Under the pieces are notes generated by a model that was not told the origin of the DNA, did no database searches, and saw nothing but the letters and a program-made list of their open reading frames with translations. Made by a program: the position numbers and the translations under genes. A DNA stretch of 64,000 bases from Thiomonas sp. FB-6 (lineage in GTDB: Bacteria > Pseudomonadota > Gammaproteobacteria > Burkholderiales > Burkholderiaceae_C), in assembly GCF_000377645.1 (NCBI RefSeq), contig NZ_KB898471.1, positions 1 through 64,000 on the forward strand. Direction: 5' to 3'. Of this stretch, positions 1-64,000 are shown piece after piece. Within the stretch, counting starts at the first letter, position 1, and each line of letters begins with the position of its first letter.

Positions 1-1001
1 TTCGCCGGCTCCACCGAACCAGCCTTCTCCATCGCCTTGGCCAGCACCATGGTCGCGTCGTAGGAGTACGGCGAGTAGATCTGGAAGGCCGCCGCGCCGA
101 ACTCGGCGTCGTAACGCTTCTTCCACGCTTCGCCACCCGGCATCTGCGCGATCGGCGAGCCGCCTTCCGCGCAGATCGTGATGTCGGCCGCGTCGCCGGC
201 CAGCTTGGCCAGCTCGGGCGCGCAAATGCCGTCGCCGCCCATGAAGTGCGCCTTGATGCCCAGCTGCTGGATCTGGCGCAGCATCGGGCCGGCCTGGCTG
301 TACATGCCGCCGTAGAAAATCACGTCCGGCTTGAGCGACTTGATCTTGGTCAGAATGGCCGAGAAGTCGGTCGCCTTGTCGTTCGTGTACTCGCGGTCCA
401 GAACCTTCAGCCCGTCCTTCTTGGCCGTCTTCGCGAACACGTCGGCCACGCCCTGGCCGTAGGCCGTGCGGTCGTCGATCACCGCCACCGTCTTGGCCTT
501 CAGGTTCTGCCTGGCGTAGTTGGCCAGGCCCGCGCCCAGCGCGTTGTCGTTGGCGATGATGCGGAAGAAGGTCTTGAAGCCCTGCTCGGCGATCTTCGGA
601 TCCGTCGACGACGGCGTGATCACCGGAATGCCCGCTTCGTTATAAATGCGCGAGGCCGGGAAGGTGCAACCCGAGTTCAGGTGACCCACCACCCCGTTGG
701 CCTTCTCGTCCACGAACTTCTGCGCCACCGTCGTGGCTTGCTTCGGGTCGGCCTGGTCGTCCTGGGCGTCGATCTTCCAGATCACCTTCTTGCCGCCAAT
801 GACGATGTTCTGCTTGTTCAGGTCATTGATGGCCATGCGCACACCATTGGTGTTGTCCTGGCCAAAACTGGCCTGCGGACCCGAGATCGGGGCCGCGGAG
901 CCGATGGTGACCGTGACTTCGCCGGCGGCGAATGCGCTTCCATAGATGCCGGCCAGGGCCAGGCCAACGGACAGGGCGATAACTGTGTGCTTGCGTTTCA
1001 T
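1..1001 (-). CDS. Branched-chain amino-acid ABC transporter substrate-binding protein (LivJ/LivK type), 3' end outside window
   Basis: Periplasmic binding protein of the Leu/Ile/Val family that would capture amino acids or amides for an ABC importer. The ATG at 1001 follows a GGGAGG ribosome site about 10 nt upstream. The protein opens with a Sec signal peptide (Lys/Arg start, hydrophobic stretch, cleavage near residue 25 after GSAFA). Family features are clear: a first strand with IGSAAPISGPQASFGQDN, a DDQADPKQA segment, and AVIDDRTAYGQG in the second lobe. About 333 codons are visible before the gene runs off the left edge with no stop. It is the first of three same-strand paralogs; the other two end at 1307 and 2587. 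Substrate cannot be told. No permease or ATPase gene is visible, so they would lie outside the window or elsewhere. Confidence 0.93.
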   Translation of the reverse strand, partial: MKRKHTVIALSVGLALAGIYGSAFAAGEVTVTIGSAAPISGPQASFGQDNTNGVRMAINDLNKQNIVIGGKKVIWKIDAQDDQADPKQATTVAQKFVDEKANGVVGHLNSGCTFPASRIYNEAGIPVITPSSTDPKIAEQGFKTFFRIIANDNALGAGLANYARQNLKAKTVAVIDDRTAYGQGVADVFAKTAKKDGLKVLDREYTNDKATDFSAILTKIKSLKPDVIFYGGMYSQAGPMLRQIQQLGIKAHFMGGDGICAPELAKLAGDAADITICAEGGSPIAQMPGGEAWKKRYDAEFGAAAFQIYSPYSYDATMVLAKAMEKAGSVEPA

Positions 1002-1306
1002 GTGAACGAACCTCCCGGTTATAGGATTTTTGGCGATCGTGTGCGCCACAATTCAGTCGGGAACACCCAACGCCGGCCACTATACACACGACGCCGCCAC
1101 GCAGTAAACGGGAACTCCACGGAGAGTTGTTTGCCGGTCACCACGGCGCCCGCAAACGCGGGGGTGACGCCCGGCGCGGCATGCGGCATGCCCCGCCGGC
1201 GGGAGCTTTCGCCCTGTTTCGGGGCCCACGCACCATGCTGGATCGGCGCATCGTGTCGGCCCGTGTCGGCCCGTGTCGGCCCTTGTCAGCCCGTGTCAGC
1301 GAGACG
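1002..1306. other. Intergenic region between two binding-protein genes
   Basis: These 305 bases carry no convincing gene. The right part holds a 10-bp tandem repeat (listed separately). The left part holds the leader of the gene starting at 1001, with its ribosome site and an AT-richer patch near 1020-1030 that could be a promoter. No clear terminator with a T run was found after the gene ending at 1307. Confidence 0.5.
1251..1300. repeat. Five tandem copies of a 10-bp unit (CCGTGTCGGC)
   Basis: Five adjacent decamers: TCGTGTCGGC, CCGTGTCGGC twice, CCTTGTCAGC and CCGTGTCAGC. They end only 6 bases before the stop codon of the gene read on the minus strand, so the array lies in its 3' untranslated region. 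The graded divergence looks like slippage-type expansion followed by drift. No function is known to me. Confidence 0.85.
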
Positions 1307-2545
1307 TCAGCGATGCACGGTCAGCACCTTCACCGGAACCTTCAGTCCGTCACGATATACGGAAATGGTGACTTGTGGATCGCTCACTTCGCCGTTGGCT
1401 TCGAAGCGGATGTGTTCGCGCGTGATGCCGTCGTAGTCGGTGGCGCGCAGCGCGGGCAGGAAGCGCGCGGGCTCGGCCGAGCCCGCGCGCTGCATGGCCT
1501 GCGCCAGCACCATGGTCGCGTCGTAGGAGTACGGCGAATAGGACTGCAAGGCCCCGGCACCGAAGCGGCTCTCGTAGCGCTGCCTCCACGCCAGGCCTCC
1601 GGGCGTGCGCTCCAGCGGCAGGCGGCCGTCGCCGCAGACCACGTGGCGCAGGGAATCGCCGGCCAGCTTGGGAAGCTCGGCCACGCAGGCGCCGTCGCCG
1701 GCCAGCAGCGGGATGTCGAGCCCGAAGCGATCCATCTGGCGCATCATCAGGCCGGTCTGCGTGACCACGCCGCCGAACATGATCGCCTCGGGCCGCAGCG
1801 CGCGCACGCGGGTGAGCACGGCGGAAAAGTCGCTGGCCTTGTCGGTGGTGTACTCGCGGCTCAGCACGCGAATGCCGCGCGCCGCCGCGTCGCGCGCGAA
1901 GGCGTCGGCCAGGCCCTGGCCGAAGGCGGTGCGGTCGTCGATCAGCGCCACGCTGCGCAGGTGCAGCTCCTGTTGCGCGTAGTCGGCCAGGGCGCGGGAG
2001 ATCACGGCGTCGTCGGAGATCACGCGAAAGAAGGTCTTCGAGCCCATGCGGCCCAGGCGGGTGTCGGTGGCCGAGGCCATCATCATCGGAATCGAGGCCG
2101 CATCGAGCAGGCGCACCGCCGCGTACGAGCCGCTGGAGGTGTCCGGGCCGATCACGCCGGCCACCTTGGCATCGATGAACTTCTGCGCCACCACCGCGGC
2201 CTGGCGCGGGTCGGCCTGGTCGTCCTCGGCGAGCAGCTTCCACACCACGTGGTCGTTGCCGATACGCAGTTGCCTGGCGTTCAGGTCCTCCACGGCCAGC
2301 CTGACGCCGTTGCTGAAATCCTGCCCGACCAGCGCGCGCGGCCCGGTGGTTCCGCCGGTGACGCCCAACACCACGGTGAGCGTTCCGGCCGAGGCCTGCG
2401 GGGACCATGCCGCAGCCAGGGCGCACGCCAGGGTTCCCGCCAAGGTGCCCGCCAACCGTGCGCCCTTCCCCGCGGCACGGGTGGCGCACGCCCTGCCGGG
2501 CGGCACGGCGCTCGCGCCGCGGATGCGTGGGTCGACTCGGTGCAT
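1307..2545 (-). CDS. Branched-chain amino-acid ABC transporter substrate-binding protein, second paralog
   Basis: Complete 412-residue periplasmic binding protein of the Leu/Ile/Val family. The ATG at 2545 has a good AGGAGA ribosome site 5-6 nt upstream, so the long Arg/Ala-rich N-terminus is probably real. The hydrophobic segment LAGTLACALAAAW and a cleavage site near PQASA (about residue 53) form the signal peptide. The mature part has the typical VLGVTGGTTGPRALVGQDF start, AEDDQADPRQA and ALIDDRTAFGQG. It is clearly related to both flanking paralogs but more diverged, for example PDTSSGSYAAVRLL where the others have a Ser/Gly-rich ligand loop, so it may bind a different ligand. It starts 41 bp after the third paralog and may share its transcript. 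Confidence 0.93.
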   Translation of the reverse strand: MHRVDPRIRGASAVPPGRACATRAAGKGARLAGTLAGTLACALAAAWSPQASAGTLTVVLGVTGGTTGPRALVGQDFSNGVRLAVEDLNARQLRIGNDHVVWKLLAEDDQADPRQAAVVAQKFIDAKVAGVIGPDTSSGSYAAVRLLDAASIPMMMASATDTRLGRMGSKTFFRVISDDAVISRALADYAQQELHLRSVALIDDRTAFGQGLADAFARDAAARGIRVLSREYTTDKASDFSAVLTRVRALRPEAIMFGGVVTQTGLMMRQMDRFGLDIPLLAGDGACVAELPKLAGDSLRHVVCGDGRLPLERTPGGLAWRQRYESRFGAGALQSYSPYSYDATMVLAQAMQRAGSAEPARFLPALRATDYDGITREHIRFEANGEVSDPQVTISVYRDGLKVPVKVLTVHR

Positions 2546-2586
2546 GCTTGTCTCCTAGTGTTGGCTTCAGCGCTCGGCGCCTGGGT

Positions 2587-3906
2587 TCAGGGCAGTTGCT
2601 GCACGCCCAGTACGGTCTGCCGGCCGTCGCGGAACTCCTCGATGGTGACGGCCGGCGCGATCAGGTTGCCCTGCGGGGTGAAGCGGATACCGCGCTTGGT
2701 CACCCCGTCGTAGCCGATGTCGCGCAGGTAGGGCAGGTACTTGCGCGGCTCCGTGGAGCCGGCCTTGGCCATGGCCGCGGCCAGCACCATGGTGGCGTCG
2801 TAGGCGTAGGGCGAGAAGGTCTGCACCGTGGCGGCACCGAAGCGCGCGCGATAGCGCTTGAGCCAGGCCTCGCCTTCGGGCATGGATTGCAGCGGCAGGC
2901 CACTCTCGGCGCACAGCGCGCCGTTCACCGCTTCGCCGGCAGCCTGCGCCATGGCCGGCAGGCAACTGCCGTTGCCGCCGATGTAGCGGGCCTCGATTCC
3001 CAGGCGCCGCATCTGGCGCAGCAAGGGGCCTCCCTGGCCGTAGAGCCCGCCGTAGAAAATCGCGTCGGGCCGCAGCGAGCGCACCCGCGTGAGCACGGCC
3101 GAGAAATCGCTGGCCTTGTCGTTGGTGTACTCGCGCGCCAGCACGCTCAAGCCGGAGGCCTTGGCCGCGCGCGCGAAACCGTCGGCCTGGCCCTGGCCGT
3201 AGGCGGTGCGGTCGTCGATCACGACCACGGTGCGCAGGTGCAGCGTGTCGGCGGCGTAGCGGGCCAGGCTTTCGCTTTGCGCGTCGTCGTCGGCCAGCAG
3301 GCGGAAAAAGGTCGCGTGGCCGCGGCGGGCGAGGCTGGAATCGGTGGACGCCGGCGTGATCTGGGGAATGCCCGCGCGCGCATAGATGGGCGCGGCGGGG
3401 CCGGTGCTTCCGCTGCTGGCGTGGCCCACGACGCCGTTGACCTTCTGGTCCACGAACTTCTGCGCCACCTGGGTGGCCTGGCGGGGATCGCCCTGGTCGT
3501 CCTGGGCGTCGAGTTCCCACAGCACGCGCTTGCCGCCGATGACCATGCCGCGCCGGTTCAGTTCCTCGATGGCCAGGCGCACGGCGTTGGTGTTGTCCAT
3601 GCCGACGGCGGCCAGCGAGCCGGTCATGGGCTCGGCGCTGCCGATGCGCACGGTGATCGCGGCGTCCTGCGCGAGGCTGGCGGGCGCGAAAACCGCCGAT
3701 GCGCCCAGGCAGGCGGCGACGGCGGCGCGCGCCAGAGCCAGCGGGACGCGACAGGCGGAGCATCGGCCGGTGATGCGCCGCAGCATGCGGGGGACGAGGG
3801 GCCGCGGGATGCGCGGGGGGTGCCGGAGCGGCGCCAGGACGGGAGGGGCGATGGGAGGATTCACGGCGGGGGCCTCGAAAAGGTCGAGCCCCATTACACA
3901 CCGCAT
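2587..3906 (-). CDS. Branched-chain amino-acid ABC transporter substrate-binding protein, third paralog
   Basis: Periplasmic binding protein of the Leu/Ile/Val family, most like the gene ending at the left edge: it shares DDQGDPRQATQVAQKFVDQ, VIDDRTAYGQGQ and SPYAYDATMVLA. The frame opens at an ATG at 3906 (439 residues), but the first 40 residues are Pro/Arg-rich and unlike a signal peptide. An internal ATG at 3786 starts a conventional one (LALARAAVAACLGASAVFAPASLA, given here only as a region: residues 52-78 of the long form) and gives about 399 residues, closer to the family norm. Neither start has a strong ribosome site, so I keep the long form and flag 3786 as the likelier start. Probably first gene of the tandem group. 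Confidence 0.88.
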   Translation of the reverse strand: MRCVMGLDLFEAPAVNPPIAPPVLAPLRHPPRIPRPLVPRMLRRITGRCSACRVPLALARAAVAACLGASAVFAPASLAQDAAITVRIGSAEPMTGSLAAVGMDNTNAVRLAIEELNRRGMVIGGKRVLWELDAQDDQGDPRQATQVAQKFVDQKVNGVVGHASSGSTGPAAPIYARAGIPQITPASTDSSLARRGHATFFRLLADDDAQSESLARYAADTLHLRTVVVIDDRTAYGQGQADGFARAAKASGLSVLAREYTNDKASDFSAVLTRVRSLRPDAIFYGGLYGQGGPLLRQMRRLGIEARYIGGNGSCLPAMAQAAGEAVNGALCAESGLPLQSMPEGEAWLKRYRARFGAATVQTFSPYAYDATMVLAAAMAKAGSTEPRKYLPYLRDIGYDGVTKRGIRFTPQGNLIAPAVTIEEFRDGRQTVLGVQQLP

Positions 3907-3989
3907 GAAAAACTTTGTTACGTTTGGGGGGATATCACCCCGGATGTCCTCGGGCCATCAGGCGCGGCCGTTGTCCGCGGCTCCGCGCC

Positions 3990-4388
3990 TCACTCCGCCG
4001 CGCCGTGCTCGTCCAGCCACTCGTGCATGCGCGGCTGCAGGCGTCGCGCCAGCTCCGCCGCGGTCTCGCGCAGCAGCAGGGCCAGGCGCGGCTCCAGCAC
4101 TTCGCGCAGCGCCTGCTCGAGTTCGAGTTCCAGTACCGCGCGCGCCATCTCGTTGGACACCGCCGGATGGTCGGCCAGCGGCGCCACCAACGCGGCCGCC
4201 GCAGGCGCTGGGTCCGGCGCGTGCAGCGCGGCCAGGGATCCGACCACCCGAGCCGTGGCGGGTGACGCCCACTGCGAATGCGAGGGCGCCTGCGTTTGCG
4301 CCTGCGTTTGCGCCTGCGGCTCCGGGCCGGCGCCCGCGGGCAGTTCCAGCACTTCGGTCAACAGGGGAAGGCGCCGGCCGGTGTTCAT
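3990..4388 (-). CDS. Small conserved-type protein of unknown function behind holC
   Basis: A 132-residue protein whose ATG at 4388 sits one base after the holC stop (TGA-C-ATG), so it is almost certainly translationally coupled to holC. Residues about 20-45 are low complexity with a duplicated QAQT unit (QAQTQAQTQAPSHSQ). The C-terminal half is a predicted amphipathic helix rich in Glu, Leu, Arg and Ala (LELELEQALREVLEPRLALL, then RETAAELARRLQPRMHEWL). There is no signal peptide or membrane segment. I do not recognise a named family. A small unknown gene behind holC fits Burkholderiales gene order as I remember it. A structural or DNA-replication-linked role is only a guess from the neighbour. 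Confidence 0.75.
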   Translation of the reverse strand: MNTGRRLPLLTEVLELPAGAGPEPQAQTQAQTQAPSHSQWASPATARVVGSLAALHAPDPAPAAAALVAPLADHPAVSNEMARAVLELELEQALREVLEPRLALLLRETAAELARRLQPRMHEWLDEHGAAE

Positions 4389-4389
4389 G

Positions 4390-4812
4390 TCAGGTCTCCA
4401 CGGTCTGCGGCTCGAGGCCGGCGCTGCGGTACATGCGGAAGCGCTGCCGCGCCGCCGCCTTGGCCGGAGCATCGGCCCCGACGAGTTCGATCACCCGCGG
4501 CAACTGCTGCCAACCCAGCACCTCCTCGGTGCCCAGGTTGACCAGACAGTCGCGCCCTTGCAGCGCGCGCACGTCGGCGGCGTCGCTGAGCACGATGGGG
4601 CTGCGGCGCTCCAGCGCCTCGCCGACCCGGCAGTGGGCCAGGAAGTCCGGCTGGGAGAAGCTCCACAGTCGCTGGTCGAGTTCGTCGATCCACGCGGGCG
4701 GCGCGCACACCACGGTGCGCGCGCCCTTGGCCTCGGCCGCGCGCAGCAAGGCGCAGCAGTAGCCCAGCGGGTCGGCCACGCCGACGCGGAACTCGACCCG
4801 CTGCGCGCTCAC
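4390..4812 (-). CDS. holC: DNA polymerase III subunit chi
   Basis: HolC (140 residues) is the clamp-loader accessory subunit that, with psi, links the replicase to single-stranded-DNA-binding protein. The sequence shows the family's N-terminal VEFRVGVADPLGYCCALLRA and the conserved core with LWSFSQPDFLAHCRVGEA, SPIVLSD and LVNLG. Start is a GTG at 4812, supported by a GAGGA ribosome site overlapping the pepA stop region about 9 nt upstream. It lies 10 bp downstream of pepA, the same order as in E. coli and many proteobacteria, so co-transcription is likely. Confidence 0.92.
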   Translation of the reverse strand: MSAQRVEFRVGVADPLGYCCALLRAAEAKGARTVVCAPPAWIDELDQRLWSFSQPDFLAHCRVGEALERRSPIVLSDAADVRALQGRDCLVNLGTEEVLGWQQLPRVIELVGADAPAKAAARQRFRMYRSAGLEPQTVET

Positions 4813-4822
4813 GCTGCGGTCC

Positions 4823-6298
4823 TCATCGCGGCGACGCGCCCTGCTCCTGCGCCAGCAGGTAATGCACCAGCAGCGGCACCGGGCGCCCGGTGGCCCCCTT
4901 CTCGGCGCCGCTCTTCCACGCCGTGCCGGCGATGTCCAGGTGCGCCCAGCGATAGGCCTTGGTGAAGCGCTGCAGGAAACAGGCCGCGGTGACGCTGCCG
5001 CCGGCGCGCCCGGCGATGTTGGCGACGTCGGCGAAGCGCGAACGCAGGCCCTCGGCGTAGTCCTCGCCCAGCGGCATGCGCCAGCAGGGGTCCTGGGTCT
5101 GGCGCCCGGACTCCAGCAGCGCCTCGGCCAGCGCGTCGTCGGGGCTGAACAGCCCGCTGTTGACGTGGCCCAGCGCGATCACGCAGGCGCCGGTGAGGGT
5201 GGCGATGTCGACCACGCTGGCGGGCTTGAAGCGCTCGGCGTAGTTCAGCGCGTCGCAAAGGATCAGGCGCCCCTCGGCGTCGGTATTGAGGATCTCGATG
5301 GTCTGCCCGGAGCGGCTGGTCACCACGTCGCCGGGCTTGACCGCCGTGCCGCCGGGCAGGTTCTCGGTGGCGGGAATCAGGCCCACCACGTTGATGGCCG
5401 GACGCAGGCGCGCGAGCGCCTCGAAGGCGCCCAGCACCGAGGCGGCGCCGCACATGTCGAACTTCATCTCGTCCATCTCGGCGCCGGGCTTGAGCGAGAT
5501 GCCGCCGCTGTCGAAGGTGACGCCCTTGCCCACCAGCACGTGGGGGGCCTGCTTCTTCGCCGCGCCTTCGTAGCGCAGCACGATGAACCGCGGCGGCTGC
5601 TGCGAGCCTTGCGCCACCGCCAGCAGCGCGCCCATGCGTTCGCGCTCGATCTCGGCGCGCCCGAGCACTTCCACCTTCAGCTTGTGGCGCTTGCCCAGGT
5701 CCTGCGCGACCTTGCCCAGGTGCGCGGGGGTGCAGTGGTTGCCCGGCAGGTTGGCCAGGTTGCGGCACAGGTCCACGCCGGCCTGCACGGCCACCGCGCG
5801 GTCCAGGCGCGCGCGCGCCGCGGCGGCCTGGCGCGACGGCGCGAGGATCTGCACCGACTCGACGCGGCAGGCCGGATCGGGGTCGGGCTTGCGCGTGGCG
5901 CTGTAGACGTAGGCGAAATCCCCGAAGGCGCGCACCGCGGCCTCAATCACCGGCTGCTGGCCGTCGGCGCAGGCCAGGTGCACCTGCGCGGCGGCGCGGC
6001 CCTTCAGCGCCGTGCAGGCCGCGGCGGCGGCCTTGCGCCAGGCGCGCGCGTCGGTGGGGGCGGCGCCCAGCCCCACCAGCAGGGTGCGGCGGGCGGCCAG
6101 GCCCGGCACGCGGCCGAGCAGCAGGGTGTTGCCGACGGCGCCGGTGAAGTCGCCGTCCTGGCGGGCCTCGGCGACGGCGGCGTCGACCGCCTCGGCGTCG
6201 GCCAGGCCGCTGCCTTCGGCGGATTGCTGCAGGAAGACGACCAGGCAATCGCTGCGTAGCGAAGACAAGGCTTTCAGGGGGGCTATGCTAAATTCCAT
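4823..6298 (-). CDS. pepA: Leucyl aminopeptidase (cytosol aminopeptidase, M17)
   Basis: A 491-residue M17 metallo-aminopeptidase that removes N-terminal residues, with two metal ions in a hexamer. The N-terminal macro-like domain is followed by the catalytic domain: VGKGVTFDSGGISLKPG (metal-binding Lys/Asp), DMCGAASVLGAFEA, and the family signature NTDAEGRLILCDAL. E. coli PepA also binds DNA in XerCD recombination; whether this one does is not visible. The ATG at 6298 has AGGAG five bases upstream. Upstream lies the divergent lptF gene across 159 bp, a conserved arrangement in gamma- and betaproteobacteria. Confidence 0.96.
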   Translation of the reverse strand: MEFSIAPLKALSSLRSDCLVVFLQQSAEGSGLADAEAVDAAVAEARQDGDFTGAVGNTLLLGRVPGLAARRTLLVGLGAAPTDARAWRKAAAAACTALKGRAAAQVHLACADGQQPVIEAAVRAFGDFAYVYSATRKPDPDPACRVESVQILAPSRQAAAARARLDRAVAVQAGVDLCRNLANLPGNHCTPAHLGKVAQDLGKRHKLKVEVLGRAEIERERMGALLAVAQGSQQPPRFIVLRYEGAAKKQAPHVLVGKGVTFDSGGISLKPGAEMDEMKFDMCGAASVLGAFEALARLRPAINVVGLIPATENLPGGTAVKPGDVVTSRSGQTIEILNTDAEGRLILCDALNYAERFKPASVVDIATLTGACVIALGHVNSGLFSPDDALAEALLESGRQTQDPCWRMPLGEDYAEGLRSRFADVANIAGRAGGSVTAACFLQRFTKAYRWAHLDIAGTAWKSGAEKGATGRPVPLLVHYLLAQEQGASPR

Positions 6299-6457
6299 GA
6301 GGGCTCCTGACGTGGCTTGGCCCATTATTCCACCGGCCGGGCCCCCGTGTCTCGCCAGTGTGTTCCACGGGTGCCGCGCGCGCCTCGGCGGCATGCCCGG
6401 AGCCGAGCCGTCGAGGAGCGCGAACCCGGCCCCCGCATTCCGCCACCACCCATCCCG

Positions 6458-7570
6458 ATGCTGCTGGACAGTTCCCTGCGCCGCGAAATGGCCCGCCATT
6501 TCGGCGCCAGTTTCACGGTGCTGTTCTCGGTCGTGCTGACCCTGCTGCTGATCCGCATCCTGGGCCAGGCCACCGAGGGCCTGGCCAACCCGCGCGACCT
6601 GTTCCTGCTCATCGGCCTGGCCTGCCTGAGCTACCTGCAGTTCATCCTCGGCCTGGCGCTGTTCATCGCCGTGCTGACGAGCTTCTCGCGCATGCACCGC
6701 GACTCGGAGATGGTCATCTGGGCCGGAGCGGGAGCCACGCCCGGGCAGTTCTTCCGCACGGCGCTCCGGTTCAGCGCGCCGGTGCTCACGGTGATCGCGC
6801 TGCTCACGCTGGTGGGCTGGCCCTGGGCCAACCGCCAGGACAGCGCGCTGCGCCAGCGCTTCGAGCAGCGCAGCGACCTGTCGCGCGCGGCGCCCGGCCA
6901 GTTCAGGCGCTCGGCCTCGGGCATGCGCGTGTTCTTCATCGGCAAGGGCGCCGACGCCCAGGGGCTGGCGCACGACATCTTCATCCGCGACCTGTCCGAC
7001 GGGCGCGAGACCGTGACCGTGGCGCGCTCGGCGGCGCTGGCCAATCGGGACGATTCGCGCTACCTGATGCTGTCCGACGGCCATCGCTACACCCATACCC
7101 TGGGGCAGGCCGACTATCAGATCACGGGCTTCCGGGAAATGGGCGTGCGCGTGTCCGCGCTGAGCAGCCCGGCCACCCAGGCGCTGCCTGGCGCCGCCAC
7201 TCTGGCCAACACGCCCAGCCGCGAGATCGACACGCCGACCCTGGCGCTGTCGGCCAACCCCTACTGGCAGGGCGAACTGTCCTGGCGCATCGGCGTGCCG
7301 GTGTCCTCGCTGCTGCTGGTGCTGATGGCGGTGCCGCTGGCTGCGACCAATCCCCGCGCCGGCCGCGCGCTGCAGCTCATCGTCGCCGTGCTGGTGTACC
7401 TGGTCTACCTGAACTTCCTCAACGCCACCCAGCACTGGATCGAGGCGGGCACGCTGCACCTGGGCAGCGGCCTGCTGCTGCTGCACGGCGGCGCGCTGCT
7501 GGTGCTGCTGGCGCTGGCTTATGCCAAGGACCTGCTGCCGCGCCCGCTGGGCCCGCGGGCGGCGGCCTGA
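6458..7570 (+). CDS. lptF: LPS export ABC transporter permease LptF
   Basis: Inner-membrane permease (370 residues) of the LptB2FG machine that extracts lipopolysaccharide and hands it to the LptC-A-D bridge. Membrane helices are visible near residues 18-36, 50-75 and 95-115, then a periplasmic beta-jellyroll region, then three C-terminal helices (ending LLLHGGALLVLLALAYAKDLL). The start MLLDSSLRREMARHF at 6458 fits the family; a longer frame begins at 6317 but its extra 47 residues are Arg/Pro-rich and would run into the pepA leader. No strong ribosome site is seen. lptG follows after 14 bases. Confidence 0.94.
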   Translation: MLLDSSLRREMARHFGASFTVLFSVVLTLLLIRILGQATEGLANPRDLFLLIGLACLSYLQFILGLALFIAVLTSFSRMHRDSEMVIWAGAGATPGQFFRTALRFSAPVLTVIALLTLVGWPWANRQDSALRQRFEQRSDLSRAAPGQFRRSASGMRVFFIGKGADAQGLAHDIFIRDLSDGRETVTVARSAALANRDDSRYLMLSDGHRYTHTLGQADYQITGFREMGVRVSALSSPATQALPGAATLANTPSREIDTPTLALSANPYWQGELSWRIGVPVSSLLLVLMAVPLAATNPRAGRALQLIVAVLVYLVYLNFLNATQHWIEAGTLHLGSGLLLLHGGALLVLLALAYAKDLLPRPLGPRAAA

Positions 7571-7584
7571 GGCGGAACACGCGC

Positions 7585-8676
7585 ATGCAGACCATCCGCC
7601 GCTACCTGTTCCGCCAGCTCACGGGCGCCATCGCGCTGGTGCTGCTGGTGTTCCTGGGGCTGCTGTTCTTCCTGGACATGCTCAACCAGCTCAGCAACAG
7701 CGGCCACGGCTTCGCCGCGGCCATGCTGATGGTGGCCCTGCAACTGCCCTCGCGCGCCTACGACGTGCTGCCCATCGCGGTGATCACCGGCACCGTGTAC
7801 GTGCTGGCCGCGCTGGCCGCGTCCTCCGAATTCACCATCCTGCGCATGGCCGGCCTGAGCCCGCGCGTCGCGCTGCTGCAGCTGCTCGGCTACGGGCTGC
7901 TGTGCTCGGCGCTGGTGTTCGCGCTGGGCGAGTTCGCGGCGCCGGCCGCGCAGCGCATGCAGGCCGCGCTGCAGGCGCACCTGCCGGGAGGCCAGTTCGG
8001 CACCGCGCCGAACGCCGGCATCTGGGTGCGCAACCGCGAAGGCGCCAACGACGACCAGATGATCAACATCGGCCGCGTGGGCTCCAACGGCGAACTGCAC
8101 GACGTGCGCATCTACGTGCTCGACGACGCCGCGCACCTGCTGCGCACGGTGCGCGCGGCCAGCGCCAGCTACCAGTCCAGCGGCCACTGGCTGCTGCGCG
8201 ACGTGCGCTCGGTGAGCCTGCCGACCGGCTCGTCCGGCGACGTGCGCAGCAGCAGCGCGCCGAGGCTGGACTGGCACACCTCGGTGTCGCCGCCGATGCT
8301 CGACGCCCTCGTGCTCAGCCCGCAGGACATGTCGGTGTTCGACCTGTGGCGCTACATCTCGCACCTGCGCGCCAACGGTCAGTCGGTGCAGCGCGACGAG
8401 CTCGAGTTCTGGCGCAAGCTGCTGTATCCGCTCAGCGGGGTCATCATGATGATGCTGGCCCTGCCCTTCGCCTACCTGCACGCGCGCTCCGGGCAGATCA
8501 GCTGGAAGGTGTTCGCCGGCATCATGCTCGGAGTGAGCTTCATCCTGCTCAACACCCTGGCCTCGCGCCTGGGCCTGGTCGCGAACTGGCCCGTGTGGCT
8601 GGCCGTGGCCCTGCCCTACCTGTTGTACGGCAGCGCGGCGCTGGGCTTTTTCCTCTGGCGCGTGCAGCGCCACTGA
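7585..8676 (+). CDS. lptG: LPS export ABC transporter permease LptG
   Basis: Second permease (363 residues) of the LptB2FG complex. It starts with an in-helix sequence MQTIRRYLFRQLTGAIALVL and has the typical six-helix plan with a periplasmic jellyroll between helices 3 and 4. The conserved motif LRMAGLSP (residues about 90-97) corresponds to the coupling region that contacts the LptB ATPase. The C-terminal helices contain LYPLSGVIMMMLALPFAYLH. The ATG at 7585 follows a GAGGCGG ribosome site placed right after the lptF stop, so the two are one transcription unit. Length is normal for the family. Confidence 0.95.
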   Translation: MQTIRRYLFRQLTGAIALVLLVFLGLLFFLDMLNQLSNSGHGFAAAMLMVALQLPSRAYDVLPIAVITGTVYVLAALAASSEFTILRMAGLSPRVALLQLLGYGLLCSALVFALGEFAAPAAQRMQAALQAHLPGGQFGTAPNAGIWVRNREGANDDQMINIGRVGSNGELHDVRIYVLDDAAHLLRTVRAASASYQSSGHWLLRDVRSVSLPTGSSGDVRSSSAPRLDWHTSVSPPMLDALVLSPQDMSVFDLWRYISHLRANGQSVQRDELEFWRKLLYPLSGVIMMMLALPFAYLHARSGQISWKVFAGIMLGVSFILLNTLASRLGLVANWPVWLAVALPYLLYGSAALGFFLWRVQRH

Positions 8677-8703
8677 CGCGGGCACGCCGCGCACGCCACC
8701 ACC

Positions 8704-9648
8704 ATGAACCTGCACCAATTCCGCTTCCTGCAGGAAGCCGTCCGGCGCAATTTCAATCTCACCGAGGCGGCGCGCGCGCTGTTCACCTCGCAGCCCGGGG
8801 TGTCCAAGGCGATCATCGAGCTCGAGGACGAACTGGGCGTGGAGATCTTCAGCCGCCACGGCAAGCGCATCCGCAAGCTGACCCCGCCCGGCGAGGAGGT
8901 GCTGCGCAGCGTGGAGATCATCATGCGCGAGGTGGGCAACCTCAAGCGCATCGGGCAGAACTACGCCGCGCAGGACAGCGGGCAGCTGACCATCGCGGCC
9001 ACGCACACGCAGGCGCGCTACCGCCTGCCGCTGGTGGTGGCGGAGTTCCGGCGCCGCTTCCCGCGCGTAAGCGTGCACCTGCTGCAGGGCAACCCCGACC
9101 AGGTGGCCGCGGCCGTGCTGGAAGAGCGCGCGGACCTGGCGCTGGCCACCGAGAGCCTGCTCGACCACGCCGGGCTCATCACCCTGCCCTGCTATGAATG
9201 GCAGCACATGGTGGTCACGCCCAAGAACCACGCCCTCAACGACGTGGCCGAACTGTCGCTGGGCGACCTGGCGCGCTACCCCATCGCCACCTACGGCCAG
9301 GCCTTCACCGGAAGGCGCCGCATCGACCAGGCCTTCGCGCAGCACGGCCTGCAGCCCGACATCGTGCTGGAGGCCATCGACTCGGACGTGCTGAAGACCT
9401 ACGTGGAGCTGGACCTGGGCATCGGCCTGATCGCCGAGATGGCCTTCAACCCGGAACGCGACACCATGCTGGTGGGGCGCCCGGTCGGCCACCTGTTCGG
9501 ACCCAACCTCACCCGCGTGGCGTTCAAGCAGGGGGTGTATCAGCGCGGCTTCGTGTTCGTGCTGGCCGAACTGCTGTCGCCGAGGCTTTCGCGCAAGCTG
9601 GTCGAGCAGGTGCTGCGCGGCGAGGCCACGGGGGACTTCTCCATCTGA
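8704..9648 (+). CDS. cysB: CysB-type LysR regulator of sulfur assimilation
   Basis: LysR-family regulator of 314 residues. The N-terminal winged helix-turn-helix (MNLHQFRFLQEAVRRNFNLT, then EAARALFTSQPGVSKAIIEL) is the CysB/Cbl subtype: TSQPGVSKAI and the HGKRIRKLTPPGEEVLRSVE region are characteristic. The effector domain has TIAATHTQARYRLPLVVAEF and the TYGQAFTGRRRID segment seen in CysB, which binds N-acetylserine or sulfate. In beta- and gammaproteobacteria CysB activates genes for sulfate uptake and reduction and for organosulfur use. Here it is 28 bp after lptG, on the same strand, with no cys genes beside it, so it acts in trans. It could instead be a close relative such as Cbl. Confidence 0.88.
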   Translation: MNLHQFRFLQEAVRRNFNLTEAARALFTSQPGVSKAIIELEDELGVEIFSRHGKRIRKLTPPGEEVLRSVEIIMREVGNLKRIGQNYAAQDSGQLTIAATHTQARYRLPLVVAEFRRRFPRVSVHLLQGNPDQVAAAVLEERADLALATESLLDHAGLITLPCYEWQHMVVTPKNHALNDVAELSLGDLARYPIATYGQAFTGRRRIDQAFAQHGLQPDIVLEAIDSDVLKTYVELDLGIGLIAEMAFNPERDTMLVGRPVGHLFGPNLTRVAFKQGVYQRGFVFVLAELLSPRLSRKLVEQVLRGEATGDFSI

Positions 9649-9669
9649 AGCCGGGCCGCCGCGCGGCGG

Positions 9670-11598
9670 TCAATGGGTCCAGGCCTGCGGCGGGCGCGTG
9701 CTCGGCGCGAAGTCCAGCGGCGGCAGGGTCGAGGCTTCGGGCCCGGCGAGTCCGGTTGCGCGCACGGGCGCCGCGGACCGCGTCCGGGCCGGGGCCCGGG
9801 CGGACCGCTCCGCCGGCTCGGCCGCCGCCGCGGCCAGGCTCAGCGTGAGGTCCAGCGCTTCGGCGCCGCGCGGGGCCGCCCTGCGCGCTGGCTCGTCCCG
9901 CGGCGGTTCCTGCCGCGCGGGCTCCTGCTGCGAGCGCTGCAGCTCGCGCGCCAGGGCGTACAGGTCCAGCAGGTCGCGGTAGGCGGGCAGGTCGAAGCCC
10001 ACGCGCCGCTTCTGGGGGTCGTCGGCGATCAGGCGCTCGACCACGGTCAGGCGCGCCGGGCTGTTCCACGACTCGGTGATCAGGGCCAGCGCGCGCGGGT
10101 AGTCGACCAGGTCGCGCGGGGCCTGCGAGGGGTCCTCGTCCCACGGCAGGACGCGCAGGTTCAGGCGCCCGGCGCATTCACCCAGCAACTGCTCGTACTC
10201 GGCGCGGCGCCCGCAGCGGCGGTACAGATCGAACAGGTACAGGTAGGGCAAGGCGCTGGTCATCCCGCCGGACTCGCCGAGCGCACGGCGCATCACGTCG
10301 ATGGCCTTGTCGTAGTCGCCGATGCCGATGAAGAAATCCGCCAGGTGCCCGTGGTCGACCACCTCGTCGATCTGCACGTGCTCCGGCAGCGACAAGGGCC
10401 GCTGGAAGGCTTCGCGGTCGTAGGGCAGCGCGCTGTCCGGTGAGGGTGAGGGCGAGGCCGTGGCCGGGCGCGCGGCGCGCGCGAAAGCATCTGCTTCATC
10501 CACGGGCGGCTCCCACGCCATCGCCTCGACCGCCGGCTTGGGCGGCGCGGCGAAAGCCGAGACTCCGGCGGCCGCGAGCGTGCTGGCGCGGGTGGACAGG
10601 TCCTGCGCGAGCATGCCGGCCGGCCAGGGGCTTTCGATGCGGGGCCTGCGGGACTGCCACAGCAGCAGCAGCAGCAGCGCCGCGAGTGCCCCCAGGCCCG
10701 CGAACAGGGCGTTGTGCCAGGAAGGGGACGCGAGAGCAGACGCCGAAGGGGACGCCGAAGGAGACGCTTGAGCGGAGACCGGCGCGGACGCGGACCGCGC
10801 CAACTGGCCGCGCAAGGCACCGAGTTCGTGTTCGCGCTGGGCATTGATCGCCTGCAGCTCGCGCACCTGCTGCTGCATCGCGTCGATGCGCTGCATCAGC
10901 TGCGCTTCGCTGCCCGCCGGGAGCGGGGCCACAGGAGGAAGCGGAGCCACGGCCGCGAGCGCGGCCGGCGCGACTCCGCGCTGCTCGGCGAGTTCGCGCG
11001 ACAGCCAGTCCAGGCGCAGGTGGCTGGACGAGGCCTGGCGGCCGGCTTCGCGCGGCCGCGCCGGCGCCCGATGCCCGGACGGCCGCGCGGATTTGGCGGA
11101 CGGCGCTCCGGCGATGGCAAGCACCGGGGCCGGCTCCAACTCCTGCGCCGCGCGCGACGAGGGTTCGACCAGCAGGGTGTAGCTGCGGCTGCGCTGGAAC
11201 TGGCAGCCCATGTGGAGCCTGAGTTGCACGAAGGGCGCGCGCAGTCCGCGCGTGCCCCGCAGCTCGATGGAGGACCAGCCCCGCGCGCCGCCGTCATGCA
11301 CCGAAACCCGGATCTGCTGCTCGGGCACCGGGGTGTCGCCATCCGACAGCTCGGCGCGCACGCAATCGGAGACCAGCGGCAGCCCCGGATCCATGCGCAC
11401 GGGAATGCGCAGGCGCGGGACCTGCCCGAGCACCAGCGTGCCCTGGGCCTGCCCGAGCACCATGGCCTGCGCGGGTGCCAGCGCCAGCGCGCCCAGCAGG
11501 CCCAACAGGGCCAGCAGGCCCGGCAGGCGCGCGCCTGCGCCACCGCCGGGATGGGCGGAATCGGGGACAGCGCCAGGGAACGAAGCGGGGGTTTGCAC
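9670..11598 (-). CDS. FimV-like membrane protein with coiled coil and TPR-type C-terminus
   Basis: A 642-residue protein with the layout of FimV/peptidoglycan-binding hub proteins. A signal-peptide-like stretch (LPGLLALLGLLGALALAPAQ, about residues 28-47) is followed by a periplasmic beta domain resembling the FimV N-terminal domain. Then come a Pro/Ala linker, a short coiled coil (LMQRIDAMQQQVRELQAINA), a Ser/Ala-rich spacer with repeated SAS units, one membrane helix (ALFAGLGALAALLLLLLW), and a cytoplasmic C-terminal region with helix pairs typical of TPRs (HLADFFIGIGDYDKAIDVMR). FimV proteins act in type IV pilus assembly and polar localisation. The GTG at 11598 lacks a ribosome site, so the exact start is uncertain. 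No LysM motif is obvious. Confidence 0.7.
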   Translation of the reverse strand: MQTPASFPGAVPDSAHPGGGAGARLPGLLALLGLLGALALAPAQAMVLGQAQGTLVLGQVPRLRIPVRMDPGLPLVSDCVRAELSDGDTPVPEQQIRVSVHDGGARGWSSIELRGTRGLRAPFVQLRLHMGCQFQRSRSYTLLVEPSSRAAQELEPAPVLAIAGAPSAKSARPSGHRAPARPREAGRQASSSHLRLDWLSRELAEQRGVAPAALAAVAPLPPVAPLPAGSEAQLMQRIDAMQQQVRELQAINAQREHELGALRGQLARSASAPVSAQASPSASPSASALASPSWHNALFAGLGALAALLLLLLWQSRRPRIESPWPAGMLAQDLSTRASTLAAAGVSAFAAPPKPAVEAMAWEPPVDEADAFARAARPATASPSPSPDSALPYDREAFQRPLSLPEHVQIDEVVDHGHLADFFIGIGDYDKAIDVMRRALGESGGMTSALPYLYLFDLYRRCGRRAEYEQLLGECAGRLNLRVLPWDEDPSQAPRDLVDYPRALALITESWNSPARLTVVERLIADDPQKRRVGFDLPAYRDLLDLYALARELQRSQQEPARQEPPRDEPARRAAPRGAEALDLTLSLAAAAAEPAERSARAPARTRSAAPVRATGLAGPEASTLPPLDFAPSTRPPQAWTH

Positions 11599-11763
11599 GG
11601 AGACTGTGTCGGCAGGGACGGGTTCCTGTTGTCAATTTATCAGTGAACATTCGGCCTTCCGGCGCAAGGGCGACGATTCCCGGCAAAAGCGTGAAATTCT
11701 TTGCAAGAATTCAGGCCTTTCCGTTGCCCTTCGACGCCGCCCCTGGCGCCAAGGCCCCAGCCC

Positions 11764-12519
11764 ATGACGAATTCCCTGCCCGAATCCCCCGCCGACGACC
11801 AGGACCTGGATCTCGGCACGGCCGCGCACGAAGCGGCCGCGCCCGCGCACGAGCCCGCGCCGGAGGAGGCCCGTGTCTGCGTGCTCGAGCTGGCCGTGAG
11901 CGCGGACGCCGCGGCCATGCCCCCGTCGGCCATCGCCGCCGGCATCGAGGCGCTTTCCACGGCGCTGCGGGACCCCGACATCGGCGTGGTGCTGCTGGTG
12001 CTGCGCTGCCCCGACGCCGCCCCGCAGGCCCCGCCCGCCACCCCGGCGCAGGTGGACGCCATGCACGACTGGCTGCTGGCCCTGTGGGACAGCGACAAGA
12101 TCACGCTGGCCGCGCTCGACGGCGACGCCGACGGCGCCGCGCTGGCGCTGGCGCTGGCCTGCGACCTGCTGGTGGCCTCGCGCGAGGCGCGGCTGCGTCT
12201 GCAACCGCGCCTGCAGCATGCCGGGCGCGCCGCGGCTGCGGGCTGGCTGGCGGCGCAGCGCCTTCCCGCAGCCGCGGCCGCGGCGCTGTGCCTGGGCTGC
12301 GAGCTCGACGCCGCGCGCGCGCATGCGATGGGTCTGGTCGCCGAGCTGGCTGCGCCGCGCCTGGCGCGCGAGCAGGCCGTTGCGCTGGCGCGGCGCCTGC
12401 TGGAGCAGCCGCCGCAGGTGCTCGCCGGGCTCAAGCGCCAGCTCGCGGCGCGCGCCCCCCAGGGCCTGCCCGAGGTGCTGGCCGAGGAACGCAGCCGCTG
12501 GCTGCGCGGCGCGGGCTGA
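11764..12519 (+). CDS. Degenerate enoyl-CoA hydratase/isomerase-like (crotonase fold) protein
   Basis: A 251-residue protein whose middle and end follow the crotonase fold: [20 protein letters not shown] then [17 protein letters not shown], and later [20 protein letters not shown]. In ordinary hydratases the first segment reads like NGYALGGG and the next like EITLGTIPGAGGTQRL. Here the oxyanion-hole glycines are largely replaced by Ala and no catalytic Glu is visible in the equivalent of the second segment ([20 protein letters not shown]). The first 35 residues are an Ala/Glu/Pro-rich extension. It may be a non-enzymatic or altered-chemistry member. ATG at 11764; a longer frame from 11701 is less family-like. 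Divergent from the FimV-like gene across 165 bp. Confidence 0.7.
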
Positions 12520-12547
12520 GCGGCTGCGGCACGCCCCCTTTCGGCAC

Positions 12548-12567
12548 GTTGCACGCGGGCGCGCAAC
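12548..12567. promoter_or_regulatory. Near-perfect inverted repeat upstream of the FAH-family gene
   Basis: Two 9-base arms, GTTGCACGC and GCGCGCAAC, separated by GG, with one mismatch between arms. It lies 32 bp before the start codon at 12600, where a promoter would be expected, and may be an operator. No regulator gene can be assigned. A small Rho-independent-like stem is less likely because no T run follows. Confidence 0.35.
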
Positions 12568-12599
12568 AATAGAGGCTCGAAAACCGAGAAGGAGGAGCG

Positions 12600-13517
12600 A
12601 TGAAACTCGTGCGTTACGGCAGCGACGGGCGCGAGCGCCCGGGCATGATCGACGCCCAGGGACGCCTGCGCAGCCTGCAGGGCGTGGTGGAGGACATCGG
12701 GCCGCAGGCCTACTCGCCCGCGGGGCAGCGCGCGCTGCGCGCGCTGGACGTGCAGGCGCTGCCGCTGGTCAAGGGCAAGCCGCGCCTGGGGGTTCCCTTC
12801 GTGGGCATCGGCAAGTTCGTCGCCATCGGACTGAACTACCACGACCATGCGCGCGAGACCGGCACCCAGGTGCCCACCGAGCCCATCGTGTTCAACAAGT
12901 GGACCACCTGCCTCAGCGGGCCCTTCGACGCCATCGAGCAGCCTCCTCACTCGACCCGCCTGGACTGGGAGGTGGAGCTCGGCGTGGTCATCGGCCGCGC
13001 CGCGCGCTACGTGGGCGTGGGCGAGGCGCTGAAGTACGTGGCCGGCTACTGCACGGTCAACGACGTGTCGGAGCGCCAGTTCCAGATCGGACGCGGCAGC
13101 CAGTGGGACAAGGGCAAGGGCTGCGACGGCTTCGGCCCCGTGGGACCCTGGCTGGTCACCGCCGACGAAGTGGGCGACCCGCAGGAGCTGGCGCTGCGCC
13201 TGAGCGTCAACGGCCAGCGCATGCAGGACGGCAACACCCGCGACATGATCTTCGGCGTGGCGCAGATCGTCAGCTATCTCAGCCACTTCATGACCCTGCT
13301 GCCGGGCGACCTGATCGCCACCGGCACGCCGGCCGGCGTGGGCCTGGGCATGAAGCCGCCGCGCTTCCTGCAGCCCGGCGACGTGGTCGAACTGGAGATC
13401 GAGGGCCTGGGCGCGCAACGCCAGCAGGTGCGTGCCTCGCGCGCACGCGTGGCGCCGGATGCGCGCGAGCTGATCGATCCGCCCCAGGGCGGCGGCCTCG
13501 GGACCCTGAAGGCCTGA
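12600..13517 (+). CDS. Fumarylacetoacetate hydrolase (FAH) family enzyme
   Basis: A 305-residue protein of the FAH superfamily, metal-dependent enzymes that cleave or isomerise beta-diketo acids such as fumarylpyruvate or homoprotocatechuate intermediates. Family marks are [26 protein letters not shown], the metal ligands in [12 protein letters not shown], and the [13 protein letters not shown] segment; the end has [16 protein letters not shown]. The start ATG at 12600 is backed by GGAGG directly upstream. Residues 1-60 form the small N-terminal cap domain. Neighbours do not name the pathway, so the substrate is open; 2-keto-diacid hydrolase or isomerase is the safest label. Confidence 0.88.
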
Positions 13518-13564
13518 TCTCCCCCGCGCCTCGCGGCCGCGCGCGCCGCGCTACAGTGCCGTCC

Positions 13565-15406
<1,842 letters not shown>

Positions 15407-15434
15407 CGGGGCCCGGCCGGGCGCCGAACGCGGC

Positions 15435-16169
15435 TCAGCGGGCAGCCGGCGCCAGGGGCGCGGACGCGCCCGGCGCGGGCGCGGAGGCCGTGGGCGCCGG
15501 CACGGACGCGGCCGGAGCGGCCACCACCACGCGCACGACCTGCCGCAGCACCCCGGCCACCGCCTGGTCCAGCAGGTCCTGCGTGGCCTGCGCGTACTGC
15601 GCGGCATCCTGCGCCTGCACCGGGCGCGCGGCCTCGAAGCTCCACGAGGCGCGCAGCGACTCCTCGGCGCCGGCGTAGAGCTGGCAGCGCATGGCGAATT
15701 CGACCCGCCGCGCGTAGACGTCGTGCTCGAGGCTGTCGAGACGGCAGCGCAGCGCCCAGTCGGTGCGCCCGGGCGCCTCGCCGCCTTCCACCGCGGCCAC
15801 CCAGGCCTGGCGGGCCAGGCTTTCGCGCAGCGCGGTGTCGACCATCTCCGCCGGCGGCACCAGCCAGCGGCTGTCGCGGTAGGGCATGAGCTGCAAGGGC
15901 GTGGGGCTGTAGAGCATGTCCACCCCCTGCAGCCCGGGGGCGGCGCGTACCGGCAGCACCCTCAGGGTGATCGGGCGCAGACCCGGCGCGGCCTGCGCGA
16001 TGCGCGGCGCACGCAGCCGGTAGTCCGCCTGCGCCGGGCGCTGGGTGACGCGCGGCAGCGCGCAGCCCGCCAGGGCCAGGGACAGCGCCAGGGACAGCGC
16101 CAGGGACCGTGGCATGCGCGGCGGCGCCGCGGGGCGTGCCCTGCGCCGGGGGAGGGTCGCGAACTTCAC
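15435..16169 (-). CDS. ABC-type transport auxiliary lipoprotein (PqiC/YmbA-like)
   Basis: A 244-residue outer-membrane-type lipoprotein of the auxiliary component family that accompanies MlaD/PqiB-like MCE transporters. The signal peptide has an Arg-rich start and a repeated hydrophobic core (SLALSLALSLALAGC) ending in a lipobox, with the lipidated Cys near residue 36. The DNA encoding this core is a tandem repeat. The mature part has the typical YRLRAPRIA beginning and a conserved YRDSRWLVPPAEMV segment. The C-terminus is an Ala/Pro tail. The GTG start at 16169 lies one base after the mlaD-like stop and has a GGGAGAG site; an internal ATG at 16115 is an alternative. Last gene of the operon. 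Confidence 0.82.
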   Translation of the reverse strand: MKFATLPRRRARPAAPPRMPRSLALSLALSLALAGCALPRVTQRPAQADYRLRAPRIAQAAPGLRPITLRVLPVRAAPGLQGVDMLYSPTPLQLMPYRDSRWLVPPAEMVDTALRESLARQAWVAAVEGGEAPGRTDWALRCRLDSLEHDVYARRVEFAMRCQLYAGAEESLRASWSFEAARPVQAQDAAQYAQATQDLLDQAVAGVLRQVVRVVVAAPAASVPAPTASAPAPGASAPLAPAAR

Positions 16170-16170
16170 C

Positions 16171-17136
16171 TCAGTGCTCTCCCGGTCCGGGCGGCGGCAG
16201 CGGCGCGCCGAACAGCAGTTGATTGGGGTTGTGCTGCAGGCTGCGGCTCAGTTCGGTGAGCTGCCGGCTCAGGCTTTGCAGCTGGGCGCCCAGGCGCTCG
16301 TAGTCGGGCAGCGTGCGGCTGCGCAACTGCTGCGCCGCCTGCGTGCCGACCTCGCCCAGGCGCGCCGCGTTGTCGCCGGCGCGCTGCCAGTCGTGCGCGG
16401 CGAGTTCAAGCTGCTGCAGCGCCGCCTGCGCCGAGGCCGCGGTGCGCCGCACCTGCTCCAGCGTGGCGTCGGCATGGTCGCCCAGGCGCTGGCCCTGCTG
16501 GCCCAGCGCGGCCAGCTCCTCGCTGCCACGGCGCAGGTTGTCCAGCGTGGCGCCGATGTCCTGGCGATGGGCGTCCAGCTCCGCGGTGGTGTTCTCGACG
16601 TGGCGCAGGGTCTCGCTGATGGCGCGCACGTTGGCCGGGCTGAGCAGCGTGTCGAGCCGGTTGGCGATCTTGGACAGGGTCACGGCGGCGTCGTTCAGGC
16701 CGCCCTCGAGCCGCGAGAACACCGAGGGTGCGTACTGGATCACCGCGTAGGCATGGCCTGGCTGCGGCAGCAGCGGCTGCGCCGAACGCCCGCCGCTGAG
16801 GTTGATCACCGACAGGCCCGTGACGCCGCGCGGGGAGAGCTGGGCCACGGTGTCCTTGCGCACGGGAACCGTGCTCTTGATGGCCACCTGGATGCGGATC
16901 AGCGTGGCGTTGCGCGGATCGATCTCGATGGAGCTCACGCGCCCCACGGCCACGCCGCGGTACAACACGTCGCTGGCCGGGCTCAGGCCGTTGACGTTGT
17001 CGGTGGCGTAGATCAGGTAGGTGGTGTTGTCGACCTGGCGCGCGCCGGCGCTGAACCACCAGACGGCGCCCGCGAGCACCATCATCATGCCGATGACGAA
17101 GGCGCCGACTGCGGTGTAGTTGACCTTGGATTCCAT
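16171..17136 (-). CDS. mlaD: MCE-domain substrate-binding protein of an Mla-type lipid ABC transporter
   Basis: A 321-residue MlaD/Ttg2C-like protein. The ATG at 17136 starts MESKVNYTAVGAFVIG, the classic entry into a single N-terminal membrane helix (residues about 8-30). One MCE domain follows (YLIYATDNVNGLSPASDVLY, GVAVGRVSSIEID), then a long helical region of about 180 residues with heptad-like Leu/Ala spacing. MCE proteins form hexameric lipid-binding rings on the periplasmic side of the transporter. The C-terminal helix is much longer than in E. coli MlaD (about 183 residues), resembling the needle-type PqiB/Ttg2C variants. A 348-residue frame exists, but its first 27 residues lack family features. 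Confidence 0.88.
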   Translation of the reverse strand: MESKVNYTAVGAFVIGMMMVLAGAVWWFSAGARQVDNTTYLIYATDNVNGLSPASDVLYRGVAVGRVSSIEIDPRNATLIRIQVAIKSTVPVRKDTVAQLSPRGVTGLSVINLSGGRSAQPLLPQPGHAYAVIQYAPSVFSRLEGGLNDAAVTLSKIANRLDTLLSPANVRAISETLRHVENTTAELDAHRQDIGATLDNLRRGSEELAALGQQGQRLGDHADATLEQVRRTAASAQAALQQLELAAHDWQRAGDNAARLGEVGTQAAQQLRSRTLPDYERLGAQLQSLSRQLTELSRSLQHNPNQLLFGAPLPPPGPGEH

Positions 17137-17167
17137 CGATGGGGCCGGCTTGCCGCGCGGGGCCTGA

Positions 17168-18007
17168 TCAGGGATTCTGACGCGAGCATAGCGCGCCCGG
17201 CGCGGCCCCGCGGGCACTGCGCCAGAACACGGCGGAACGCCCGTCCCGGAAATACTCGCGCAGCTCGGGCTCGTCGCGTTCGGCGAGTTCGGCGGCGCTG
17301 CCGACCGCGAGCACCTGCTTGCGCGCCAGGAAGGCGACCACGTCGCTGCCGTGCCAGATCGAGTCCAGGTCGTGGGTGACCTGCAGCACGGTCAGCCCGA
17401 GCAGTTCGCGCAACTGGGCGATCAGCTGGTCGAAGGCGGCCGCGCCCACCGGGTCGAGGCCGGAGGTCGGCTCGTCCAGCACCAGCAATTCCGGATCCAG
17501 CGCGAGCGCGCGCGCCAGCGCCGCGCGCTTGACCATGCCGCCGGAGAGTTCCGCCGGGTACTTGTGAGCGGCATCCGCCGGCAGGCCCGCCAGACCGATC
17601 TTGAGCATGGCCACCTCGGGCAGCAGGCCGGCCTGCAGCGACGAGTGCTCGTGCAGGGCCAGCACCACGTTCTCCAGCACGCTCAGGCCGCTGAACAGCG
17701 CACCGCCCTGGAACAGCACCCCGATGCGGGTGCGCAGGCGCGTGCGCTGCGCGGCATCGGCGGCGAGCGCGTCCTCGCCGAACAACTGGAGCGAGCCGGC
17801 CTGGGGATCGCGCAGCAGGGTCAGCGTGCGCAGCAGCACCGACTTGCCGCTGCCCGAGCCGCCGACCAGGGCCATGATGCAGCCGCGCGGCAGATCCAGG
17901 TCGACCCCTTCGTGCACGGTGGTGGCGCCGAAGCGGTTGACCAGCCCGCGCGCGCGGATCACCGCGTCGCCGCCCTGCCCCTGCCCGTCCGAAGGTCGCG
18001 CGTCCAT
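17168..18007 (-). CDS. mlaF: Mla-type lipid ABC transporter ATP-binding protein
   Basis: ATPase subunit (279 residues) that powers lipid movement between membranes together with the MlaE-like permease. Walker A is VGGSGSGKS (about residues 48-56), the Q loop is VLFQGGALFSGLSVLEN, the ABC signature is ELSGGMVKRAALARA, and Walker B is LLVLDEPTSGLDP followed by a switch His in VTHD. The GALF...LSVLEN and SGGM features are those of the MlaF/Ttg2A group. ATG at 18007, three bases after the mlaE-like stop; mlaD-like follows after 31 bp. A C-terminal tail of about 15 residues is extra. Confidence 0.92.
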   Translation of the reverse strand: MDARPSDGQGQGGDAVIRARGLVNRFGATTVHEGVDLDLPRGCIMALVGGSGSGKSVLLRTLTLLRDPQAGSLQLFGEDALAADAAQRTRLRTRIGVLFQGGALFSGLSVLENVVLALHEHSSLQAGLLPEVAMLKIGLAGLPADAAHKYPAELSGGMVKRAALARALALDPELLVLDEPTSGLDPVGAAAFDQLIAQLRELLGLTVLQVTHDLDSIWHGSDVVAFLARKQVLAVGSAAELAERDEPELREYFRDGRSAVFWRSARGAAPGALCSRQNP

Positions 18008-18010
18008 GGC

Positions 18011-19171
18011 TCAGAGTCCCAGCATCTTGTAGAGCACCGAGAACGCGGCGTCGATGACGATCACCAGGAAGATCGACTGCACCACGCTGGCGGTGGCCGC
18101 GCGCCCCACCGCGGCCGCGCTGCCGCGCACGCGCAGCCCCTGCATGCAGCCGACCAGCGCGATGACCACCGCGAACACCGGCGCCTTGATCAGCCCCAGC
18201 ACCAGCGTGTGCACGTCCACCACCTGGGGGATGCGGCTCAGGTATTCGCGCCAGGGCACGCCGAAGCCCAGCGAGGCCACCATGCCGCCGCCCAGCAGCC
18301 CCATGGCATCGGCCAGCAGCGACAGCAGCGGCAGGGCCACCACCAGCGCCAGCACCTTGGGCAGCACCAGCATCTCGAAGGGCGACAGCGCCAGCGAGCG
18401 CAGCGCGTCGATCTCCTCGGTGATGCGCATGGTGCCCAGTTGCGCGGCGTAGGAGGAGCCGGTGCGTCCGGCGACCAGGATGGCCGCGATCAGCGGGCCC
18501 ATCTCCCGCAGCGTGATGATGGCCACCAGGTTCACGATCAGCACGTTGGCGCCGTAGCTGGCCAGGGTGGCGCCGCCCTGGTAGGCCATGACCATGCCGA
18601 TGAGGAAGGACAGCAGGCCGACGATGCCCATCGCGCGCAGCCCGCCGGATTCGAGTTCGGCGGCCACCTCGCGCCAGCGCAGGCGCGCCGGGCGCAGCAG
18701 CAGCGGCGCTCCCAGCCACGCCAGTTCACCCAGCGTGGTGACGAAATCGCGCCCCTCGCGCAGGGCCGTGAACACGGCGCGGCCGATGTCGCCGAGCAGC
18801 CCGGCGTGCGCCCGCCGCGGCGCCTGCGGCAGATCCAGCGCGCTTTGCTGCACCAGGCGCAGCAGGCGTGCCGCGGCATCGGGCAGATCCGAGGTGTCGA
18901 CCTCCACGCCGTCCTGGCGCAGCGCCTGCAGGCGCTCGAGCAGCAGGCGCGCGCCGGCGGTGTCCATGCGCAGCTCGCCCGGGTCTGCGCGCAGCGCCAG
19001 GCTGCGCAGCCGCGGCGGCAGTTCCAGGCGCGGCGCCTCGCGCAGTTCGCGCACGGTCCAGGCGCCGCCGATGCGCAGCACACCCGTCGCGGCTGCCTGC
19101 GCGCCCTCGCCGGCCGGCTCCCAGCGTGCCCAGGCCGCGGGCGGCGTCGCGTGCACGGCGGCCTCGCTCAC
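18011..19171 (-). CDS. mlaE: MlaE-family permease with N-terminal extension
   Basis: A 386-residue permease: the C-terminal 250 residues are the MlaE/YrbE fold (GLLSFLIGMVMAYQGGATLA, EMGPLIAAILVAGRTGSSYA, MRITEEIDALRSLALSP, then three more helices). The first 120 residues are a soluble extension with a pattern like a STAS/MlaB domain (LRSLALRADPGELRMDTAGA) that in E. coli is the separate MlaB protein; this assignment is from pattern only. The fused form occurs in other bacteria. GTG start at 19171 with no strong ribosome site, six bases after the GspE-like stop, so translation is probably coupled to it. Confidence 0.88.
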   Translation of the reverse strand: MSEAAVHATPPAAWARWEPAGEGAQAAATGVLRIGGAWTVRELREAPRLELPPRLRSLALRADPGELRMDTAGARLLLERLQALRQDGVEVDTSDLPDAAARLLRLVQQSALDLPQAPRRAHAGLLGDIGRAVFTALREGRDFVTTLGELAWLGAPLLLRPARLRWREVAAELESGGLRAMGIVGLLSFLIGMVMAYQGGATLASYGANVLIVNLVAIITLREMGPLIAAILVAGRTGSSYAAQLGTMRITEEIDALRSLALSPFEMLVLPKVLALVVALPLLSLLADAMGLLGGGMVASLGFGVPWREYLSRIPQVVDVHTLVLGLIKAPVFAVVIALVGCMQGLRVRGSAAAVGRAATASVVQSIFLVIVIDAAFSVLYKMLGL

Positions 19172-19177
19172 CGTCGC

Positions 19178-21046
19178 TCAGCCCTGGGGCGCGGGGGTGG
19201 CACGCAGGATTTCCTCCAGCGTGGTGACGCCCTCGGCCACTTTCAGGGCGCCGGCCAGTCGCAGCGGCCGCATGCCGTCACGCACCGCCTGCGCGCGCAG
19301 CGCGTCCAGCGCCGAGCCGCCGGCGATCAGCGCGCGCTGGGCGGCGCCCACCGGCAGCAGTTCGTACAGGCCCACGCGCCCCAGGTAGCCGGTGTTGCGG
19401 CACTCCAGGCAGCCCACGGCCCGGCAGGGGCGGCCCTGGGCATTGGGCTTCCAGGGCGCCACCGCCGCCTCGAAGGCCGCCTGGTCGAAGGCCGCGTCGG
19501 GCTGGCGGCAGTGCACGCACAGCGTGCGCACCAGGCGCTGCGCCAGCACCCCCAGCAGCGTGGCGCCCAGCAGGTACGGCGGCACGCCGAGTTCGAGCAG
19601 GCGGGTGATCGCGCCGGCGGCATCGTTGGTGTGCAGCGTGGACAGCACGAGGTGGCCGGTCAGCGCCGCCTGCACCGCCATGTCGGCGGTCTCGCGGTCG
19701 CGGATCTCGCCCACCATGATGATGTCCGGGTCCTGGCGCATCAGCGCGCGCAGCCCGTCGGCGAAACCCAGCTCGATGCCGCTTTGCACCTGCATCTGGT
19801 TGAAGGCCGGCTCGACCATCTCGATCGGATCCTCCACCGTGCACACGTTGACCTCGTCGGTGGCCAGGCGCTTGAGCGTGGAGTACAGCGTGGTGGTCTT
19901 GCCGCTGCCGGTGGGGCCGGTGACCAGCACGATGCCGTGCGGGCGCGACGTGAGTTCCTCCCAGCGCGCCGACTCGGCCGCGGGAAAGCCCAGAGCGGAG
20001 AGATCGCGCAGCACCACGTCGCGGTCGAACACGCGCATCACCAGCTTCTCGCCGAAGGCGGTGGGCAGCGTGGACAGGCGCAGCTCGACCTCCTCGCCGT
20101 CGGGCCGGCGCGTCTTGATGCGCCCGTCCTGCGGACGGCGGCGCTCCACCACGTCCATGCGCCCGAGCAGCTTGATGCGGCTGGTCATCGCGTTCATCAC
20201 CGAAGGCGGCACCTGGTAGACCACGTGCAGCAGCCCGTCGATGCGGAAGCGGATCACGCCGAACTCGCGCCGCGGCTCCAGGTGCATGTCGGAGGCGCGC
20301 TGCTCGAAGGCGTACTGCCACAACCAGTCCACCACCTGCACGATGCCGGCGTCGTTGGCGTCGATCGCGCGCCCGCTGCGCCCCATCTCGACCAGCTGCT
20401 CGAACTGGTTCGCGCCGGAGGCCGGAATCGCCCCGTTGCGCTGGGCCTCGCGCACCGAGCGCGCGAGGTTGAAGAACTCGGCCGTGTAGCGCGCGATGTC
20501 GGCGGGGTTGGCCACCACCAGTTGCACCGGGCGGCGCAGCATGCGCTCCACCTCGGGCAGCCAGCCGGTCTCGAAGGGCTCGGCGGTGGCGATGGTCGCG
20601 CCCTGCGCGTCGGCCGAGACCGGAAGAATGCGGTGACGCTCCGCGTAGTGCCGCGACAGCAGGTCGCCGATGCGCCCGATGTCCACCTTCAGCGGATCGA
20701 TGCGCAGCAAGGGCAGGCCCGCGCGCTCGGCCAGCCAGGCGCTCAGCGCGTCCAGGTCCAGCAGCTTGCCGTCCGCCTTGCGCGGCAGCGTGGCGGCGGC
20801 CACGCGTTGCAGGGCGTGCTGGCGCGCGCTGCCGTGCGCGCAGCGGTCGAGTCCGCGGCGCAGCGCGGCTTCGTCGATCCAGCCGTCCTCGAACAGCGCC
20901 TGCAGCACCGTCTGCCAGTCCAGCGCGCCTTGCAGGCGGGCGCGCTGGCCGGCAGCGGCGCCCGGCCGCGCTGCCGCGCGCGCGGCAGCCTGCTGGGGAT
21001 CCTCGGGAGAATCCGGCGGGGTGAGCGAAGTCGTGCGTGGCGCCAT
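19178..21046 (-). CDS. GspE/PilB-family secretion ATPase upstream of the mla genes
   Basis: A 622-residue AAA+-like ATPase of the type II secretion/type IV pilus superfamily. The N-terminal GspE domain (residues about 105-200) is followed by the conserved RASDMHLEP box (250-258) and RPQDGRI. Walker A is GPTGSGKTTT (377-386), the Asp box includes TVEDPIEM, Walker B is DPDIIMVGEIRD (439-450), and the His box has LSTLHTND. Two CxxC pairs at 510/513 and 546/549 give the usual four-Cys zinc site. The ATG at 21046 is the only reasonable start. No GspD, F or G genes are nearby, so its partners must be elsewhere; it is the first gene of the mla-like unit. Confidence 0.9.
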   Translation of the reverse strand: MAPRTTSLTPPDSPEDPQQAAARAAARPGAAAGQRARLQGALDWQTVLQALFEDGWIDEAALRRGLDRCAHGSARQHALQRVAAATLPRKADGKLLDLDALSAWLAERAGLPLLRIDPLKVDIGRIGDLLSRHYAERHRILPVSADAQGATIATAEPFETGWLPEVERMLRRPVQLVVANPADIARYTAEFFNLARSVREAQRNGAIPASGANQFEQLVEMGRSGRAIDANDAGIVQVVDWLWQYAFEQRASDMHLEPRREFGVIRFRIDGLLHVVYQVPPSVMNAMTSRIKLLGRMDVVERRRPQDGRIKTRRPDGEEVELRLSTLPTAFGEKLVMRVFDRDVVLRDLSALGFPAAESARWEELTSRPHGIVLVTGPTGSGKTTTLYSTLKRLATDEVNVCTVEDPIEMVEPAFNQMQVQSGIELGFADGLRALMRQDPDIIMVGEIRDRETADMAVQAALTGHLVLSTLHTNDAAGAITRLLELGVPPYLLGATLLGVLAQRLVRTLCVHCRQPDAAFDQAAFEAAVAPWKPNAQGRPCRAVGCLECRNTGYLGRVGLYELLPVGAAQRALIAGGSALDALRAQAVRDGMRPLRLAGALKVAEGVTTLEEILRATPAPQG

Positions 21047-21099
21047 GGGCCCAGTGTAGAACGAGCCGGCGGCGCCACGGACACCGGCGCGGCCCCCGG

Positions 21100-21612
21100 C
21101 TACACCAGGCCGCAGGCCTCGAACACCTCGCGCCAGGCCGCCACCTTGCGCTCGAAACTCCAGGAGGCGTTCGCCGGACTGCTCGAGGGCAGGCGCCAGA
21201 CCCGCGGGGCCAGGCCGCGGGTGATGCGCAGGGAACGCGCCGATTCCCCGCCGTTGTGGGCGATGCCCTGCAACTCGGGCAGACCCCCCACCAGCTCGGC
21301 CAGCGCGTTGGGCCGTGCCTGGCGGATGCTGCTGTCCAGGCTGCCCTCGCGCTCGCAGGCCGCGTAGACGTCCCAGATGCCCAGGCCGAGGCGCTCGAGT
21401 TCCCGCAACCGTGCCTCGTAGGGCAGCGCGCGCAGGTCCACGCCGAACAACTCCGACAGCAAGGGCCAGAACTGGTTGCGCGGATGGGCGTAGTAGCGCC
21501 CGGCGGCCAGCGAGGCCTCGCTGGGAAAACTGCCCAGCAGCAGCAGGCGCGTGCCCGGCCCCGCCACCGGGGCGAGGCCGCGCAGGAGCGGGGCGGAAGC
21601 GGACTTGGGCAT
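21100..21612 (-). CDS. Uracil/hypoxanthine DNA glycosylase (MUG/DNA-deoxyinosine glycosylase type)
   Basis: A 170-residue protein of the uracil-DNA-glycosylase superfamily annotated as DNA-deoxyinosine glycosylase. Motif A is LLLGSFPSEASLAAGRYYAHP with RNQFWPLL; this pattern (GSFPS...YYAHPRNQFW) marks the group. The motif with GLGIWDVYAACEREGSLDSS follows, and the C-terminal motif is LPSSSPAN, where Ser-Pro positions are typical of base-flipping loops. It would excise deaminated bases from DNA. ATG at 21612; the reading frame continues further upstream but the extra part overlaps the divergent aminotransferase leader and lacks family character. Confidence 0.85.
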   Translation of the reverse strand: MPKSASAPLLRGLAPVAGPGTRLLLLGSFPSEASLAAGRYYAHPRNQFWPLLSELFGVDLRALPYEARLRELERLGLGIWDVYAACEREGSLDSSIRQARPNALAELVGGLPELQGIAHNGGESARSLRITRGLAPRVWRLPSSSPANASWSFERKVAAWREVFEACGLV

Positions 21613-21676
21613 GCTTGTAGTCCAATGGTAGGCAATTCGCCGCGCGCAGACGCGGCAACCCCTGGGAGCCCCACCG

Positions 21677-22861
21677 ATGAGCTTGTCCACGCCCGCGGCC
21701 GCCGCCGCGCACCGCCCCGCCCCGCGCAGCCGCCTGCCCCAGGTCGGCACGACCATCTTCACCGTCATGTCGGCGCTGGCGCAAAGCTGCGGCGCGATCA
21801 ACCTGGGCCAGGGTTTTCCCGATTTCGAGCCCGACCCCGTGCTGCTCGACGCGGTGGCGCGCGCGCTGCGCGAGGGCCACAACCAATACCCGCCGATGGC
21901 CGGCGTGCCGCTGCTGCGCGAGGCGCTGGCCGCCAAGATCGAGCACATGCACGGCCGGCGCTACGACCCGGGCGAGGAAATCACCATCACCGCCGGTGCC
22001 ACCCAGGCGCTGCTGACCGCGGTGCTGGCCGTGGTGCATCCGGGCGACGAGGTGATCGTGCTCACGCCGGCCTACGACAGCTACCTGCCGTCCATCGAAC
22101 TGGCCGGCGGCGTGGCGCGCTGCGTGCCGCTGACGGCCGATTTCGGGCCCGATTTCGACGCCATCGCCGCGGCGCTGGGCCCGCGCACGCGGGCCATGCT
22201 CATCAACTCGCCCCACAACCCCAGCGGCCGCGTGTGGAGCGCCGCCGACCTGCGGCGCCTGGGCGAGCTGCTGGCCCCCACCGACGTGGTGCTGATCAGC
22301 GACGAGGTCTACGAGCACATGGTCTACGACGGCCAGGCCCACCGCAGCGTGGCAGCGGAACCGCTGCTGGCCGAGCGGGCCTTCGTGGTGTCCAGTTTCG
22401 GCAAGACCTACCACGCCACCGGCTGGAAGGTCGGCATGGTGGCGGCGCCGCGTGAACTCAGCGCCGAGTTCCGCAAGGTGCACCAGTTCAACGTGTTCAC
22501 GGTCAACACGCCGATGCAGTGGGCGCTGGCGCAGTACCTGCGCGAGCACCCCGAGGCGCACCTGGACCTGCCCGCCTTCTACCAGGCCAAGCGCGACCGC
22601 TTCCGCGCCGGGCTGGGCGCCACCCGCCTGCGCCTGCTGCCTTGCGAGGGCACCTATTTCCAGTGCGTGGACTACGCCCAGGTCAGCGACCTGCCCGAGG
22701 CCGATTTCTGCACCTGGCTGACCCGCGAGATCGGCGTGGCGGCGATCCCGGTCACCGCCTTCGAGCCGCAGCCGCGGCTGACGCGGCGCACCGCGCGCTT
22801 TTGCTTCGCCAAGCGCGACGACACGCTGGACGCGGCCCTGCAACGCCTGAGCGCCCTGTGA
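21677..22861 (+). CDS. PLP-dependent methionine-type aminotransferase (YbdL family)
   Basis: A 394-residue class I/II aminotransferase. It has [20 protein letters not shown], the PLP-phosphate and ring region [43 protein letters not shown], and the Schiff-base Lys in [15 protein letters not shown]. The C-terminal substrate Arg lies in RFCFAKRDD. This motif set ([19 protein letters not shown]) is that of E. coli YbdL, a methionine:2-oxo-acid aminotransferase; kynurenine aminotransferases are related. The ATG at 21677 has GGGAG about 9 nt before it. Divergent from the DNA glycosylase gene. In a sulfur-minded genome it could serve methionine salvage, an inference only. Confidence 0.88.
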
Positions 22862-22926
22862 GCCCCGGCCCGGCCGCCGCACACCCCGGCGAGGGGTTCA
22901 TGTAGACTCTCGGCTCGCGAATCCGC

Positions 22927-23000
22927 GCGGGTGTAGTTCAATGGTAGAACGGCAGCTTCCCAAGCTTCATACGAGGGTTCGATTCCCTTCACCCGCTCCA
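22927..23000 (+). tRNA. tRNA-Gly (anticodon CCC)
   Basis: A 74-nt tRNA with CCA encoded. The acceptor arms GCGGGTG/CACCCGC pair fully, the D arm is GTTC/GAAC, and the T arm is GAGGG/CCCTT with loop TTCGATT. The anticodon loop is TTCCCAA, giving CCC. It matches the pattern of E. coli glyU. The anticodon stem is GCAGC against GCTTC, so the second pair is a C-U mismatch; a G at that position (GCTGC) would restore it. A TAGACT box at 22903-22908 is a possible -10. trmB follows 48 bp downstream on the same strand. Confidence 0.93.
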
Positions 23001-23048
23001 GTTTCAACGACCGAAGGCCCCCCGGCCGAGCCCGGCGCTGCGCCGGCG

Positions 23049-23762
23049 ATGCCTCCGCAGGGCGACGAGGCGGCCGGTCTGGTTCGCCGCGGCGTGCGCT
23101 CCTACGTGCTGCGCACCGGACGCCTGACCAGCGGCCAGGCCCGCGCGCTGGCCGAACTCGGGCCGCTGCGCATCGTGCCCCATGCCACGTCCGTCCCCGA
23201 CTGGGACGCGCTGTTCGGACGCCACGCGCCACGGGTGCTGGAAATCGGTTTCGGCATGGGCGAGGCGACCGCGCTGCTGGCGCGGGAGCAGCCCGAGCGG
23301 GATTTCATCGGCGTGGAAGTGCACACCCCCGGCGTGGGATCGCTGCTGCTGCGCATGCGCGAACTCGGGCTGGACAACCTGCGCATCGTGCAGCACGACG
23401 CGGTGGAGGTGCTGCGCGACATGGTCGCACCGGGCTCGCTGGACGCCGTGCACGTGTACTTTCCCGACCCCTGGCACAAGAAGCGCCATCACAAGCGGCG
23501 CCTGATCCAGCCGGAACTGGTGGCCCTGGCGGCCTCGCGCCTGCGCCCGGGCGGAGTGCTGCATTGCGCCACGGACTGGCAGGACTACGCCGAGCACATG
23601 CTGCGGGTGCTGCAGGGCGAAGCCTCGCTGCGCAACACGGCCGAGGGCTACGCCCCGCGCCCGCCGTGGCGCATGCCCAGCAAGTTCGAGCAGCGCGGAC
23701 TGCGCCTTGGACACGGAGTGTGGGACCTGCTTTTCGAGCGACTTGAGCCCGCGGGCGGATAA
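23049..23762 (+). CDS. trmB: tRNA (guanine-N7-)-methyltransferase
   Basis: A 237-residue SAM-dependent enzyme that methylates G46 in the tRNA variable loop. Features are the SAM-binding [15 protein letters not shown], the acidic loop [15 protein letters not shown], and the hallmark [18 protein letters not shown]. The C-terminal [11 protein letters not shown] and TKFE-like PSKFEQRG are also typical. The frame is open from 22941, but that would start inside the tRNA gene; the ATG at 23049 gives the normal length. It sits just behind tRNA-Gly, so one transcript could carry both a tRNA and a tRNA-modifying enzyme. Confidence 0.94.
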
Positions 23763-23765
23763 AAT
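23760..23765 (+). promoter_or_regulatory. -10-like TAAAAT box before the Pcm-like gene
   Basis: TAAAAT followed by CGCGG, 31 bp before the ATG at 23797, a form often seen upstream of betaproteobacterial genes. It overlaps the trmB stop codon. The matching -35 is poor: TTGAGC is present but only 11 bases away. Confidence 0.35.
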
Positions 23766-23796
23766 CGCGGTTTTCCCGTACGAGCCGACTACAGCG

Positions 23797-24447
23797 ATGG
23801 ATTTCGAACAAGCCCGTTTCAACATGATCGAGCAGCAGATCCGCCCCTGGGATGTGCTGGACCAGGAGGTGCTGAGCCTGCTGGGAGCGGTCAAACGCGA
23901 GGATTTCGTGCCCGCGGCCTATCGCGCCATGGCCTTCACGGACATGGAGATTCCGCTGCCCTGCGGGGAAAGCATGCTGGCTCCGAAAATGGAGGCCCGG
24001 CTGCTGCAGGAACTCGCGGTGCGCAAGCACGAATGGGTGCTGGAGATCGGTGCCGGCAGCGGCTTCATGGCTGCACTGCTGGGCCATTGCGCGGCGCACG
24101 TGATGAGCCTGGAGATCCACCCCGAACTGGCCGAGAGCGCGCAGCAGCATCTGCGCCAGGCCGGCGTGATGAACGCCACGGTGCGCTGCATGGACGGCTC
24201 CAGGGAACTGCCTCCGGGCGAATTCGACGCCATCGTGCTGTCGGGCTCGGTGGCACAGATCCCGCAGGCGCTGGTGGACCGTCTCAAGCCGGGCGGCCGC
24301 CTGTGCGCGGTGGTGGGCGATGCGCCGATCATGCGCGCGCAGCTGCTCACCCGCAGCGGCGAGCGCCAGTCGCGCGTGGTCGATCTGTTCGACACCGTGG
24401 CTCCGCGCCTGCACGGCTTCGCCGAGACGCCGCGTTTCCGTTTCTGA
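23797..24447 (+). CDS. Protein-L-isoaspartate O-methyltransferase-like protein
   Basis: A 216-residue SAM-dependent methyltransferase of the Pcm family, which repairs isoaspartate in aged proteins. It begins MDFEQARFNMIEQQIRPWDV and contains KREDFVPAAYRAMAFTD, the SAM motif VLEIGAGSGFMAALLG, and the later LSGSVAQIPQALVDRLKPGG. The CGESMLAPKMEARLLQ segment replaces the usual GqtiSqPyiva-like active-site loop. This short variant lying near a rhodanese gene is common in betaproteobacteria, often before tolC, and may have another substrate. The ATG at 23797 is the only one giving a full family N-terminus. Confidence 0.83.
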   Translation: MDFEQARFNMIEQQIRPWDVLDQEVLSLLGAVKREDFVPAAYRAMAFTDMEIPLPCGESMLAPKMEARLLQELAVRKHEWVLEIGAGSGFMAALLGHCAAHVMSLEIHPELAESAQQHLRQAGVMNATVRCMDGSRELPPGEFDAIVLSGSVAQIPQALVDRLKPGGRLCAVVGDAPIMRAQLLTRSGERQSRVVDLFDTVAPRLHGFAETPRFRF

Positions 24448-24497
24448 ACCCAACCGGCGCCGGCGACGCCGCCGGCGCGAGTCCAGCAGGATCTCCC

Positions 24498-24845
24498 ATG
24501 ACGATTGCGCAACTGACCGTCGGCGAACTCAGCGACATGCTCGACAACCACCCGGAGGCCCTGGGTTCCTGGCAGGTCGTGGACGTGCGCGAGCCCTGGG
24601 AACTCGAACGGGCGAGCATTCGCCACGAGCGGTTCCGCAGCTCGCCGATCCCCATGGCCACGATCCCTCTGCGCCAGGGCGAACTCGAGCGCGGCAAGAA
24701 GCTGCTGATCATGTGCCGCACCGGCGGGCGCAGCACCCAGGTGGCGAACTTCCTGGTGCAGAACGGCTTCGAGCAGGTCTACAACCTGCAGGGCGGCATC
24801 ACCGCGTGGTCGCGCGAAATCGACCCCTCGATCCCCACCTACTGA
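24498..24845 (+). CDS. Single-domain rhodanese-like sulfurtransferase
   Basis: A 115-residue cytoplasmic rhodanese domain. The fold is marked by WQVVDVREPWELERASI and IPMATIPLRQGELERGKK, and the persulfide-forming Cys lies in the active loop MCRTGGRSTQVA. The C-terminal NLQGGITAWSREID is typical. Such proteins carry sulfane sulfur to acceptors. ATG at 24498 with AGCAGGAT upstream; it starts 50 bp after the Pcm-like gene and probably shares its transcript. Convergent with waaA, with the duplicated hairpin element between them. Confidence 0.92.
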   Translation: MTIAQLTVGELSDMLDNHPEALGSWQVVDVREPWELERASIRHERFRSSPIPMATIPLRQGELERGKKLLIMCRTGGRSTQVANFLVQNGFEQVYNLQGGITAWSREIDPSIPTY

Positions 24846-24848
24846 GCG

Positions 24849-24924
24849 CCCCCAGGGCCGGGCTGCGCCCAGCCCGCCCCCCGTGGGGGTCAAGAAAACT
24901 TGGGGCGGCCCGGCGTTTTCTTGA
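24849..24924. repeat. Double-hairpin repeat element, copy 1
   Basis: A 76-bp unit. The first hairpin has outer arms CCCCCA (24849) and TGGGGG (24884) around an inner GGGCTG/CAGCCC. The second has perfect 10-base arms TCAAGAAAAC (24890) and GTTTTCTTGA (24915) around a GC-rich loop TTGGGGCGGCCCGGC. It begins 3 bases after the rhodanese stop codon. Copy 2 follows after 5 bases. The second arm pair ends with a modest T run and could help to terminate transcription, but the paired design suggests a dispersed repeat. Confidence 0.85.
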
Positions 24925-24929
24925 GAGGG

Positions 24930-25005
24930 CCCCCAGGGCCGGGCCATGCCCGGCCCGCCCCCCGTGGGGGTCAAGGAATCTTGGGGCGGCCCTGCGATTC
25001 CTTGA
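24930..25005. repeat. Double-hairpin repeat element, copy 2, overlapping the end of waaA
   Basis: Same 76-bp layout as copy 1. Outer arms are CCCCCA and TGGGGG, with an inner palindrome GGGCCGGGC-AT-GCCCGGCCC. The second hairpin has perfect arms TCAAGGAATC (24971) and GATTCCTTGA (24996). Both arms differ from copy 1 at matching positions, so pairing is kept. The waaA stop codon (minus strand, 24971-24973) and about the last eleven codons lie inside the second hairpin. Confidence 0.85.
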
Positions 25006-26338
25006 GAACTTCGGCCTGGCCACGCGTGGAGGCCGCGGCGCGCAGGCGTAGCGCGATCCAGTGGGCCTGCGCGCGGGCCGCGCCGCGGTGGGCGGAGCTG
25101 AACTCGCGCGCGCCGGCGCGTGCCCGCCGCAGCGCGCCGTCGTCGTCCAGCCAGCGCAGCAGGCGTTCCCAGACGCCGGCGGCGTCCGGAGCACGCAGCA
25201 GGGCTCCCGCCTGCTCGGCCTGCTCGGCCGCCTGCGCGAAGTTGAACACGTGCGGGCCCATCACCACCGGGCAGCCCTCGGCGCAGGCCTCGATCAGGTT
25301 CTGGCCGCCCAGGGGCAGCAGGCTGCCGCCGACGAAGGCGGCATCGGACATGGCGTAGTAGGCCGGCATCTCGCCGATGCTGTCGCCGATCCAGACATCG
25401 AGTTCGCCGTCGGGCGCGCCGAGGCTGCGCAGCCCGTGGCGCAGCCCGCGCTGCTCCAGCAGCGCCTGCAGCGCCGCCACCCGCTCCAGATGCCGCGGCA
25501 CGAGCACCACCAGGGCGCGCCGCGGCAGGCCCCGCGGCATGGCGTCCAGCAGCAGCTGCTCCTCGGCCACGCCGCGATCCTCGCGGGTGGACGCCAGCAC
25601 CAGCACGCGGCGCGCGGCCGCGGCGCGCCACTGCTGGCCCTGCGCGCGCAACTCGGCATCGGCGCGGCGGTCGAACTTGAGGTTGCCCGCCACCACCACG
25701 TCGCGCACCCCGAGCCCGCGCAGGCGCGAGGCATCGCCACCGGTCTGCGCGGCCGCGCCGGCCAGCGCGCCGCAGGTGGCCTGAGCCAGGGCCGGCCAGC
25801 GCGACCAGCGCGCAGCGCTGCGCGCCGACAGCCGCGCATTGGCCAGCAGCAGCTGGATGCCCTGCTCGGCGCAGGCACGCGCAAGGTTGGGCCACAGCTC
25901 GGTTTCCATCAGCACGCCCAAGTCGGGCCGGAAATGCCGCAGGAAACGGCGCACGGCCCACGGCAGGTCGTAGGGCAGCCAGACCTGCGCATCGCCGTCG
26001 CGCAGCAGCTCGGCTCCGGCCGCGCGCCCGGTGGGCGTGGTGTGGCTGAGCAGCAGGCGCAGCTCGGGGATCTCGCGCCGCAGGGATTCCAGCAGCGGCG
26101 CCGCGGCGCGCGTCTCGCCCAGCGACACCGCGTGCAGCCACAGCATGGGCGCGCGGCTCGGGGCCGGCGCCGAGCCGGCGTAGCGGCCGAAGCGCTCGCC
26201 CAGGCGCATGCGGTAGGCGGCGTCGCGGCGCGAGCGCCACAGCAGGCGCAGCACGGCCAGGGGCGCCAGCAACCACCACGCCAGCGTGTACAGACGCAGC
26301 GCGCGGCCGGGCGCAGCGCGCATGGGCGCTGCACTCAT
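24971..26338 (-). CDS. waaA: 3-deoxy-D-manno-octulosonic acid (Kdo) transferase
   Basis: WaaA/KdtA (455 residues) adds Kdo from CMP-Kdo to lipid IV-A, the first step of LPS core assembly, at the inner membrane. An N-terminal membrane anchor (LYTLAWWLLAPLAVLRLLW, residues 16-34) precedes the GT-B glycosyltransferase domains: WLHAVSLGETRAAAPLLESL, LSHTTPTGR, the VLMETELWPNLARACAEQGI region, LASTREDRGVAEEQLLL, and SLLPLGGQNLIEACAEGCPV. The C-terminus ends LKESQGRPKIP, read from the repeat element, and is longer than usual. The ATG at 26338 is set in a 14-bp tandem repeat with no ribosome site, so translation efficiency is unclear. Confidence 0.94.
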   Translation of the reverse strand: MSAAPMRAAPGRALRLYTLAWWLLAPLAVLRLLWRSRRDAAYRMRLGERFGRYAGSAPAPSRAPMLWLHAVSLGETRAAAPLLESLRREIPELRLLLSHTTPTGRAAGAELLRDGDAQVWLPYDLPWAVRRFLRHFRPDLGVLMETELWPNLARACAEQGIQLLLANARLSARSAARWSRWPALAQATCGALAGAAAQTGGDASRLRGLGVRDVVVAGNLKFDRRADAELRAQGQQWRAAAARRVLVLASTREDRGVAEEQLLLDAMPRGLPRRALVVLVPRHLERVAALQALLEQRGLRHGLRSLGAPDGELDVWIGDSIGEMPAYYAMSDAAFVGGSLLPLGGQNLIEACAEGCPVVMGPHVFNFAQAAEQAEQAGALLRAPDAAGVWERLLRWLDDDGALRRARAGAREFSSAHRGAARAQAHWIALRLRAAASTRGQAEVLKESQGRPKIP

Positions 26339-26403
26339 GCGAGCAACCTCATGCGAGCGACCTCATGCGAGCAAGCTCATGCCAGCGACCTCGTGCTTGC
26401 AGG
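26334..26403. repeat. Five tandem copies of a 14-bp repeat at the waaC/waaA junction
   Basis: Units of CTCATGCGAGC plus three variable bases repeat five times (the last two diverge: CTCATGCCAGCGAC, CTCGTGCTTGCAGG). The array includes the waaA start codon at its left end and stops one base before the waaC stop codon. Every unit but the last carries a minus-strand ATG. Because 14 is not a multiple of 3, only the first ATG (26338) opens the waaA frame; the ATG three units upstream hits a stop at once. Confidence 0.9.
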
Positions 26404-26404
26404 C

Positions 26405-27457
26405 TCATGGCCTGGCCTCCCCCGCCACGGTCGCCTGCGCCAGCAACTCGAGCGCGGCCTGCAGCACCTGCGCGCAGCTCGGCGCGCGGCCGACATCGCC
26501 CACGTTGCGGTGCGGCGAGCTGGCCTGGATGCCGACCTGCAACGGCGAGGTGGCCGTGTAGATGCCCACCACCGGGCGCTCCACCGCGGCGGCGAGAAAA
26601 CTCAGGCCGGTGTCCACGCCCACCACCAGCGAGGCCCGCGCGAACACCTGCGCCCACTCCACCAGCCCGAGACGCCCCGGCGCCACCACGACCGGCGGCG
26701 CGGCGGGGTCGCTCGAAAACCCGGCGCCGGCCGCCAGCACCCGCGCGGCGATGCGTTCGGCGCGGGCACGCTCGCCCGGGCTGCCCCAGGCCAGCGCCAG
26801 GCCCAGGCCGCGCGCACGCAACTGGGCGCCGAGCTCGGCCCAGGCGTCCTCGGGCCAGAGCTTCTCGTCGCGCGCGGTGGCCGACAGCAGTACCGCGAAG
26901 CCGGCGCTGCCCGGCAGCCAGGCGGGGCGCTGCGCCCGCGGGCGCAGCCCGTAGACCGGCTCGCCCTGCACCGTGTAGCCCAGTGCCCAGGCGCACAGGT
27001 TGCGATAGCGCTGCACCGCGGCCAGCGCGTCGAAGGGCGGTGCGCTCATGCGATGCTCGTACAGGCAGGCCGCCAGCGGCTCGCGGCAGGCCCTGCCCTT
27101 CCAGCCGTAGCGCGGGCCCGGCGCCAGGCGCGCGAGCACGGCGCTCTTGCACAGGCCCTGCAGGTCGATCACCGCGTCGTAGCTGCGCGCCGACAGGTCG
27201 GCCCGCAGCTCGCGCCATTGCGCTCGCGTGCGCGCGGCCAGCGGGCGCCGGCGCCACTCGCGCCAGGGCACCGCGATCACCCGTTCGACCCCCGGATGCT
27301 GGCGCACCAGCTCGGCGTAGGCCGGCTCGAGCAGCCATTCGATGTGCGAGCCCGGCCGGTGCCGCAGGATGTCCTGCACCACCGGCAGCGCCTGCACCAC
27401 GTCGCCCATGGAACTGGTCTTGACCAGCAGCACCCGCAGGGGCATGGAATCGGGCAT
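26405..27457 (-). CDS. waaC: Lipopolysaccharide heptosyltransferase I
   Basis: A 350-residue GT9 heptosyltransferase that adds the first heptose to Kdo2-lipid A. It has the family opening LRVLLVKTSSMGDVVQALPV, then DILRHRPGSHIEWLLEPAYA, AVIDLQGLCKSAVLARLA, the acceptor-side GWKGRACREP, and the nucleotide-sugar site VVGVDTGLSFLAAAVERPVVG (residues about 275-295). ATG at 27457, or at 27445 four codons later; neither has a clear ribosome site, and the gene starts 11 bp after the phosphohexomutase stop. waaC, waaA and the mutase form a LPS-core cluster read on the minus strand. Confidence 0.93.
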   Translation of the reverse strand: MPDSMPLRVLLVKTSSMGDVVQALPVVQDILRHRPGSHIEWLLEPAYAELVRQHPGVERVIAVPWREWRRRPLAARTRAQWRELRADLSARSYDAVIDLQGLCKSAVLARLAPGPRYGWKGRACREPLAACLYEHRMSAPPFDALAAVQRYRNLCAWALGYTVQGEPVYGLRPRAQRPAWLPGSAGFAVLLSATARDEKLWPEDAWAELGAQLRARGLGLALAWGSPGERARAERIAARVLAAGAGFSSDPAAPPVVVAPGRLGLVEWAQVFARASLVVGVDTGLSFLAAAVERPVVGIYTATSPLQVGIQASSPHRNVGDVGRAPSCAQVLQAALELLAQATVAGEARP

Positions 27458-27468
27458 CGCCAAGGGGA

Positions 27469-28845
27469 TCAGAAGGGAAGTTTCAGCTCGGGCTGCAGTT
27501 GCAGCAGCGCGGCGCGGAATTCCTCCTGGATGCGCCGCAGGCCGTCCTGGTCGTGCGCCTCGAAGCGCAGCACCACGCAGGGCGTGGTGTTGGAGGGACG
27601 GGCCAGCCCGAATCCGTCGTCGTACTCGGCGCGCACGCCGTCGATGGTGTGCACGCGGCGCGCGCCGGGAAAGCGCCCTTCGCGCTGCAGGCGCTCGCAC
27701 AGCGTGAACTGCTGCTGCGACTCGGTGGGAATCTTCAGTTCGGGGGTGGACACCGAATCGGGCAGCGCCAGCAGTTCGGCCTGCACGTCGGCCACGCGCG
27801 ACAGCAGTTCCAGCAGGCGCGCGGCACCGTACTGGGCGTCGTCGAAGCCGTACCAGCGGTCCTTGAAAAAGATGTGCCCGCTCATCTCGCCGGCCAGCGG
27901 CGCGCCCACCTCCTTCATGCGCGCCTTGATCAGCGAATGCCCGGTGCGCCACATCATCGCCTCGCCGCCGTGGCGCTGCACCCAGGGAGCGAGGTTGGCG
28001 GTGCACTTGACGTCGAAGATGATCGGCGCCCCGGGGTGGCGCTGCAGCACGTCGGCGGCGTAGAGCATGAGCTGGCGGTCGGGCCAGATCACGTGGCCGT
28101 CCTTGGTGACCACGCCCAGGCGGTCGCCGTCGCCGTCGAAGGCCAGGCCGATCTCGGCGTCGCCATCGCGCAGCGCGCGCTGCAGATCCTCCAGGTTGTG
28201 CGGATCCGCCGGATCGGGGTGATGGTTGGGGAAGCTGCCGTCGACCTCGCAGAACAGCTCGGTGACCTCGCAGCCCAGGCGGCGCAGCAGTTCCGGCGCG
28301 AAGGCGCCGGCCACGCCGTTGCCGCAGTCCACCGCCACCCGCATGGGGCGCGCCAGGCGCACGTCGGAGACGATGCGCTGCAGGTAGGGCTCGACGATGC
28401 TGGTGCTGCGCAGCCCCCCGCCGCCCTGGGCATAGGCCTCGGACACCGTGAGTTCGCGCAGGCCGGCGATGTCCTCGCCGTGCAGCGCGTCGCCGCCCAG
28501 CACCATCTTCAGGCCGTTGTACTCGGGCGGGTTGTGGCTGCCGGTGATCTGGATGCCGTTGGCGACCTCGGTGGTGGCACAGGCGAAATACAGCATCGGC
28601 GTGGCGTTCATGCCCAGATCGATGACGTCGAGCCCGCCCCCGCGCAGCCCGGCCGCCAGCGCGGCGCCCAGCCTGGGGCCGGAATCGCGCCCGTCGCGGC
28701 TGATGTAGACCGCCTGCTGGCCGCGCTGGCGCGCCAGCGTGGCGTAGGCGCGCCCGATGTGCTCGCAGGCGGTTTCGGTAAGGGAGCGGTCGACGATGCC
28801 GCGGATGTCGTAGGCCTTGAACAGCGAAGGATCGAGTTGTGCCAT
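27469..28845 (-). CDS. Phosphomannomutase/phosphoglucomutase (AlgC type)
   Basis: A 458-residue alpha-D-phosphohexomutase that moves phosphate between C1 and C6 of mannose or glucose, supplying sugar nucleotides for LPS and polysaccharide. Key parts: the start FKAYDIRGIVDRSLTE, the phosphoserine loop ITGSHNPPEYNG, the metal loop AFDGDGDRLGVV, the sugar loop GEMSGHIFF, and the phosphate-binding RPSNTTPCV. Bifunctional PMM/PGM enzymes of Pseudomonas share this layout. ATG at 28845; an upstream extension to 28938 would overlap apaH. It starts the LPS-core unit and is divergent from apaH across 85 bp. Confidence 0.92.
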   Translation of the reverse strand: MAQLDPSLFKAYDIRGIVDRSLTETACEHIGRAYATLARQRGQQAVYISRDGRDSGPRLGAALAAGLRGGGLDVIDLGMNATPMLYFACATTEVANGIQITGSHNPPEYNGLKMVLGGDALHGEDIAGLRELTVSEAYAQGGGGLRSTSIVEPYLQRIVSDVRLARPMRVAVDCGNGVAGAFAPELLRRLGCEVTELFCEVDGSFPNHHPDPADPHNLEDLQRALRDGDAEIGLAFDGDGDRLGVVTKDGHVIWPDRQLMLYAADVLQRHPGAPIIFDVKCTANLAPWVQRHGGEAMMWRTGHSLIKARMKEVGAPLAGEMSGHIFFKDRWYGFDDAQYGAARLLELLSRVADVQAELLALPDSVSTPELKIPTESQQQFTLCERLQREGRFPGARRVHTIDGVRAEYDDGFGLARPSNTTPCVVLRFEAHDQDGLRRIQEEFRAALLQLQPELKLPF

Positions 28846-28930
28846 GGATTGCTTGCTTGCGTTCGATGGGACCAGGGCCGCGCGGCCCGCGAGGTCGAGG
28901 CAAAATGCCATTTTCTCACGCCGACCCGTC

Positions 28931-29767
28931 ATGGCCACTTATCTGATCGGCGACCTGCAAGGTTGCGACGACGCTTTCGCGCGCATGCTCGAGCACCTGC
29001 GCTTCGAGCCGGGGCGCGACCGCCTGGTCGTGCTGGGCGACGCGGTCAACCGCGGCCCCGCTTCGGCCGCCTGCCTGCGCCGGCTCATGCGCCTGGGCGA
29101 CAGCGCGCAGTGCCTGCTGGGCAACCACGACCTGCACCTGCTCGCGGTGGCCGAGCGCGTGCGGCGCGCCCACCGCAGCGACACGCTGGAGGACATCCTG
29201 CGGGCGCCCGACCGCGACGCCTTGCTGCAGTGGGTGCTCGAGCGTCCCCTGGCGCTGTTCGAGCAAGGCTGGCTGCTGGTGCACGCGGGGGTGATGCCGC
29301 AGTGGAGCGTGGAGCAGACCCTGCAGCTGGCGGCCGAGGTCGAGGCCCGGCTGCGCGCGCCGGACCTGCGCGGCTTTCTCTCCGAGCTGTTCGGCAATGA
29401 ACCCGCGCGCTGGTCGCCGCAGCTGCGCGGCGCCGAGCGCTGGCGCCTGACGGTCAACGCGCTGACGCGCCTGCGCTACCTCGACACCCGCGACGGCAGC
29501 ATCGACTTTCACTGCAAGCAGGCGCCGGCGGGCGCGCCGCCGGAACTGCTGCCGTGGTACGCGGTCCCGGAGCGCGCCACGCGGGGCACGCCGATGGCCT
29601 TCGGGCACTGGTCGACGCTGGGCCTGTCGTGGAGCGACGGCGCGCTGTGCCTGGACAGCGGCTGCCTGTGGGGCGGAGCGCTGAGCTGCGTGCGCCTGGA
29701 GCCGGCCCGTCCGTGGCTGTCCTTGCACTCGCTGCCCTGCCCCGCGCAACGCAAACCCGGCGCCTGA
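28931..29767 (+). CDS. apaH: Symmetrical bis(5'-nucleosyl)-tetraphosphatase
   Basis: ApaH (278 residues) hydrolyses Ap4A to two ADP and can remove Np4 caps from RNA. The metallophosphoesterase motifs are [18 protein letters not shown] (commonly GDLVNRGP), LGNHDLHLL, and [10 protein letters not shown], followed by the family's FGHWSTLG near the end. ATG at 28931 begins directly with the first catalytic strand. No clear ribosome site is seen. Downstream, rpmB has its own promoter. Confidence 0.95.
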
Positions 29768-29784
29768 AGCCCGCGCGCGTCGGC

Positions 29785-29819
29785 GCATGCTGGGCATGCG
29801 GGCCAATCCTGTGTACAAT
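29785..29819 (+). promoter_or_regulatory. Promoter of rpmB-rpmG with overlapping palindrome
   Basis: A good -10 box TACAAT lies at 29814-29819, 17 bases after a weak -35 TGGGCA at 29791-29796. A perfect inverted repeat CGCATGC-TGG-GCATGCG at 29785-29801 covers the -35. TACAATGCCCC then leads to the rpmB ribosome site (GTGGAG) and ATG at 29857. The palindrome could bind a repressor or be part of the end of the apaH transcript; it has no T run. Confidence 0.6.
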
Positions 29820-29856
29820 GCCCCTTTTTGCCAACGCTTATCAAGTGGAGTGCTGT

Positions 29857-30090
29857 ATGGCACGCGTCTGTCAGATTACCGGCAAAGCGCCGATGGTGGG
29901 TAACAACGTTTCCCACGCCAACAACAAGACCAAGCGTCGCTTCCTGCCCAATCTGCAATATCGCAGGATCTGGGTGGAAAGCGAGAACCGTTTCGTGCGC
30001 CTTCGCGTCTCGAACGCCGGCCTGCGCCTGATCGACAAGGTCGGCATCGATGCCGTGCTGTCGGATCTGCGTGCGCGCGGCGAAGTCTGA
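29857..30090 (+). CDS. rpmB: 50S ribosomal protein L28
   Basis: L28 (77 residues) of the large ribosomal subunit. The sequence [20 protein letters not shown] and [19 protein letters not shown] is diagnostic. It lacks the zinc-binding Cys pairs of some L28 forms. ATG at 29857 with GTGGAG about 8 nt before it. rpmG follows after 28 bp, the standard order. Confidence 0.98.
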
Positions 30091-30118
30091 ATACGACAAG
30101 CAACAGGAGTGACGCGCC

Positions 30119-30286
30119 ATGGCCAAAGGCGGACGTGAAAAGATCAAGCTGGAGTCGACCGCCGGAACCGGTCACTTCTATACCACGACCAAGAACAAGC
30201 GCATCCAGCCCGAGAAGATGGAGATCGCCAAGTTCGATCCGGTCGCGCGCAAGCATGTGGTCTACAAGGAAACCAAGCTGAAATAA
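30119..30286 (+). CDS. rpmG: 50S ribosomal protein L33
   Basis: L33 (55 residues), diagnostic by [39 protein letters not shown] and the end [10 protein letters not shown]. It is the Cys-free form, as in E. coli. ATG at 30119 with AGGAG 9 nt before it; the stop is followed by a strong terminator. Confidence 0.98.
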
Positions 30287-30323
30287 GCTTGTTCGAGCCC
30301 GGCGGGCCCGCCCCGCGCTGCCC

Positions 30324-30355
30324 GAAAAAAACCCGCCCTCAAGGCGGGTTTTTTG
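30324..30355. terminator. Rho-independent terminator after rpmG
   Basis: GC-rich stem ACCCGCC/GGCGGGT with a short CTCAA loop, flanked by seven A on the left and six T on the right. It follows the rpmG stop by about 40 bp and ends the plus-strand transcript; the A/T symmetry means it can also stop minus-strand reading. Confidence 0.93.
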
Positions 30356-30388
30356 TTGCGCGTCGGGAGCCGCGGCGCGCGGCGGACA

Positions 30389-30414
30389 CAAAAAAGCCAG
30401 CCGAAGCTGGCTTT
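30389..30414 (-). terminator. Rho-independent terminator for the small lipoprotein gene
   Basis: Stem GCCAGC/GCTGGC with loop CGAA, and six A before it on the plus strand that become a U run on the minus strand. It lies 45 bp beyond the stop at 30459 of the minus-strand lipoprotein gene. Together with the rpmG terminator it insulates two converging units. Its flank GGACACAAAAAAGCC also appears at the cold-shock gene terminator near 59645. Confidence 0.88.
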
Positions 30415-30458
30415 CCTGCTCGACGCTACGGCGGGCCGAAACCCGCCGCGGTGGCGAT

Positions 30459-30701
30459 TTACTTCTTGTCGGCGCTGCTGGCGGCGGAAGCGGCCGGGGC
30501 GGCAGCCGGAGCCGAAGCGGCGGCGGCGGAAGCAGCCGGGGCGGCGGCCGGAGCCGAAGCGGGAGCCGAAGCGGCGGCAGGGGCGGAGGCAGGGGCGGCG
30601 GCGGAAGCCGGAGCCGAGGCGGGAGCAGCTTCTTCCTTCTTGCCGCAGGCAGCCAGAGCCAGAGCAGCGATCATGGAAGCCAACAACACGGACTTTTTCA
30701 T
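30459..30701 (-). CDS. Small Ala/Pro-rich lipoprotein
   Basis: An 80-residue protein. It begins with a textbook lipoprotein signal (MKKSVLLASMIAALALAACG): Lys-Lys start, hydrophobic core and lipobox LAAC with Cys 19. After Cys comes GKKEEAAP, then about 50 residues of Ala, Ser and Pro repeats (APASAPAA units), ending SSADKK. The ATG at 30701 has GAGGAA 6 nt upstream; a TTG four codons earlier is unlikely. It would be anchored in a membrane with a flexible Ala-rich tail. Function is unknown. Similar short Ala-rich lipoproteins are widespread in betaproteobacteria as far as I recall. Confidence 0.82.
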   Translation of the reverse strand: MKKSVLLASMIAALALAACGKKEEAAPASAPASAAAPASAPAAASAPASAPAAAPAASAAAASAPAAAPAASAASSADKK

Positions 30702-30813
30702 TTGATTCCTCAAGCGTCAGAACAAGGCACAGGCGATGGAACCGGACAAGGCCGGTTGAATTTTGTGAAGCTCGAACCCGCCAACCACAGCGATGGCACA
30801 CGGTTCAATCAAA

Positions 30814-30819
30814 AGTATA
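30814..30819 (-). promoter_or_regulatory. -10 box TATACT for the small lipoprotein gene
   Basis: On the minus strand TATACT lies about 113 bp before the ATG at 30701. No convincing -35 hexamer is present; a GGGG-CAAA-CCCC inverted repeat lies where it would be expected, at 30832-30842. The leader of about 105 nt between start site and ATG is relatively AT-rich for this window. Confidence 0.4.
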
Positions 30820-30880
30820 GCGCGACATGGGGTTTGCCCCGATAGCCTTGTCATCATTGCATCTAAATGTTGCAAATCCA

Positions 30881-31372
30881 TCACAAGCCGAGCGCCCGCG
30901 GCACGAAACCGGGTTCGCCAAGATCCCAGGCCTGCTCGAACACCTGCAGCGAAGCCTGCCAGTCGCGCCCGGTCTGCAGCAGGGCGCGGCGCTCGCGCTG
31001 CGCCGGCAGCGCCACCAGCGCGCGCTCGCGCAGCCACAGGCCCTCGGCAGGAGCCTCGATTTCGGGGGGAATTTCCCGGCATTCGAGGATGTGCGCGAAA
31101 TCTCCGCGCCAGCGCACGAAACGCGCGCTGCCCGCCAGCAGCTTCGAATAGTCGCGCGCGAGCATGCGAATGCAGGGCCGCCTGCGGGGCAAGGCCCAGC
31201 GCGTGAGCGCCTCCACCACCCCGGCCTCGTCCAGCGGCCAGTCCGCGTAGTCCTCGCTGTACAGGCACAGCTGCGGGCCCGGGTCGAGCAGCAGATCGCG
31301 CAGGGCCTGGCGCCAGGCCAGCCGCCCCTCGATCGCCTGCGCCGCAGCGCCGGCGTCCTGACTGGGATCCAT
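30881..31372 (-). CDS. Conserved-type hypothetical protein downstream of roxA
   Basis: A 163-residue soluble protein with no signal peptide. Visible features are LCLYSEDYADWPLDEAGVVE, RRPCIRMLARDYSKLLAGSA and HILECREIPPEIEAPAEGLW. It has the even hydrophobic spacing of an alpha/beta fold and a Trp-rich C-terminus. I do not recognise a named family with confidence. The ATG at 31372 has a strong AGGAGG five bases upstream; a GTG two codons earlier would leave no spacing. It begins 28 bp after the roxA stop, so it is probably co-transcribed with that ribosomal oxygenase. Confidence 0.78.
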   Translation of the reverse strand: MDPSQDAGAAAQAIEGRLAWRQALRDLLLDPGPQLCLYSEDYADWPLDEAGVVEALTRWALPRRRPCIRMLARDYSKLLAGSARFVRWRGDFAHILECREIPPEIEAPAEGLWLRERALVALPAQRERRALLQTGRDWQASLQVFEQAWDLGEPGFVPRALGL

Positions 31373-31400
31373 CGCCACCTCCTGCCCTCGCGGCCGTGCT

Positions 31401-32534
31401 TCAGTCGCGCCCGGCGTGCGCCCAGCCCTGGGCGCACCATTGCTCCATCAGCTCCCGCTCCGCGGGGCCGGCCGAGGCGTATTGTGCGGCATCGAGTTCG
31501 CGCGCATCGGCCAGGCGGCGCAGCAGAGGCGAACGCCCGAGATCGGCCGGCACGCTCTCGCCATTGATGCACAAGCCGGTGGGGCTCCACAACATGCGCG
31601 TGCGGCGATCCAGGCGCAGGCCCTGGCGCGGCGCGATGCGCGCCGCCTCGCGCGCGTCACCGGCCTCGAACACCACCTCCTGCTTGGGCTCGGTGAGCAG
31701 TTCCCCCAGCGCCCGCGCGAATTCGGCCCGCCCCGGGCGCAGGCGCGCGAAGGCCTCGGCCACGAAACGCACCATGTCCTCGGGTAGGCGCGCGGGATGC
31801 GAGCCCGACGCCGCGGACAGCTTGCCGCGGTCGCTGTAGCGCGGCGCGGGCTGCAGTTCCTCGGCCATTTTCCACAACAGCTGGCGCAGCAGTTCGTCAC
31901 CGGGCGGCGCGCGAAAACCCACCGAATACGTCATGCATTCGCCGTCGGCGATGCCATCGTGCCCCCAGCCCGGCGGCAGGTACAGCAGGTCCCCGGGCTC
32001 GACGACGAAGTCCTCCTGCGGCACGAAGCCCCGCAGCAGTTTCAGCGGCTGGCCCGGCTGCAGGCGCGTGTGTTCCACCGGCCCGATGCGCCAGCGTCGG
32101 CGCCCCTGCGCCTGCAGCAGGAACACGTCGTACTCGTCGACATGCGGGCCGACGCCGCCGCCGTCGCTGGCCCAGGAAATCATGAGGTCGTCCAGGCGCG
32201 CGTCCGGCAGGAAGCGGAATCGACGCAGCAAGCGGGCCACGCGCTCGTCGTGCAGGTCCACCCCCTGCACCAGCAGGGTCCAGCGCGGCGTGCGCACGGC
32301 CGCGAGGTCGCGCCGTTGCAGCGGCGCGTGGCACACGTCCCAGCGCCTGCCCTCGCGTCGCACCACGCGGGCCTCCACGTCGTCGCGCAGCGCCAGCTCG
32401 AACAGATCCCGGCGCGACAGCAGGGGCTGCATGTCCGGCAGCGCCCGGCGCACCAGCAGCGGCTTGCGCTGCCAGTAGTCGCGCAGGAAGCGCTGGCGGC
32501 CGATGCCGGGGATTTCAAGCAATGGAACGGACAC
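31401..32534 (-). CDS. roxA: Ribosomal protein L16 arginine hydroxylase-like JmjC/cupin oxygenase
   Basis: A 377-residue 2-oxoglutarate/Fe(II) oxygenase of the YcfD/RoxA family, which hydroxylates an arginine of ribosomal protein L16 in E. coli. Iron ligands are the HVD pair in VGPHVDEYDVFLLQ and the distal His in YLPPGWGHDGIADG. The RWRIGPVE and LRGFVPQEDFVVEPGDLLYL segments are typical. The C-terminal helical dimer domain and winged-helix part follow. The GTG at 32534 has GGAG 8 nt upstream; a longer open frame without family features exists. Divergent from the slyD-like gene across 134 bp. Confidence 0.9.
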   Translation of the reverse strand: MSVPLLEIPGIGRQRFLRDYWQRKPLLVRRALPDMQPLLSRRDLFELALRDDVEARVVRREGRRWDVCHAPLQRRDLAAVRTPRWTLLVQGVDLHDERVARLLRRFRFLPDARLDDLMISWASDGGGVGPHVDEYDVFLLQAQGRRRWRIGPVEHTRLQPGQPLKLLRGFVPQEDFVVEPGDLLYLPPGWGHDGIADGECMTYSVGFRAPPGDELLRQLLWKMAEELQPAPRYSDRGKLSAASGSHPARLPEDMVRFVAEAFARLRPGRAEFARALGELLTEPKQEVVFEAGDAREAARIAPRQGLRLDRRTRMLWSPTGLCINGESVPADLGRSPLLRRLADARELDAAQYASAGPAERELMEQWCAQGWAHAGRD

Positions 32535-32668
32535 GCGATACTCCGCTGACGAGGGGCGACAGGCCCGGCAGTGTAGCCCTGCGCCTCGCGCGCCACGGCA
32601 CTTGTGGCGCACAATGTCGGCCCCGGCGCGCGCCGCGCCCACCGCTCCTTCCGCGCAGGACATCCGAC

Positions 32669-33178
32669 ATGCAAGTAGCTCCCGACACCGTGGTCACGCT
32701 GGCCTGGCGGCTGACCGACGCCCAGAACGAAGCCCTGGCCGACGACGAGTCCGGCACGGACTTCTACGTCGGCGGCGCCGACCTGCTGCCGGCCATCGAG
32801 CGCGAGCTGCTGGGCAAATCGGCCGGCGACGCGGGCGCGCTGCAGATCGAGCCCCCCGACGCCTTCGGGGACTACGAGCCGGAGCGCCTGCGCATGGAGG
32901 ACCGCGCGCTGTTTCCCGAGTTGCTGGAGCCGGGCATGCAGTTCGAGCAGCTTCCGCCGGGCTGTTCCCCGGCGGAGCCCGGCATCCTGTTCACGGTCAC
33001 CGACATCGCCGAGTGCAAGGTGATGCTGGACGGCAACCATCCGCTGGCGGGCATGGCGCTGCGCGTGCACTACCGCATCCTGGAGGTGCGCGCGCCCGAT
33101 CCCGACGAGCGCGAAGCGCGCAGCGCGCAGCTCGACGACGTGGACAGCGGCATGTTCCTGGTGAAGGGCTCGGGCTGA
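32669..33178 (+). CDS. FKBP-type peptidyl-prolyl isomerase, SlyD-like
   Basis: A 169-residue protein with the SlyD-type fold: a split FKBP domain with an inserted chaperone flap. It begins VAPDTVVTLAWRLTDAQNEA, keeps FYVGGADLLPAIERELLGKS (FKBP pocket edge), QIEPPDAFGDYEPERLRMED, and the closing NHPLAGMALRVHYRILEVR. Unlike E. coli SlyD it has no His-rich metal tail. It probably assists protein folding in the cytoplasm. ATG at 32669 with only a weak AGGA site. In betaproteobacteria such a gene lies beside roxA often enough to support the call. Confidence 0.87.
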   Translation: MQVAPDTVVTLAWRLTDAQNEALADDESGTDFYVGGADLLPAIERELLGKSAGDAGALQIEPPDAFGDYEPERLRMEDRALFPELLEPGMQFEQLPPGCSPAEPGILFTVTDIAECKVMLDGNHPLAGMALRVHYRILEVRAPDPDEREARSAQLDDVDSGMFLVKGSG

Positions 33179-33214
33179 AGCCCCGCGCGCGCTCGGCGCC
33201 GCGGCGTGGCCCGT

Positions 33215-34357
33215 TCAGGCCTGGCCGCCCATCGCTCCCATGGCACTGCGCAGGCGGGCCAGCGCGATGGCGAAGAAGCCCGCGCCGATGCCGGCGATGG
33301 CGGCCAGTTGCGGCCAGACCTCGGCCAGCCCCGCGCCCCGGAACAGCGTGGCCTGGGACAGGCTGACGAAATGCGTGGTCGGCGCCGCCAGCATCACCAG
33401 GCGCACCGCCTCGGGCATGCTCTCGCGCGGCGTACTGGCGCCCGAGAGCATTTCCAGCGGCAGCAGCACCATGATGAGCAGCAATCCCATCTGGGGCATG
33501 GAGCGCGCCATGGTGGCCAGGAAAATCCCCAGCGACGTGACCGCGAACATCTGCAGCGCGGCGCCCAGCACGAACACCCAGCTGCTCGCGGGCAGAGGCA
33601 GACCGATCAGCAGGTGCACGACCAGCCACAGCGAAGCGCAGCAGCCCAGCAGCACCACCAGCCCCATGGACCAGACCTTGGCGGCCATGATCTCCAGCGG
33701 GCTCAGGGGCATGGCCAGCAGGTGCTCGAGGCTACCGTGCTCGCGCTCGCGCAGCCAGGCTGCTCCGGTCAGCACGATGCCCAGCATGGTCACGTTGTTG
33801 ATGAGCTCGGCCACGGCGCCGAACCACGAGGGGGTCAGGGCCGGGTTGAAGCGGTTGCGCAGCACCAGGCGGGCCGCCGTGCCGGCCTGGCTGTCGCCAC
33901 TGCGGTGGCGCTGCAGGAATTCGGCGATCTCCGCCTGGCAGATGGCCTGCACGTAGGCGCCGCCGGTGAAGGCCTGGGTCATGCGCGTGGCGTCCACGCT
34001 GAGCTGCAGCGTGGGCGCGCGCTCGCCCAGCAGGTCCCGCTCGAAATGCCGGGGCACATCCAGCACGAAGGTGTAGCGCCCGGCGTCCATCGCCGGATCC
34101 ACGTCGCGCAGCGCGATGGCCGCCGGAGGCAGGAAGTACGGCGGCCCGAAGGCCTCCACCAGACGCGCCGACAGCGCGGAGTGATCCTCGTCGACCACGG
34201 CCAGCGGGGCGCGGTGCAGGGTTTCCGGCGTGCCGGTGGCCGCGCTGTAGATGGCCAGCGTGAAGGCGAAGGTGATCAGCACCAGCATCGCGCGGTCGTG
34301 TCGCAGGCTGCGCAGCTCCTTGAGCCCGAGGTACCAGACGTTGCGCAGGCCTTGCAT
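33215..34357 (-). CDS. ABC-2 type permease (YhhJ-like)
   Basis: A 380-residue ABC-2 permease: one N-terminal helix ([16 protein letters not shown], residues 24-39), a large periplasmic domain (to about 185), then five helices with the conserved [21 protein letters not shown] loop (about 205-225). In E. coli yhiI-rbbA-yhhJ this protein is the partner of RbbA. ATG at 34357, nine bases after the rbbA-like stop. Substrate is unknown; similar exporters handle drugs or lipids. Confidence 0.85.
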
Positions 34358-34366
34358 GGCCCCCCC

Positions 34367-37255
34367 TCAGCGTTCCTGGCGCCGCAGCAGCAGCACGCCG
34401 GCGCCCAGCAGGACCGGCGCGGCCAGCGCCAACGCGAGCATCTGCGGCCACAGGTCGGCCGGCCCCAGCCCCTTGGAGAAGGTGCCGCGCGAGACGATCA
34501 GGTAATGGGTGGTGGGATACACCCGGCCCACCCACGCGGCCAGTCCCTGCAGGGAACTGGTGGGATCGAGCAGACCCGAGAACTGCACCGCCGGCAGCAC
34601 GGTCCCGATGGTGGTGGCGAAGATCGACGCGGTCTGCGTGCGCAGGAAGCTCGACATCAGCAGGCCCAGCGCGGTGGCGTCGATCACGTACAGCAGCGAG
34701 CCCAGCGCGAAGGCGGCCGCGCTGCCGCGGAAGGGAACGCCGAACACCCAGCGGGCCCAGGCCCACAGGACCGCGGCGTTGAGCAGGGCCAGCGCCACGT
34801 AGGGCAACTGCTTGCCCAGCAGGAATTCCAGGCGCGTCGCGGGGCCGACGTAGAAGTTCAGGATCGACCCCAGTTCCTTCTCACGCACCACGCTGAGGGC
34901 CGCCAGCATGGCGGGGATCATGATCAGCAGCAGCGGAATGATGGCCGGCACCATGGCCACGAGGCTGCTCACGTCGGGGTTGTAGCGATAGCGGATCTCG
35001 ATGCCCGCCGGCTGCACGGGCATCCCGGCCGGCCCGCGCTCGGCGGCCAGCCGCGCCAGCCAGGAGGCGTGCACGGCCTGCACGAAGCCGTCGACGGTCT
35101 CGGCGCGCGCGGGCATGGAGCCGTCGACCCAGGCCCCGACCTCGGGCGACAGGCCGCGCTGCAGGTCACGCCCGAAGTGCGGCGGAATCTCCAGCGCCAG
35201 CGCGAGTTCTCCGTCGCGCAGGCGCCGGCGCATGTCGGCATCGCTGCGCAGGGGCGCGCGCTCGCTGAATTCCCGCGCGCTGGCGAAATAGCGCACGTAG
35301 TCGCGGCTGAGCGAGCTGTCGTCGCGGTCGAGCACCGCGAAGCGCAGGTGCTGCACGTCCAGGTTGATGCCGTAGCCCATGATCACCAGCAGCAGCACGC
35401 TGCCCAGCAGCGCCAGGCTGGCGCGCACCGGGTCGCGCAGCAGCTCCAGGGACTCGCGCCAGCTGTGGCTGAACAGGCGGGTGAGCGAACGCTGCAGCAG
35501 CGGCGGGCGCCGGCGAGGCTGCGCTACGGCGGCCGGCGTCGGCTCCCACGCTTCGGCCGGCCGCTGCGTTCGCGGTGCCGCGGACGCCCCCAGCGGCCCG
35601 GGCGCCCCCGGCGCCGGGCCAGGGCCGCTGCCAGGGGCCCCGTCCGGCGCTTGCGCGCGCGAGGCCTCGATCCACTGTACGAAGGCCTGTTCCAGCGACT
35701 CGGCGCCGCGCGCATGGGTCAGGTCTTCCGGGGTGCCGCTGGCCAGCACCCGGCCCGCGTGCATCAGCGCGATCCTGTCGCAGCGCTGGGCCTCGCTCAT
35801 GCGGTGGGTGGACACGAACACCGTGACGCCGTCGCGCCGCGCCAGGGTCTGCATCTGGTGCCAGAACCATTCCCGCGCCAGCGGGTCCACGCCCGACGTG
35901 GGCTCGTCCAGGATCAGCAGCTCCGGGGCGTGCAGCGTGGCCACGGCGAAGGACAGGCGCTGGCGCTGCCCCAGCGGCAGCCGGCCCGGAAGCTGCTCCA
36001 TCACCTCCTGCAACTCGAAGCGTCCGGCGGCCTGCTCGACCGCCGCGGCGCGCCGGGACGCCGGCAGGCCGAACAGGCGGGCATGCAACTCCAGGTTCTG
36101 GCGCACGCTCAATTCGTTCCACAAGGAAAAGCCCTGGGTCATGTAGCCCACGCGCTTGCGCGTGGCCAGGTCTCGCGCGTCCGGGGTCCGGCCCAGCACG
36201 CGCACGCTGCCCCCGCTGGGCTCGAGCAGGCCGGTGAGCATTTTCATGGTCGTGGTCTTGCCGCAGCCGTTGGAGCCGATGAAGCCGAAGATCTCGCCCC
36301 GCCGCACGCTCAGGTCGATGCGGTCGACGGCGGTGAAGTCGCCGAAGCGCCGGCTCAGCTCCCGCGCCTCGACCACCGGCGCCCCGCCTTCTCGCGGTGG
36401 CGGCAGGGCTGGCGGCGGCGCCTGATCCCGCGGCCGCGCCCCCACCAATGCGACGAAGGCCTGTTCCAGGTCGGCGCATCCGCTGCGCGCGAGCAGCGCC
36501 GCGGGGCTGCCGTCGGCGACCACGCGCCCGGCGTTCATGACCACCAGCCAGTCGAAATCGCGCGCCTCGTCCATGTAGGCGGTGGCCACCACCACGCTCA
36601 GGCCGCCCTCCCCGGCCCGCTGTTCCCGGATGGCGCGGATCAAGGCCCAGAATTGCACCCGCGACAGCGGATCGACCCCGGTGGTGGGCTCGTCCAGCAC
36701 CAGCAGTTCGGGATCGTGCAGCAGCGCGCAGCACAGCGCCAGCTTCTGTTTCATGCCCCCCGACAAGGTGGCCGCCGGACGCCGTGCGAATTCCTCCAGC
36801 CCCGTGGCGCGCAGCAACTCGCGCGCGCGCTGTTCCCGCCAGCCCCGCGCGAAGCCGCGCTGGCGGCCGAAGAACTCCAGGTTCTCGGCCACGGAAAGCC
36901 CGCCGTACAGGCTGCGACCCAGTCCCTGGGGCATGTAGGCCACGCGGTGGCGCAGATGCGTGAGGTGGTGCGCGTCGCGCAGGCTGCCGCCGAGCACCTC
37001 GATGTCGCCGCGCTGCAGCGAGCGCGCCCCGCACAGCAGGGCCAGCAGGCTGGACTTGCCGACGCCGTCGGGTCCGATCAGCCCGACCATGGCGCCGGCG
37101 GGCAGGCATAGGTCGGGAAGCTCCAGCACCTCGCGCCCGGCGTAGCGCAGCCCCACCTCGTGGAAGCGGGCCAGCAGCGGGCCCGCCGGCACCCCGCCGC
37201 CCGTGGGCGGGTCCGGCCCCTCCCCTGCGGCTGGGCGCGGCAGCCGAAGGCTCAT
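34367..37255 (-). CDS. RbbA-like fusion: two ABC ATPase domains plus ABC-2 permease
   Basis: A 962-residue protein joining two nucleotide-binding domains to a permease, as in RbbA/YhiH. Domain 1 (about 30-270): Walker A GPDGVGKSS, signature LSGGMKQKLAL, Walker B LLVLDEPTTGVDP. Domain 2 (about 300-535): Walker A GSNGCGKTT, signature LPLGQRQRLSF (weaker than LSGGQ), Walker B LLILDEPTSGVDP. A Pro/Ala-rich linker of about 55 residues precedes the membrane domain, which has a large periplasmic loop (VAMVPAIIPLLLIMIPAMLA marks the return). E. coli RbbA was described as ribosome-associated; the exporter context here favours transport. ATG at 37255 overlaps the preceding stop (ATGA). Confidence 0.9.
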   Translation of the reverse strand: MSLRLPRPAAGEGPDPPTGGGVPAGPLLARFHEVGLRYAGREVLELPDLCLPAGAMVGLIGPDGVGKSSLLALLCGARSLQRGDIEVLGGSLRDAHHLTHLRHRVAYMPQGLGRSLYGGLSVAENLEFFGRQRGFARGWREQRARELLRATGLEEFARRPAATLSGGMKQKLALCCALLHDPELLVLDEPTTGVDPLSRVQFWALIRAIREQRAGEGGLSVVVATAYMDEARDFDWLVVMNAGRVVADGSPAALLARSGCADLEQAFVALVGARPRDQAPPPALPPPREGGAPVVEARELSRRFGDFTAVDRIDLSVRRGEIFGFIGSNGCGKTTTMKMLTGLLEPSGGSVRVLGRTPDARDLATRKRVGYMTQGFSLWNELSVRQNLELHARLFGLPASRRAAAVEQAAGRFELQEVMEQLPGRLPLGQRQRLSFAVATLHAPELLILDEPTSGVDPLAREWFWHQMQTLARRDGVTVFVSTHRMSEAQRCDRIALMHAGRVLASGTPEDLTHARGAESLEQAFVQWIEASRAQAPDGAPGSGPGPAPGAPGPLGASAAPRTQRPAEAWEPTPAAVAQPRRRPPLLQRSLTRLFSHSWRESLELLRDPVRASLALLGSVLLLVIMGYGINLDVQHLRFAVLDRDDSSLSRDYVRYFASAREFSERAPLRSDADMRRRLRDGELALALEIPPHFGRDLQRGLSPEVGAWVDGSMPARAETVDGFVQAVHASWLARLAAERGPAGMPVQPAGIEIRYRYNPDVSSLVAMVPAIIPLLLIMIPAMLAALSVVREKELGSILNFYVGPATRLEFLLGKQLPYVALALLNAAVLWAWARWVFGVPFRGSAAAFALGSLLYVIDATALGLLMSSFLRTQTASIFATTIGTVLPAVQFSGLLDPTSSLQGLAAWVGRVYPTTHYLIVSRGTFSKGLGPADLWPQMLALALAAPVLLGAGVLLLRRQER

Positions 37256-38313
37256 GGCCGCACCCGCAGCCGCGCCGGCCAGGCGATGCCGCGGCGCACC
37301 CGCACGTAGGCCACGCCGGGCATGCCGCTCTTGAGTTCGGGCCGGTGCGCCGCGGCCCAGCGGGCGTCCACGCGCGCGCGCACCCGGAACATGAGCTTCT
37401 GACGCTCGCTGGCGGTTTCCACCGTCTTCGGGGTGAACTGGGCCACGGCCGAGACGTAGGACACGACCGCCGGCACCGCCCGCCCGGCGAGGGCGTCGGG
37501 CACGATGCGCGCCTCGTCGCCGATGACCACCTTGCCGGCGTCGGATTCGGGCAGGAAAAAGGACATGCCCAGGTCCGAGGTGTCGAGCAGGCTGATCACG
37601 CGTGCGCCGACGCCGAGCATCTCGCCCGGGCGAGCCACCACGTACTGCACCTGTCCGTCCACCGGGGCGCGCAGGCTGCAGTCGCCCAGGTCCACGTCCA
37701 CGCGGGCCAGCGCGGCACCTGCCGCGAGCACCGCGGAGCCGGCCTCCACGGCCTGCAGGCGCGCCGCCTCGATGGCGGCCGACGCAGCGGCCGCCTGGGC
37801 GCGGGCGGCCGCCAGCGCGCCTTCGGCGCTACCCACGCCGGCGCGGTCGTCGTCGAACTGCTGGCGCGAGACTCCGCCCACGTCCAGCAGCTGGCGCGAG
37901 CGTTCGAGCCGGCTGCGCGCGGCCTGCCATTCGGCGTCGCGTTGCCGGATCTGCGCGGCGGCCGCGTCGCGCTCGCTGCGCCGCAGCCTGACCTGGCTGT
38001 GCGCGGTGGCCTCGGCGTCGCGCGCGCGTTGCAGCTGCGCCCGCGCCTCGCCGCGCTGGGCCTGCAGCGCCGCGCAGTCCAGGCGCGCGAGCACCTGACC
38101 GGCACGCACCTGCTCGCCTTCCTGTACCTGCAGGCTGAGCAGCCGGGCGGGAATGCGCGTGGACAGTTCGAGTTCCACCGCCTCCAGGCGGCCGTTGCCC
38201 GAGGCGAGCCCGTCCTGCTCCGGCGCACGCCCCAGCCAGAACCAGGCCACGGCCCCCAGCACGGCGGCCAGGGCCGCCAGCGCCCACCACTTCCGATCGA
38301 GCTTGACGCGCAT
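37252..38313 (-). CDS. HlyD-family periplasmic adaptor (YhiI-like)
   Basis: A 353-residue membrane fusion protein: N-terminal anchor (WWALAALAAVLGAVAWFWLG), a lipoyl-like half (IPARLLSLQVQEGEQVRAGQ), a long helical hairpin rich in Ala, Arg and Gln (about residues 85-200), the second lipoyl half (SLRAPVDGQVQYVVARPGEM), and a beta-barrel end. It links the inner-membrane exporter to an outer-membrane channel such as TolC. ATG at 38313 with GAGGG upstream; a GTG nine codons earlier is possible. It is first gene of the three-gene exporter unit. Confidence 0.88.
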   Translation of the reverse strand: MRVKLDRKWWALAALAAVLGAVAWFWLGRAPEQDGLASGNGRLEAVELELSTRIPARLLSLQVQEGEQVRAGQVLARLDCAALQAQRGEARAQLQRARDAEATAHSQVRLRRSERDAAAAQIRQRDAEWQAARSRLERSRQLLDVGGVSRQQFDDDRAGVGSAEGALAAARAQAAAASAAIEAARLQAVEAGSAVLAAGAALARVDVDLGDCSLRAPVDGQVQYVVARPGEMLGVGARVISLLDTSDLGMSFFLPESDAGKVVIGDEARIVPDALAGRAVPAVVSYVSAVAQFTPKTVETASERQKLMFRVRARVDARWAAAHRPELKSGMPGVAYVRVRRGIAWPARLRVRP

Positions 38314-38427
38314 GCCTCCGCCCTCGACTCCGTCCGGCACGGACTCCCGAGGACGATTGTGCCCGGCGGGGCGCCAGGCGGATGCGCATCAGATCAAACT
38401 GCGCGCGCGGCGCGCGCAATCAGGGAT

Positions 38428-38907
38428 TCAGGAGCCGGTGGAGCCGAAACCGCCGGCGCCCCGCTCGCTGGCGGCGGAAAAGGCCTCCACCACGCGGAAC
38501 CCGGCGCGCACGATGGGCACGAACATCATCTGCGCGATGCGCTCGCCGGGCTCGATGCGCAGGGGCTGGCTTCCCGCCGGGTTGCGGTTCCACACGCTGA
38601 CCATCACCTGGCCGGTGTAATCGGCGTCGATCACCCCGACGGTGTTGCCCAGCACGAGGCCGCGCTTGTGGCCCAGCCCCGAGCGCGGCGCGATCACCGC
38701 CATCAGTCCGGGGTCGGCGATGTGCATGGCGAAGCCGGCGGGCACGAGCAGCGCGGGGCTGCCCGCCGGCACGTCCAGCGGCGCGTCGAGGCAGGCGTGC
38801 AGGTCCACGGCTGCGGCCATCGGCGACTGGTAGCTGGGCAGACCCCATTGCTGCAGGCGGGGGTCGAGGATCACGAGTTCCACGGGCGCGGTGGCGGCGG
38901 TGCTCAA
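38428..38907 (-). CDS. dut: Deoxyuridine 5'-triphosphate nucleotidohydrolase (dUTPase)
   Basis: A trimeric dUTPase of 159 residues that turns dUTP into dUMP. The five family motifs are visible: [56 protein letters not shown] and the C-terminal [12 protein letters not shown] arm. The likely start is a TTG at 38907 with GGAG 7 nt upstream; a GTG at 38883 gives a shorter form but has no ribosome site. It begins 77 bp after coaBC, as in many proteobacteria. Confidence 0.93.
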
Positions 38908-38984
38908 GGGCGGGCTCCGGTAGGCAGGAAGAAGGACATGCGGGCGCGCGACCAGCGCGCCCGCGGGAAAAGGCGTGCGCCGCT

Positions 38985-40208
38985 TCAGGCGCGCGCCGGC
39001 AGGCGCGGCGCGATCTCGGCGACCAGGCGGCGCGCCAGGTCGAGCTTGCCCATGCGCGGCAGTTCGCGCACGCCCTGGGCGTCGATCAGCACGCAGCTGC
39101 TGTCCTCGCGCCCGAAGGTCTGCGGCCCGAGGTTGCCCACCAGCAGCGGCACCCCCTTGCGCTCGCGCTTGGCCTGGGCGTGGGCCACGAGATGTTCGGC
39201 CTCGGCGGCGAAGCCCACGCAGAACGGCGCATCGGCCCGCGCGGCCACTTCGGCCAGGATGTCGGGGTTGAGCCGCAGCTGCGGCAACGGCGGCAGCCCG
39301 TCGGGCTGCTTCTTGATCTTGCCCGGCCGCGCCTCGGGGCGCCAGTCGGCCACCGCCGCGGCAGCGATGAACAGGTCGAAGGGCGCGTGCGCGAGCTCGG
39401 CCTGCACGGCGTCGCGCATCTGCAGCGCGGATTCCACGCTCAGCGTGCGCACGCCGTAGGCGGGCGCGAGCGCGGTGGGCCCGGCCACCAGCACCACCTC
39501 GGCGCCGGCCTCCCAGGCGGCTCGCGCCAGCGCCCAGCCCATCTTGCCGCTGGAGCGGTTGCTCAGGCCGCGTACCTCGTCCCAGGCCTCGAAGGTCGGC
39601 CCGGCGGTCAGCAGCACGCGACGGCCCTGCAGCAGCCGCGGCTGCCACAGCGCCTCGATTTCCCACATCAACTGCTCGGGCTCGAGCATGCGCCCATCGC
39701 CCACCTCGCCGCAGGCCTGCTCGCCGCTGCCGGGGCCGGCCAGGCGCAGGCCGTCGCCGCGCAACTGCGCGGCGTTGCGCTGCACCGCGGGGTGCGCCCA
39801 CATCGCGCGGTTCATCGCCGGGGCCAACAGCGTGGGCACGGCGTCGCGCGCCAGCAGCAGCGTGGCCAGCAGGTCGTCGGCCATGCCGGCGGCGGCCCGC
39901 GCCAGCAGGTCGGCGCTGGCCGGCGCGATGACGAAGGCGTCGGCCTCGCGCACCAGGTCGATGTGGTCCATGCCGGAAGCGCGCAGCGGATGCCAGGAAT
40001 CGAGCGCCACCTCGCGCCCGGACAGCGCCTGCAGGGTGATGGGGCCGACGAAGCGCGTGGCCGCCTCGCTCATCGCCACCTGCACCTGGTGCCCGGCCTT
40101 GACCAGCAGGCGTGCCAGCTCACAGGCCTTGTACGCGGCGATGCCGCCGCTGATGCCCAGCAGCACGCGGCGCGAGGCCTGGGCGGCGGTTCGGGGCGCG
40201 TCGGTCAT
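38985..40208 (-). CDS. coaBC: Bifunctional phosphopantothenoylcysteine decarboxylase / phosphopantothenate-cysteine ligase
   Basis: A 407-residue CoaBC protein catalysing two consecutive steps of coenzyme A synthesis. The flavin-binding CoaC half has [20 protein letters not shown], the active His region [29 protein letters not shown], and the catalytic Cys in [11 protein letters not shown]. The CoaB half starts near [20 protein letters not shown] (residues about 198-217), with the GKMG Lys and [16 protein letters not shown]. The usual CoaB motif reads TAGPTREPIDPVRFISNRSS; here R and P are replaced by F and W. ATG at 40208, 15 bp after alaS. Confidence 0.95.
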
Positions 40209-40223
40209 GGCCGCCTCGCCTGC

Positions 40224-42977
<2,754 letters not shown>

Positions 42978-43149
42978 GCGTTCACCTGAGATGGCCGCCA
43001 CCCGCGCGTGCGGCCGGGGGCGGCGAAACCGCGATTTTAAGGGCCAGCCCGGGCGCCTGCCCGCACGCGCCCGGCGCATGCGCACTAAAGTAGGGAGTTC
43101 GCGCCCGCGCGGCGCCCGCCTTCACGCAACCGACAACGCGGAGACCCCC

Positions 43150-44643
43150 ATGTCCGAAGCCTCCACCGCTTCCGTGCTCGCGCCCCTGCGCGACCCCTCC
43201 CTGCTCAAGACCCAGGCGCTGATCGGCGGCCGCTGGGTGGACGCCGCCGAACGCGTGGCCGTGCACGACCCGGCCACCGGCGCGCTGCTCGCCGAGGTGC
43301 CGCGCCAGGGCGCGGCCGACGCCGAGCGCGCGATCGAGGCCGCCGCCGCGGCCTGGGAGGGCTGGCGCCGCCAGACCGCGCGCCAGCGCGCCACGGTGCT
43401 GCGCCGGTGGTTCGACCTGCTGCTGCAGCACGCCGACGACCTGGCGTTGATCATGACCGCCGAGCAGGGCAAGCCGCTGGCCGAGGCCAAGGGCGAGATC
43501 GCCTACGGCGCCAGCTTCGTGGAATGGTTCGCCGAGGAGGCCAAGCGGGTCTACGGCGAGACCATCCCCAGCCCTGACCCGAGCAAGCGCCTGGTAGTGC
43601 TGCGCCAGCCCATCGGCGTGTGCGCGGCGATCACGCCGTGGAACTTCCCGCTGGCCATGATCACGCGCAAGGTGGCGCCTGCGCTGGCGGCCGGCTGCCC
43701 GGTGGTGATCAAGCCGGCGGAGCAGACGCCGCTGACCGCGCTGGCCGCGGCCGAACTGGCGCAGCGCGCGGGCATGCCGCCAGGCGTGCTCAACATGCTC
43801 ACCAGCGACGCCGCCGGCTCGGTGCAGATCGGCAAGGTGCTGTGCGCCAGCGACGTGGTGCGCCACCTGTCCTTCACCGGTTCCACCGAGGTCGGGCGCA
43901 TCCTCATGGCGCAGTCGGCGCCCACGGTGAAGAAGCTCTCGCTGGAGCTCGGCGGCAACGCGCCCTTCATCGTGTTCGACGACGCGGACGTGGAGGCCGC
44001 GGTGGAAGGCGCCATGCAGAGCAAGTACCGCAACGCCGGGCAGACCTGCGTGTGCGCGAACCGCCTGTACGTGCAGCGCGGGGTGTACGAGGAATTCGTG
44101 GGCCGCCTGGCGCGGCGCGTGGCCGAACTCAAGGTCGGCCCCGGCACCTCCGCCGGCGTGCAGATCGGCCCGTTGATCGACCAGCAGGGGCTGGACAAGG
44201 TGCGCCGCCACGTCGACGACGCGCTGGCGCGCGGCGCGCGCCTGCTGACCGGAGGCAAGGTGCTCGAGCAGGGCGGCGGCCGCTACTTCGAGCCCACGGT
44301 GCTGGCCGACGCCGACGCGTCGATGCTTTGCGCGCGCGAAGAAACCTTCGGCCCGGTCGCGCCGGTGTTCGTCTTCGACACCGAGGAGCAGGCCATCGCC
44401 GCGGCCAACGCCACCGAGTTCGGGCTGGCCGCCTATTTCTACAGCCGCGACCTGGCACGGGTCACGCGCGTCGGCGAGGCCCTCGAATACGGCATCGTCG
44501 GCGTGAACACCGGGCTGATCTCCAACGAGGTCGCGCCCTTCGGCGGGGTCAAGCAATCGGGGCTGGGGCGCGAGGGCTCGCACCACGGAATCGACGAGTA
44601 CCTCGAGCTCAAGTACCTGTGCGTCGGCGGCATCGGCGCCTGA
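43150..44643 (+). CDS. gabD: NAD(P)-dependent succinate-semialdehyde dehydrogenase type aldehyde dehydrogenase
   Basis: A 497-residue aldehyde dehydrogenase of the GabD group. Features: ALIGGRWVDA, VLRQPIGVCAAITPWNFPLA, VIKPAEQTPL, FTGSTEVGRIL, catalytic Glu in LSLELGGNAPFIVFDDADV, catalytic Cys in NAGQTCVCANR, and the C-terminal PFGGVKQSGLGREGSHHGID. This set is that of SSADH, which turns succinate semialdehyde to succinate in GABA breakdown; other semialdehydes are possible. ATG at 43150; upstream ATGs lack family sequence. An old yellow enzyme gene follows after 46 bp. Confidence 0.9.
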   Translation: MSEASTASVLAPLRDPSLLKTQALIGGRWVDAAERVAVHDPATGALLAEVPRQGAADAERAIEAAAAAWEGWRRQTARQRATVLRRWFDLLLQHADDLALIMTAEQGKPLAEAKGEIAYGASFVEWFAEEAKRVYGETIPSPDPSKRLVVLRQPIGVCAAITPWNFPLAMITRKVAPALAAGCPVVIKPAEQTPLTALAAAELAQRAGMPPGVLNMLTSDAAGSVQIGKVLCASDVVRHLSFTGSTEVGRILMAQSAPTVKKLSLELGGNAPFIVFDDADVEAAVEGAMQSKYRNAGQTCVCANRLYVQRGVYEEFVGRLARRVAELKVGPGTSAGVQIGPLIDQQGLDKVRRHVDDALARGARLLTGGKVLEQGGGRYFEPTVLADADASMLCAREETFGPVAPVFVFDTEEQAIAAANATEFGLAAYFYSRDLARVTRVGEALEYGIVGVNTGLISNEVAPFGGVKQSGLGREGSHHGIDEYLELKYLCVGGIGA

Positions 44644-44689
44644 GCGCGCCCGCCCGGCGGCTTCCCTTCCCATCGGAGAATTTCGCATC

Positions 44690-45790
44690 ATGCAAGGACC
44701 GAGCGCCCTGTTCCAGCCGCTGAAGCTGGGACGCCTGGAGCTTCGCAACCGCGTCGTCATGGCCCCGCTGACCCGCTCGCGGGCCTCGCAGCCGGGGGAC
44801 GTGCCCTCGGAGATGAACGCCCGCTATTACGCGCAGCGCGCCTCGGCCGGGCTGATCGTCGCCGAGGCCTCGCAGATCAGCCGCCAGGGCCAGGGCTACG
44901 CCTTCACCCCGGGCATGTACACCGACGCCCAGGAACGCGGCTGGCGCCTGGTCACCGACGCCGTGCACGCGGCCGGCGGGCGCATCGCCGCCCAGTTGTG
45001 GCACGTGGGGCGCATCTCGCACCATCTGCTGCAGGAAGGGGGACAGCCGCCGGTGGCGCCGTCGGCCCTGCGCGCGGAGCACGGCGAATCCTTCGTGGTG
45101 CTGCCCGAGGGGCCCAGGCGCGTGCCCTGCGACGAACCGCGCGCGTTGCGCACCGAGGAAATCCCGGGCATCGTGGCCGACTACGCGCACGCCGCCGAGC
45201 GCGCGCTGCGCGCCGGCTTCGACATGCTGGAACTGCACGCGGCCAACGGCTATCTGCTGCAACAGTTCCTGGCGCCCAACAGCAACCAGCGCGACGACCG
45301 CTACGGCGGCAGCCCGGAGCACCGCGCGCGCATCGTGCTGGAGGCGCTGGACGCGCTGATCGGCGTGGCCGGGGCCGAGCGCGTGGGCGTGCGCATCTCG
45401 CCGCATTTCGTGCGCCACGACATCGACGACCCCGAGACCGAGGCCATGCACCTGTACCTGGCGCGCGAGTTCGACCGCCGCGGCGTGGCCTACCTGCATA
45501 CGGTGGACTCGTCGTGGTCGGCCGGCCCCACGCTGAGCGACGAGTTCCACGAGCGGCTGCGGCAGGCCTACGGCGGGCGCATCATCATCTGCGGCGGCTA
45601 CGACGCCGCGCGCGGCGCGGCGCGCATCGAGCAGGGCGTGGCCGACGCGGTCGCCTACGGGCGCGCCTTCATCGCCAACCCCGACCTGGTGCGGCGCATG
45701 CGCGAGGACGCGGCGCTCAACGCCCCCGATCCGTCCACCTTCTACGGCGGCGGCGAGCACGGCTACCTGGACTACCCGGTGCTGGCCTGA
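44690..45790 (+). CDS. Old yellow enzyme-type alkene reductase (NemA-like)
   Basis: A 366-residue FMN-dependent ene-reductase. It begins [20 protein letters not shown], a typical NemA/Oye start, and contains [20 protein letters not shown] with DRYGGS next, the FMN/substrate His region [11 protein letters not shown], and the end [20 protein letters not shown]. The substrate-binding His-x-x-Asn pair is seen in HAAN. These enzymes reduce alpha/beta-unsaturated carbonyls and electrophiles such as maleimides. ATG at 44690 with CGGAGAA 8 nt upstream. Same strand as the aldehyde dehydrogenase; both may handle reactive carbonyls. Confidence 0.92.
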
Positions 45791-45828
45791 GCCGCACCGA
45801 CGCGGGCGCTGCTGCCAGCCTCGTCCCC

Positions 45829-45834
45829 TACAAT
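45829..45834 (+). promoter_or_regulatory. -10 box TACAAT before argG
   Basis: TACAAT followed by TCTCCGC, 46 bp before the argG ATG, a form typical of betaproteobacterial promoters. No good -35 is found at 17 bases. Confidence 0.5.
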
Positions 45835-45879
45835 TCTCCGCTTCGAACCCGAACCGCCGCGGCTCGCGGCCCCTTCACC

Positions 45880-47216
<1,337 letters not shown>

Positions 47217-47220
<4 letters not shown>

Positions 47221-47537
47221 GCCCCGGCGCGCTGCGCGGCGCGGTGATCCCGCGCGCCAACGTGTACTTCGACGGCCGCTGCGTGAGCCACACCGTGCAG
47301 CTCGACGACGGCAGCCGCAAGAGCGTGGGCGTGATCCTGCCCGGCAGCACGCTGCTGTTCAACACCGGCGCGCCCGAGGTGATGCAGGGTGCGGGCGGCT
47401 GGTGCGAATGGCGCATGCAGGGCAGCGAGGCCTGGAAGCGCAGCGCCGAAGGCGAGGAGTTCTCGGTTCCGGGCAACGCCCGCTTCGAGATCCGCACCGG
47501 CGACGAGGCCTACCACTACGTCTGTCATTTCGGCTGA
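47217..47537 (+). CDS. ppnP: Pyrimidine/purine nucleoside phosphorylase (PpnP, former YaiE)
   Basis: A 106-residue cupin-like nucleoside phosphorylase that splits various nucleosides with phosphate. Family sequence: [40 protein letters not shown] and [12 protein letters not shown], ending [11 protein letters not shown] at 47217 overlaps the argG stop by four bases, so the two are translationally coupled. Confidence 0.92.
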
Positions 47538-47564
47538 GGCGCACGGCGGCCTGAATCGCCGAGA

Positions 47565-47599
47565 GGGCCGGCGGCGGGGGAGTTCCCCGCCGCCGGCCC
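47565..47599. terminator. Strong hairpin between convergent ppnP and sqr, without T run
   Basis: A perfect 15-bp stem with arms GGGCCGGCGGCGGGG and CCCCGCCGCCGGCCC and loop GAGTT. It lies 28 bp after the ppnP stop and 19 bp before the sqr stop, so it may end both transcripts. There is no U run, so termination may be Rho-assisted, or the hairpin may only protect RNA ends. Confidence 0.55.
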
Positions 47600-47618
47600 T
47601 TGTCGCATGCAGAGGCGA

Positions 47619-48920
47619 TCAGTTCGATGGGCCCGTGCGCAGCACGCGGTCCTGCAGGCGCTTGAAGCCGATGAGCTTCATCACGTACTTCTCGTAGATG
47701 GGCTCGGAGTTTCCGGTGCGCATCTTGCGCATGAAGTACTTCTCGAAGGCGATCTTGGCCAGGTGCACCCACTTGCCCGAGCCGAACCAGTTGACGTCGC
47801 GCGGCGGGATCTGCGGAATCGCCGCGAAGGCGGCGCCGGTGGTGCCGAAATCGGCCAGGCAGATGGCCTGCCAGGTGCCCTTGTGGGTGGGCTGGGCGCC
47901 CGCCAGCTGCTCCTCCAGGTTGTGCACGATGGCCGTGACCATGGACTCGATCATGAAACCCGTCTTGGGCACGCCGCAGGGGACCGGCGTCGGGCCCACC
48001 GGGGGAATGGCGATGCACACCCCCGCGGAGTAGATGTTCGGGTACTTCGGGCTGCGCTGGTGCTCGTCGACGATGACGAAGCCGCGCGGGTTGCACAACC
48101 CCTCCACCTGGGCCACCGCGTCGACACCCTTGAAGGCCGGCAGCATCATCGAATGCCGGAAGGCCAGCTCGTGCTTCTTGAACACGTTGCCCAGCGCGTC
48201 GAGTTCGTCCACGTACATCCTGCCCTGCTCGACCTTGGTGGTCTTGGCGTTGGTGATCCAGCGGATGTCGTGGTCGCGGAACTCGTGTTCCATGATGCCC
48301 TTGGAGTCTCCCACGCCGTCCAGGCCCAGATGCCCGATGTAGGGCTCGGCGGTGACGTAGGTGATGGGCACCTTGCTGCGCAGGCGCCGCTTGCGCAGCG
48401 CCGCGTCGAGGATCATCGTGTATTCGTAGGCGGGGCCGAAGCAGCTGGCCCCGGGCATGGCGCCGATGATCACCGGGCCGGGCTGCGCGCACAGGGCCTC
48501 GAAATCCTCGAAGCACTTCTCGGCGTGGTCGATGGTGCAGATGGACTGCGTGAAGCCCATGTGCGGGCCGGCTCCCTCCACCTCGTCGAAGGCCAGCTTC
48601 GGGCCGGTGGTGATGATCAGGAAATCGTAGGACACGCTGTCGCCGCCCCGCAGCCGGACGGTGCTGGAGGCGGCGTCGATGGACTCCGCCGGGCGCCCGA
48701 TGAACTCGATGCCCTTGCGCTCCAGGTACGGGGCGATGGGCAGCACCACCTGATCGCGCGAGCGCCAGCCCACGGCCACCCAGGGGTTCGAGGGCACGAA
48801 CTGGAAGTAATCGACGCTGTTGATGACGGTGACGCGATGCTCGCTGCCGAGCTTCGCCCGCGCCTCGTAGGCGGCGGGCAGTCCGCCGATGCCTGCTCCG
48901 AGTACGACGATGTGTGCCAT
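47619..48920 (-). CDS. sqr: Sulfide:quinone oxidoreductase, type I
   Basis: A 433-residue FAD enzyme that oxidises sulfide to sulfur or polysulfide and passes electrons to quinone at the membrane. N-terminal FAD site is VVLGAGIGGLPAAYEARAKL. Three Cys match the catalytic set known from Acidithiobacillus ferrooxidans SQR (C128, C160, C356): here C128 in SICTID, C160 in GASCFGPAYEY, and C354 in AICLADFGTTG. The second FAD-contact GVCIAIPPVGPTPVPCGVPK is typical. The C-terminal amphipathic helices (KWVHLAKIAFEKYFM) would hold it on the membrane. ATG at 48920 with GGAGAGGG upstream. It faces the yeeE-like pair across 317 bp with an FNR-like site. Confidence 0.93.
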   Translation of the reverse strand: MAHIVVLGAGIGGLPAAYEARAKLGSEHRVTVINSVDYFQFVPSNPWVAVGWRSRDQVVLPIAPYLERKGIEFIGRPAESIDAASSTVRLRGGDSVSYDFLIITTGPKLAFDEVEGAGPHMGFTQSICTIDHAEKCFEDFEALCAQPGPVIIGAMPGASCFGPAYEYTMILDAALRKRRLRSKVPITYVTAEPYIGHLGLDGVGDSKGIMEHEFRDHDIRWITNAKTTKVEQGRMYVDELDALGNVFKKHELAFRHSMMLPAFKGVDAVAQVEGLCNPRGFVIVDEHQRSPKYPNIYSAGVCIAIPPVGPTPVPCGVPKTGFMIESMVTAIVHNLEEQLAGAQPTHKGTWQAICLADFGTTGAAFAAIPQIPPRDVNWFGSGKWVHLAKIAFEKYFMRKMRTGNSEPIYEKYVMKLIGFKRLQDRVLRTGPSN

Positions 48921-49083
48921 GGATGCTTCCCTCTCCTCGCAATGACCGTTGGTTGAGTCCCCGGTGTGAGCCCCGGGGTGTTTCGGGCCCTTCGCAGCAT
49001 GCACGACCCTGTATCCAGCGCACACAGGATAACCACCGATAGGCCCCGTGTTTCGCGGCGCCGGCGCGCGCCGCGACCCGCGC

Positions 49084-49097
49084 TTGACGAGCATCAA
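49084..49097. promoter_or_regulatory. FNR/CRP-family binding site, one mismatch
   Basis: TTGAC-GAGC-ATCAA, one base off the TTGAT-N4-ATCAA consensus of FNR/ANR-type regulators. It lies between the divergent sqr and yeeE-like genes. No regulator gene is visible in the window. Confidence 0.6.
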
Positions 49098-49176
49098 GGC
49101 CCCTGCGCGCGGCCTCTTGGTGTTCCCCCCAAGGTGATTAACCCTAATACTCCCCACTGCATGTTTCTTTTGTATC

Positions 49177-49182
49177 TATACT
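49177..49182 (+). promoter_or_regulatory. -10 box TATACT of the yeeE-like operon
   Basis: TATACT lies 55 bp before the ATG at 49238. The -35 position lacks a good hexamer, as expected when an activator is needed. The FNR-like site centre is about 98 bases upstream of the predicted start point. Confidence 0.5.
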
Positions 49183-49237
49183 CTCCCCGCTATCCGCACC
49201 GGATGCGCACGAAAACGCTTGAGGAGGCACAACGCCC

Positions 49238-49744
49238 ATGAAAACCCCTCGCCCACTGTGGAACCCCTACGTCGCCGGCGTGGTGCTGGGAGCCGCACTG
49301 CTGGCCACCTTCCTGGTCACGGGCAACGGCTACGGCGTCACCGGCGCCACCACGCTGGCCACCGCCGCGGCCGCGGGCCACGTCGACGCCTCCACGGTCG
49401 CCCCCGGCACCTACCTGCACGGGCTGTTCGACGCCGGGCTGAATCACTGGATCATCTGGGAGGTCGTCGGCCTGGCGATCGGCGCGCTGGCCGGCAGCCT
49501 GCTGGCCGGACGCTTCCGCTGGCAACTCGACGGGCCGGCCCGCGCGAAGCGCGGCCTGCGCCTGGTGCTGGCCCTGGTCGGCGGCGCGGCCTCCGGCTTC
49601 GGCGCCCGCCTCGCGCTGGGCTGCACCAGCGGCATGGGCCTGTCCGGAGGCGCCACGCTGGCGGCCGCCGGATTTCTGTTCCTGATCGGCTTTTTCGTCG
49701 CCGGCATCGCGTTCGGGCAACTCACCAAGGGGCTGTGGAAATGA
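49238..49744 (+). CDS. YeeE/YedE-type sulfur transport protein, first half
   Basis: A 168-residue membrane protein with about four helices (VAGVVLGAALLATFLVTGNG, WEVVGLAIGALAGSLLAGRF, LVLALVGGAASGFGARLALG, AGFLFLIGFFVAGIAFGQL). The conserved Cys lies in LGCTSGMGLSGGA. YeeE/YedE proteins take up thiosulfate or related sulfur species through paired Cys sites; single-chain forms are about 350 residues, and here the function is split over two genes. ATG at 49238 with GAGGAGG 10 nt upstream. It overlaps the second half by ATGA. Confidence 0.87.
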   Translation: MKTPRPLWNPYVAGVVLGAALLATFLVTGNGYGVTGATTLATAAAAGHVDASTVAPGTYLHGLFDAGLNHWIIWEVVGLAIGALAGSLLAGRFRWQLDGPARAKRGLRLVLALVGGAASGFGARLALGCTSGMGLSGGATLAAAGFLFLIGFFVAGIAFGQLTKGLWK

Positions 49745-50316
49745 GTTTTCCTCTGGGGTATACCGGCCCGCTGTCGGGCATCGTACTCGGCACCGTATTC
49801 GGCTACGTGCTGGAAAACGCCGGCTTCGGCAGCGGCTGCAAGCTGACCGCGCAGCTGCGCTTCCAGGACTGGGCTGTGTTCAAGGTCATGTTCACCGCCA
49901 TCGTGGTGGCCTCCGGCGGGCTGTACCTGCTGCAGGGCCTGGGCCTGGTGAACGTGAGCAGCGACCTGTTCGTGCCCTCGGTGTTCTTGTGGGGAAGTTC
50001 CCTGGGCGGAGTGCTCATCGGCGCGGGCATGGCCATCGGCGGCTACTGCCCGGGCACCTCGCTGGTGGCCCTTTGCTCGGGCCGGGTGGACGGGCTCGTG
50101 TTCCTGCTCGGCATCGTGCTGGGCACGCTGGGCTTCAATTCCGGCTTCGCCTCCATCAAGGACTGGGCCTGGAAACAGGTCGGCCCGGACTCCCTGACCC
50201 TGCCGCAATTGCTGCACCTGCCGGTGTGGGCCGTGTGGGCGCTGCTGCTGGCGGTGCTGCTGGTCGTGGGCTATCTGACCCGCACGGGCGGCGGCGCAAC
50301 GCGCAAGGCCGCTTGA
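49741..50316 (+). CDS. YeeE/YedE-type sulfur transport protein, second half
   Basis: A 191-residue membrane protein, partner of the preceding half. It starts LGYTGPLSGIVLGTVFGYVL, has GSGCKLTAQLRFQDWAVFKV with the first conserved Cys, GGVLIGAGMAIGGYCPGTSL with a second and ALCSGRVDG with a third, and four to five helices. Conserved Cys at a pore-like site are the mark of this thiosulfate-transport family. The ATG at 49741 overlaps the preceding stop, so the halves are coupled. Its stop codon (50314-50316) lies inside the palindrome that forms the next FNR-like site. Confidence 0.87.
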   Translation: MSFPLGYTGPLSGIVLGTVFGYVLENAGFGSGCKLTAQLRFQDWAVFKVMFTAIVVASGGLYLLQGLGLVNVSSDLFVPSVFLWGSSLGGVLIGAGMAIGGYCPGTSLVALCSGRVDGLVFLLGIVLGTLGFNSGFASIKDWAWKQVGPDSLTLPQLLHLPVWAVWALLLAVLLVVGYLTRTGGGATRKAA

Positions 50317-50328
50317 TCCGGATCAAGC
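50311..50328. promoter_or_regulatory. Perfect FNR/CRP-family palindrome before the NPCAP gene
   Basis: An 18-bp perfect palindrome GCTTGATCC-GGATCAAGC containing TTGAT-N4-ATCAA at 50313-50326, the exact FNR/ANR/DNR consensus. Its centre is 168 bp before the ATG at 50488. A TACGAT box at 50369-50374 would place a start point at 50381 and the palindrome at exactly -61.5, a usual class I activator distance. It overlaps the stop codon of the second yeeE-like half-gene. Confidence 0.75.
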
Positions 50329-50487
50329 CGCTCGCCGCCAGGCCCAACGCACGCCCCCCGCCCGGCACTACGATGATCCGCTTTGCGCCGCTCCAGGCCA
50401 GGCCGCGCGCACCAGCGCGCGCCACAAGCGCGGGCGCGCGCGGCTTGCATTCCGATTTCGTCGAACCACAGTGGAAGGAGACCGTCC

Positions 50488-50754
50488 ATGACCCAGTCCC
50501 GCATCAAGACCCGTATCAAGCTGTCCCACGCCCTGCCCGCGCTGGCGCTGGCCACCGCGGCCGTGGCGCCGATGCCCCAGGCGCTGCGCGCCGTGTCGCC
50601 CACCGCGGTGGCGCTGGCCTCGGCCAACCCCTGCGCTCCGGGCAACCCCTGCGCGCCCGGCGCAGCCAAGAAGAAGGCCAAGGCCGGCAACCCCTGCGCT
50701 CCGGCCGCCGGCAAGGCCAAGAAGAAGTCGTCCAACCCCTGCGCGCCGGCCTGA
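50488..50754 (+). CDS. Small exported protein with four NPCAP motifs and Lys-rich linkers
   Basis: An 88-residue protein, mature part about 43 residues. N-terminus MTQSRIKTRIKLSHALPALA plus following Ala-rich residues forms a long Sec-type signal with cleavage probably at ALASA. The mature part has NPCAPGNPCAPGAAKKKAKA, then NPCAPA, a linker AGKAKKKSS, and a final NPCAPA. The only four Cys all sit in NPCAP units. The ATG at 50488 has a GGAAGGAG site 8 nt upstream. I do not recognise a named family. Thiol-rich repeats suggest metal or sulfane-sulfur binding, or a precursor peptide; this is inference. No DUF692-type peptide-modifying enzyme is in view. Confidence 0.8.
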   Translation: MTQSRIKTRIKLSHALPALALATAAVAPMPQALRAVSPTAVALASANPCAPGNPCAPGAAKKKAKAGNPCAPAAGKAKKKSSNPCAPA

Positions 50755-50780
50755 TCGCGCCTGGCGCCGGCCGCCGCGGC

Positions 50781-51467
50781 GTGAGCACCCGGACCGCCCT
50801 CTCGCGCGAACAAGTGCTCGACGCGCTGCGCCGAGCGCCGCGCCAGCCCCTGCAGGCCGCGCTCGAGGGAACGCTGGAACATCTGCGCGCCAGCGCACGC
50901 AGCGGCCGCGGCGTGCTGGCCGAGCTGCTCGGCCGTGCCCAGGCCTTCGCCGAGTGGGACCACTATCCGCCGCGGGACGCGCGCGACCCCCGCAGCGGCT
51001 ACCGCTTCTACTACCACGCCCATAGCCTGCAGCAGCGGGCCCGCGGCGAGCACGGCCATTTCCACGTGTTCGCGCCGCGGCGCGCGCGCGCGGCTGAAGC
51101 CGACTACGCGCATCTGTTCGCGCTTTCGGTCGATGCCCGGGGCATGCCGCTGCGCGTGTTCAGCACCAATCGCTGGGTCACCGCCGAGCACTGGCAGGAC
51201 GCCGCCTGGACCCTGCGTGCGCTCAGGCGCCTGGACCTGTCGCAGGCGCGCCCGCGGCGCGCGGCCTCGTGGCTGCAGGACATGGCGCGACTGTTCGAGC
51301 CGCAGATCCAGGCCGTGGTGCTCGAACGCGACCGCCGCACCGCCGTACGCGCCCGCCAGCGGCCGCTGGAGCGGGTGCTCGAGGACCGCCGCAGCCACAT
51401 CCTCAGCCAGTGCGCCGTGGACCTGGGGCGCCAATTCGAATTCCTGCAGGCCGCCGGCCTCGCCTGA
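50781..51467 (+). CDS. Hypothetical protein with a histidine cluster, after the NPCAP gene
   Basis: A 228-residue soluble protein without signal peptide. The central part has RFYYHAHSLQQRARGEHGHF with H79, H81, H91, H93 and H95, like a metal-binding cluster. Later parts are VFSTNRWVTAEHWQDAAWTL and the helical SHILSQCAVDLGRQFEFLQA. I recall that similar proteins are deposited only as a domain of unknown function, but I cannot check. The start is uncertain: GTG at 50781, 26 bp after the NPCAP stop, has no ribosome site. It may be translated by coupling to the NPCAP gene. No function can be named; a link to the peptide is suggested by position only. Confidence 0.75.
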   Translation: MSTRTALSREQVLDALRRAPRQPLQAALEGTLEHLRASARSGRGVLAELLGRAQAFAEWDHYPPRDARDPRSGYRFYYHAHSLQQRARGEHGHFHVFAPRRARAAEADYAHLFALSVDARGMPLRVFSTNRWVTAEHWQDAAWTLRALRRLDLSQARPRRAASWLQDMARLFEPQIQAVVLERDRRTAVRARQRPLERVLEDRRSHILSQCAVDLGRQFEFLQAAGLA

Positions 51468-51520
51468 GGGCGCCGCGGCAGCTTGACGATCACGTTTGTT
51501 GTTCAACCCGGAGGAGAACC

Positions 51521-52507
51521 ATGAAAACCCTGAAGTACCTGCTGGCCGCTGGCATCGCCGGCGCCTGTGTACAACTGGCCTCGGCAGCCACGCTGCCCGG
51601 TCCGCTGGTCACCCCGCAATGGCTGCACCAGCACCGCTCCGAGGTGACCGTCGTCGACATCCGCGACGACATGGACACGCTGACCCGCGCGCCCAAGTTC
51701 GAGGTGGACAAGAAGACCGGCGCGAAGAAGCTGGTGGCCACCGGCGGCCACCTGGAGGGCGCGCTGTCTGTGGACTTCGGCAAGATCCGCCAGAACAAGG
51801 AAATCGACGGCAAGAAGATCGTGGCCCAGCTGCCCAGCGCCGAATACTTCACCAAGGTGATGGACGAAGCCGGGCTGGACAAGGGTAAGCCCATCGTCAT
51901 CGTGCCCACCGGCGAGACGGTGGACACGATGGACATGGCCACGCGCCTGTATTTCCAGCTGCGCTACTTCGGCGAACCCGAGGGCCAGGTGGCGATTCTC
52001 AACGGCGGGGTCAACGCCTGGCTGCAGGACGGCCTGCCGGTGAGCACCGCCAAGGTCGGCGCGCACAAGGGTGACTGGGCCGCCACCGGCGAGGACAAGG
52101 AAATCCTCGCCACGCTGGACCAGGTCAAGGCAGGCCTGCGCAGCGGCGGCGACCAGTTCGTCGACGCGCGTCCGACGCCGCAGTTCCTGGGCATCGTGGT
52201 CAAGCGCCCGGTGGACGCCGCGGGCGGCCATCTGCCCGGCGCGCGCTCCTTCCCCACCGACGCCATCGTCAAGCCGGTGGGTGCCGCGCACGAGTTCATG
52301 AGCGCCGCCGACTATCGCAAGATCTACGCCGAGTACGGGATCCAGCCGGGCGCCTCGACCGTGACCTACTGCAACACCGGGCACCTGGCCTCGGGCGCGT
52401 GGTTCGTGGACCACGAGATCCTGGGCAACCACAAGACCCGCCTGTACACCGGCTCGATGACCGAGTGGACCAACCTGGGCAACCCGACCGTGGGCCTGCC
52501 GGGCTGA
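51521..52507 (+). CDS. Exported two-domain rhodanese (thiosulfate sulfurtransferase type)
   Basis: A 328-residue periplasmic sulfurtransferase. Signal peptide MKTLKYLLAAGIAGACVQLA with cleavage near residue 22. The first rhodanese domain (TVVDIRDDMDTLTRAPKFEV, VAILNGGVNAWLQDGLPVS) lacks an active Cys in its loop (IVPTGETVDTMD). The second has FVDARPTPQFLG and the catalytic Cys in VTYCNTGHLASGAWF, ending SMTEWTNLGNPT. This inactive-then-active layout is that of classic thiosulfate sulfurtransferases. The ATG at 51521 has a perfect GGAGGAGA site. A strong terminator follows. With sqr and the yeeE-like pair it would move sulfane sulfur in the periplasm. Confidence 0.92.
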   Translation: MKTLKYLLAAGIAGACVQLASAATLPGPLVTPQWLHQHRSEVTVVDIRDDMDTLTRAPKFEVDKKTGAKKLVATGGHLEGALSVDFGKIRQNKEIDGKKIVAQLPSAEYFTKVMDEAGLDKGKPIVIVPTGETVDTMDMATRLYFQLRYFGEPEGQVAILNGGVNAWLQDGLPVSTAKVGAHKGDWAATGEDKEILATLDQVKAGLRSGGDQFVDARPTPQFLGIVVKRPVDAAGGHLPGARSFPTDAIVKPVGAAHEFMSAADYRKIYAEYGIQPGASTVTYCNTGHLASGAWFVDHEILGNHKTRLYTGSMTEWTNLGNPTVGLPG

Positions 52508-52532
52508 ACGCCGCCTGCCGGCAAGCCAGCAA

Positions 52533-52560
52533 GGGGCGCCCGCGGGCGCCCCTTTTTTTT
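52533..52560 (+). terminator. Rho-independent terminator after the exported rhodanese gene
   Basis: Perfect inverted repeat GGGGCGCCCG/CGGGCGCCCC followed by eight T. It starts 26 bp after the rhodanese stop and ends the sulfur unit. Its last T is the first base of the murB stop codon on the other strand. Confidence 0.95.
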
Positions 52561-53582
52561 CAAACCACGACCGGCTCGTATTCGAGCTCGATGCCGAAGC
52601 GCTCGCGCACCGCTTCGCGCACGCTCTCGGCCAGGCGCAGCACCTCCTCGCCGCGGGCCCCGCCCCGATTGACCAGCACCAGCGCATGGCGCGCATCCAC
52701 GGCCGCGGCGCCGACGCTGCGCCCCTTGCAGCCGCAGGCGTCGATCATCCAGGCCGCGGCGAGCTTGTAGCTGCCGTCCTCCAGGGGATAGCTGACGATT
52801 TCCGGAAACTCCTCCAGGATCTCGTTGCGGATGGTGCGGTTGACCACCGGATTCTTGAAAAAGCTTCCGGCATTGCCCAGGACCGCGGGGTCCGGCAGCT
52901 TGGCGCGGCGGATCGCGCACACCGCGTCGAACACCTCGCGCGGCGAGGGCTCGTCGATGCCGGCACGTTGCAGATGGCGCTGCAACTCGGCGTAGCCCAG
53001 CTGCGCCCGCCAGGGCTTGGGCAGGCGCAGGCGCACGCGCGTGATCACCGACTTGCCCGCCAGCGCCTGCTTGAACAGGGAGTCGCGGTAGCCGAAGCGG
53101 CAGGCCGCGCGCTCCAGGGTCACGGCACGCCCGGTGGTCAGATCGACCAGGTCCAGCGACTCGAAACGCTCCGCCAGCTCCATGCCGTAGGCGCCGATGT
53201 TCTGCACCGGCGCCGCGCCCACGGTGCCGGGGATCAGCGCCAGGTTCTCCAGGCCGCCGAAGCCCTGCTCCAGGCTCCAGCGCACCAGCTCGTGCCAGCC
53301 CACGCCGGCGCCCGCCTCGATCACCGTGGACTGCGCGTCGTCGTGCAGCACGCGCAGACCCGCGATCTCGACCTTCAGCACCACGGCGTCCGGGTCCCGG
53401 GTGAACAGCAGGTTGCTGCCGCCGCCCAGCACCAGCTTGGGCGCCCGGCCCAGCTCGGGGTGGTCGACGACCGCGCGGACCTGCCGCGCATCGCCCACGC
53501 GCACCAGCGTGCGCGCGCGCGCGGGCACCCCGAAGGTGTTCAGCCCGCGCAAGTCGACATCGTGTTCAATCGCCAGATCCAT
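52560..53582 (-). CDS. murB: UDP-N-acetylenolpyruvoylglucosamine reductase
   Basis: A 340-residue FAD enzyme that reduces the enolpyruvyl group to form UDP-MurNAc for peptidoglycan. It is the type I form: LRGLNTFGVPARARTLVRVG, LVLGGGSNLLFT (FAD), GLENLALIPGTVGAAPVQNI, the YGMELAERFE segment, and the catalytic-Ser region in GNAGSFFKNPVV. The C-terminus has MIDACGCKGRSVGAAAVDAR and HALVLVN, typical of the E. coli-like form. ATG at 53582. It runs convergent to the rhodanese gene. Confidence 0.95.
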   Translation of the reverse strand: MDLAIEHDVDLRGLNTFGVPARARTLVRVGDARQVRAVVDHPELGRAPKLVLGGGSNLLFTRDPDAVVLKVEIAGLRVLHDDAQSTVIEAGAGVGWHELVRWSLEQGFGGLENLALIPGTVGAAPVQNIGAYGMELAERFESLDLVDLTTGRAVTLERAACRFGYRDSLFKQALAGKSVITRVRLRLPKPWRAQLGYAELQRHLQRAGIDEPSPREVFDAVCAIRRAKLPDPAVLGNAGSFFKNPVVNRTIRNEILEEFPEIVSYPLEDGSYKLAAAWMIDACGCKGRSVGAAAVDARHALVLVNRGGARGEEVLRLAESVREAVRERFGIELEYEPVVV

Positions 53583-53661
53583 ACAATTTCCAGATGCGGA
53601 CCCTCGGTCCGGATTCCATGATTCCCCTCACCGCGGGCGCCCTGCTCGTCCGCCACCGCCC

Positions 53662-54147
53662 ATGCCATCCTTCGACGCCGTCCTCGAACCCGACCTGATC
53701 GAAATCCGCAACGCCGTGGACCAGACCGCCAAGGAGGTCGCCAACCGCTTCGACTTCAAGGGCAGTTCGGCGAAGATCGACCTCGCCGACAAGACCATCA
53801 CCGCCTGGGCCGACAGCGATTTCCAGCTCGGCCAGTTGCGCGACGTGCTGCTGGCGAAGATGGCCAAGCGCAACGTCGACGTGCGCTTTCTCGAACACGG
53901 CAAGCCCCAGCCCGCGGGCGGGGACAAGTTCAAGCAGGTGTTCACCGTGCGCTCGGGCATCCCCCAGGACCTGGCCAAGCGCATCACCGGCGCGATCAAG
54001 GAATCGCGCATGAAACTGCAGGCCTCCATCCAGGGCGAGACCGTACGGGTGAACGGCGGCAAGCGCGACGACCTGCAGGCGGCCATCGCGCTGCTGCGCA
54101 AGCAGATCGACGACACGCCCTTGTCCTTCCAGAATTTCCGCGACTGA
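53662..54147 (+). CDS. YajQ-family nucleotide-binding protein
   Basis: A 161-residue protein of the YajQ/UPF0234 family. Features: MPSFDAVLEPDLIEIRNAVD, RFDFKGSSAKIDL, and two ferredoxin-like subdomains ending KLQASIQGETVRVNGGKRDD then TPLSFQNFRD. In Xanthomonas and Pseudomonas the family binds cyclic-di-GMP. ATG at 53662, 79 bp after the divergent murB start. No strong ribosome site is seen. Confidence 0.93.
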   Translation: MPSFDAVLEPDLIEIRNAVDQTAKEVANRFDFKGSSAKIDLADKTITAWADSDFQLGQLRDVLLAKMAKRNVDVRFLEHGKPQPAGGDKFKQVFTVRSGIPQDLAKRITGAIKESRMKLQASIQGETVRVNGGKRDDLQAAIALLRKQIDDTPLSFQNFRD

Positions 54148-54188
54148 AGTCCCCCCGGGCGGCCGCGCCGGGCCGCCCCCGGCACGGC

Positions 54189-54851
54189 TCAGCGCGGCGG
54201 CTTGCGCTGCGCGCCCGGCGTCTTCGAGCCGATGCGGCTTTCCTCGCCGCGCAACAGCTTGCGGATGTTGCGCTGGTGGCGCCAGATCACCAGCAGCGAA
54301 ATGGCCCCCAGCGCGACCACCATGGCCGGCTGCAGGCTCCAGATCAGGTCCTGCCCGAGCAGCGCGTAGAAAGGCGCGAACACCGCCGCGGCCAGGGCCG
54401 CCAGCGAGGAGTAGCGAAAGAACAGCGCGACGATCAGCCAGGTGACCACGGTCGCCAGCCCCAGCCAGGGATTGGCTGCCAGCAGCACCCCGGCCGCCGT
54501 GGCCACGCCCTTGCCGCCGCGAAAGCGCAGGAACAGCGGCCACATGTGGCCGAGCACCACGGCCAGCGCCACCAGCGGCACCGCGGCGGACTCCAGCCAC
54601 CCGGCCTGCGCCGCGCGCTGCGCCAGCCACACCGCCAGCCAGCCCTTGCCCCCGTCGAGCAACAGGGTCAGGGCCGCCGCCGCCTTGCTGCCCGAGCGCA
54701 GCACGTTGGTGGCGCCGGGGTTGCCGGAGCCGTAGCTGCGCGGGTCCGCCAGTCCCATGCCGCGGCTGACCAGCACCGCGAAAGGCAGGGAGCCGAGCAG
54801 GTAGGCAAGCGCCGCCGCGAACAGCGCAAGGATCATCGATACAGGTTCCAT
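54189..54851 (-). CDS. plsY: Glycerol-3-phosphate acyltransferase PlsY
   Basis: A 220-residue inner-membrane acyltransferase that uses acyl phosphate to acylate glycerol-3-phosphate, first step of phospholipid synthesis. The three PlsY motifs are visible: [20 protein letters not shown], the [10 protein letters not shown] region and [15 protein letters not shown]. About five helices. ATG at 54851, or 54836 for a shorter form. The Arg/Lys-rich C-terminal tail (after IRKLLRGEE) is extra. Divergent from the PHP gene across 69 bp. Confidence 0.94.
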
Positions 54852-54920
54852 CGCAGCGGATTCTAGTGTCGGCCCGGACGGCGAACAGCCCGTCAGGCGC
54901 CCAAGCCCTAAAATGCGGGA

Positions 54921-55766
54921 ATGTCCGATGCGATCAACGCCGACCTGCACTGTCACTCCCTGGTTTCCGACGGAACCCTGGCCCCGGCCGTGCTGGCGCG
55001 GCGCGCGCGCGACAACGGCGTGCAACTGTGGGCCCTGACCGATCACGACGAACTCGGCGGCCTCGCCGAGGCCGCGCAGGCCTGCGCGGAGATCGGGCTG
55101 GACTTCGTCACCGGCGTGGAAGTGTCGGTGTCGGTGGACGACCAGACCGTGCATGTGGTCGGCCTGGGCGTGGACCCCTCCCACGAAGGTCTGCGCACCC
55201 AGCTGCGCGCCATGTCCGAAGGGCGCGACGCGCGCGCGCACCGTATTGCCGAGGCCTTGCGCGAGCACACCGGCGTCGAGGACGCCTACGCGGGCGCCAG
55301 CCGCCTGGCCGGCAACCCGGCGCTGATCTCGCGCACCCATTTCGCGCGCCATCTGGTCGAGCGCGGCGTGTGCTCGAACACCGGCGAGGTGTTCTCGCGC
55401 TTTCTCACGCCCGGCAAGCCCGGCTACGTGGAACACGCCTGGGCGACGCTGGAGCAGGCGCTGGGATGGATCCAGGACGCGGGGGGGCTGGCCGTGCTGG
55501 CCCACCCGGGACGCTACCGCTTCACGCCGCAGCGCGAGCGCGAACTGCTGACGCGTTTCGTGGACCTGGGCGGCACGGGTATCGAGGTGGTCACCGGCAG
55601 TCACAGCGCGGCCGACTGGCGCAAGTACGCCGCGCTGGCGGGCGAGTTCGGGCTTCGCGCCTCGCGCGGCTCGGACTTCCACTGCCCGCGGGAGAGCCGT
55701 TGCGACCTGGGGCGCCTGCCGGCGCTGCCGCAGGGCCTGCGCCCCATCTGGGATCTCCTGCACTGA
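54921..55766 (+). CDS. PHP-domain phosphatase/exonuclease (RNase AM/TrpH type)
   Basis: A 281-residue PHP-domain protein. Metal ligands show in [37 protein letters not shown], and [19 protein letters not shown] is the last metal motif. E. coli YciV (RNase AM) removes short 5' RNA nucleotides and also hydrolyses 3',5'-bisphosphonucleotides. ATG at 54921. The Sua5/YciO-like gene follows after 32 bp, the same neighbourhood as yciV-yciO in E. coli. Confidence 0.9.
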
Positions 55767-55798
55767 ACGGCGAGCGCCGTCCCTGCGACACCCTGCCC

Positions 55799-56434
55799 AT
55801 GGCCCAGTACTTCAGCCTGCACCCTGACAACCCGCAACAGCGCCTGATCAAGCAAGCCTGCGCGATCCTGCACGCAGGCGGCGTGGCGGCGATTCCCACC
55901 GATTCCTCCTACGCGCTGGTCTGCCACCTGGACGACAAGGCCGCGGCCGAGCGGTTGCGGCGCATCCGCCAGGTCGACGCCAAGCACCATCTGACCCTGC
56001 TGTGCAGCGACCTGTCGGAGCTGGGCAACTACGCGGTGGTGGACAACCGCCAGTTCCGCCTGCTGCGCGCGGCCACGCCGGGGCCCTACACCTTCATCCT
56101 CGAAGCCACGCGCGAAGTACCGCGCCGGGTCTCGCACCCCTCGCGCAAGACCATCGGCGTACGCGTCCCCGAGCACGCGGTGGCGCGCGCGCTGCTGGTC
56201 GAGCTCGGACAGCCGCTGCTGGCCACCACGCTGATCCTGCCCGGCGACGTCGAACCCCTGAACGAAGCCTCGGAAATCCGCACCCGCCTGGAAAAACAGA
56301 TCGACCTCGTGCTGGACGCCGGTCCCTGCCCGCGCCAGCCCACCACCGTCATCGACCTCAGCGGCGCCACGCCCGAAGTGCTGCGCCAGGGGCGCGGCGA
56401 CGTCGAATCGCTCGGTCTGGAGCAGCCGGACTGA
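55799..56434 (+). CDS. YciO/Sua5-family L-threonylcarbamoyladenylate synthase-like protein
   Basis: A 211-residue protein of the YrdC/Sua5/YciO group, forming threonylcarbamoyl-AMP for the tRNA modification t6A. It has [20 protein letters not shown], the [20 protein letters not shown] core, [19 protein letters not shown] and [16 protein letters not shown]. It matches YciO better than TsaC/Sua5: it starts [18 protein letters not shown] as YciO does. Whether it makes t6A or has another role is unclear, since YciO has low activity. ATG at 55799. Confidence 0.88.
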
Positions 56435-56462
56435 GCCGGCCCGCCCCATCCACTCCCACACC

Positions 56463-57122
56463 ATGGACCAACTCATACAGGCCATCACCGTCTACGCGCT
56501 GCCCGTGCTGTTCGCGATCACGCTGCACGAGGCCGCGCACGGCTACGCCGCGCGCCATTTCGGCGACAACACCGCCTACATGATGGGGCGCCTGTCGCTG
56601 AACCCGGCGCGCCACATCGACCCCGTCGGCACCATCCTGGTACCCCTGGTGCTGTACTTCGCCACCGGCGGCTCCTTCCTGTTCGGCTACGCCAAGCCGG
56701 TGCCGGTGAACTTCGGCGCGCTGCGCAATCCCAAGCGCGACATGGTCTGGGTGGCGCTGGCCGGGCCGGCCTCGAACTTCGCGCAGGCCTTCCTCTACGG
56801 CCTGGCGGTCCTGGTGATGAACCGGCTGGGCGTGCGCGAATTGTTCTTTTTCGACGTCGCCCGCGCCGGCATCCTGGTCAACCTGGTGATGTTCGTGTTC
56901 AACCTGTTCCCGATCCCGCCGCTGGATGGCGGGCGCGTGCTGGTGGGCCTGCTGCCGCTGCGCCAGGCGCTGGCGCTGTCGCGCATCGAGCCCTACGGCT
57001 TTTTCATCGTCATGGCGCTGGTGCTGACCAACATCGCCACCACCGTGTGGCTGATCCCGCTGATGCGCGTGAGCCAGACCCTGCTCGGACTGCTGCTCAG
57101 CCCCTTCGGGATGATCCTCTAG
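56463..57122 (+). CDS. Site-2 protease family zinc metalloprotease
   Basis: A 219-residue membrane protease of the S2P/M50 type. The zinc-binding HEAAH lies at the first helix (FAITLHEAAHGYAARHFGDN), and the third ligand is in FNLFPIPPLDGGRVLVGL. In between VALAGPASNFAQAFLYGLAV is the conserved GPxxN motif. About five helices. It is the short form without a PDZ domain, common next to yciO- and trpS-like genes. Substrates are unknown. ATG at 56463, 28 bp after the YciO-like stop, so this run of genes is probably one operon. Confidence 0.92.
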   Translation: MDQLIQAITVYALPVLFAITLHEAAHGYAARHFGDNTAYMMGRLSLNPARHIDPVGTILVPLVLYFATGGSFLFGYAKPVPVNFGALRNPKRDMVWVALAGPASNFAQAFLYGLAVLVMNRLGVRELFFFDVARAGILVNLVMFVFNLFPIPPLDGGRVLVGLLPLRQALALSRIEPYGFFIVMALVLTNIATTVWLIPLMRVSQTLLGLLLSPFGMIL

Positions 57123-57204
57123 TGTCCTGTCACCCGCGCGACGCCATGCCGGGGGTGGCGGCGCCGCGCGGCTTCCTTCCGCTTCATTCGCCCGAGGATC
57201 GAAC

Positions 57205-57747
57205 ATGAACCACAGTCCCCGCCCGCTCGCCGCCTGGCGCGCCGCAGCCGCTGCCGCGATGGCCGGCGCCCTGCTCGCGGCCGCGCCCGCGCACGCCTCC
57301 GAGGTCTCGCTGCTCGCCGGCTCCTTCGACGGCTACCACAACCTCAGCGCGGCCTGGCAAAGCGACGCGCTGTGGGCGCACGATTTCGGCTCCGATCGCC
57401 TGGACTTCAGCGTGGAAGCCTCGGCCGGCCGCGTGTTCGGGCCTGCCGGCAAGCCCGGCGCACCGCTGTGGCACGTGGGGCTCACGCCCTTCCTGCGCTG
57501 GTGGTTCACCCAGGACACGGCCGTGGAGGCCGGTATCGGGGCCAATTTCTTCTCCGGCACCTACATCGGGTCCAAGACCATTTCCACCTCCTACCAGTTC
57601 GGCGATTCGCTGGGGCTTTTCCATCGCATCCAGGACAGCCCCTGGGGCGTGGGGCTGCGCTTCACCCATTATTCGAACGCCGACATCAAGCGCCCCAACC
57701 CGGGGCAGAACTACCTGCAATTGCGTCTGAGCTATGAATTGCGCTGA
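57205..57747 (+). CDS. PagL-type lipid A 3-O-deacylase / acyloxyacyl hydrolase
   Basis: A 180-residue outer-membrane beta-barrel of the PagL family, which removes the 3-O acyl chain of lipid A. Signal peptide residues about 1-31 (cleavage near AHA). Beta strands with alternating polarity follow (LDFSVEASAGRVF, VGLTPFLRWWFTQD). The active HxS motif is RFTHYSNADIKRPNPGQNYL with H155 and S157. In Pseudomonas PagL a Glu lies 12 residues after the Ser; here the position is Asn 169, so catalysis may differ. The barrel ends with LRLSYELR. ATG at 57205 with GAGGA upstream. The stop overlaps trpS by 14 nt. Confidence 0.85.
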   Translation: MNHSPRPLAAWRAAAAAAMAGALLAAAPAHASEVSLLAGSFDGYHNLSAAWQSDALWAHDFGSDRLDFSVEASAGRVFGPAGKPGAPLWHVGLTPFLRWWFTQDTAVEAGIGANFFSGTYIGSKTISTSYQFGDSLGLFHRIQDSPWGVGLRFTHYSNADIKRPNPGQNYLQLRLSYELR

Positions 57748-58948
57748 CACCTTTCCCGAACGCGTGTTGTCGGGAATGCGCCCGACCGGCGCGCTGCACC
57801 TGGGCCACTATCACGGCGCGCTGAAGAACTGGGTCCGGTTGCAGCAGGACAAACCCTGCTACTTCTTCGTCGCCGACTGGCACGCGCTGACCACCCATTA
57901 TGAATCCCCCGAGGTCATCGCCAGTCATACCCATGACATGGTGATCGACTGGCTGGCCACCGGCGTGGACCCGGACAAGGCCACGCTGTTCGTGCAAAGC
58001 CGCCTGCCCGAGCATGCGGAGTTGTTCCTGCTGCTGGGCATGGGCACCCCGCTGGCCTGGCTGGAGCGCGTGCCCACCTACAAGGAGCAGATCTCCAACC
58101 TCAAGGACAAGGACCTGCTGACCTACGGTTTCCTGGGCTACCCGCTGCTGCAGGCGGCCGACATCCTGATCTACCAGGCTCGCTGGGTTCCGGTAGGCGC
58201 GGACCAGGTGCCGCACATCGAGATCAGCCGGGAGATCGCGCGGCGCTTCAACACCCTGTACGGCAAGGACCCCCAGATCGAAGCCAAGGCCCGCGCCGCC
58301 GCGGCGCATCTGCCCGACGAGGAGCGCCAGCGCCTGCTGGCGCTGCGCCGGGGCGCGGACCAGGAAGGCCACGTGGACATGCGCGAGCAGGCGCATGCGC
58401 TGATCTCGGCAAGCAAGCTCTCGCGCCCCGACAAGGACGCGCTGCGCGCGCAGGTTGACGGCGGCCGGCGCAGCATCCTGCGCGAACCCGAGGCGCTGCT
58501 CACGCCGGAATCGCGCCTGCCCGGGCTGGACGGGCGCAAGATGTCCAAGAGCTACGGCAACTCCATCGCCATCCGCGAGGAACGGTCCAGCGTGGAGCAC
58601 AAGATCCGGCGCATGCCGACGGATCCGGCGCGCGTGCGCCGCACCGACCCCGGGGATCCCGAGAAATGCCCGGTGTGGCAGTTCCACCTCGCCTACAGCG
58701 ACGAAGCCTGCCGCGAATGGGTGCGCCGCGGCTGCACCAGCGCCGGCATCGGCTGCCTGGAATGCAAGCAGCCGGTGATCGATGCGGTGCTGCGCGAGCA
58801 GCAGCCCATGCTCGAGCGCGCGCAGCCCTACGTGGACAACCCCGCGCTGGTGCGTGACATTCTGGATGCCGGCACGGCCAAGGCCCAGCAGACCGCGCGC
58901 GAGACCATGCGCGAGGTGCGCGACGCGATGGGCCTGCGCAGCGCCTGA
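57734..58948 (+). CDS. trpS: Tryptophan-tRNA ligase
   Basis: A 404-residue class I synthetase charging tRNA-Trp. HIGH motif GMRPTGALHLGHYHGAL, the KMSKS loop LDGRKMSKSYGNSIAI, and VGADQVPHIEISREIARRFN. It is the long form: a stretch of about 60 residues (KARAAAAHLPDEERQRLLAL and following) stands between the tRNA-Trp core and KMSKS, typical of betaproteobacteria and absent in E. coli TrpS (334 residues). The start ATG at 57734 lies within the end of the PagL-like gene. The stop abuts the dedA-like stop (shared TGATCA). Confidence 0.95.
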   Translation: MNCADTFPERVLSGMRPTGALHLGHYHGALKNWVRLQQDKPCYFFVADWHALTTHYESPEVIASHTHDMVIDWLATGVDPDKATLFVQSRLPEHAELFLLLGMGTPLAWLERVPTYKEQISNLKDKDLLTYGFLGYPLLQAADILIYQARWVPVGADQVPHIEISREIARRFNTLYGKDPQIEAKARAAAAHLPDEERQRLLALRRGADQEGHVDMREQAHALISASKLSRPDKDALRAQVDGGRRSILREPEALLTPESRLPGLDGRKMSKSYGNSIAIREERSSVEHKIRRMPTDPARVRRTDPGDPEKCPVWQFHLAYSDEACREWVRRGCTSAGIGCLECKQPVIDAVLREQQPMLERAQPYVDNPALVRDILDAGTAKAQQTARETMREVRDAMGLRSA

Positions 58949-59611
58949 TCAGAGGCGGCGCGGCGGCCCGGAGGCGTCGCCGCGCGCGGAGCCGGCGCGG
59001 CGCGCCAGCGCGCGCCGCATCCACGCGCGCAGCGCCAGGCGCGCCAGCCACGAACCCAGCAGCACCAGGGCGAGCAACAGCAGCAGCCCGAATTCGAAAC
59101 CGGCCAGGCGCCTGGACACATGTTCCCAGGCGTGCCCGAAACCCCAGCCCAGGCCGGCGACCAGCGGCGCCCACAGCAGCGCACCCAGCACGTTGAACAC
59201 CGCGAAGCGCGCGGGCGTGACGCCGGCGGCGCCGATCAGGATGGGCCCGGCGATGCGCAGGCCGTAAAGAAAACGCACGGCCACCACCGCGCCGCCGGGA
59301 TTGCGCCGCAACAACAGCAGCACGCGCTCCAGCTTGGCCTGCAGGCGCGGCAGCCGGCGCAGCAAGGCGCCTCCCCACAGGCGCCCGATCCAGTAGAAGG
59401 TCTGATCGCCTGCGCTGGCGGCGAGCACCGCCACGGCGATCACGCGCCAGAGTTCCAGCCACCCGGCACGCGACGCGTAGCCGGCGGCCAGCAGCACCGT
59501 CTCGCCCTCGGCGAAGGCGCCGACGGCCACCGCCAGGTAACCCCAATCCTTGACAAACTGGTCCAGCAAGTCCGGCTCCCGAAGCGGCGCCGCGGCGCCG
59601 CGCATGGACAT
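58949..59611 (-). CDS. DedA-family membrane protein
   Basis: A 220-residue member of the DedA family of lipid flippase-like proteins (undecaprenyl-phosphate or phospholipid translocation, membrane homeostasis). Typical YLAVAVGAFAEGETVLLAAG, the GDQTFYWIGRLWG segment and VVAVRFLYGLRIAGPILIGA are visible, plus C-terminal helices ending in an Arg-rich tail. The start is uncertain: ATG at 59611 or 59605, or a TTG at 59569 that has GGGAG six bases upstream and begins LDQFVKDWGYLAV. Frames starting further upstream would cross the cold-shock terminator. The stop touches the trpS stop. Confidence 0.86.
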   Translation of the reverse strand: MSMRGAAAPLREPDLLDQFVKDWGYLAVAVGAFAEGETVLLAAGYASRAGWLELWRVIAVAVLAASAGDQTFYWIGRLWGGALLRRLPRLQAKLERVLLLLRRNPGGAVVAVRFLYGLRIAGPILIGAAGVTPARFAVFNVLGALLWAPLVAGLGWGFGHAWEHVSRRLAGFEFGLLLLLALVLLGSWLARLALRAWMRRALARRAGSARGDASGPPRRL

Positions 59612-59651
59612 GCATGATGCATCCGCCGGCGTGCGCGCGCGTGCCGGACAC

Positions 59652-59679
59652 AAAAAAGCCGACCCTGCCGGGTCGGCTT
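59652..59679 (-). terminator. Rho-independent terminator of the cold-shock gene
   Basis: Stem GCCGACCC/GGGTCGGC with loop TGCC; the six A on its left become a U run on the minus strand. It lies about 150 bp beyond the stop of the minus-strand cold-shock gene, leaving a long 3' untranslated tail. The flank GGACACAAAAAAGCC matches the terminator near 30389. Confidence 0.9.
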
Positions 59680-59829
59680 CTCGACAACACAACACCTGCA
59701 CGTGCCCGCGGGCGGGCACGCTCGGCGACACCAGCCGAACAATCCCGCGCCGCGATGCCGCGAGGGACGCCCGGAATGGCAAAACGCCCGGCTATCGCCA
59801 GGCGCTGTATCTACGATCCTGCGGAATAC

Positions 59830-60033
59830 TCAGAGCACGCGGATCTGCGAGGCCTGCGGACCCTTCGGGCCGGCCTTCACGGTGAACTCCACGCGCTGGT
59901 TTTCTTGCAGCGTGCGGAAGCCCTTGGCCTGGATTTCGCTGAAGTGGGCGAACAAGTCCTCGCCGCCTTCGTCGGGCTTGATGAAGCCGAAGCCTTTGCT
60001 CTCGTTAAACCATTTGACGATGCCGGTGGGCAT
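59830..60033 (-). CDS. Cold-shock protein, CspA family
   Basis: A 67-residue single-domain cold-shock protein that binds single-stranded RNA or DNA and melts RNA structure. It has [20 protein letters not shown] with RNP1 (KGFGFI) and RNP2 as DLFAHFS (the usual VFVHFS has Ala and Leu changes), and ends [13 protein letters not shown] at 60033 with AAAGGAAG 6 nt upstream. The mRNA likely has a long 5' leader. Confidence 0.97.
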
Positions 60034-60346
60034 GATCTTCCTTTCAAGTACTGAATATCAATGACATGCAAATCTTCAACAAGCCCAGCCGGTTTATCGA
60101 GTGTCTCCAAACCCAAACTGTGCGCAGCAAAGCGCCCGTCTTGATGCGACTGCAGGGCTTACTATACACCGATTGGCGCTTTTGCAAGCATTCCCCGCAC
60201 CCGCGCTTCCCAATCGCCGGACACCGGGGTGGCCGGCGTTGTCGCGGGGCCACAATCGTGGTGCTCCCGCCGGAGCACCGGCGAGGGGATCGCTGCTGCA
60301 CAAGCCATCCGGCCCTACCCGGCCCGGTATAACCCACCATCTTCCC
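60034..60346. other. Divergent region between cold-shock gene and ribF
   Basis: These 313 bases hold no convincing gene. The left part is the leader and promoter of the minus-strand cold-shock gene. The right part, up to ribF, is GC-rich; GGTATAAC near 60327 is a weak candidate -10 box for ribF. No structured RNA such as an FMN riboswitch is recognisable. Confidence 0.5.
60161..60187 (-). promoter_or_regulatory. Promoter of the cold-shock gene
   Basis: On the minus strand -35 TTGCAA (60182-60187) and -10 TATAGT (60161-60166) are 15 bases apart, somewhat short. The predicted start point near 60154 gives a 5' leader of about 120 nt before the ATG at 60033, as is usual for cold-shock mRNAs. The leader is AT-richer than the rest of the window. 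Confidence 0.55.
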
Positions 60347-61306
60347 ATGCAGGTATTCCGAGGTTTTCAGCACGCGGCGCTGCAGCAACCCAGCGCGGTC
60401 AGCATCGGCAATTTCGACGGCGTGCACCGCGGCCACCAGGCCATGCTGGCGCTGCTCGTGCACGAGGCCAGGCAGCGGGGCTTGAGCCCCTGCGCGCTCA
60501 CCTTCGAACCCCATCCGCGGGATTATTTCGCCGCCGCGCGCGGGCAGCCCGAACTCGCTCCGGCGCGCGTGGCCGGGCTGCGCGACAAGCTCGACGGCCT
60601 GGCGCGCTGCGGTGTGGAGCGGGTCGTGGTGCTGCGCTTCGACGCCGCGCTGGCTTCGCTGGCCGCGCAGGATTTCATCCAGCGCGTGCTGGTCGACGGA
60701 CTGCACGCCCGCTACGTGCTGGTGGGCGACGATTTCCGTTTCGGCGCGGGACGCGCGGGCGACTACGAGATGCTCGACGCCTGGGGTCTGCGCCTGGGCT
60801 TCGAGGTGGCGCGCATGAATGCCTACGAGGTGCATTCGCGCCGCGTGTCCAGTTCGGCCGTGCGCCAGGCGCTGGCCGCCGGCGACATGCGCCTGACCGC
60901 CAGCCTGCTGGACCGCCCCTACTGCGTCAGCGGACACGTCCAGCACGGCGCCAAGCTGGGCCGCGAACTGGGCTTCCCGACCCTGAACCTGCGCTTCGGC
61001 CACGCCCACCCGGCCGCGCAGGGCATCTTCGTCGCGCGGGTGCACGGCCTGCAGGCGCAGCCTCTGCCGGCGGTGGTCAGTTTCGGACGCCGGCCCAGCG
61101 TCGACGATTCGGGCCGCGTGCTGCTGGAGGCGCATGTCCTGGATTGGAGCGGGGACGCCTACGCTAAACTCGTGCGGGTGGAACTGCTGCACAAGCTGCG
61201 GGACGAAGTCCGCTACGACGGTCTGCAAGCCCTCACCGCCGCGATCGCCGCTGACGTGCGTGACGCGCGCGCGTGGTTCGCCGCCCAGGCCGCCGACTCC
61301 CCCTGA
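60347..61306 (+). CDS. ribF: Bifunctional riboflavin kinase / FMN adenylyltransferase
   Basis: A 319-residue RibF that turns riboflavin to FMN and FAD. The N-terminal nucleotidyltransferase half has [29 protein letters not shown] and [20 protein letters not shown], plus the [14 protein letters not shown] segment. The C-terminal kinase half has [20 protein letters not shown] and ends [23 protein letters not shown] at 60347. ileS follows after 139 bp, as in many proteobacteria (ribF-ileS-lspA); lspA would lie beyond the right edge. Confidence 0.95.
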
Positions 61307-61445
61307 ACCCAGGTGTCGCCCGGACCGCGCGGGCGTGGGCCTGCGCGACGCCGCGCGGGCAGCCTGCGCCGCCCGCCCGAACAGTCTCCCCAGCCCGTCC
61401 GAAGCCCGCCCGATCGCCCGCGCCGCCAGCGCGCAACCGCATGCC

Positions 61446-64000
61446 ATGACCGAACCCGACGCGTCCGCCAAGCCCGATTACCGCTCGACCCTGAATCTTC
61501 CCGACACGAGTTTCCCGATGCGCGGCGACCTGCCGCGGCGCGAACCCGGCTGGGTGCAGCGCTGGCAGGACGAAGGCGTGTACCAGCGCCTGCGCGCGGC
61601 GCGCGCCGGGCGCCCGCGCTTCGTGCTGCACGACGGCCCGCCCTACGCCAACGGCCAGATCCACATCGGCCACGCGGTCAACAAGGTCCTCAAGGACATG
61701 ATCGTCAAGGCGCGCCAGCTGGAGGGCTACGACGCCGTCTACGTGCCGGGCTGGGACTGCCACGGCCTGCCCATCGAGAACCAGATCGAGAAACTCTACG
61801 GGCGCAAGCTGGGACGCGACGAGATCCAGGCGCGCAGCCGCGCCTACGCGACCGAACAGATCGCCGGACAGATGGCCGACTTCAAGCGCCTGGGCGTGCT
61901 GGGCGACTGGGAGCACCCCTACCGCACGATGGACTTCGGCAACGAAGCCGACGAGATCCGCGCCCTCAAGCGCGTGGTCGAGCGCGGTTTCGTCTACCGC
62001 GGCCTCAAGCCCGTGCACTGGTGTTTCGACTGCCACTCCTCGCTGGCCGAGTTCGAGATCGAATACGCCGACAAGACCTCCCACACCCTGGACGTGGCCT
62101 TCCCCTGCGAGGAACCCGCGCGCCTGGCTGCCGCCTTCGGGCTGGACGCCCTGCCCGGGCCGGCCTTCGCGGTCATCTGGACCACCACCGCGTGGACCAT
62201 CCCGGCCAACCAGGCCCTGAACCTGAACCCCGAACTGGACTACAGCCTGGTGGACACGCCGCGCGGCGTGCTGCTGCTGGCCAGCGCGCGCGTGGAGCCC
62301 TGCCTGAAGCGCTACGGTCTCGAAGGGCGCGTGCTGGCGACGGTGCGCGGCCAGGCGCTGGGCGGACTGCGCTTCCGCCACCCGCTGGCCGCCATGCACC
62401 CCGGCTACGAGCGCAGCAGCCCGGTGTACCTGGCCGAATACGCCACGGCCGACGACGGCACCGGCATCGTGCACTCCTCGCCCGCCTACGGCGTGGAGGA
62501 CTTCAACTCCTGCATCGCGCACGGCATGCGCATCGAGGACGTGCTCAACCCGGTTCAGGGCGACGGCGTGTACGCGACGGAGCTGCCGCTGTTCGGCGGC
62601 CAGCAGATCTGGCGCGCCGCGCCGGCCGTGGTGCAGGCGCTTCGCGACGCCGGGCATCTGCTGGCCACCGAGGACATCCGCCACAGCTACCCCCATTGCT
62701 GGCGCCACAAGTCGCCGGTGATCTACCGCGCGGCCAGCCAGTGGTTCGTGCGCATGGACCAGGGCGAGGGCGTGTGCACGGTCGACAAGGCGCCGCGCAC
62801 GCTGCGCGAGACCGCGCTGGAGGCGGTGGAGCAGACCGCCTTCTATCCGGCCGGAGGCAAGGCCCGGCTGCACGACATGATCGCCGGACGCCCCGATTGG
62901 TGCATCTCGCGCCAGCGGGCCTGGGGCGTGCCGCTGCCCTTCCTGCTGCACAAGGCCAGCGGCGAGCTGCACCCGCGCACGCTGGAGCTGATGGACCGGG
63001 CGGCCGAGCTGGTGCAGCGCGAAGGCGTGGAAGCCTGGTCGCGCCTGGACCTGCGCGACTGGCTGGGCGACGAGGCCGAGGACTACGAGAAGTCCCAGGA
63101 CATCATCGAGGTGTGGTTCGACTCCGGCACCACCCACTGGCACGTGCTGCGCGGCAGCCACCGCGAACAGCTGGCCTGGCCGGCCGACCTGTACCTGGAA
63201 GGGCACGACCAACACCGCGGCTGGTTCCACTCCTCGCTGCTCACCGGCTGCGCCATCGACGGCCGCGCGCCCTACAAGGCGCTGCTCACCCACGGCTTCA
63301 CCGTCGACGGGCAGGGGCGCAAGATGAGCAAGTCGGTGGGCAACGTGATCGCGCCGCAGAGCGTGAGCGACAAGCTCGGCGCCGAGATCATCCGCCTGTG
63401 GGTGGCCTCCACCGACTACTCGGGCGACCTGGCGATCTCCGACGCCATTCTCAAGCAGGTGGTGGAGAACTACCGCCGCGTGCGCAACACCCTGCGCTTC
63501 CTGCTGGCCAACGTGTCGGACTTCGATCCCGCCACGCAGGCCGTGGAGCCCTCGCAAATGGTGGAGATCGACCGCTGGATGCTGGCCCACGCCGGCGCCC
63601 TGCAGCGCGAGATCCTGGAGCATTACGCGGCCTACGAGTTCCATCCGGTGGTGGCGAGGCTGCTGGTGTTCTGCTCCGAGGACCTGGGCGGCTTCTACCT
63701 CGACGTGCTGAAGGACCGGCTGTACACCACGCAGGCCGACGGGCCGGCGCGGCGCAGCGCCCAGACCGCGCTGTGGCATCTGGCGGCGGCGATGCTGCGC
63801 TGGATCGCCCCCTTCCTCAGCTTCACCGCCGAGGAGGCCTGGGAGCACTTCGCGCCGCAACGGGCGCAAGCCGACCGCAGCATCTTCGTGCAGACCTTCC
63901 ACGAACTGCCGGCCATCGACGACGCGGCCGGGCTGCTGGCGCGCTGGGCGCGCATCCGCGCGCTGCGTGACGAAGTCAACCGCGCCGTCGAGCAGGTGCG
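61446..64000 (+). CDS. ileS: Isoleucine-tRNA ligase, 3' end outside window
   Basis: A class I synthetase charging tRNA-Ile, 851 codons visible. Start ATG at 61446 begins a family N-terminus ([19 protein letters not shown]). HIGH motif is [20 protein letters not shown], followed by [20 protein letters not shown]. The editing domain has [18 protein letters not shown] and [16 protein letters not shown]. The [11 protein letters not shown] region and KMSKS loop [19 protein letters not shown] follow, then the anticodon-binding part [20 protein letters not shown]. The C-terminal zinc domain is cut off by the edge. No ribosome site is obvious. Confidence 0.97.

Follow-up and report, generated by a model that had tools for sequence, protein, structure and literature searches.

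In sulfur oxidation, the GGCGG swinging arm of SoxYZ is flexible and exported, and its Cys is exposed. The NPC-repeat proteins considered here are alike in this respect but differ in motif and in protein, carrying their Cys in repeats that give several arms per protein. A second point of comparison is provided by the bufferins (BufA1/BufA2) and their MNIO enzymes, in which a small Sec-exported precursor with a Cys motif is encoded beside a cytosolic metalloenzyme-like gene. The same arrangement is found in a 64,000-nucleotide stretch of DNA from Thiomonas sp. FB-6 (the window), where the gene pair lies among genes for sulfur metabolism.

Two further systems resemble these neighboring genes. 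The yeeE-yedE-pdo2 sulfide detoxification operon of Serratia and Acinetobacter (PMC7315123) likewise combines a YeeE/YedE-family pair with sulfide-oxidation genes; the window differs in that no persulfide dioxygenase is found among the six genes scanned and in that an NPC-repeat peptide, a DUF6969 protein, and an exported rhodanese are added. The YeeE-like SoxT importers (PMC11582611) are relatives from the YeeE/YedE family that import sulfur for oxidation, a role that the window pair may share. The difference is that SoxT is set with sulfur oxidation and regulator genes, whereas the window encodes two half-size proteins within another gene set. The pairing, which recurs in many bacteria, suggests an undescribed system for sulfur or metal handling outside the cytoplasm.

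The NPC-repeat peptide and its neighbors

The peptide gene (50488..50754, + strand) encodes 88 residues, beginning with the N-region MTQSRIKTRIK and a hydrophobic stretch. By inspection, cleavage is likely after VALASA46, which divides the product into a Sec-type signal (50488-50625) and a mature part (50626-50751). The latter had been described in an initial annotation, made from the sequence alone, as consisting only of NPCAP units and Lys-rich linkers with all four Cys inside the units, and the translation bears this out: the units occupy residues 47-51, 53-57, 68-72, and 83-87 (50626-50640, 50644-50658, 50689-50703, and 50734-50748, + strand), separated by linkers of Lys, Ala, Gly, and Ser. 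Searches against Pfam and NCBIfam at E values up to 1 gave no match for the peptide. Because it is present in 26 of 28 Thiomonas genomes and shows dN/dS values of 0.14-0.50 in 10 of 10 comparisons against the window copy, the ORF is not a chance one, and the same selection and genus-wide conservation make an unexpressed frame unlikely. Every Cys lies within [N/K]PCAP in the 17 genus peptides (of 20) picked up by script, and 488 of 533 Cys in stand-alone NPC ORFs are preceded by Pro.

The adjacent gene (50781..51467, + strand, GTG start) encodes a 228-residue protein with no signal peptide by inspection. The initial annotation had singled out its H79, H81, H91, H93, and H95 and called the protein unfamiliar. 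The His cluster (51015-51065, + strand) is indeed present in the translation, but the protein belongs to a Pfam family, DUF6969 (PF22308; E = 6e-57, 192.9 bits against a cut-off of 27 bits), of which at least 575 relatives were confirmed in one scan. In an alignment of 29 DUF6969 sequences assembled without using the His motif (A1), no variation occurs at H79, H81, E90, G92, H93, H95, H111, N130, R183, or D184, and at least 90% of the sequences retain H91. The EHGHFH stretch is also invariant in a second alignment (A2), partly by construction, since EHGHFH was the search pattern of the scan. The conserved YHxH...EHGHFH...H...N...RD set makes DUF6969 a probable metalloenzyme. Compared with PDB sequences, the window protein and a 79-row profile returned chance matches only and thus no solved relative, and a literature search on DUF6969 or PF22308 found no paper in the collection covered. 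Assignment as an MNIO was rejected by profile comparison (hhalign of A2 against eight Thiomonas MNIOs, probability 0.2%), as was a part in anti-phage defense, for which PADLOC matched neither the peptide nor the DUF6969 protein.

The flanking genes proved to be those the initial annotation had named, namely, a yeeE-like pair upstream, a divergent sqr, and an exported sulfurtransferase. The pair consists of two half-size YeeE/YedE-type sulfur transport proteins (49238..49744 and 49741..50316, both + strand; PF04143), the sulfide:quinone oxidoreductase (SQR; 47619..48920, - strand) has a 588-bit match to an SQR of known structure, 3sz0, and the sulfurtransferase is a double-domain rhodanese (51521..52507, + strand; profile match, signal by inspection) whose YCNTGHLAS motif presumably holds the catalytic Cys. 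On the 3′ side of the rhodanese gene lies an intrinsic-terminator-like hairpin (52531..52560, + strand) of 10 pairs at 52531-52554 followed by a T run to 52560; the stretch contains three such sites versus 1.6 in shuffles. A sigma-70 promoter scan found nothing.

Co-occurrence of the peptide and DUF6969

The NPC peptide and DUF6969 form a real and old pair that occurs together in many bacteria. The initial annotation had let its interpretation hinge on such recurrence, which is widespread. In 25 of 25 Thiomonas genomes having DUF6969, the peptide lies 30-184 bp from it, and of the three genomes that have no DUF6969, two have no peptide either. In addition, 85 DUF6969 loci were assembled from the 80 nearest of the at least 575 relatives in the scan and five picked from 167 plasmid records, with the Burkholderia plasmid matches (47 records) left out of the locus reading. 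A nearby NPC-repeat ORF, one in which NPC occurs two or more times within 60 residues, was found at 47 of the 85, or at 27 of 65 when Thiomonas-like loci are set aside. The nearest such ORF at positive loci is at most 1.3 kb away, and none occurs in 675 kb lying more than 2.5 kb from DUF6969. The same test found no NPC ORF at 38 of the 85 loci; among 27 genomes searched from this group, 16 have a profile match elsewhere, the nine readable ones all being NPC-repeat ORFs with a signal-like start, and 11 have no NPC profile match anywhere.

In an even draw of the phylum, 20 genomes had DUF6969, and 11 of them, counting that of the window, have an NPC- or PC-repeat ORF at a distance of at most 1.5 kb. 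Across 398 genomes, the NPC profile matches 9 of the 20 with DUF6969 and 38 of the 378 that lack it (Fisher p = 1.3e-4). NPC adjacency also clusters on the DUF6969 tree, with 8 changes versus 30 in shuffles. The link is not exclusive. Thirty-three of the 38 DUF6969-negative genomes with NPC proteins belong to one family (f57), in which an ArsS-type radical SAM gene and a methyltransferase gene adjoin the NPC protein in four of the stretches read; a literature search on DUF3641/ArsS found no paper. In one genome (G022), in turn, a second DUF6969 copy lies in a [NiFe]-hydrogenase cluster, flanked by HupH and HypF, and in another (G010) a paralogue adjoins HupH; no NPC ORF is listed at either.

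An association with both sqr and yeeE had also been envisaged, and it held in part. The order YeeE-peptide-DUF6969-rhodanese is found in 15 loci outside Thiomonas, and a rhodanese cluster is present at 41 of 85 DUF6969 loci. SQR, on the other hand, was found only at Thiomonas-like loci (16 of 20, versus 0 of 65 other loci within 6 kb). Among the matches listed, literature searches on small proteins of sulfide metabolism or Thiomonas gave nothing on point, and those on NPC strings gave none on the subject by title.

Possible roles of the pair

The initial annotation had considered either a periplasmic holder or carrier of metal or sulfane sulfur or a peptide that undergoes modification, for which the His protein would be the enzyme. 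We favor the latter, which gains support because two NPC paralogues adjoin bufferin/MNIO genes. As the best explanation, put forward tentatively, the NPC peptide and DUF6969 would be precursor and partner in a bufferin-like system that employs another enzyme and handles sulfane sulfur or a soft metal. The peptide would be synthesized with its Sec signal, and cytosolic DUF6969 would act on the Cys of the NPC units through oxidation, heterocycle formation, or protection, which requires the two to meet before export. Following export and cleavage, reactive sulfur sites of the periplasmic peptide could accept sulfane sulfur or bind a soft metal ion, for instance Cu(I). For the window, the load would likely be sulfane sulfur from sulfide oxidation: polysulfide would come from SQR, sulfane sulfur would be exchanged between the exported rhodanese and the peptide, and inward transport of sulfur would fall to the YeeE pair. 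NPC repeats are also carried by SoxA/TsdA-type and P460 cytochromes, on which they may serve as arms in other bacteria. DUF6969 acting as a maturase predicts a DUF6969-dependent mass change of the NPC cysteines.

It is rather unlikely that the peptide is instead an unmodified periplasmic sulfane-sulfur carrier, with DUF6969 acting on something else, such as sulfur or metal in the cytosol. Flexible Lys-flanked Cys would, on this similarly doubtful route, take sulfur from polysulfide or thiosulfate via the exported rhodanese and pass it to the YeeE pair. The gene order with YeeE and the exported rhodanese, kept in Thiomonas-like loci and in the 15 beyond the genus, is consistent with such a carrier, as are the adjacent SQR within the genus and the fusions to SoxA/TsdA-type cytochromes, but many NPC loci have no nearby relative of the window rhodanese or YeeE, P460 fusions call for no sulfur transfer, and the tight link to DUF6969 stays unexplained.

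A plain metallothionein-like periplasmic buffer for Cu(I), Zn, Hg, or As(III), with DUF6969 as a metal-binding partner or sensor rather than a maturase, is unlikely. Although the NPC paralogues next to bufferin genes and the f57 loci beside an ArsS-type gene point toward metals, the Cys of the window peptide are singletons at least five residues apart, neither in CxC nor clustered, the six window genes scanned include no metal resistance gene, and the fixed His/Glu/Asn/Arg/Asp set of DUF6969 resembles an active site more. Finally, it is quite improbable that DUF6969 serves metal or iron handling in the cytosol generally and has been co-opted by several exported redox systems, including NPC proteins, with the repeat as a spacer or anchor: paralogues in [NiFe]-hydrogenase clusters, an Azospirillum DUF6969 gene that follows an Mla transporter operon, and Rhodospirillales loci that contain transporter, FGE-like, and DUF2336-type genes fit this idea, but NPC proteins are associated with DUF6969 in trans where the genes lie apart, and a spacer would not need the conserved Pro-Cys.

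The favored precursor-maturase interpretation can be extended, though doubtfully, to a novel class of exported proteins that undergo modification across Pseudomonadota, in which a new metalloenzyme unrelated to MNIOs would make the NPC unit reactive for a previously undescribed periplasmic relay of sulfane sulfur or soft metals. The proposed reactive group would be carried alike by stand-alone peptides and by the arms of sulfur and P460 cytochromes. If true, the recently discovered modification of Sec-exported proteins before export would involve two enzyme families, DUF6969 and its many relatives would gain a function, and there would be a concrete candidate for the holding and movement of sulfane sulfur in the periplasm of sulfide oxidizers.

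Comparison with bufferins

Like a bufferin precursor, the NPC peptide combines a Sec signal (by inspection) with conserved Cys motifs. An MNIO gene beside the precursor is found only for the intact NPC paralogues of two Thiomonas genomes (G016 and G017), which immediately precede genes for BufA1 (PF10048) and an MNIO (PF05114); three of the five MNIO-linked NPC paralogues have a repeat reduced to a single unit or lost entirely. The single MNIO of the window genome is on another contig (G000:C5), not beside the peptide. Further differences are that the window peptide matches no Buf1 (DUF2282) or Buf2 profile, that its partner is DUF6969 (PF22308) and not an MNIO (PF05114), and that no DUF2063 protein occurs among the six window genes scanned. 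The terms "NPC" and "DUF6969" are absent from the main text of the MNIO landscape paper (PMC12452194). Bufferin features reported in that paper are mirrored by the NPC cytochrome fusions, by lipoprotein-type signals at three loci (L071, L083, and L110, by inspection), and by FGE-like genes adjoining some DUF6969 loci, including those of Rhodospirillales. Judged from these sequence comparisons, the NPC peptide is not a bufferin, either by its own sequence or by its enzyme, but the two systems share a similar design.

An Exported Cysteine-Repeat Peptide and Its DUF6969 Neighbor

Sulfide:quinone oxidoreductase (SQR; 47619–48920, minus strand; scoring 588 bits against 3sz0, a reductase of known structure) is divergent from a row of five genes on the opposite strand, which begins with two half-size YeeE/YedE-type proteins (PF04143) and continues with an 88-residue NPC peptide (50488–50754), a 228-residue DUF6969 protein (50781–51467; Pfam, E = 6e-57), and an exported rhodanese (51521–52507). 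A hairpin scan placed a terminator-like site 3′ of the five genes (52531–52554); such sites were not rarer in shuffled sequence, with three found in the stretch versus 1.6 expected.

The NPC peptide carries a long Sec-type signal, likely cleaved after residue 46 as judged by inspection, and four NPCAP units. All Cys residues of 17 peptides from the window's genus, Thiomonas (covering 17 of 20 loci), sit inside NPCAP/KPCAP units, and the gene is under purifying selection (dN/dS 0.14–0.50 in ten comparisons). The consensus over 796 units is N-P-C-[A/N/S/G]-[P/A/M]-[K/C], with Pro preceding 488 of 533 Cys in stand-alone NPC ORFs. Variant repeats were observed upstream of DUF6969 in a Sinorhizobium locus (L133), where the peptide has APCAA/APCSA units alone, and in a Rhizobiales locus (L117), where APC[A/S]A and NPC units are mixed.

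By inspection, the DUF6969 protein of the window has no signal peptide. H79, H81, E90, G92, H93, H95, H111, N130, R183, and D184 are invariant in 29 DUF6969 sequences gathered by protein and profile search. The entire EHGHFH stretch is also invariant in a 79-sequence alignment, but EHGHFH was the search pattern of that scan; a plasmid relative outside this alignment (L131) has DYGHFH instead. The conserved set looks like a metal centre plus active site. We tentatively favor, with less than even confidence, a mechanism whose chemical steps we infer throughout: before the peptide leaves the cytosol, DUF6969 would act there on its NPC cysteines, and the exported product would serve as a periplasmic buffer for sulfane sulfur or a soft metal. 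Directly observed are the pairing of the two genes, their order, the repeat motif, and the conserved His set. Among rival readings, an unmodified sulfane-sulfur carrier seems to us somewhat unlikely, a plain metal buffer unlikely, and a general metal factor with the repeat as a passenger improbable.

Co-occurrence and Conserved Sulfur Gene Order

Within the genus, DUF6969 is present in 25 of 28 genomes, the window's own counted, and the NPC peptide in 26 of 28. The two are separated by 30–184 bp (by match ends) in all 25 DUF6969-bearing genomes. Two of the three genomes without DUF6969 also lack the peptide, and the third (G003) carries no more than a paralogue of it, placed in another setting (L198).

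For the wider picture, named genomes were scanned and at least 575 DUF6969 relatives confirmed; the 80 nearest to the query were kept and joined by five further loci chosen from 167 plasmid records. An NPC ORF, defined as at least two NPC in 60 residues within 6 kb of DUF6969, was found in 47 of these 85 loci, a set biased toward window relatives because the nearest 80 of at least 575 were kept; outside the 20 Thiomonas-like loci the count is 27 of 65. The closest NPC ORF always lies within 1.3 kb of DUF6969 in the 47 positive loci, and no such ORF occurs in the 675 kb of the same 85 loci beyond 2.5 kb. Weaker repeats are missed by this test, as in L119 (one NPC) and L133. Where a local NPC ORF was lacking (38 loci), a genome search that also found two positive controls recovered an NPC profile match elsewhere in 16 of 27 genomes searched, and the nine of these 16 matches whose sequence was read all proved to be ORFs that combine NPC repeats with a signal-like beginning.

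Among 398 genomes drawn evenly from the Pseudomonadota, 20 have DUF6969. In 11 of these (the window's counted), an ORF with NPC or PC repeats lies no more than 1.5 kb from it; in one further genome (G411) an NPC profile match lies 1.5 kb away. The NPC profile, derived from 14 peptides encoded at DUF6969 loci, misses some real peptides (e.g., those in L038 and L040). It matched 47 of the 398 genomes: 9 of the 20 that have DUF6969 and 38 of the 378 that lack it (Fisher p = 1.3e-4, the two draws of 398 being taken as the same genomes). On a midpoint-rooted DUF6969 tree with many weak forks (89 rows, 12 near-copies removed, four weak peptides scored positive), NPC adjacency occurs across most major branches and requires 8 changes versus 30 in shuffles.

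The surrounding sulfur genes recur as well. Clusters at the positions of the two YeeE halves appear in 33 of 85 loci each, with the first half assigned outside the genus by sequence cluster and position rather than Pfam, and the rhodanese cluster appears in 41 of 85. The order second YeeE half, DUF6969, rhodanese is found in 15 loci outside the Thiomonas-like set, among them Polynucleobacter, Lysobacterales, Nevskia, and Quisquiliibacterium. An NPC-bearing peptide sits between YeeE and DUF6969 in all 15 (two or more NPC in 14 of them, a single one in L119). SQR is seen only in Thiomonas-like loci (16 of 20, the contigs of the remaining four ending early).

Separate Settings of the NPC Repeat and of DUF6969

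ORFs carrying three or more NPC number 104 distinct ones in loci L029–L184, and CxxCH is also present in 27 of these. Among seven NPC and CxxCH proteins scanned, four have a SoxA/TsdA cytochrome c domain (PF21342), two a cytochrome P460 domain (PF16694), and one no match. A single family-level group (f57) accounts for 33 of the 47 NPC-positive genomes; these 33 encode NPC peptides and mostly also NPC cytochromes, and DUF6969 was not seen in these genomes of the 398-genome draw. In four f57 loci (L167, L168, L170, and L171), NPC ORFs, some of them for SoxA/TsdA-type cytochromes, adjoin genes for an ArsS-type radical SAM protein (TIGR04167, 467 bits in L168) and a methyltransferase that we take to be ArsM-like. 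A multihaem cytochrome is encoded in these four and in L166; the stretches read for L165 and L169 contain neither the ArsS-type/methyltransferase genes nor a multihaem cytochrome. All of ArsS-type gene, NPC cytochrome, NPC peptide, multihaem cytochrome, and DUF6969 occur together in a Rhodocyclaceae MAG (L126).

Conversely, DUF6969 follows an MlaE/MlaD-type lipid transporter operon, without NPC, on two Azospirillum plasmids (L130 and L134). In Rhodospirillales it occurs without NPC alongside a transporter, presumably TAXI-TRAP, a DUF2336-type gene, and a gene for an FGE-like protein, the latter assigned by Pfam in three cases. A second copy stands beside HupH in a [NiFe]-hydrogenase cluster in G022 and G010 (loci L192, 5627–6439, and L193, about 5836–6321), with no NPC ORF listed nearby in either locus. 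Of the 85 loci, 20 encode an exported FGE-like protein in the vicinity of DUF6969; they are mostly alphaproteobacterial (L086, L091, L098, L106, L113, and others), with PF03781 in the three scanned and a GCG[V/I]CR stretch in the sequences read. Since DUF6969 occurs without NPC and NPC without DUF6969, the protein would have several clients or a role broader than NPC.

Relation to Bufferins

Several Thiomonas genomes encode two NPC peptides, and the second of them, in G016 and G017, lies immediately 5′ of a BufA1-type gene (PF10048 in G017, which was scanned; the G016 copy is 90% identical) and an MNIO gene (PF05114; NCBIfam MNIO_BufB under cut-off). Peptides with the same leader and one or no NPC unit occupy that place in G005, G008, and G012, giving 5 of 22 MNIO-bearing genus genomes, with repeats intact in two. 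By locus, the paralogous NPC peptides placed ahead of BufA1 and MNIO genes are in L195 and L197. The window's genome has a single NPC peptide match, and its BufA1-MNIO locus is on a separate contig (L207). A DsbG-like protein (NCBIfam DsbG, under cut-off) is encoded near the second peptide in L191 and L195–L198, and patatin-like or C92-peptidase genes lie near some paralogous peptides in the same loci. Upstream of bufferin genes in L212, L213, L215, L217, and L218 are 65-residue Cys-free peptides whose leader resembles that of the NPC peptides (LTxLSPI).

No paper mentioning DUF6969/PF22308 was found in a search of the main texts of openly accessible papers, and the main text of an MNIO survey (PMC12452194) mentions neither NPC nor DUF6969. 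That survey reports that bufferins have Sec signals, in some cases lipoprotein signals, and that they occur fused to cytochromes or to FGE domains. The Sec signals, cytochrome fusions, and FGE links are points of likeness to the NPC/DUF6969 system. By membership the system is not a bufferin: the window NPC peptide has no Buf profile match, and DUF6969 shows no relation to MNIO in a profile comparison. Because of the shared features and the bufferin-adjacent paralogues, the NPC system, with DUF6969 proposed to act before export, would work like a bufferin. Pairing a Cys-motif protein destined for export with a partner that stays in the cytosol is an already known design.
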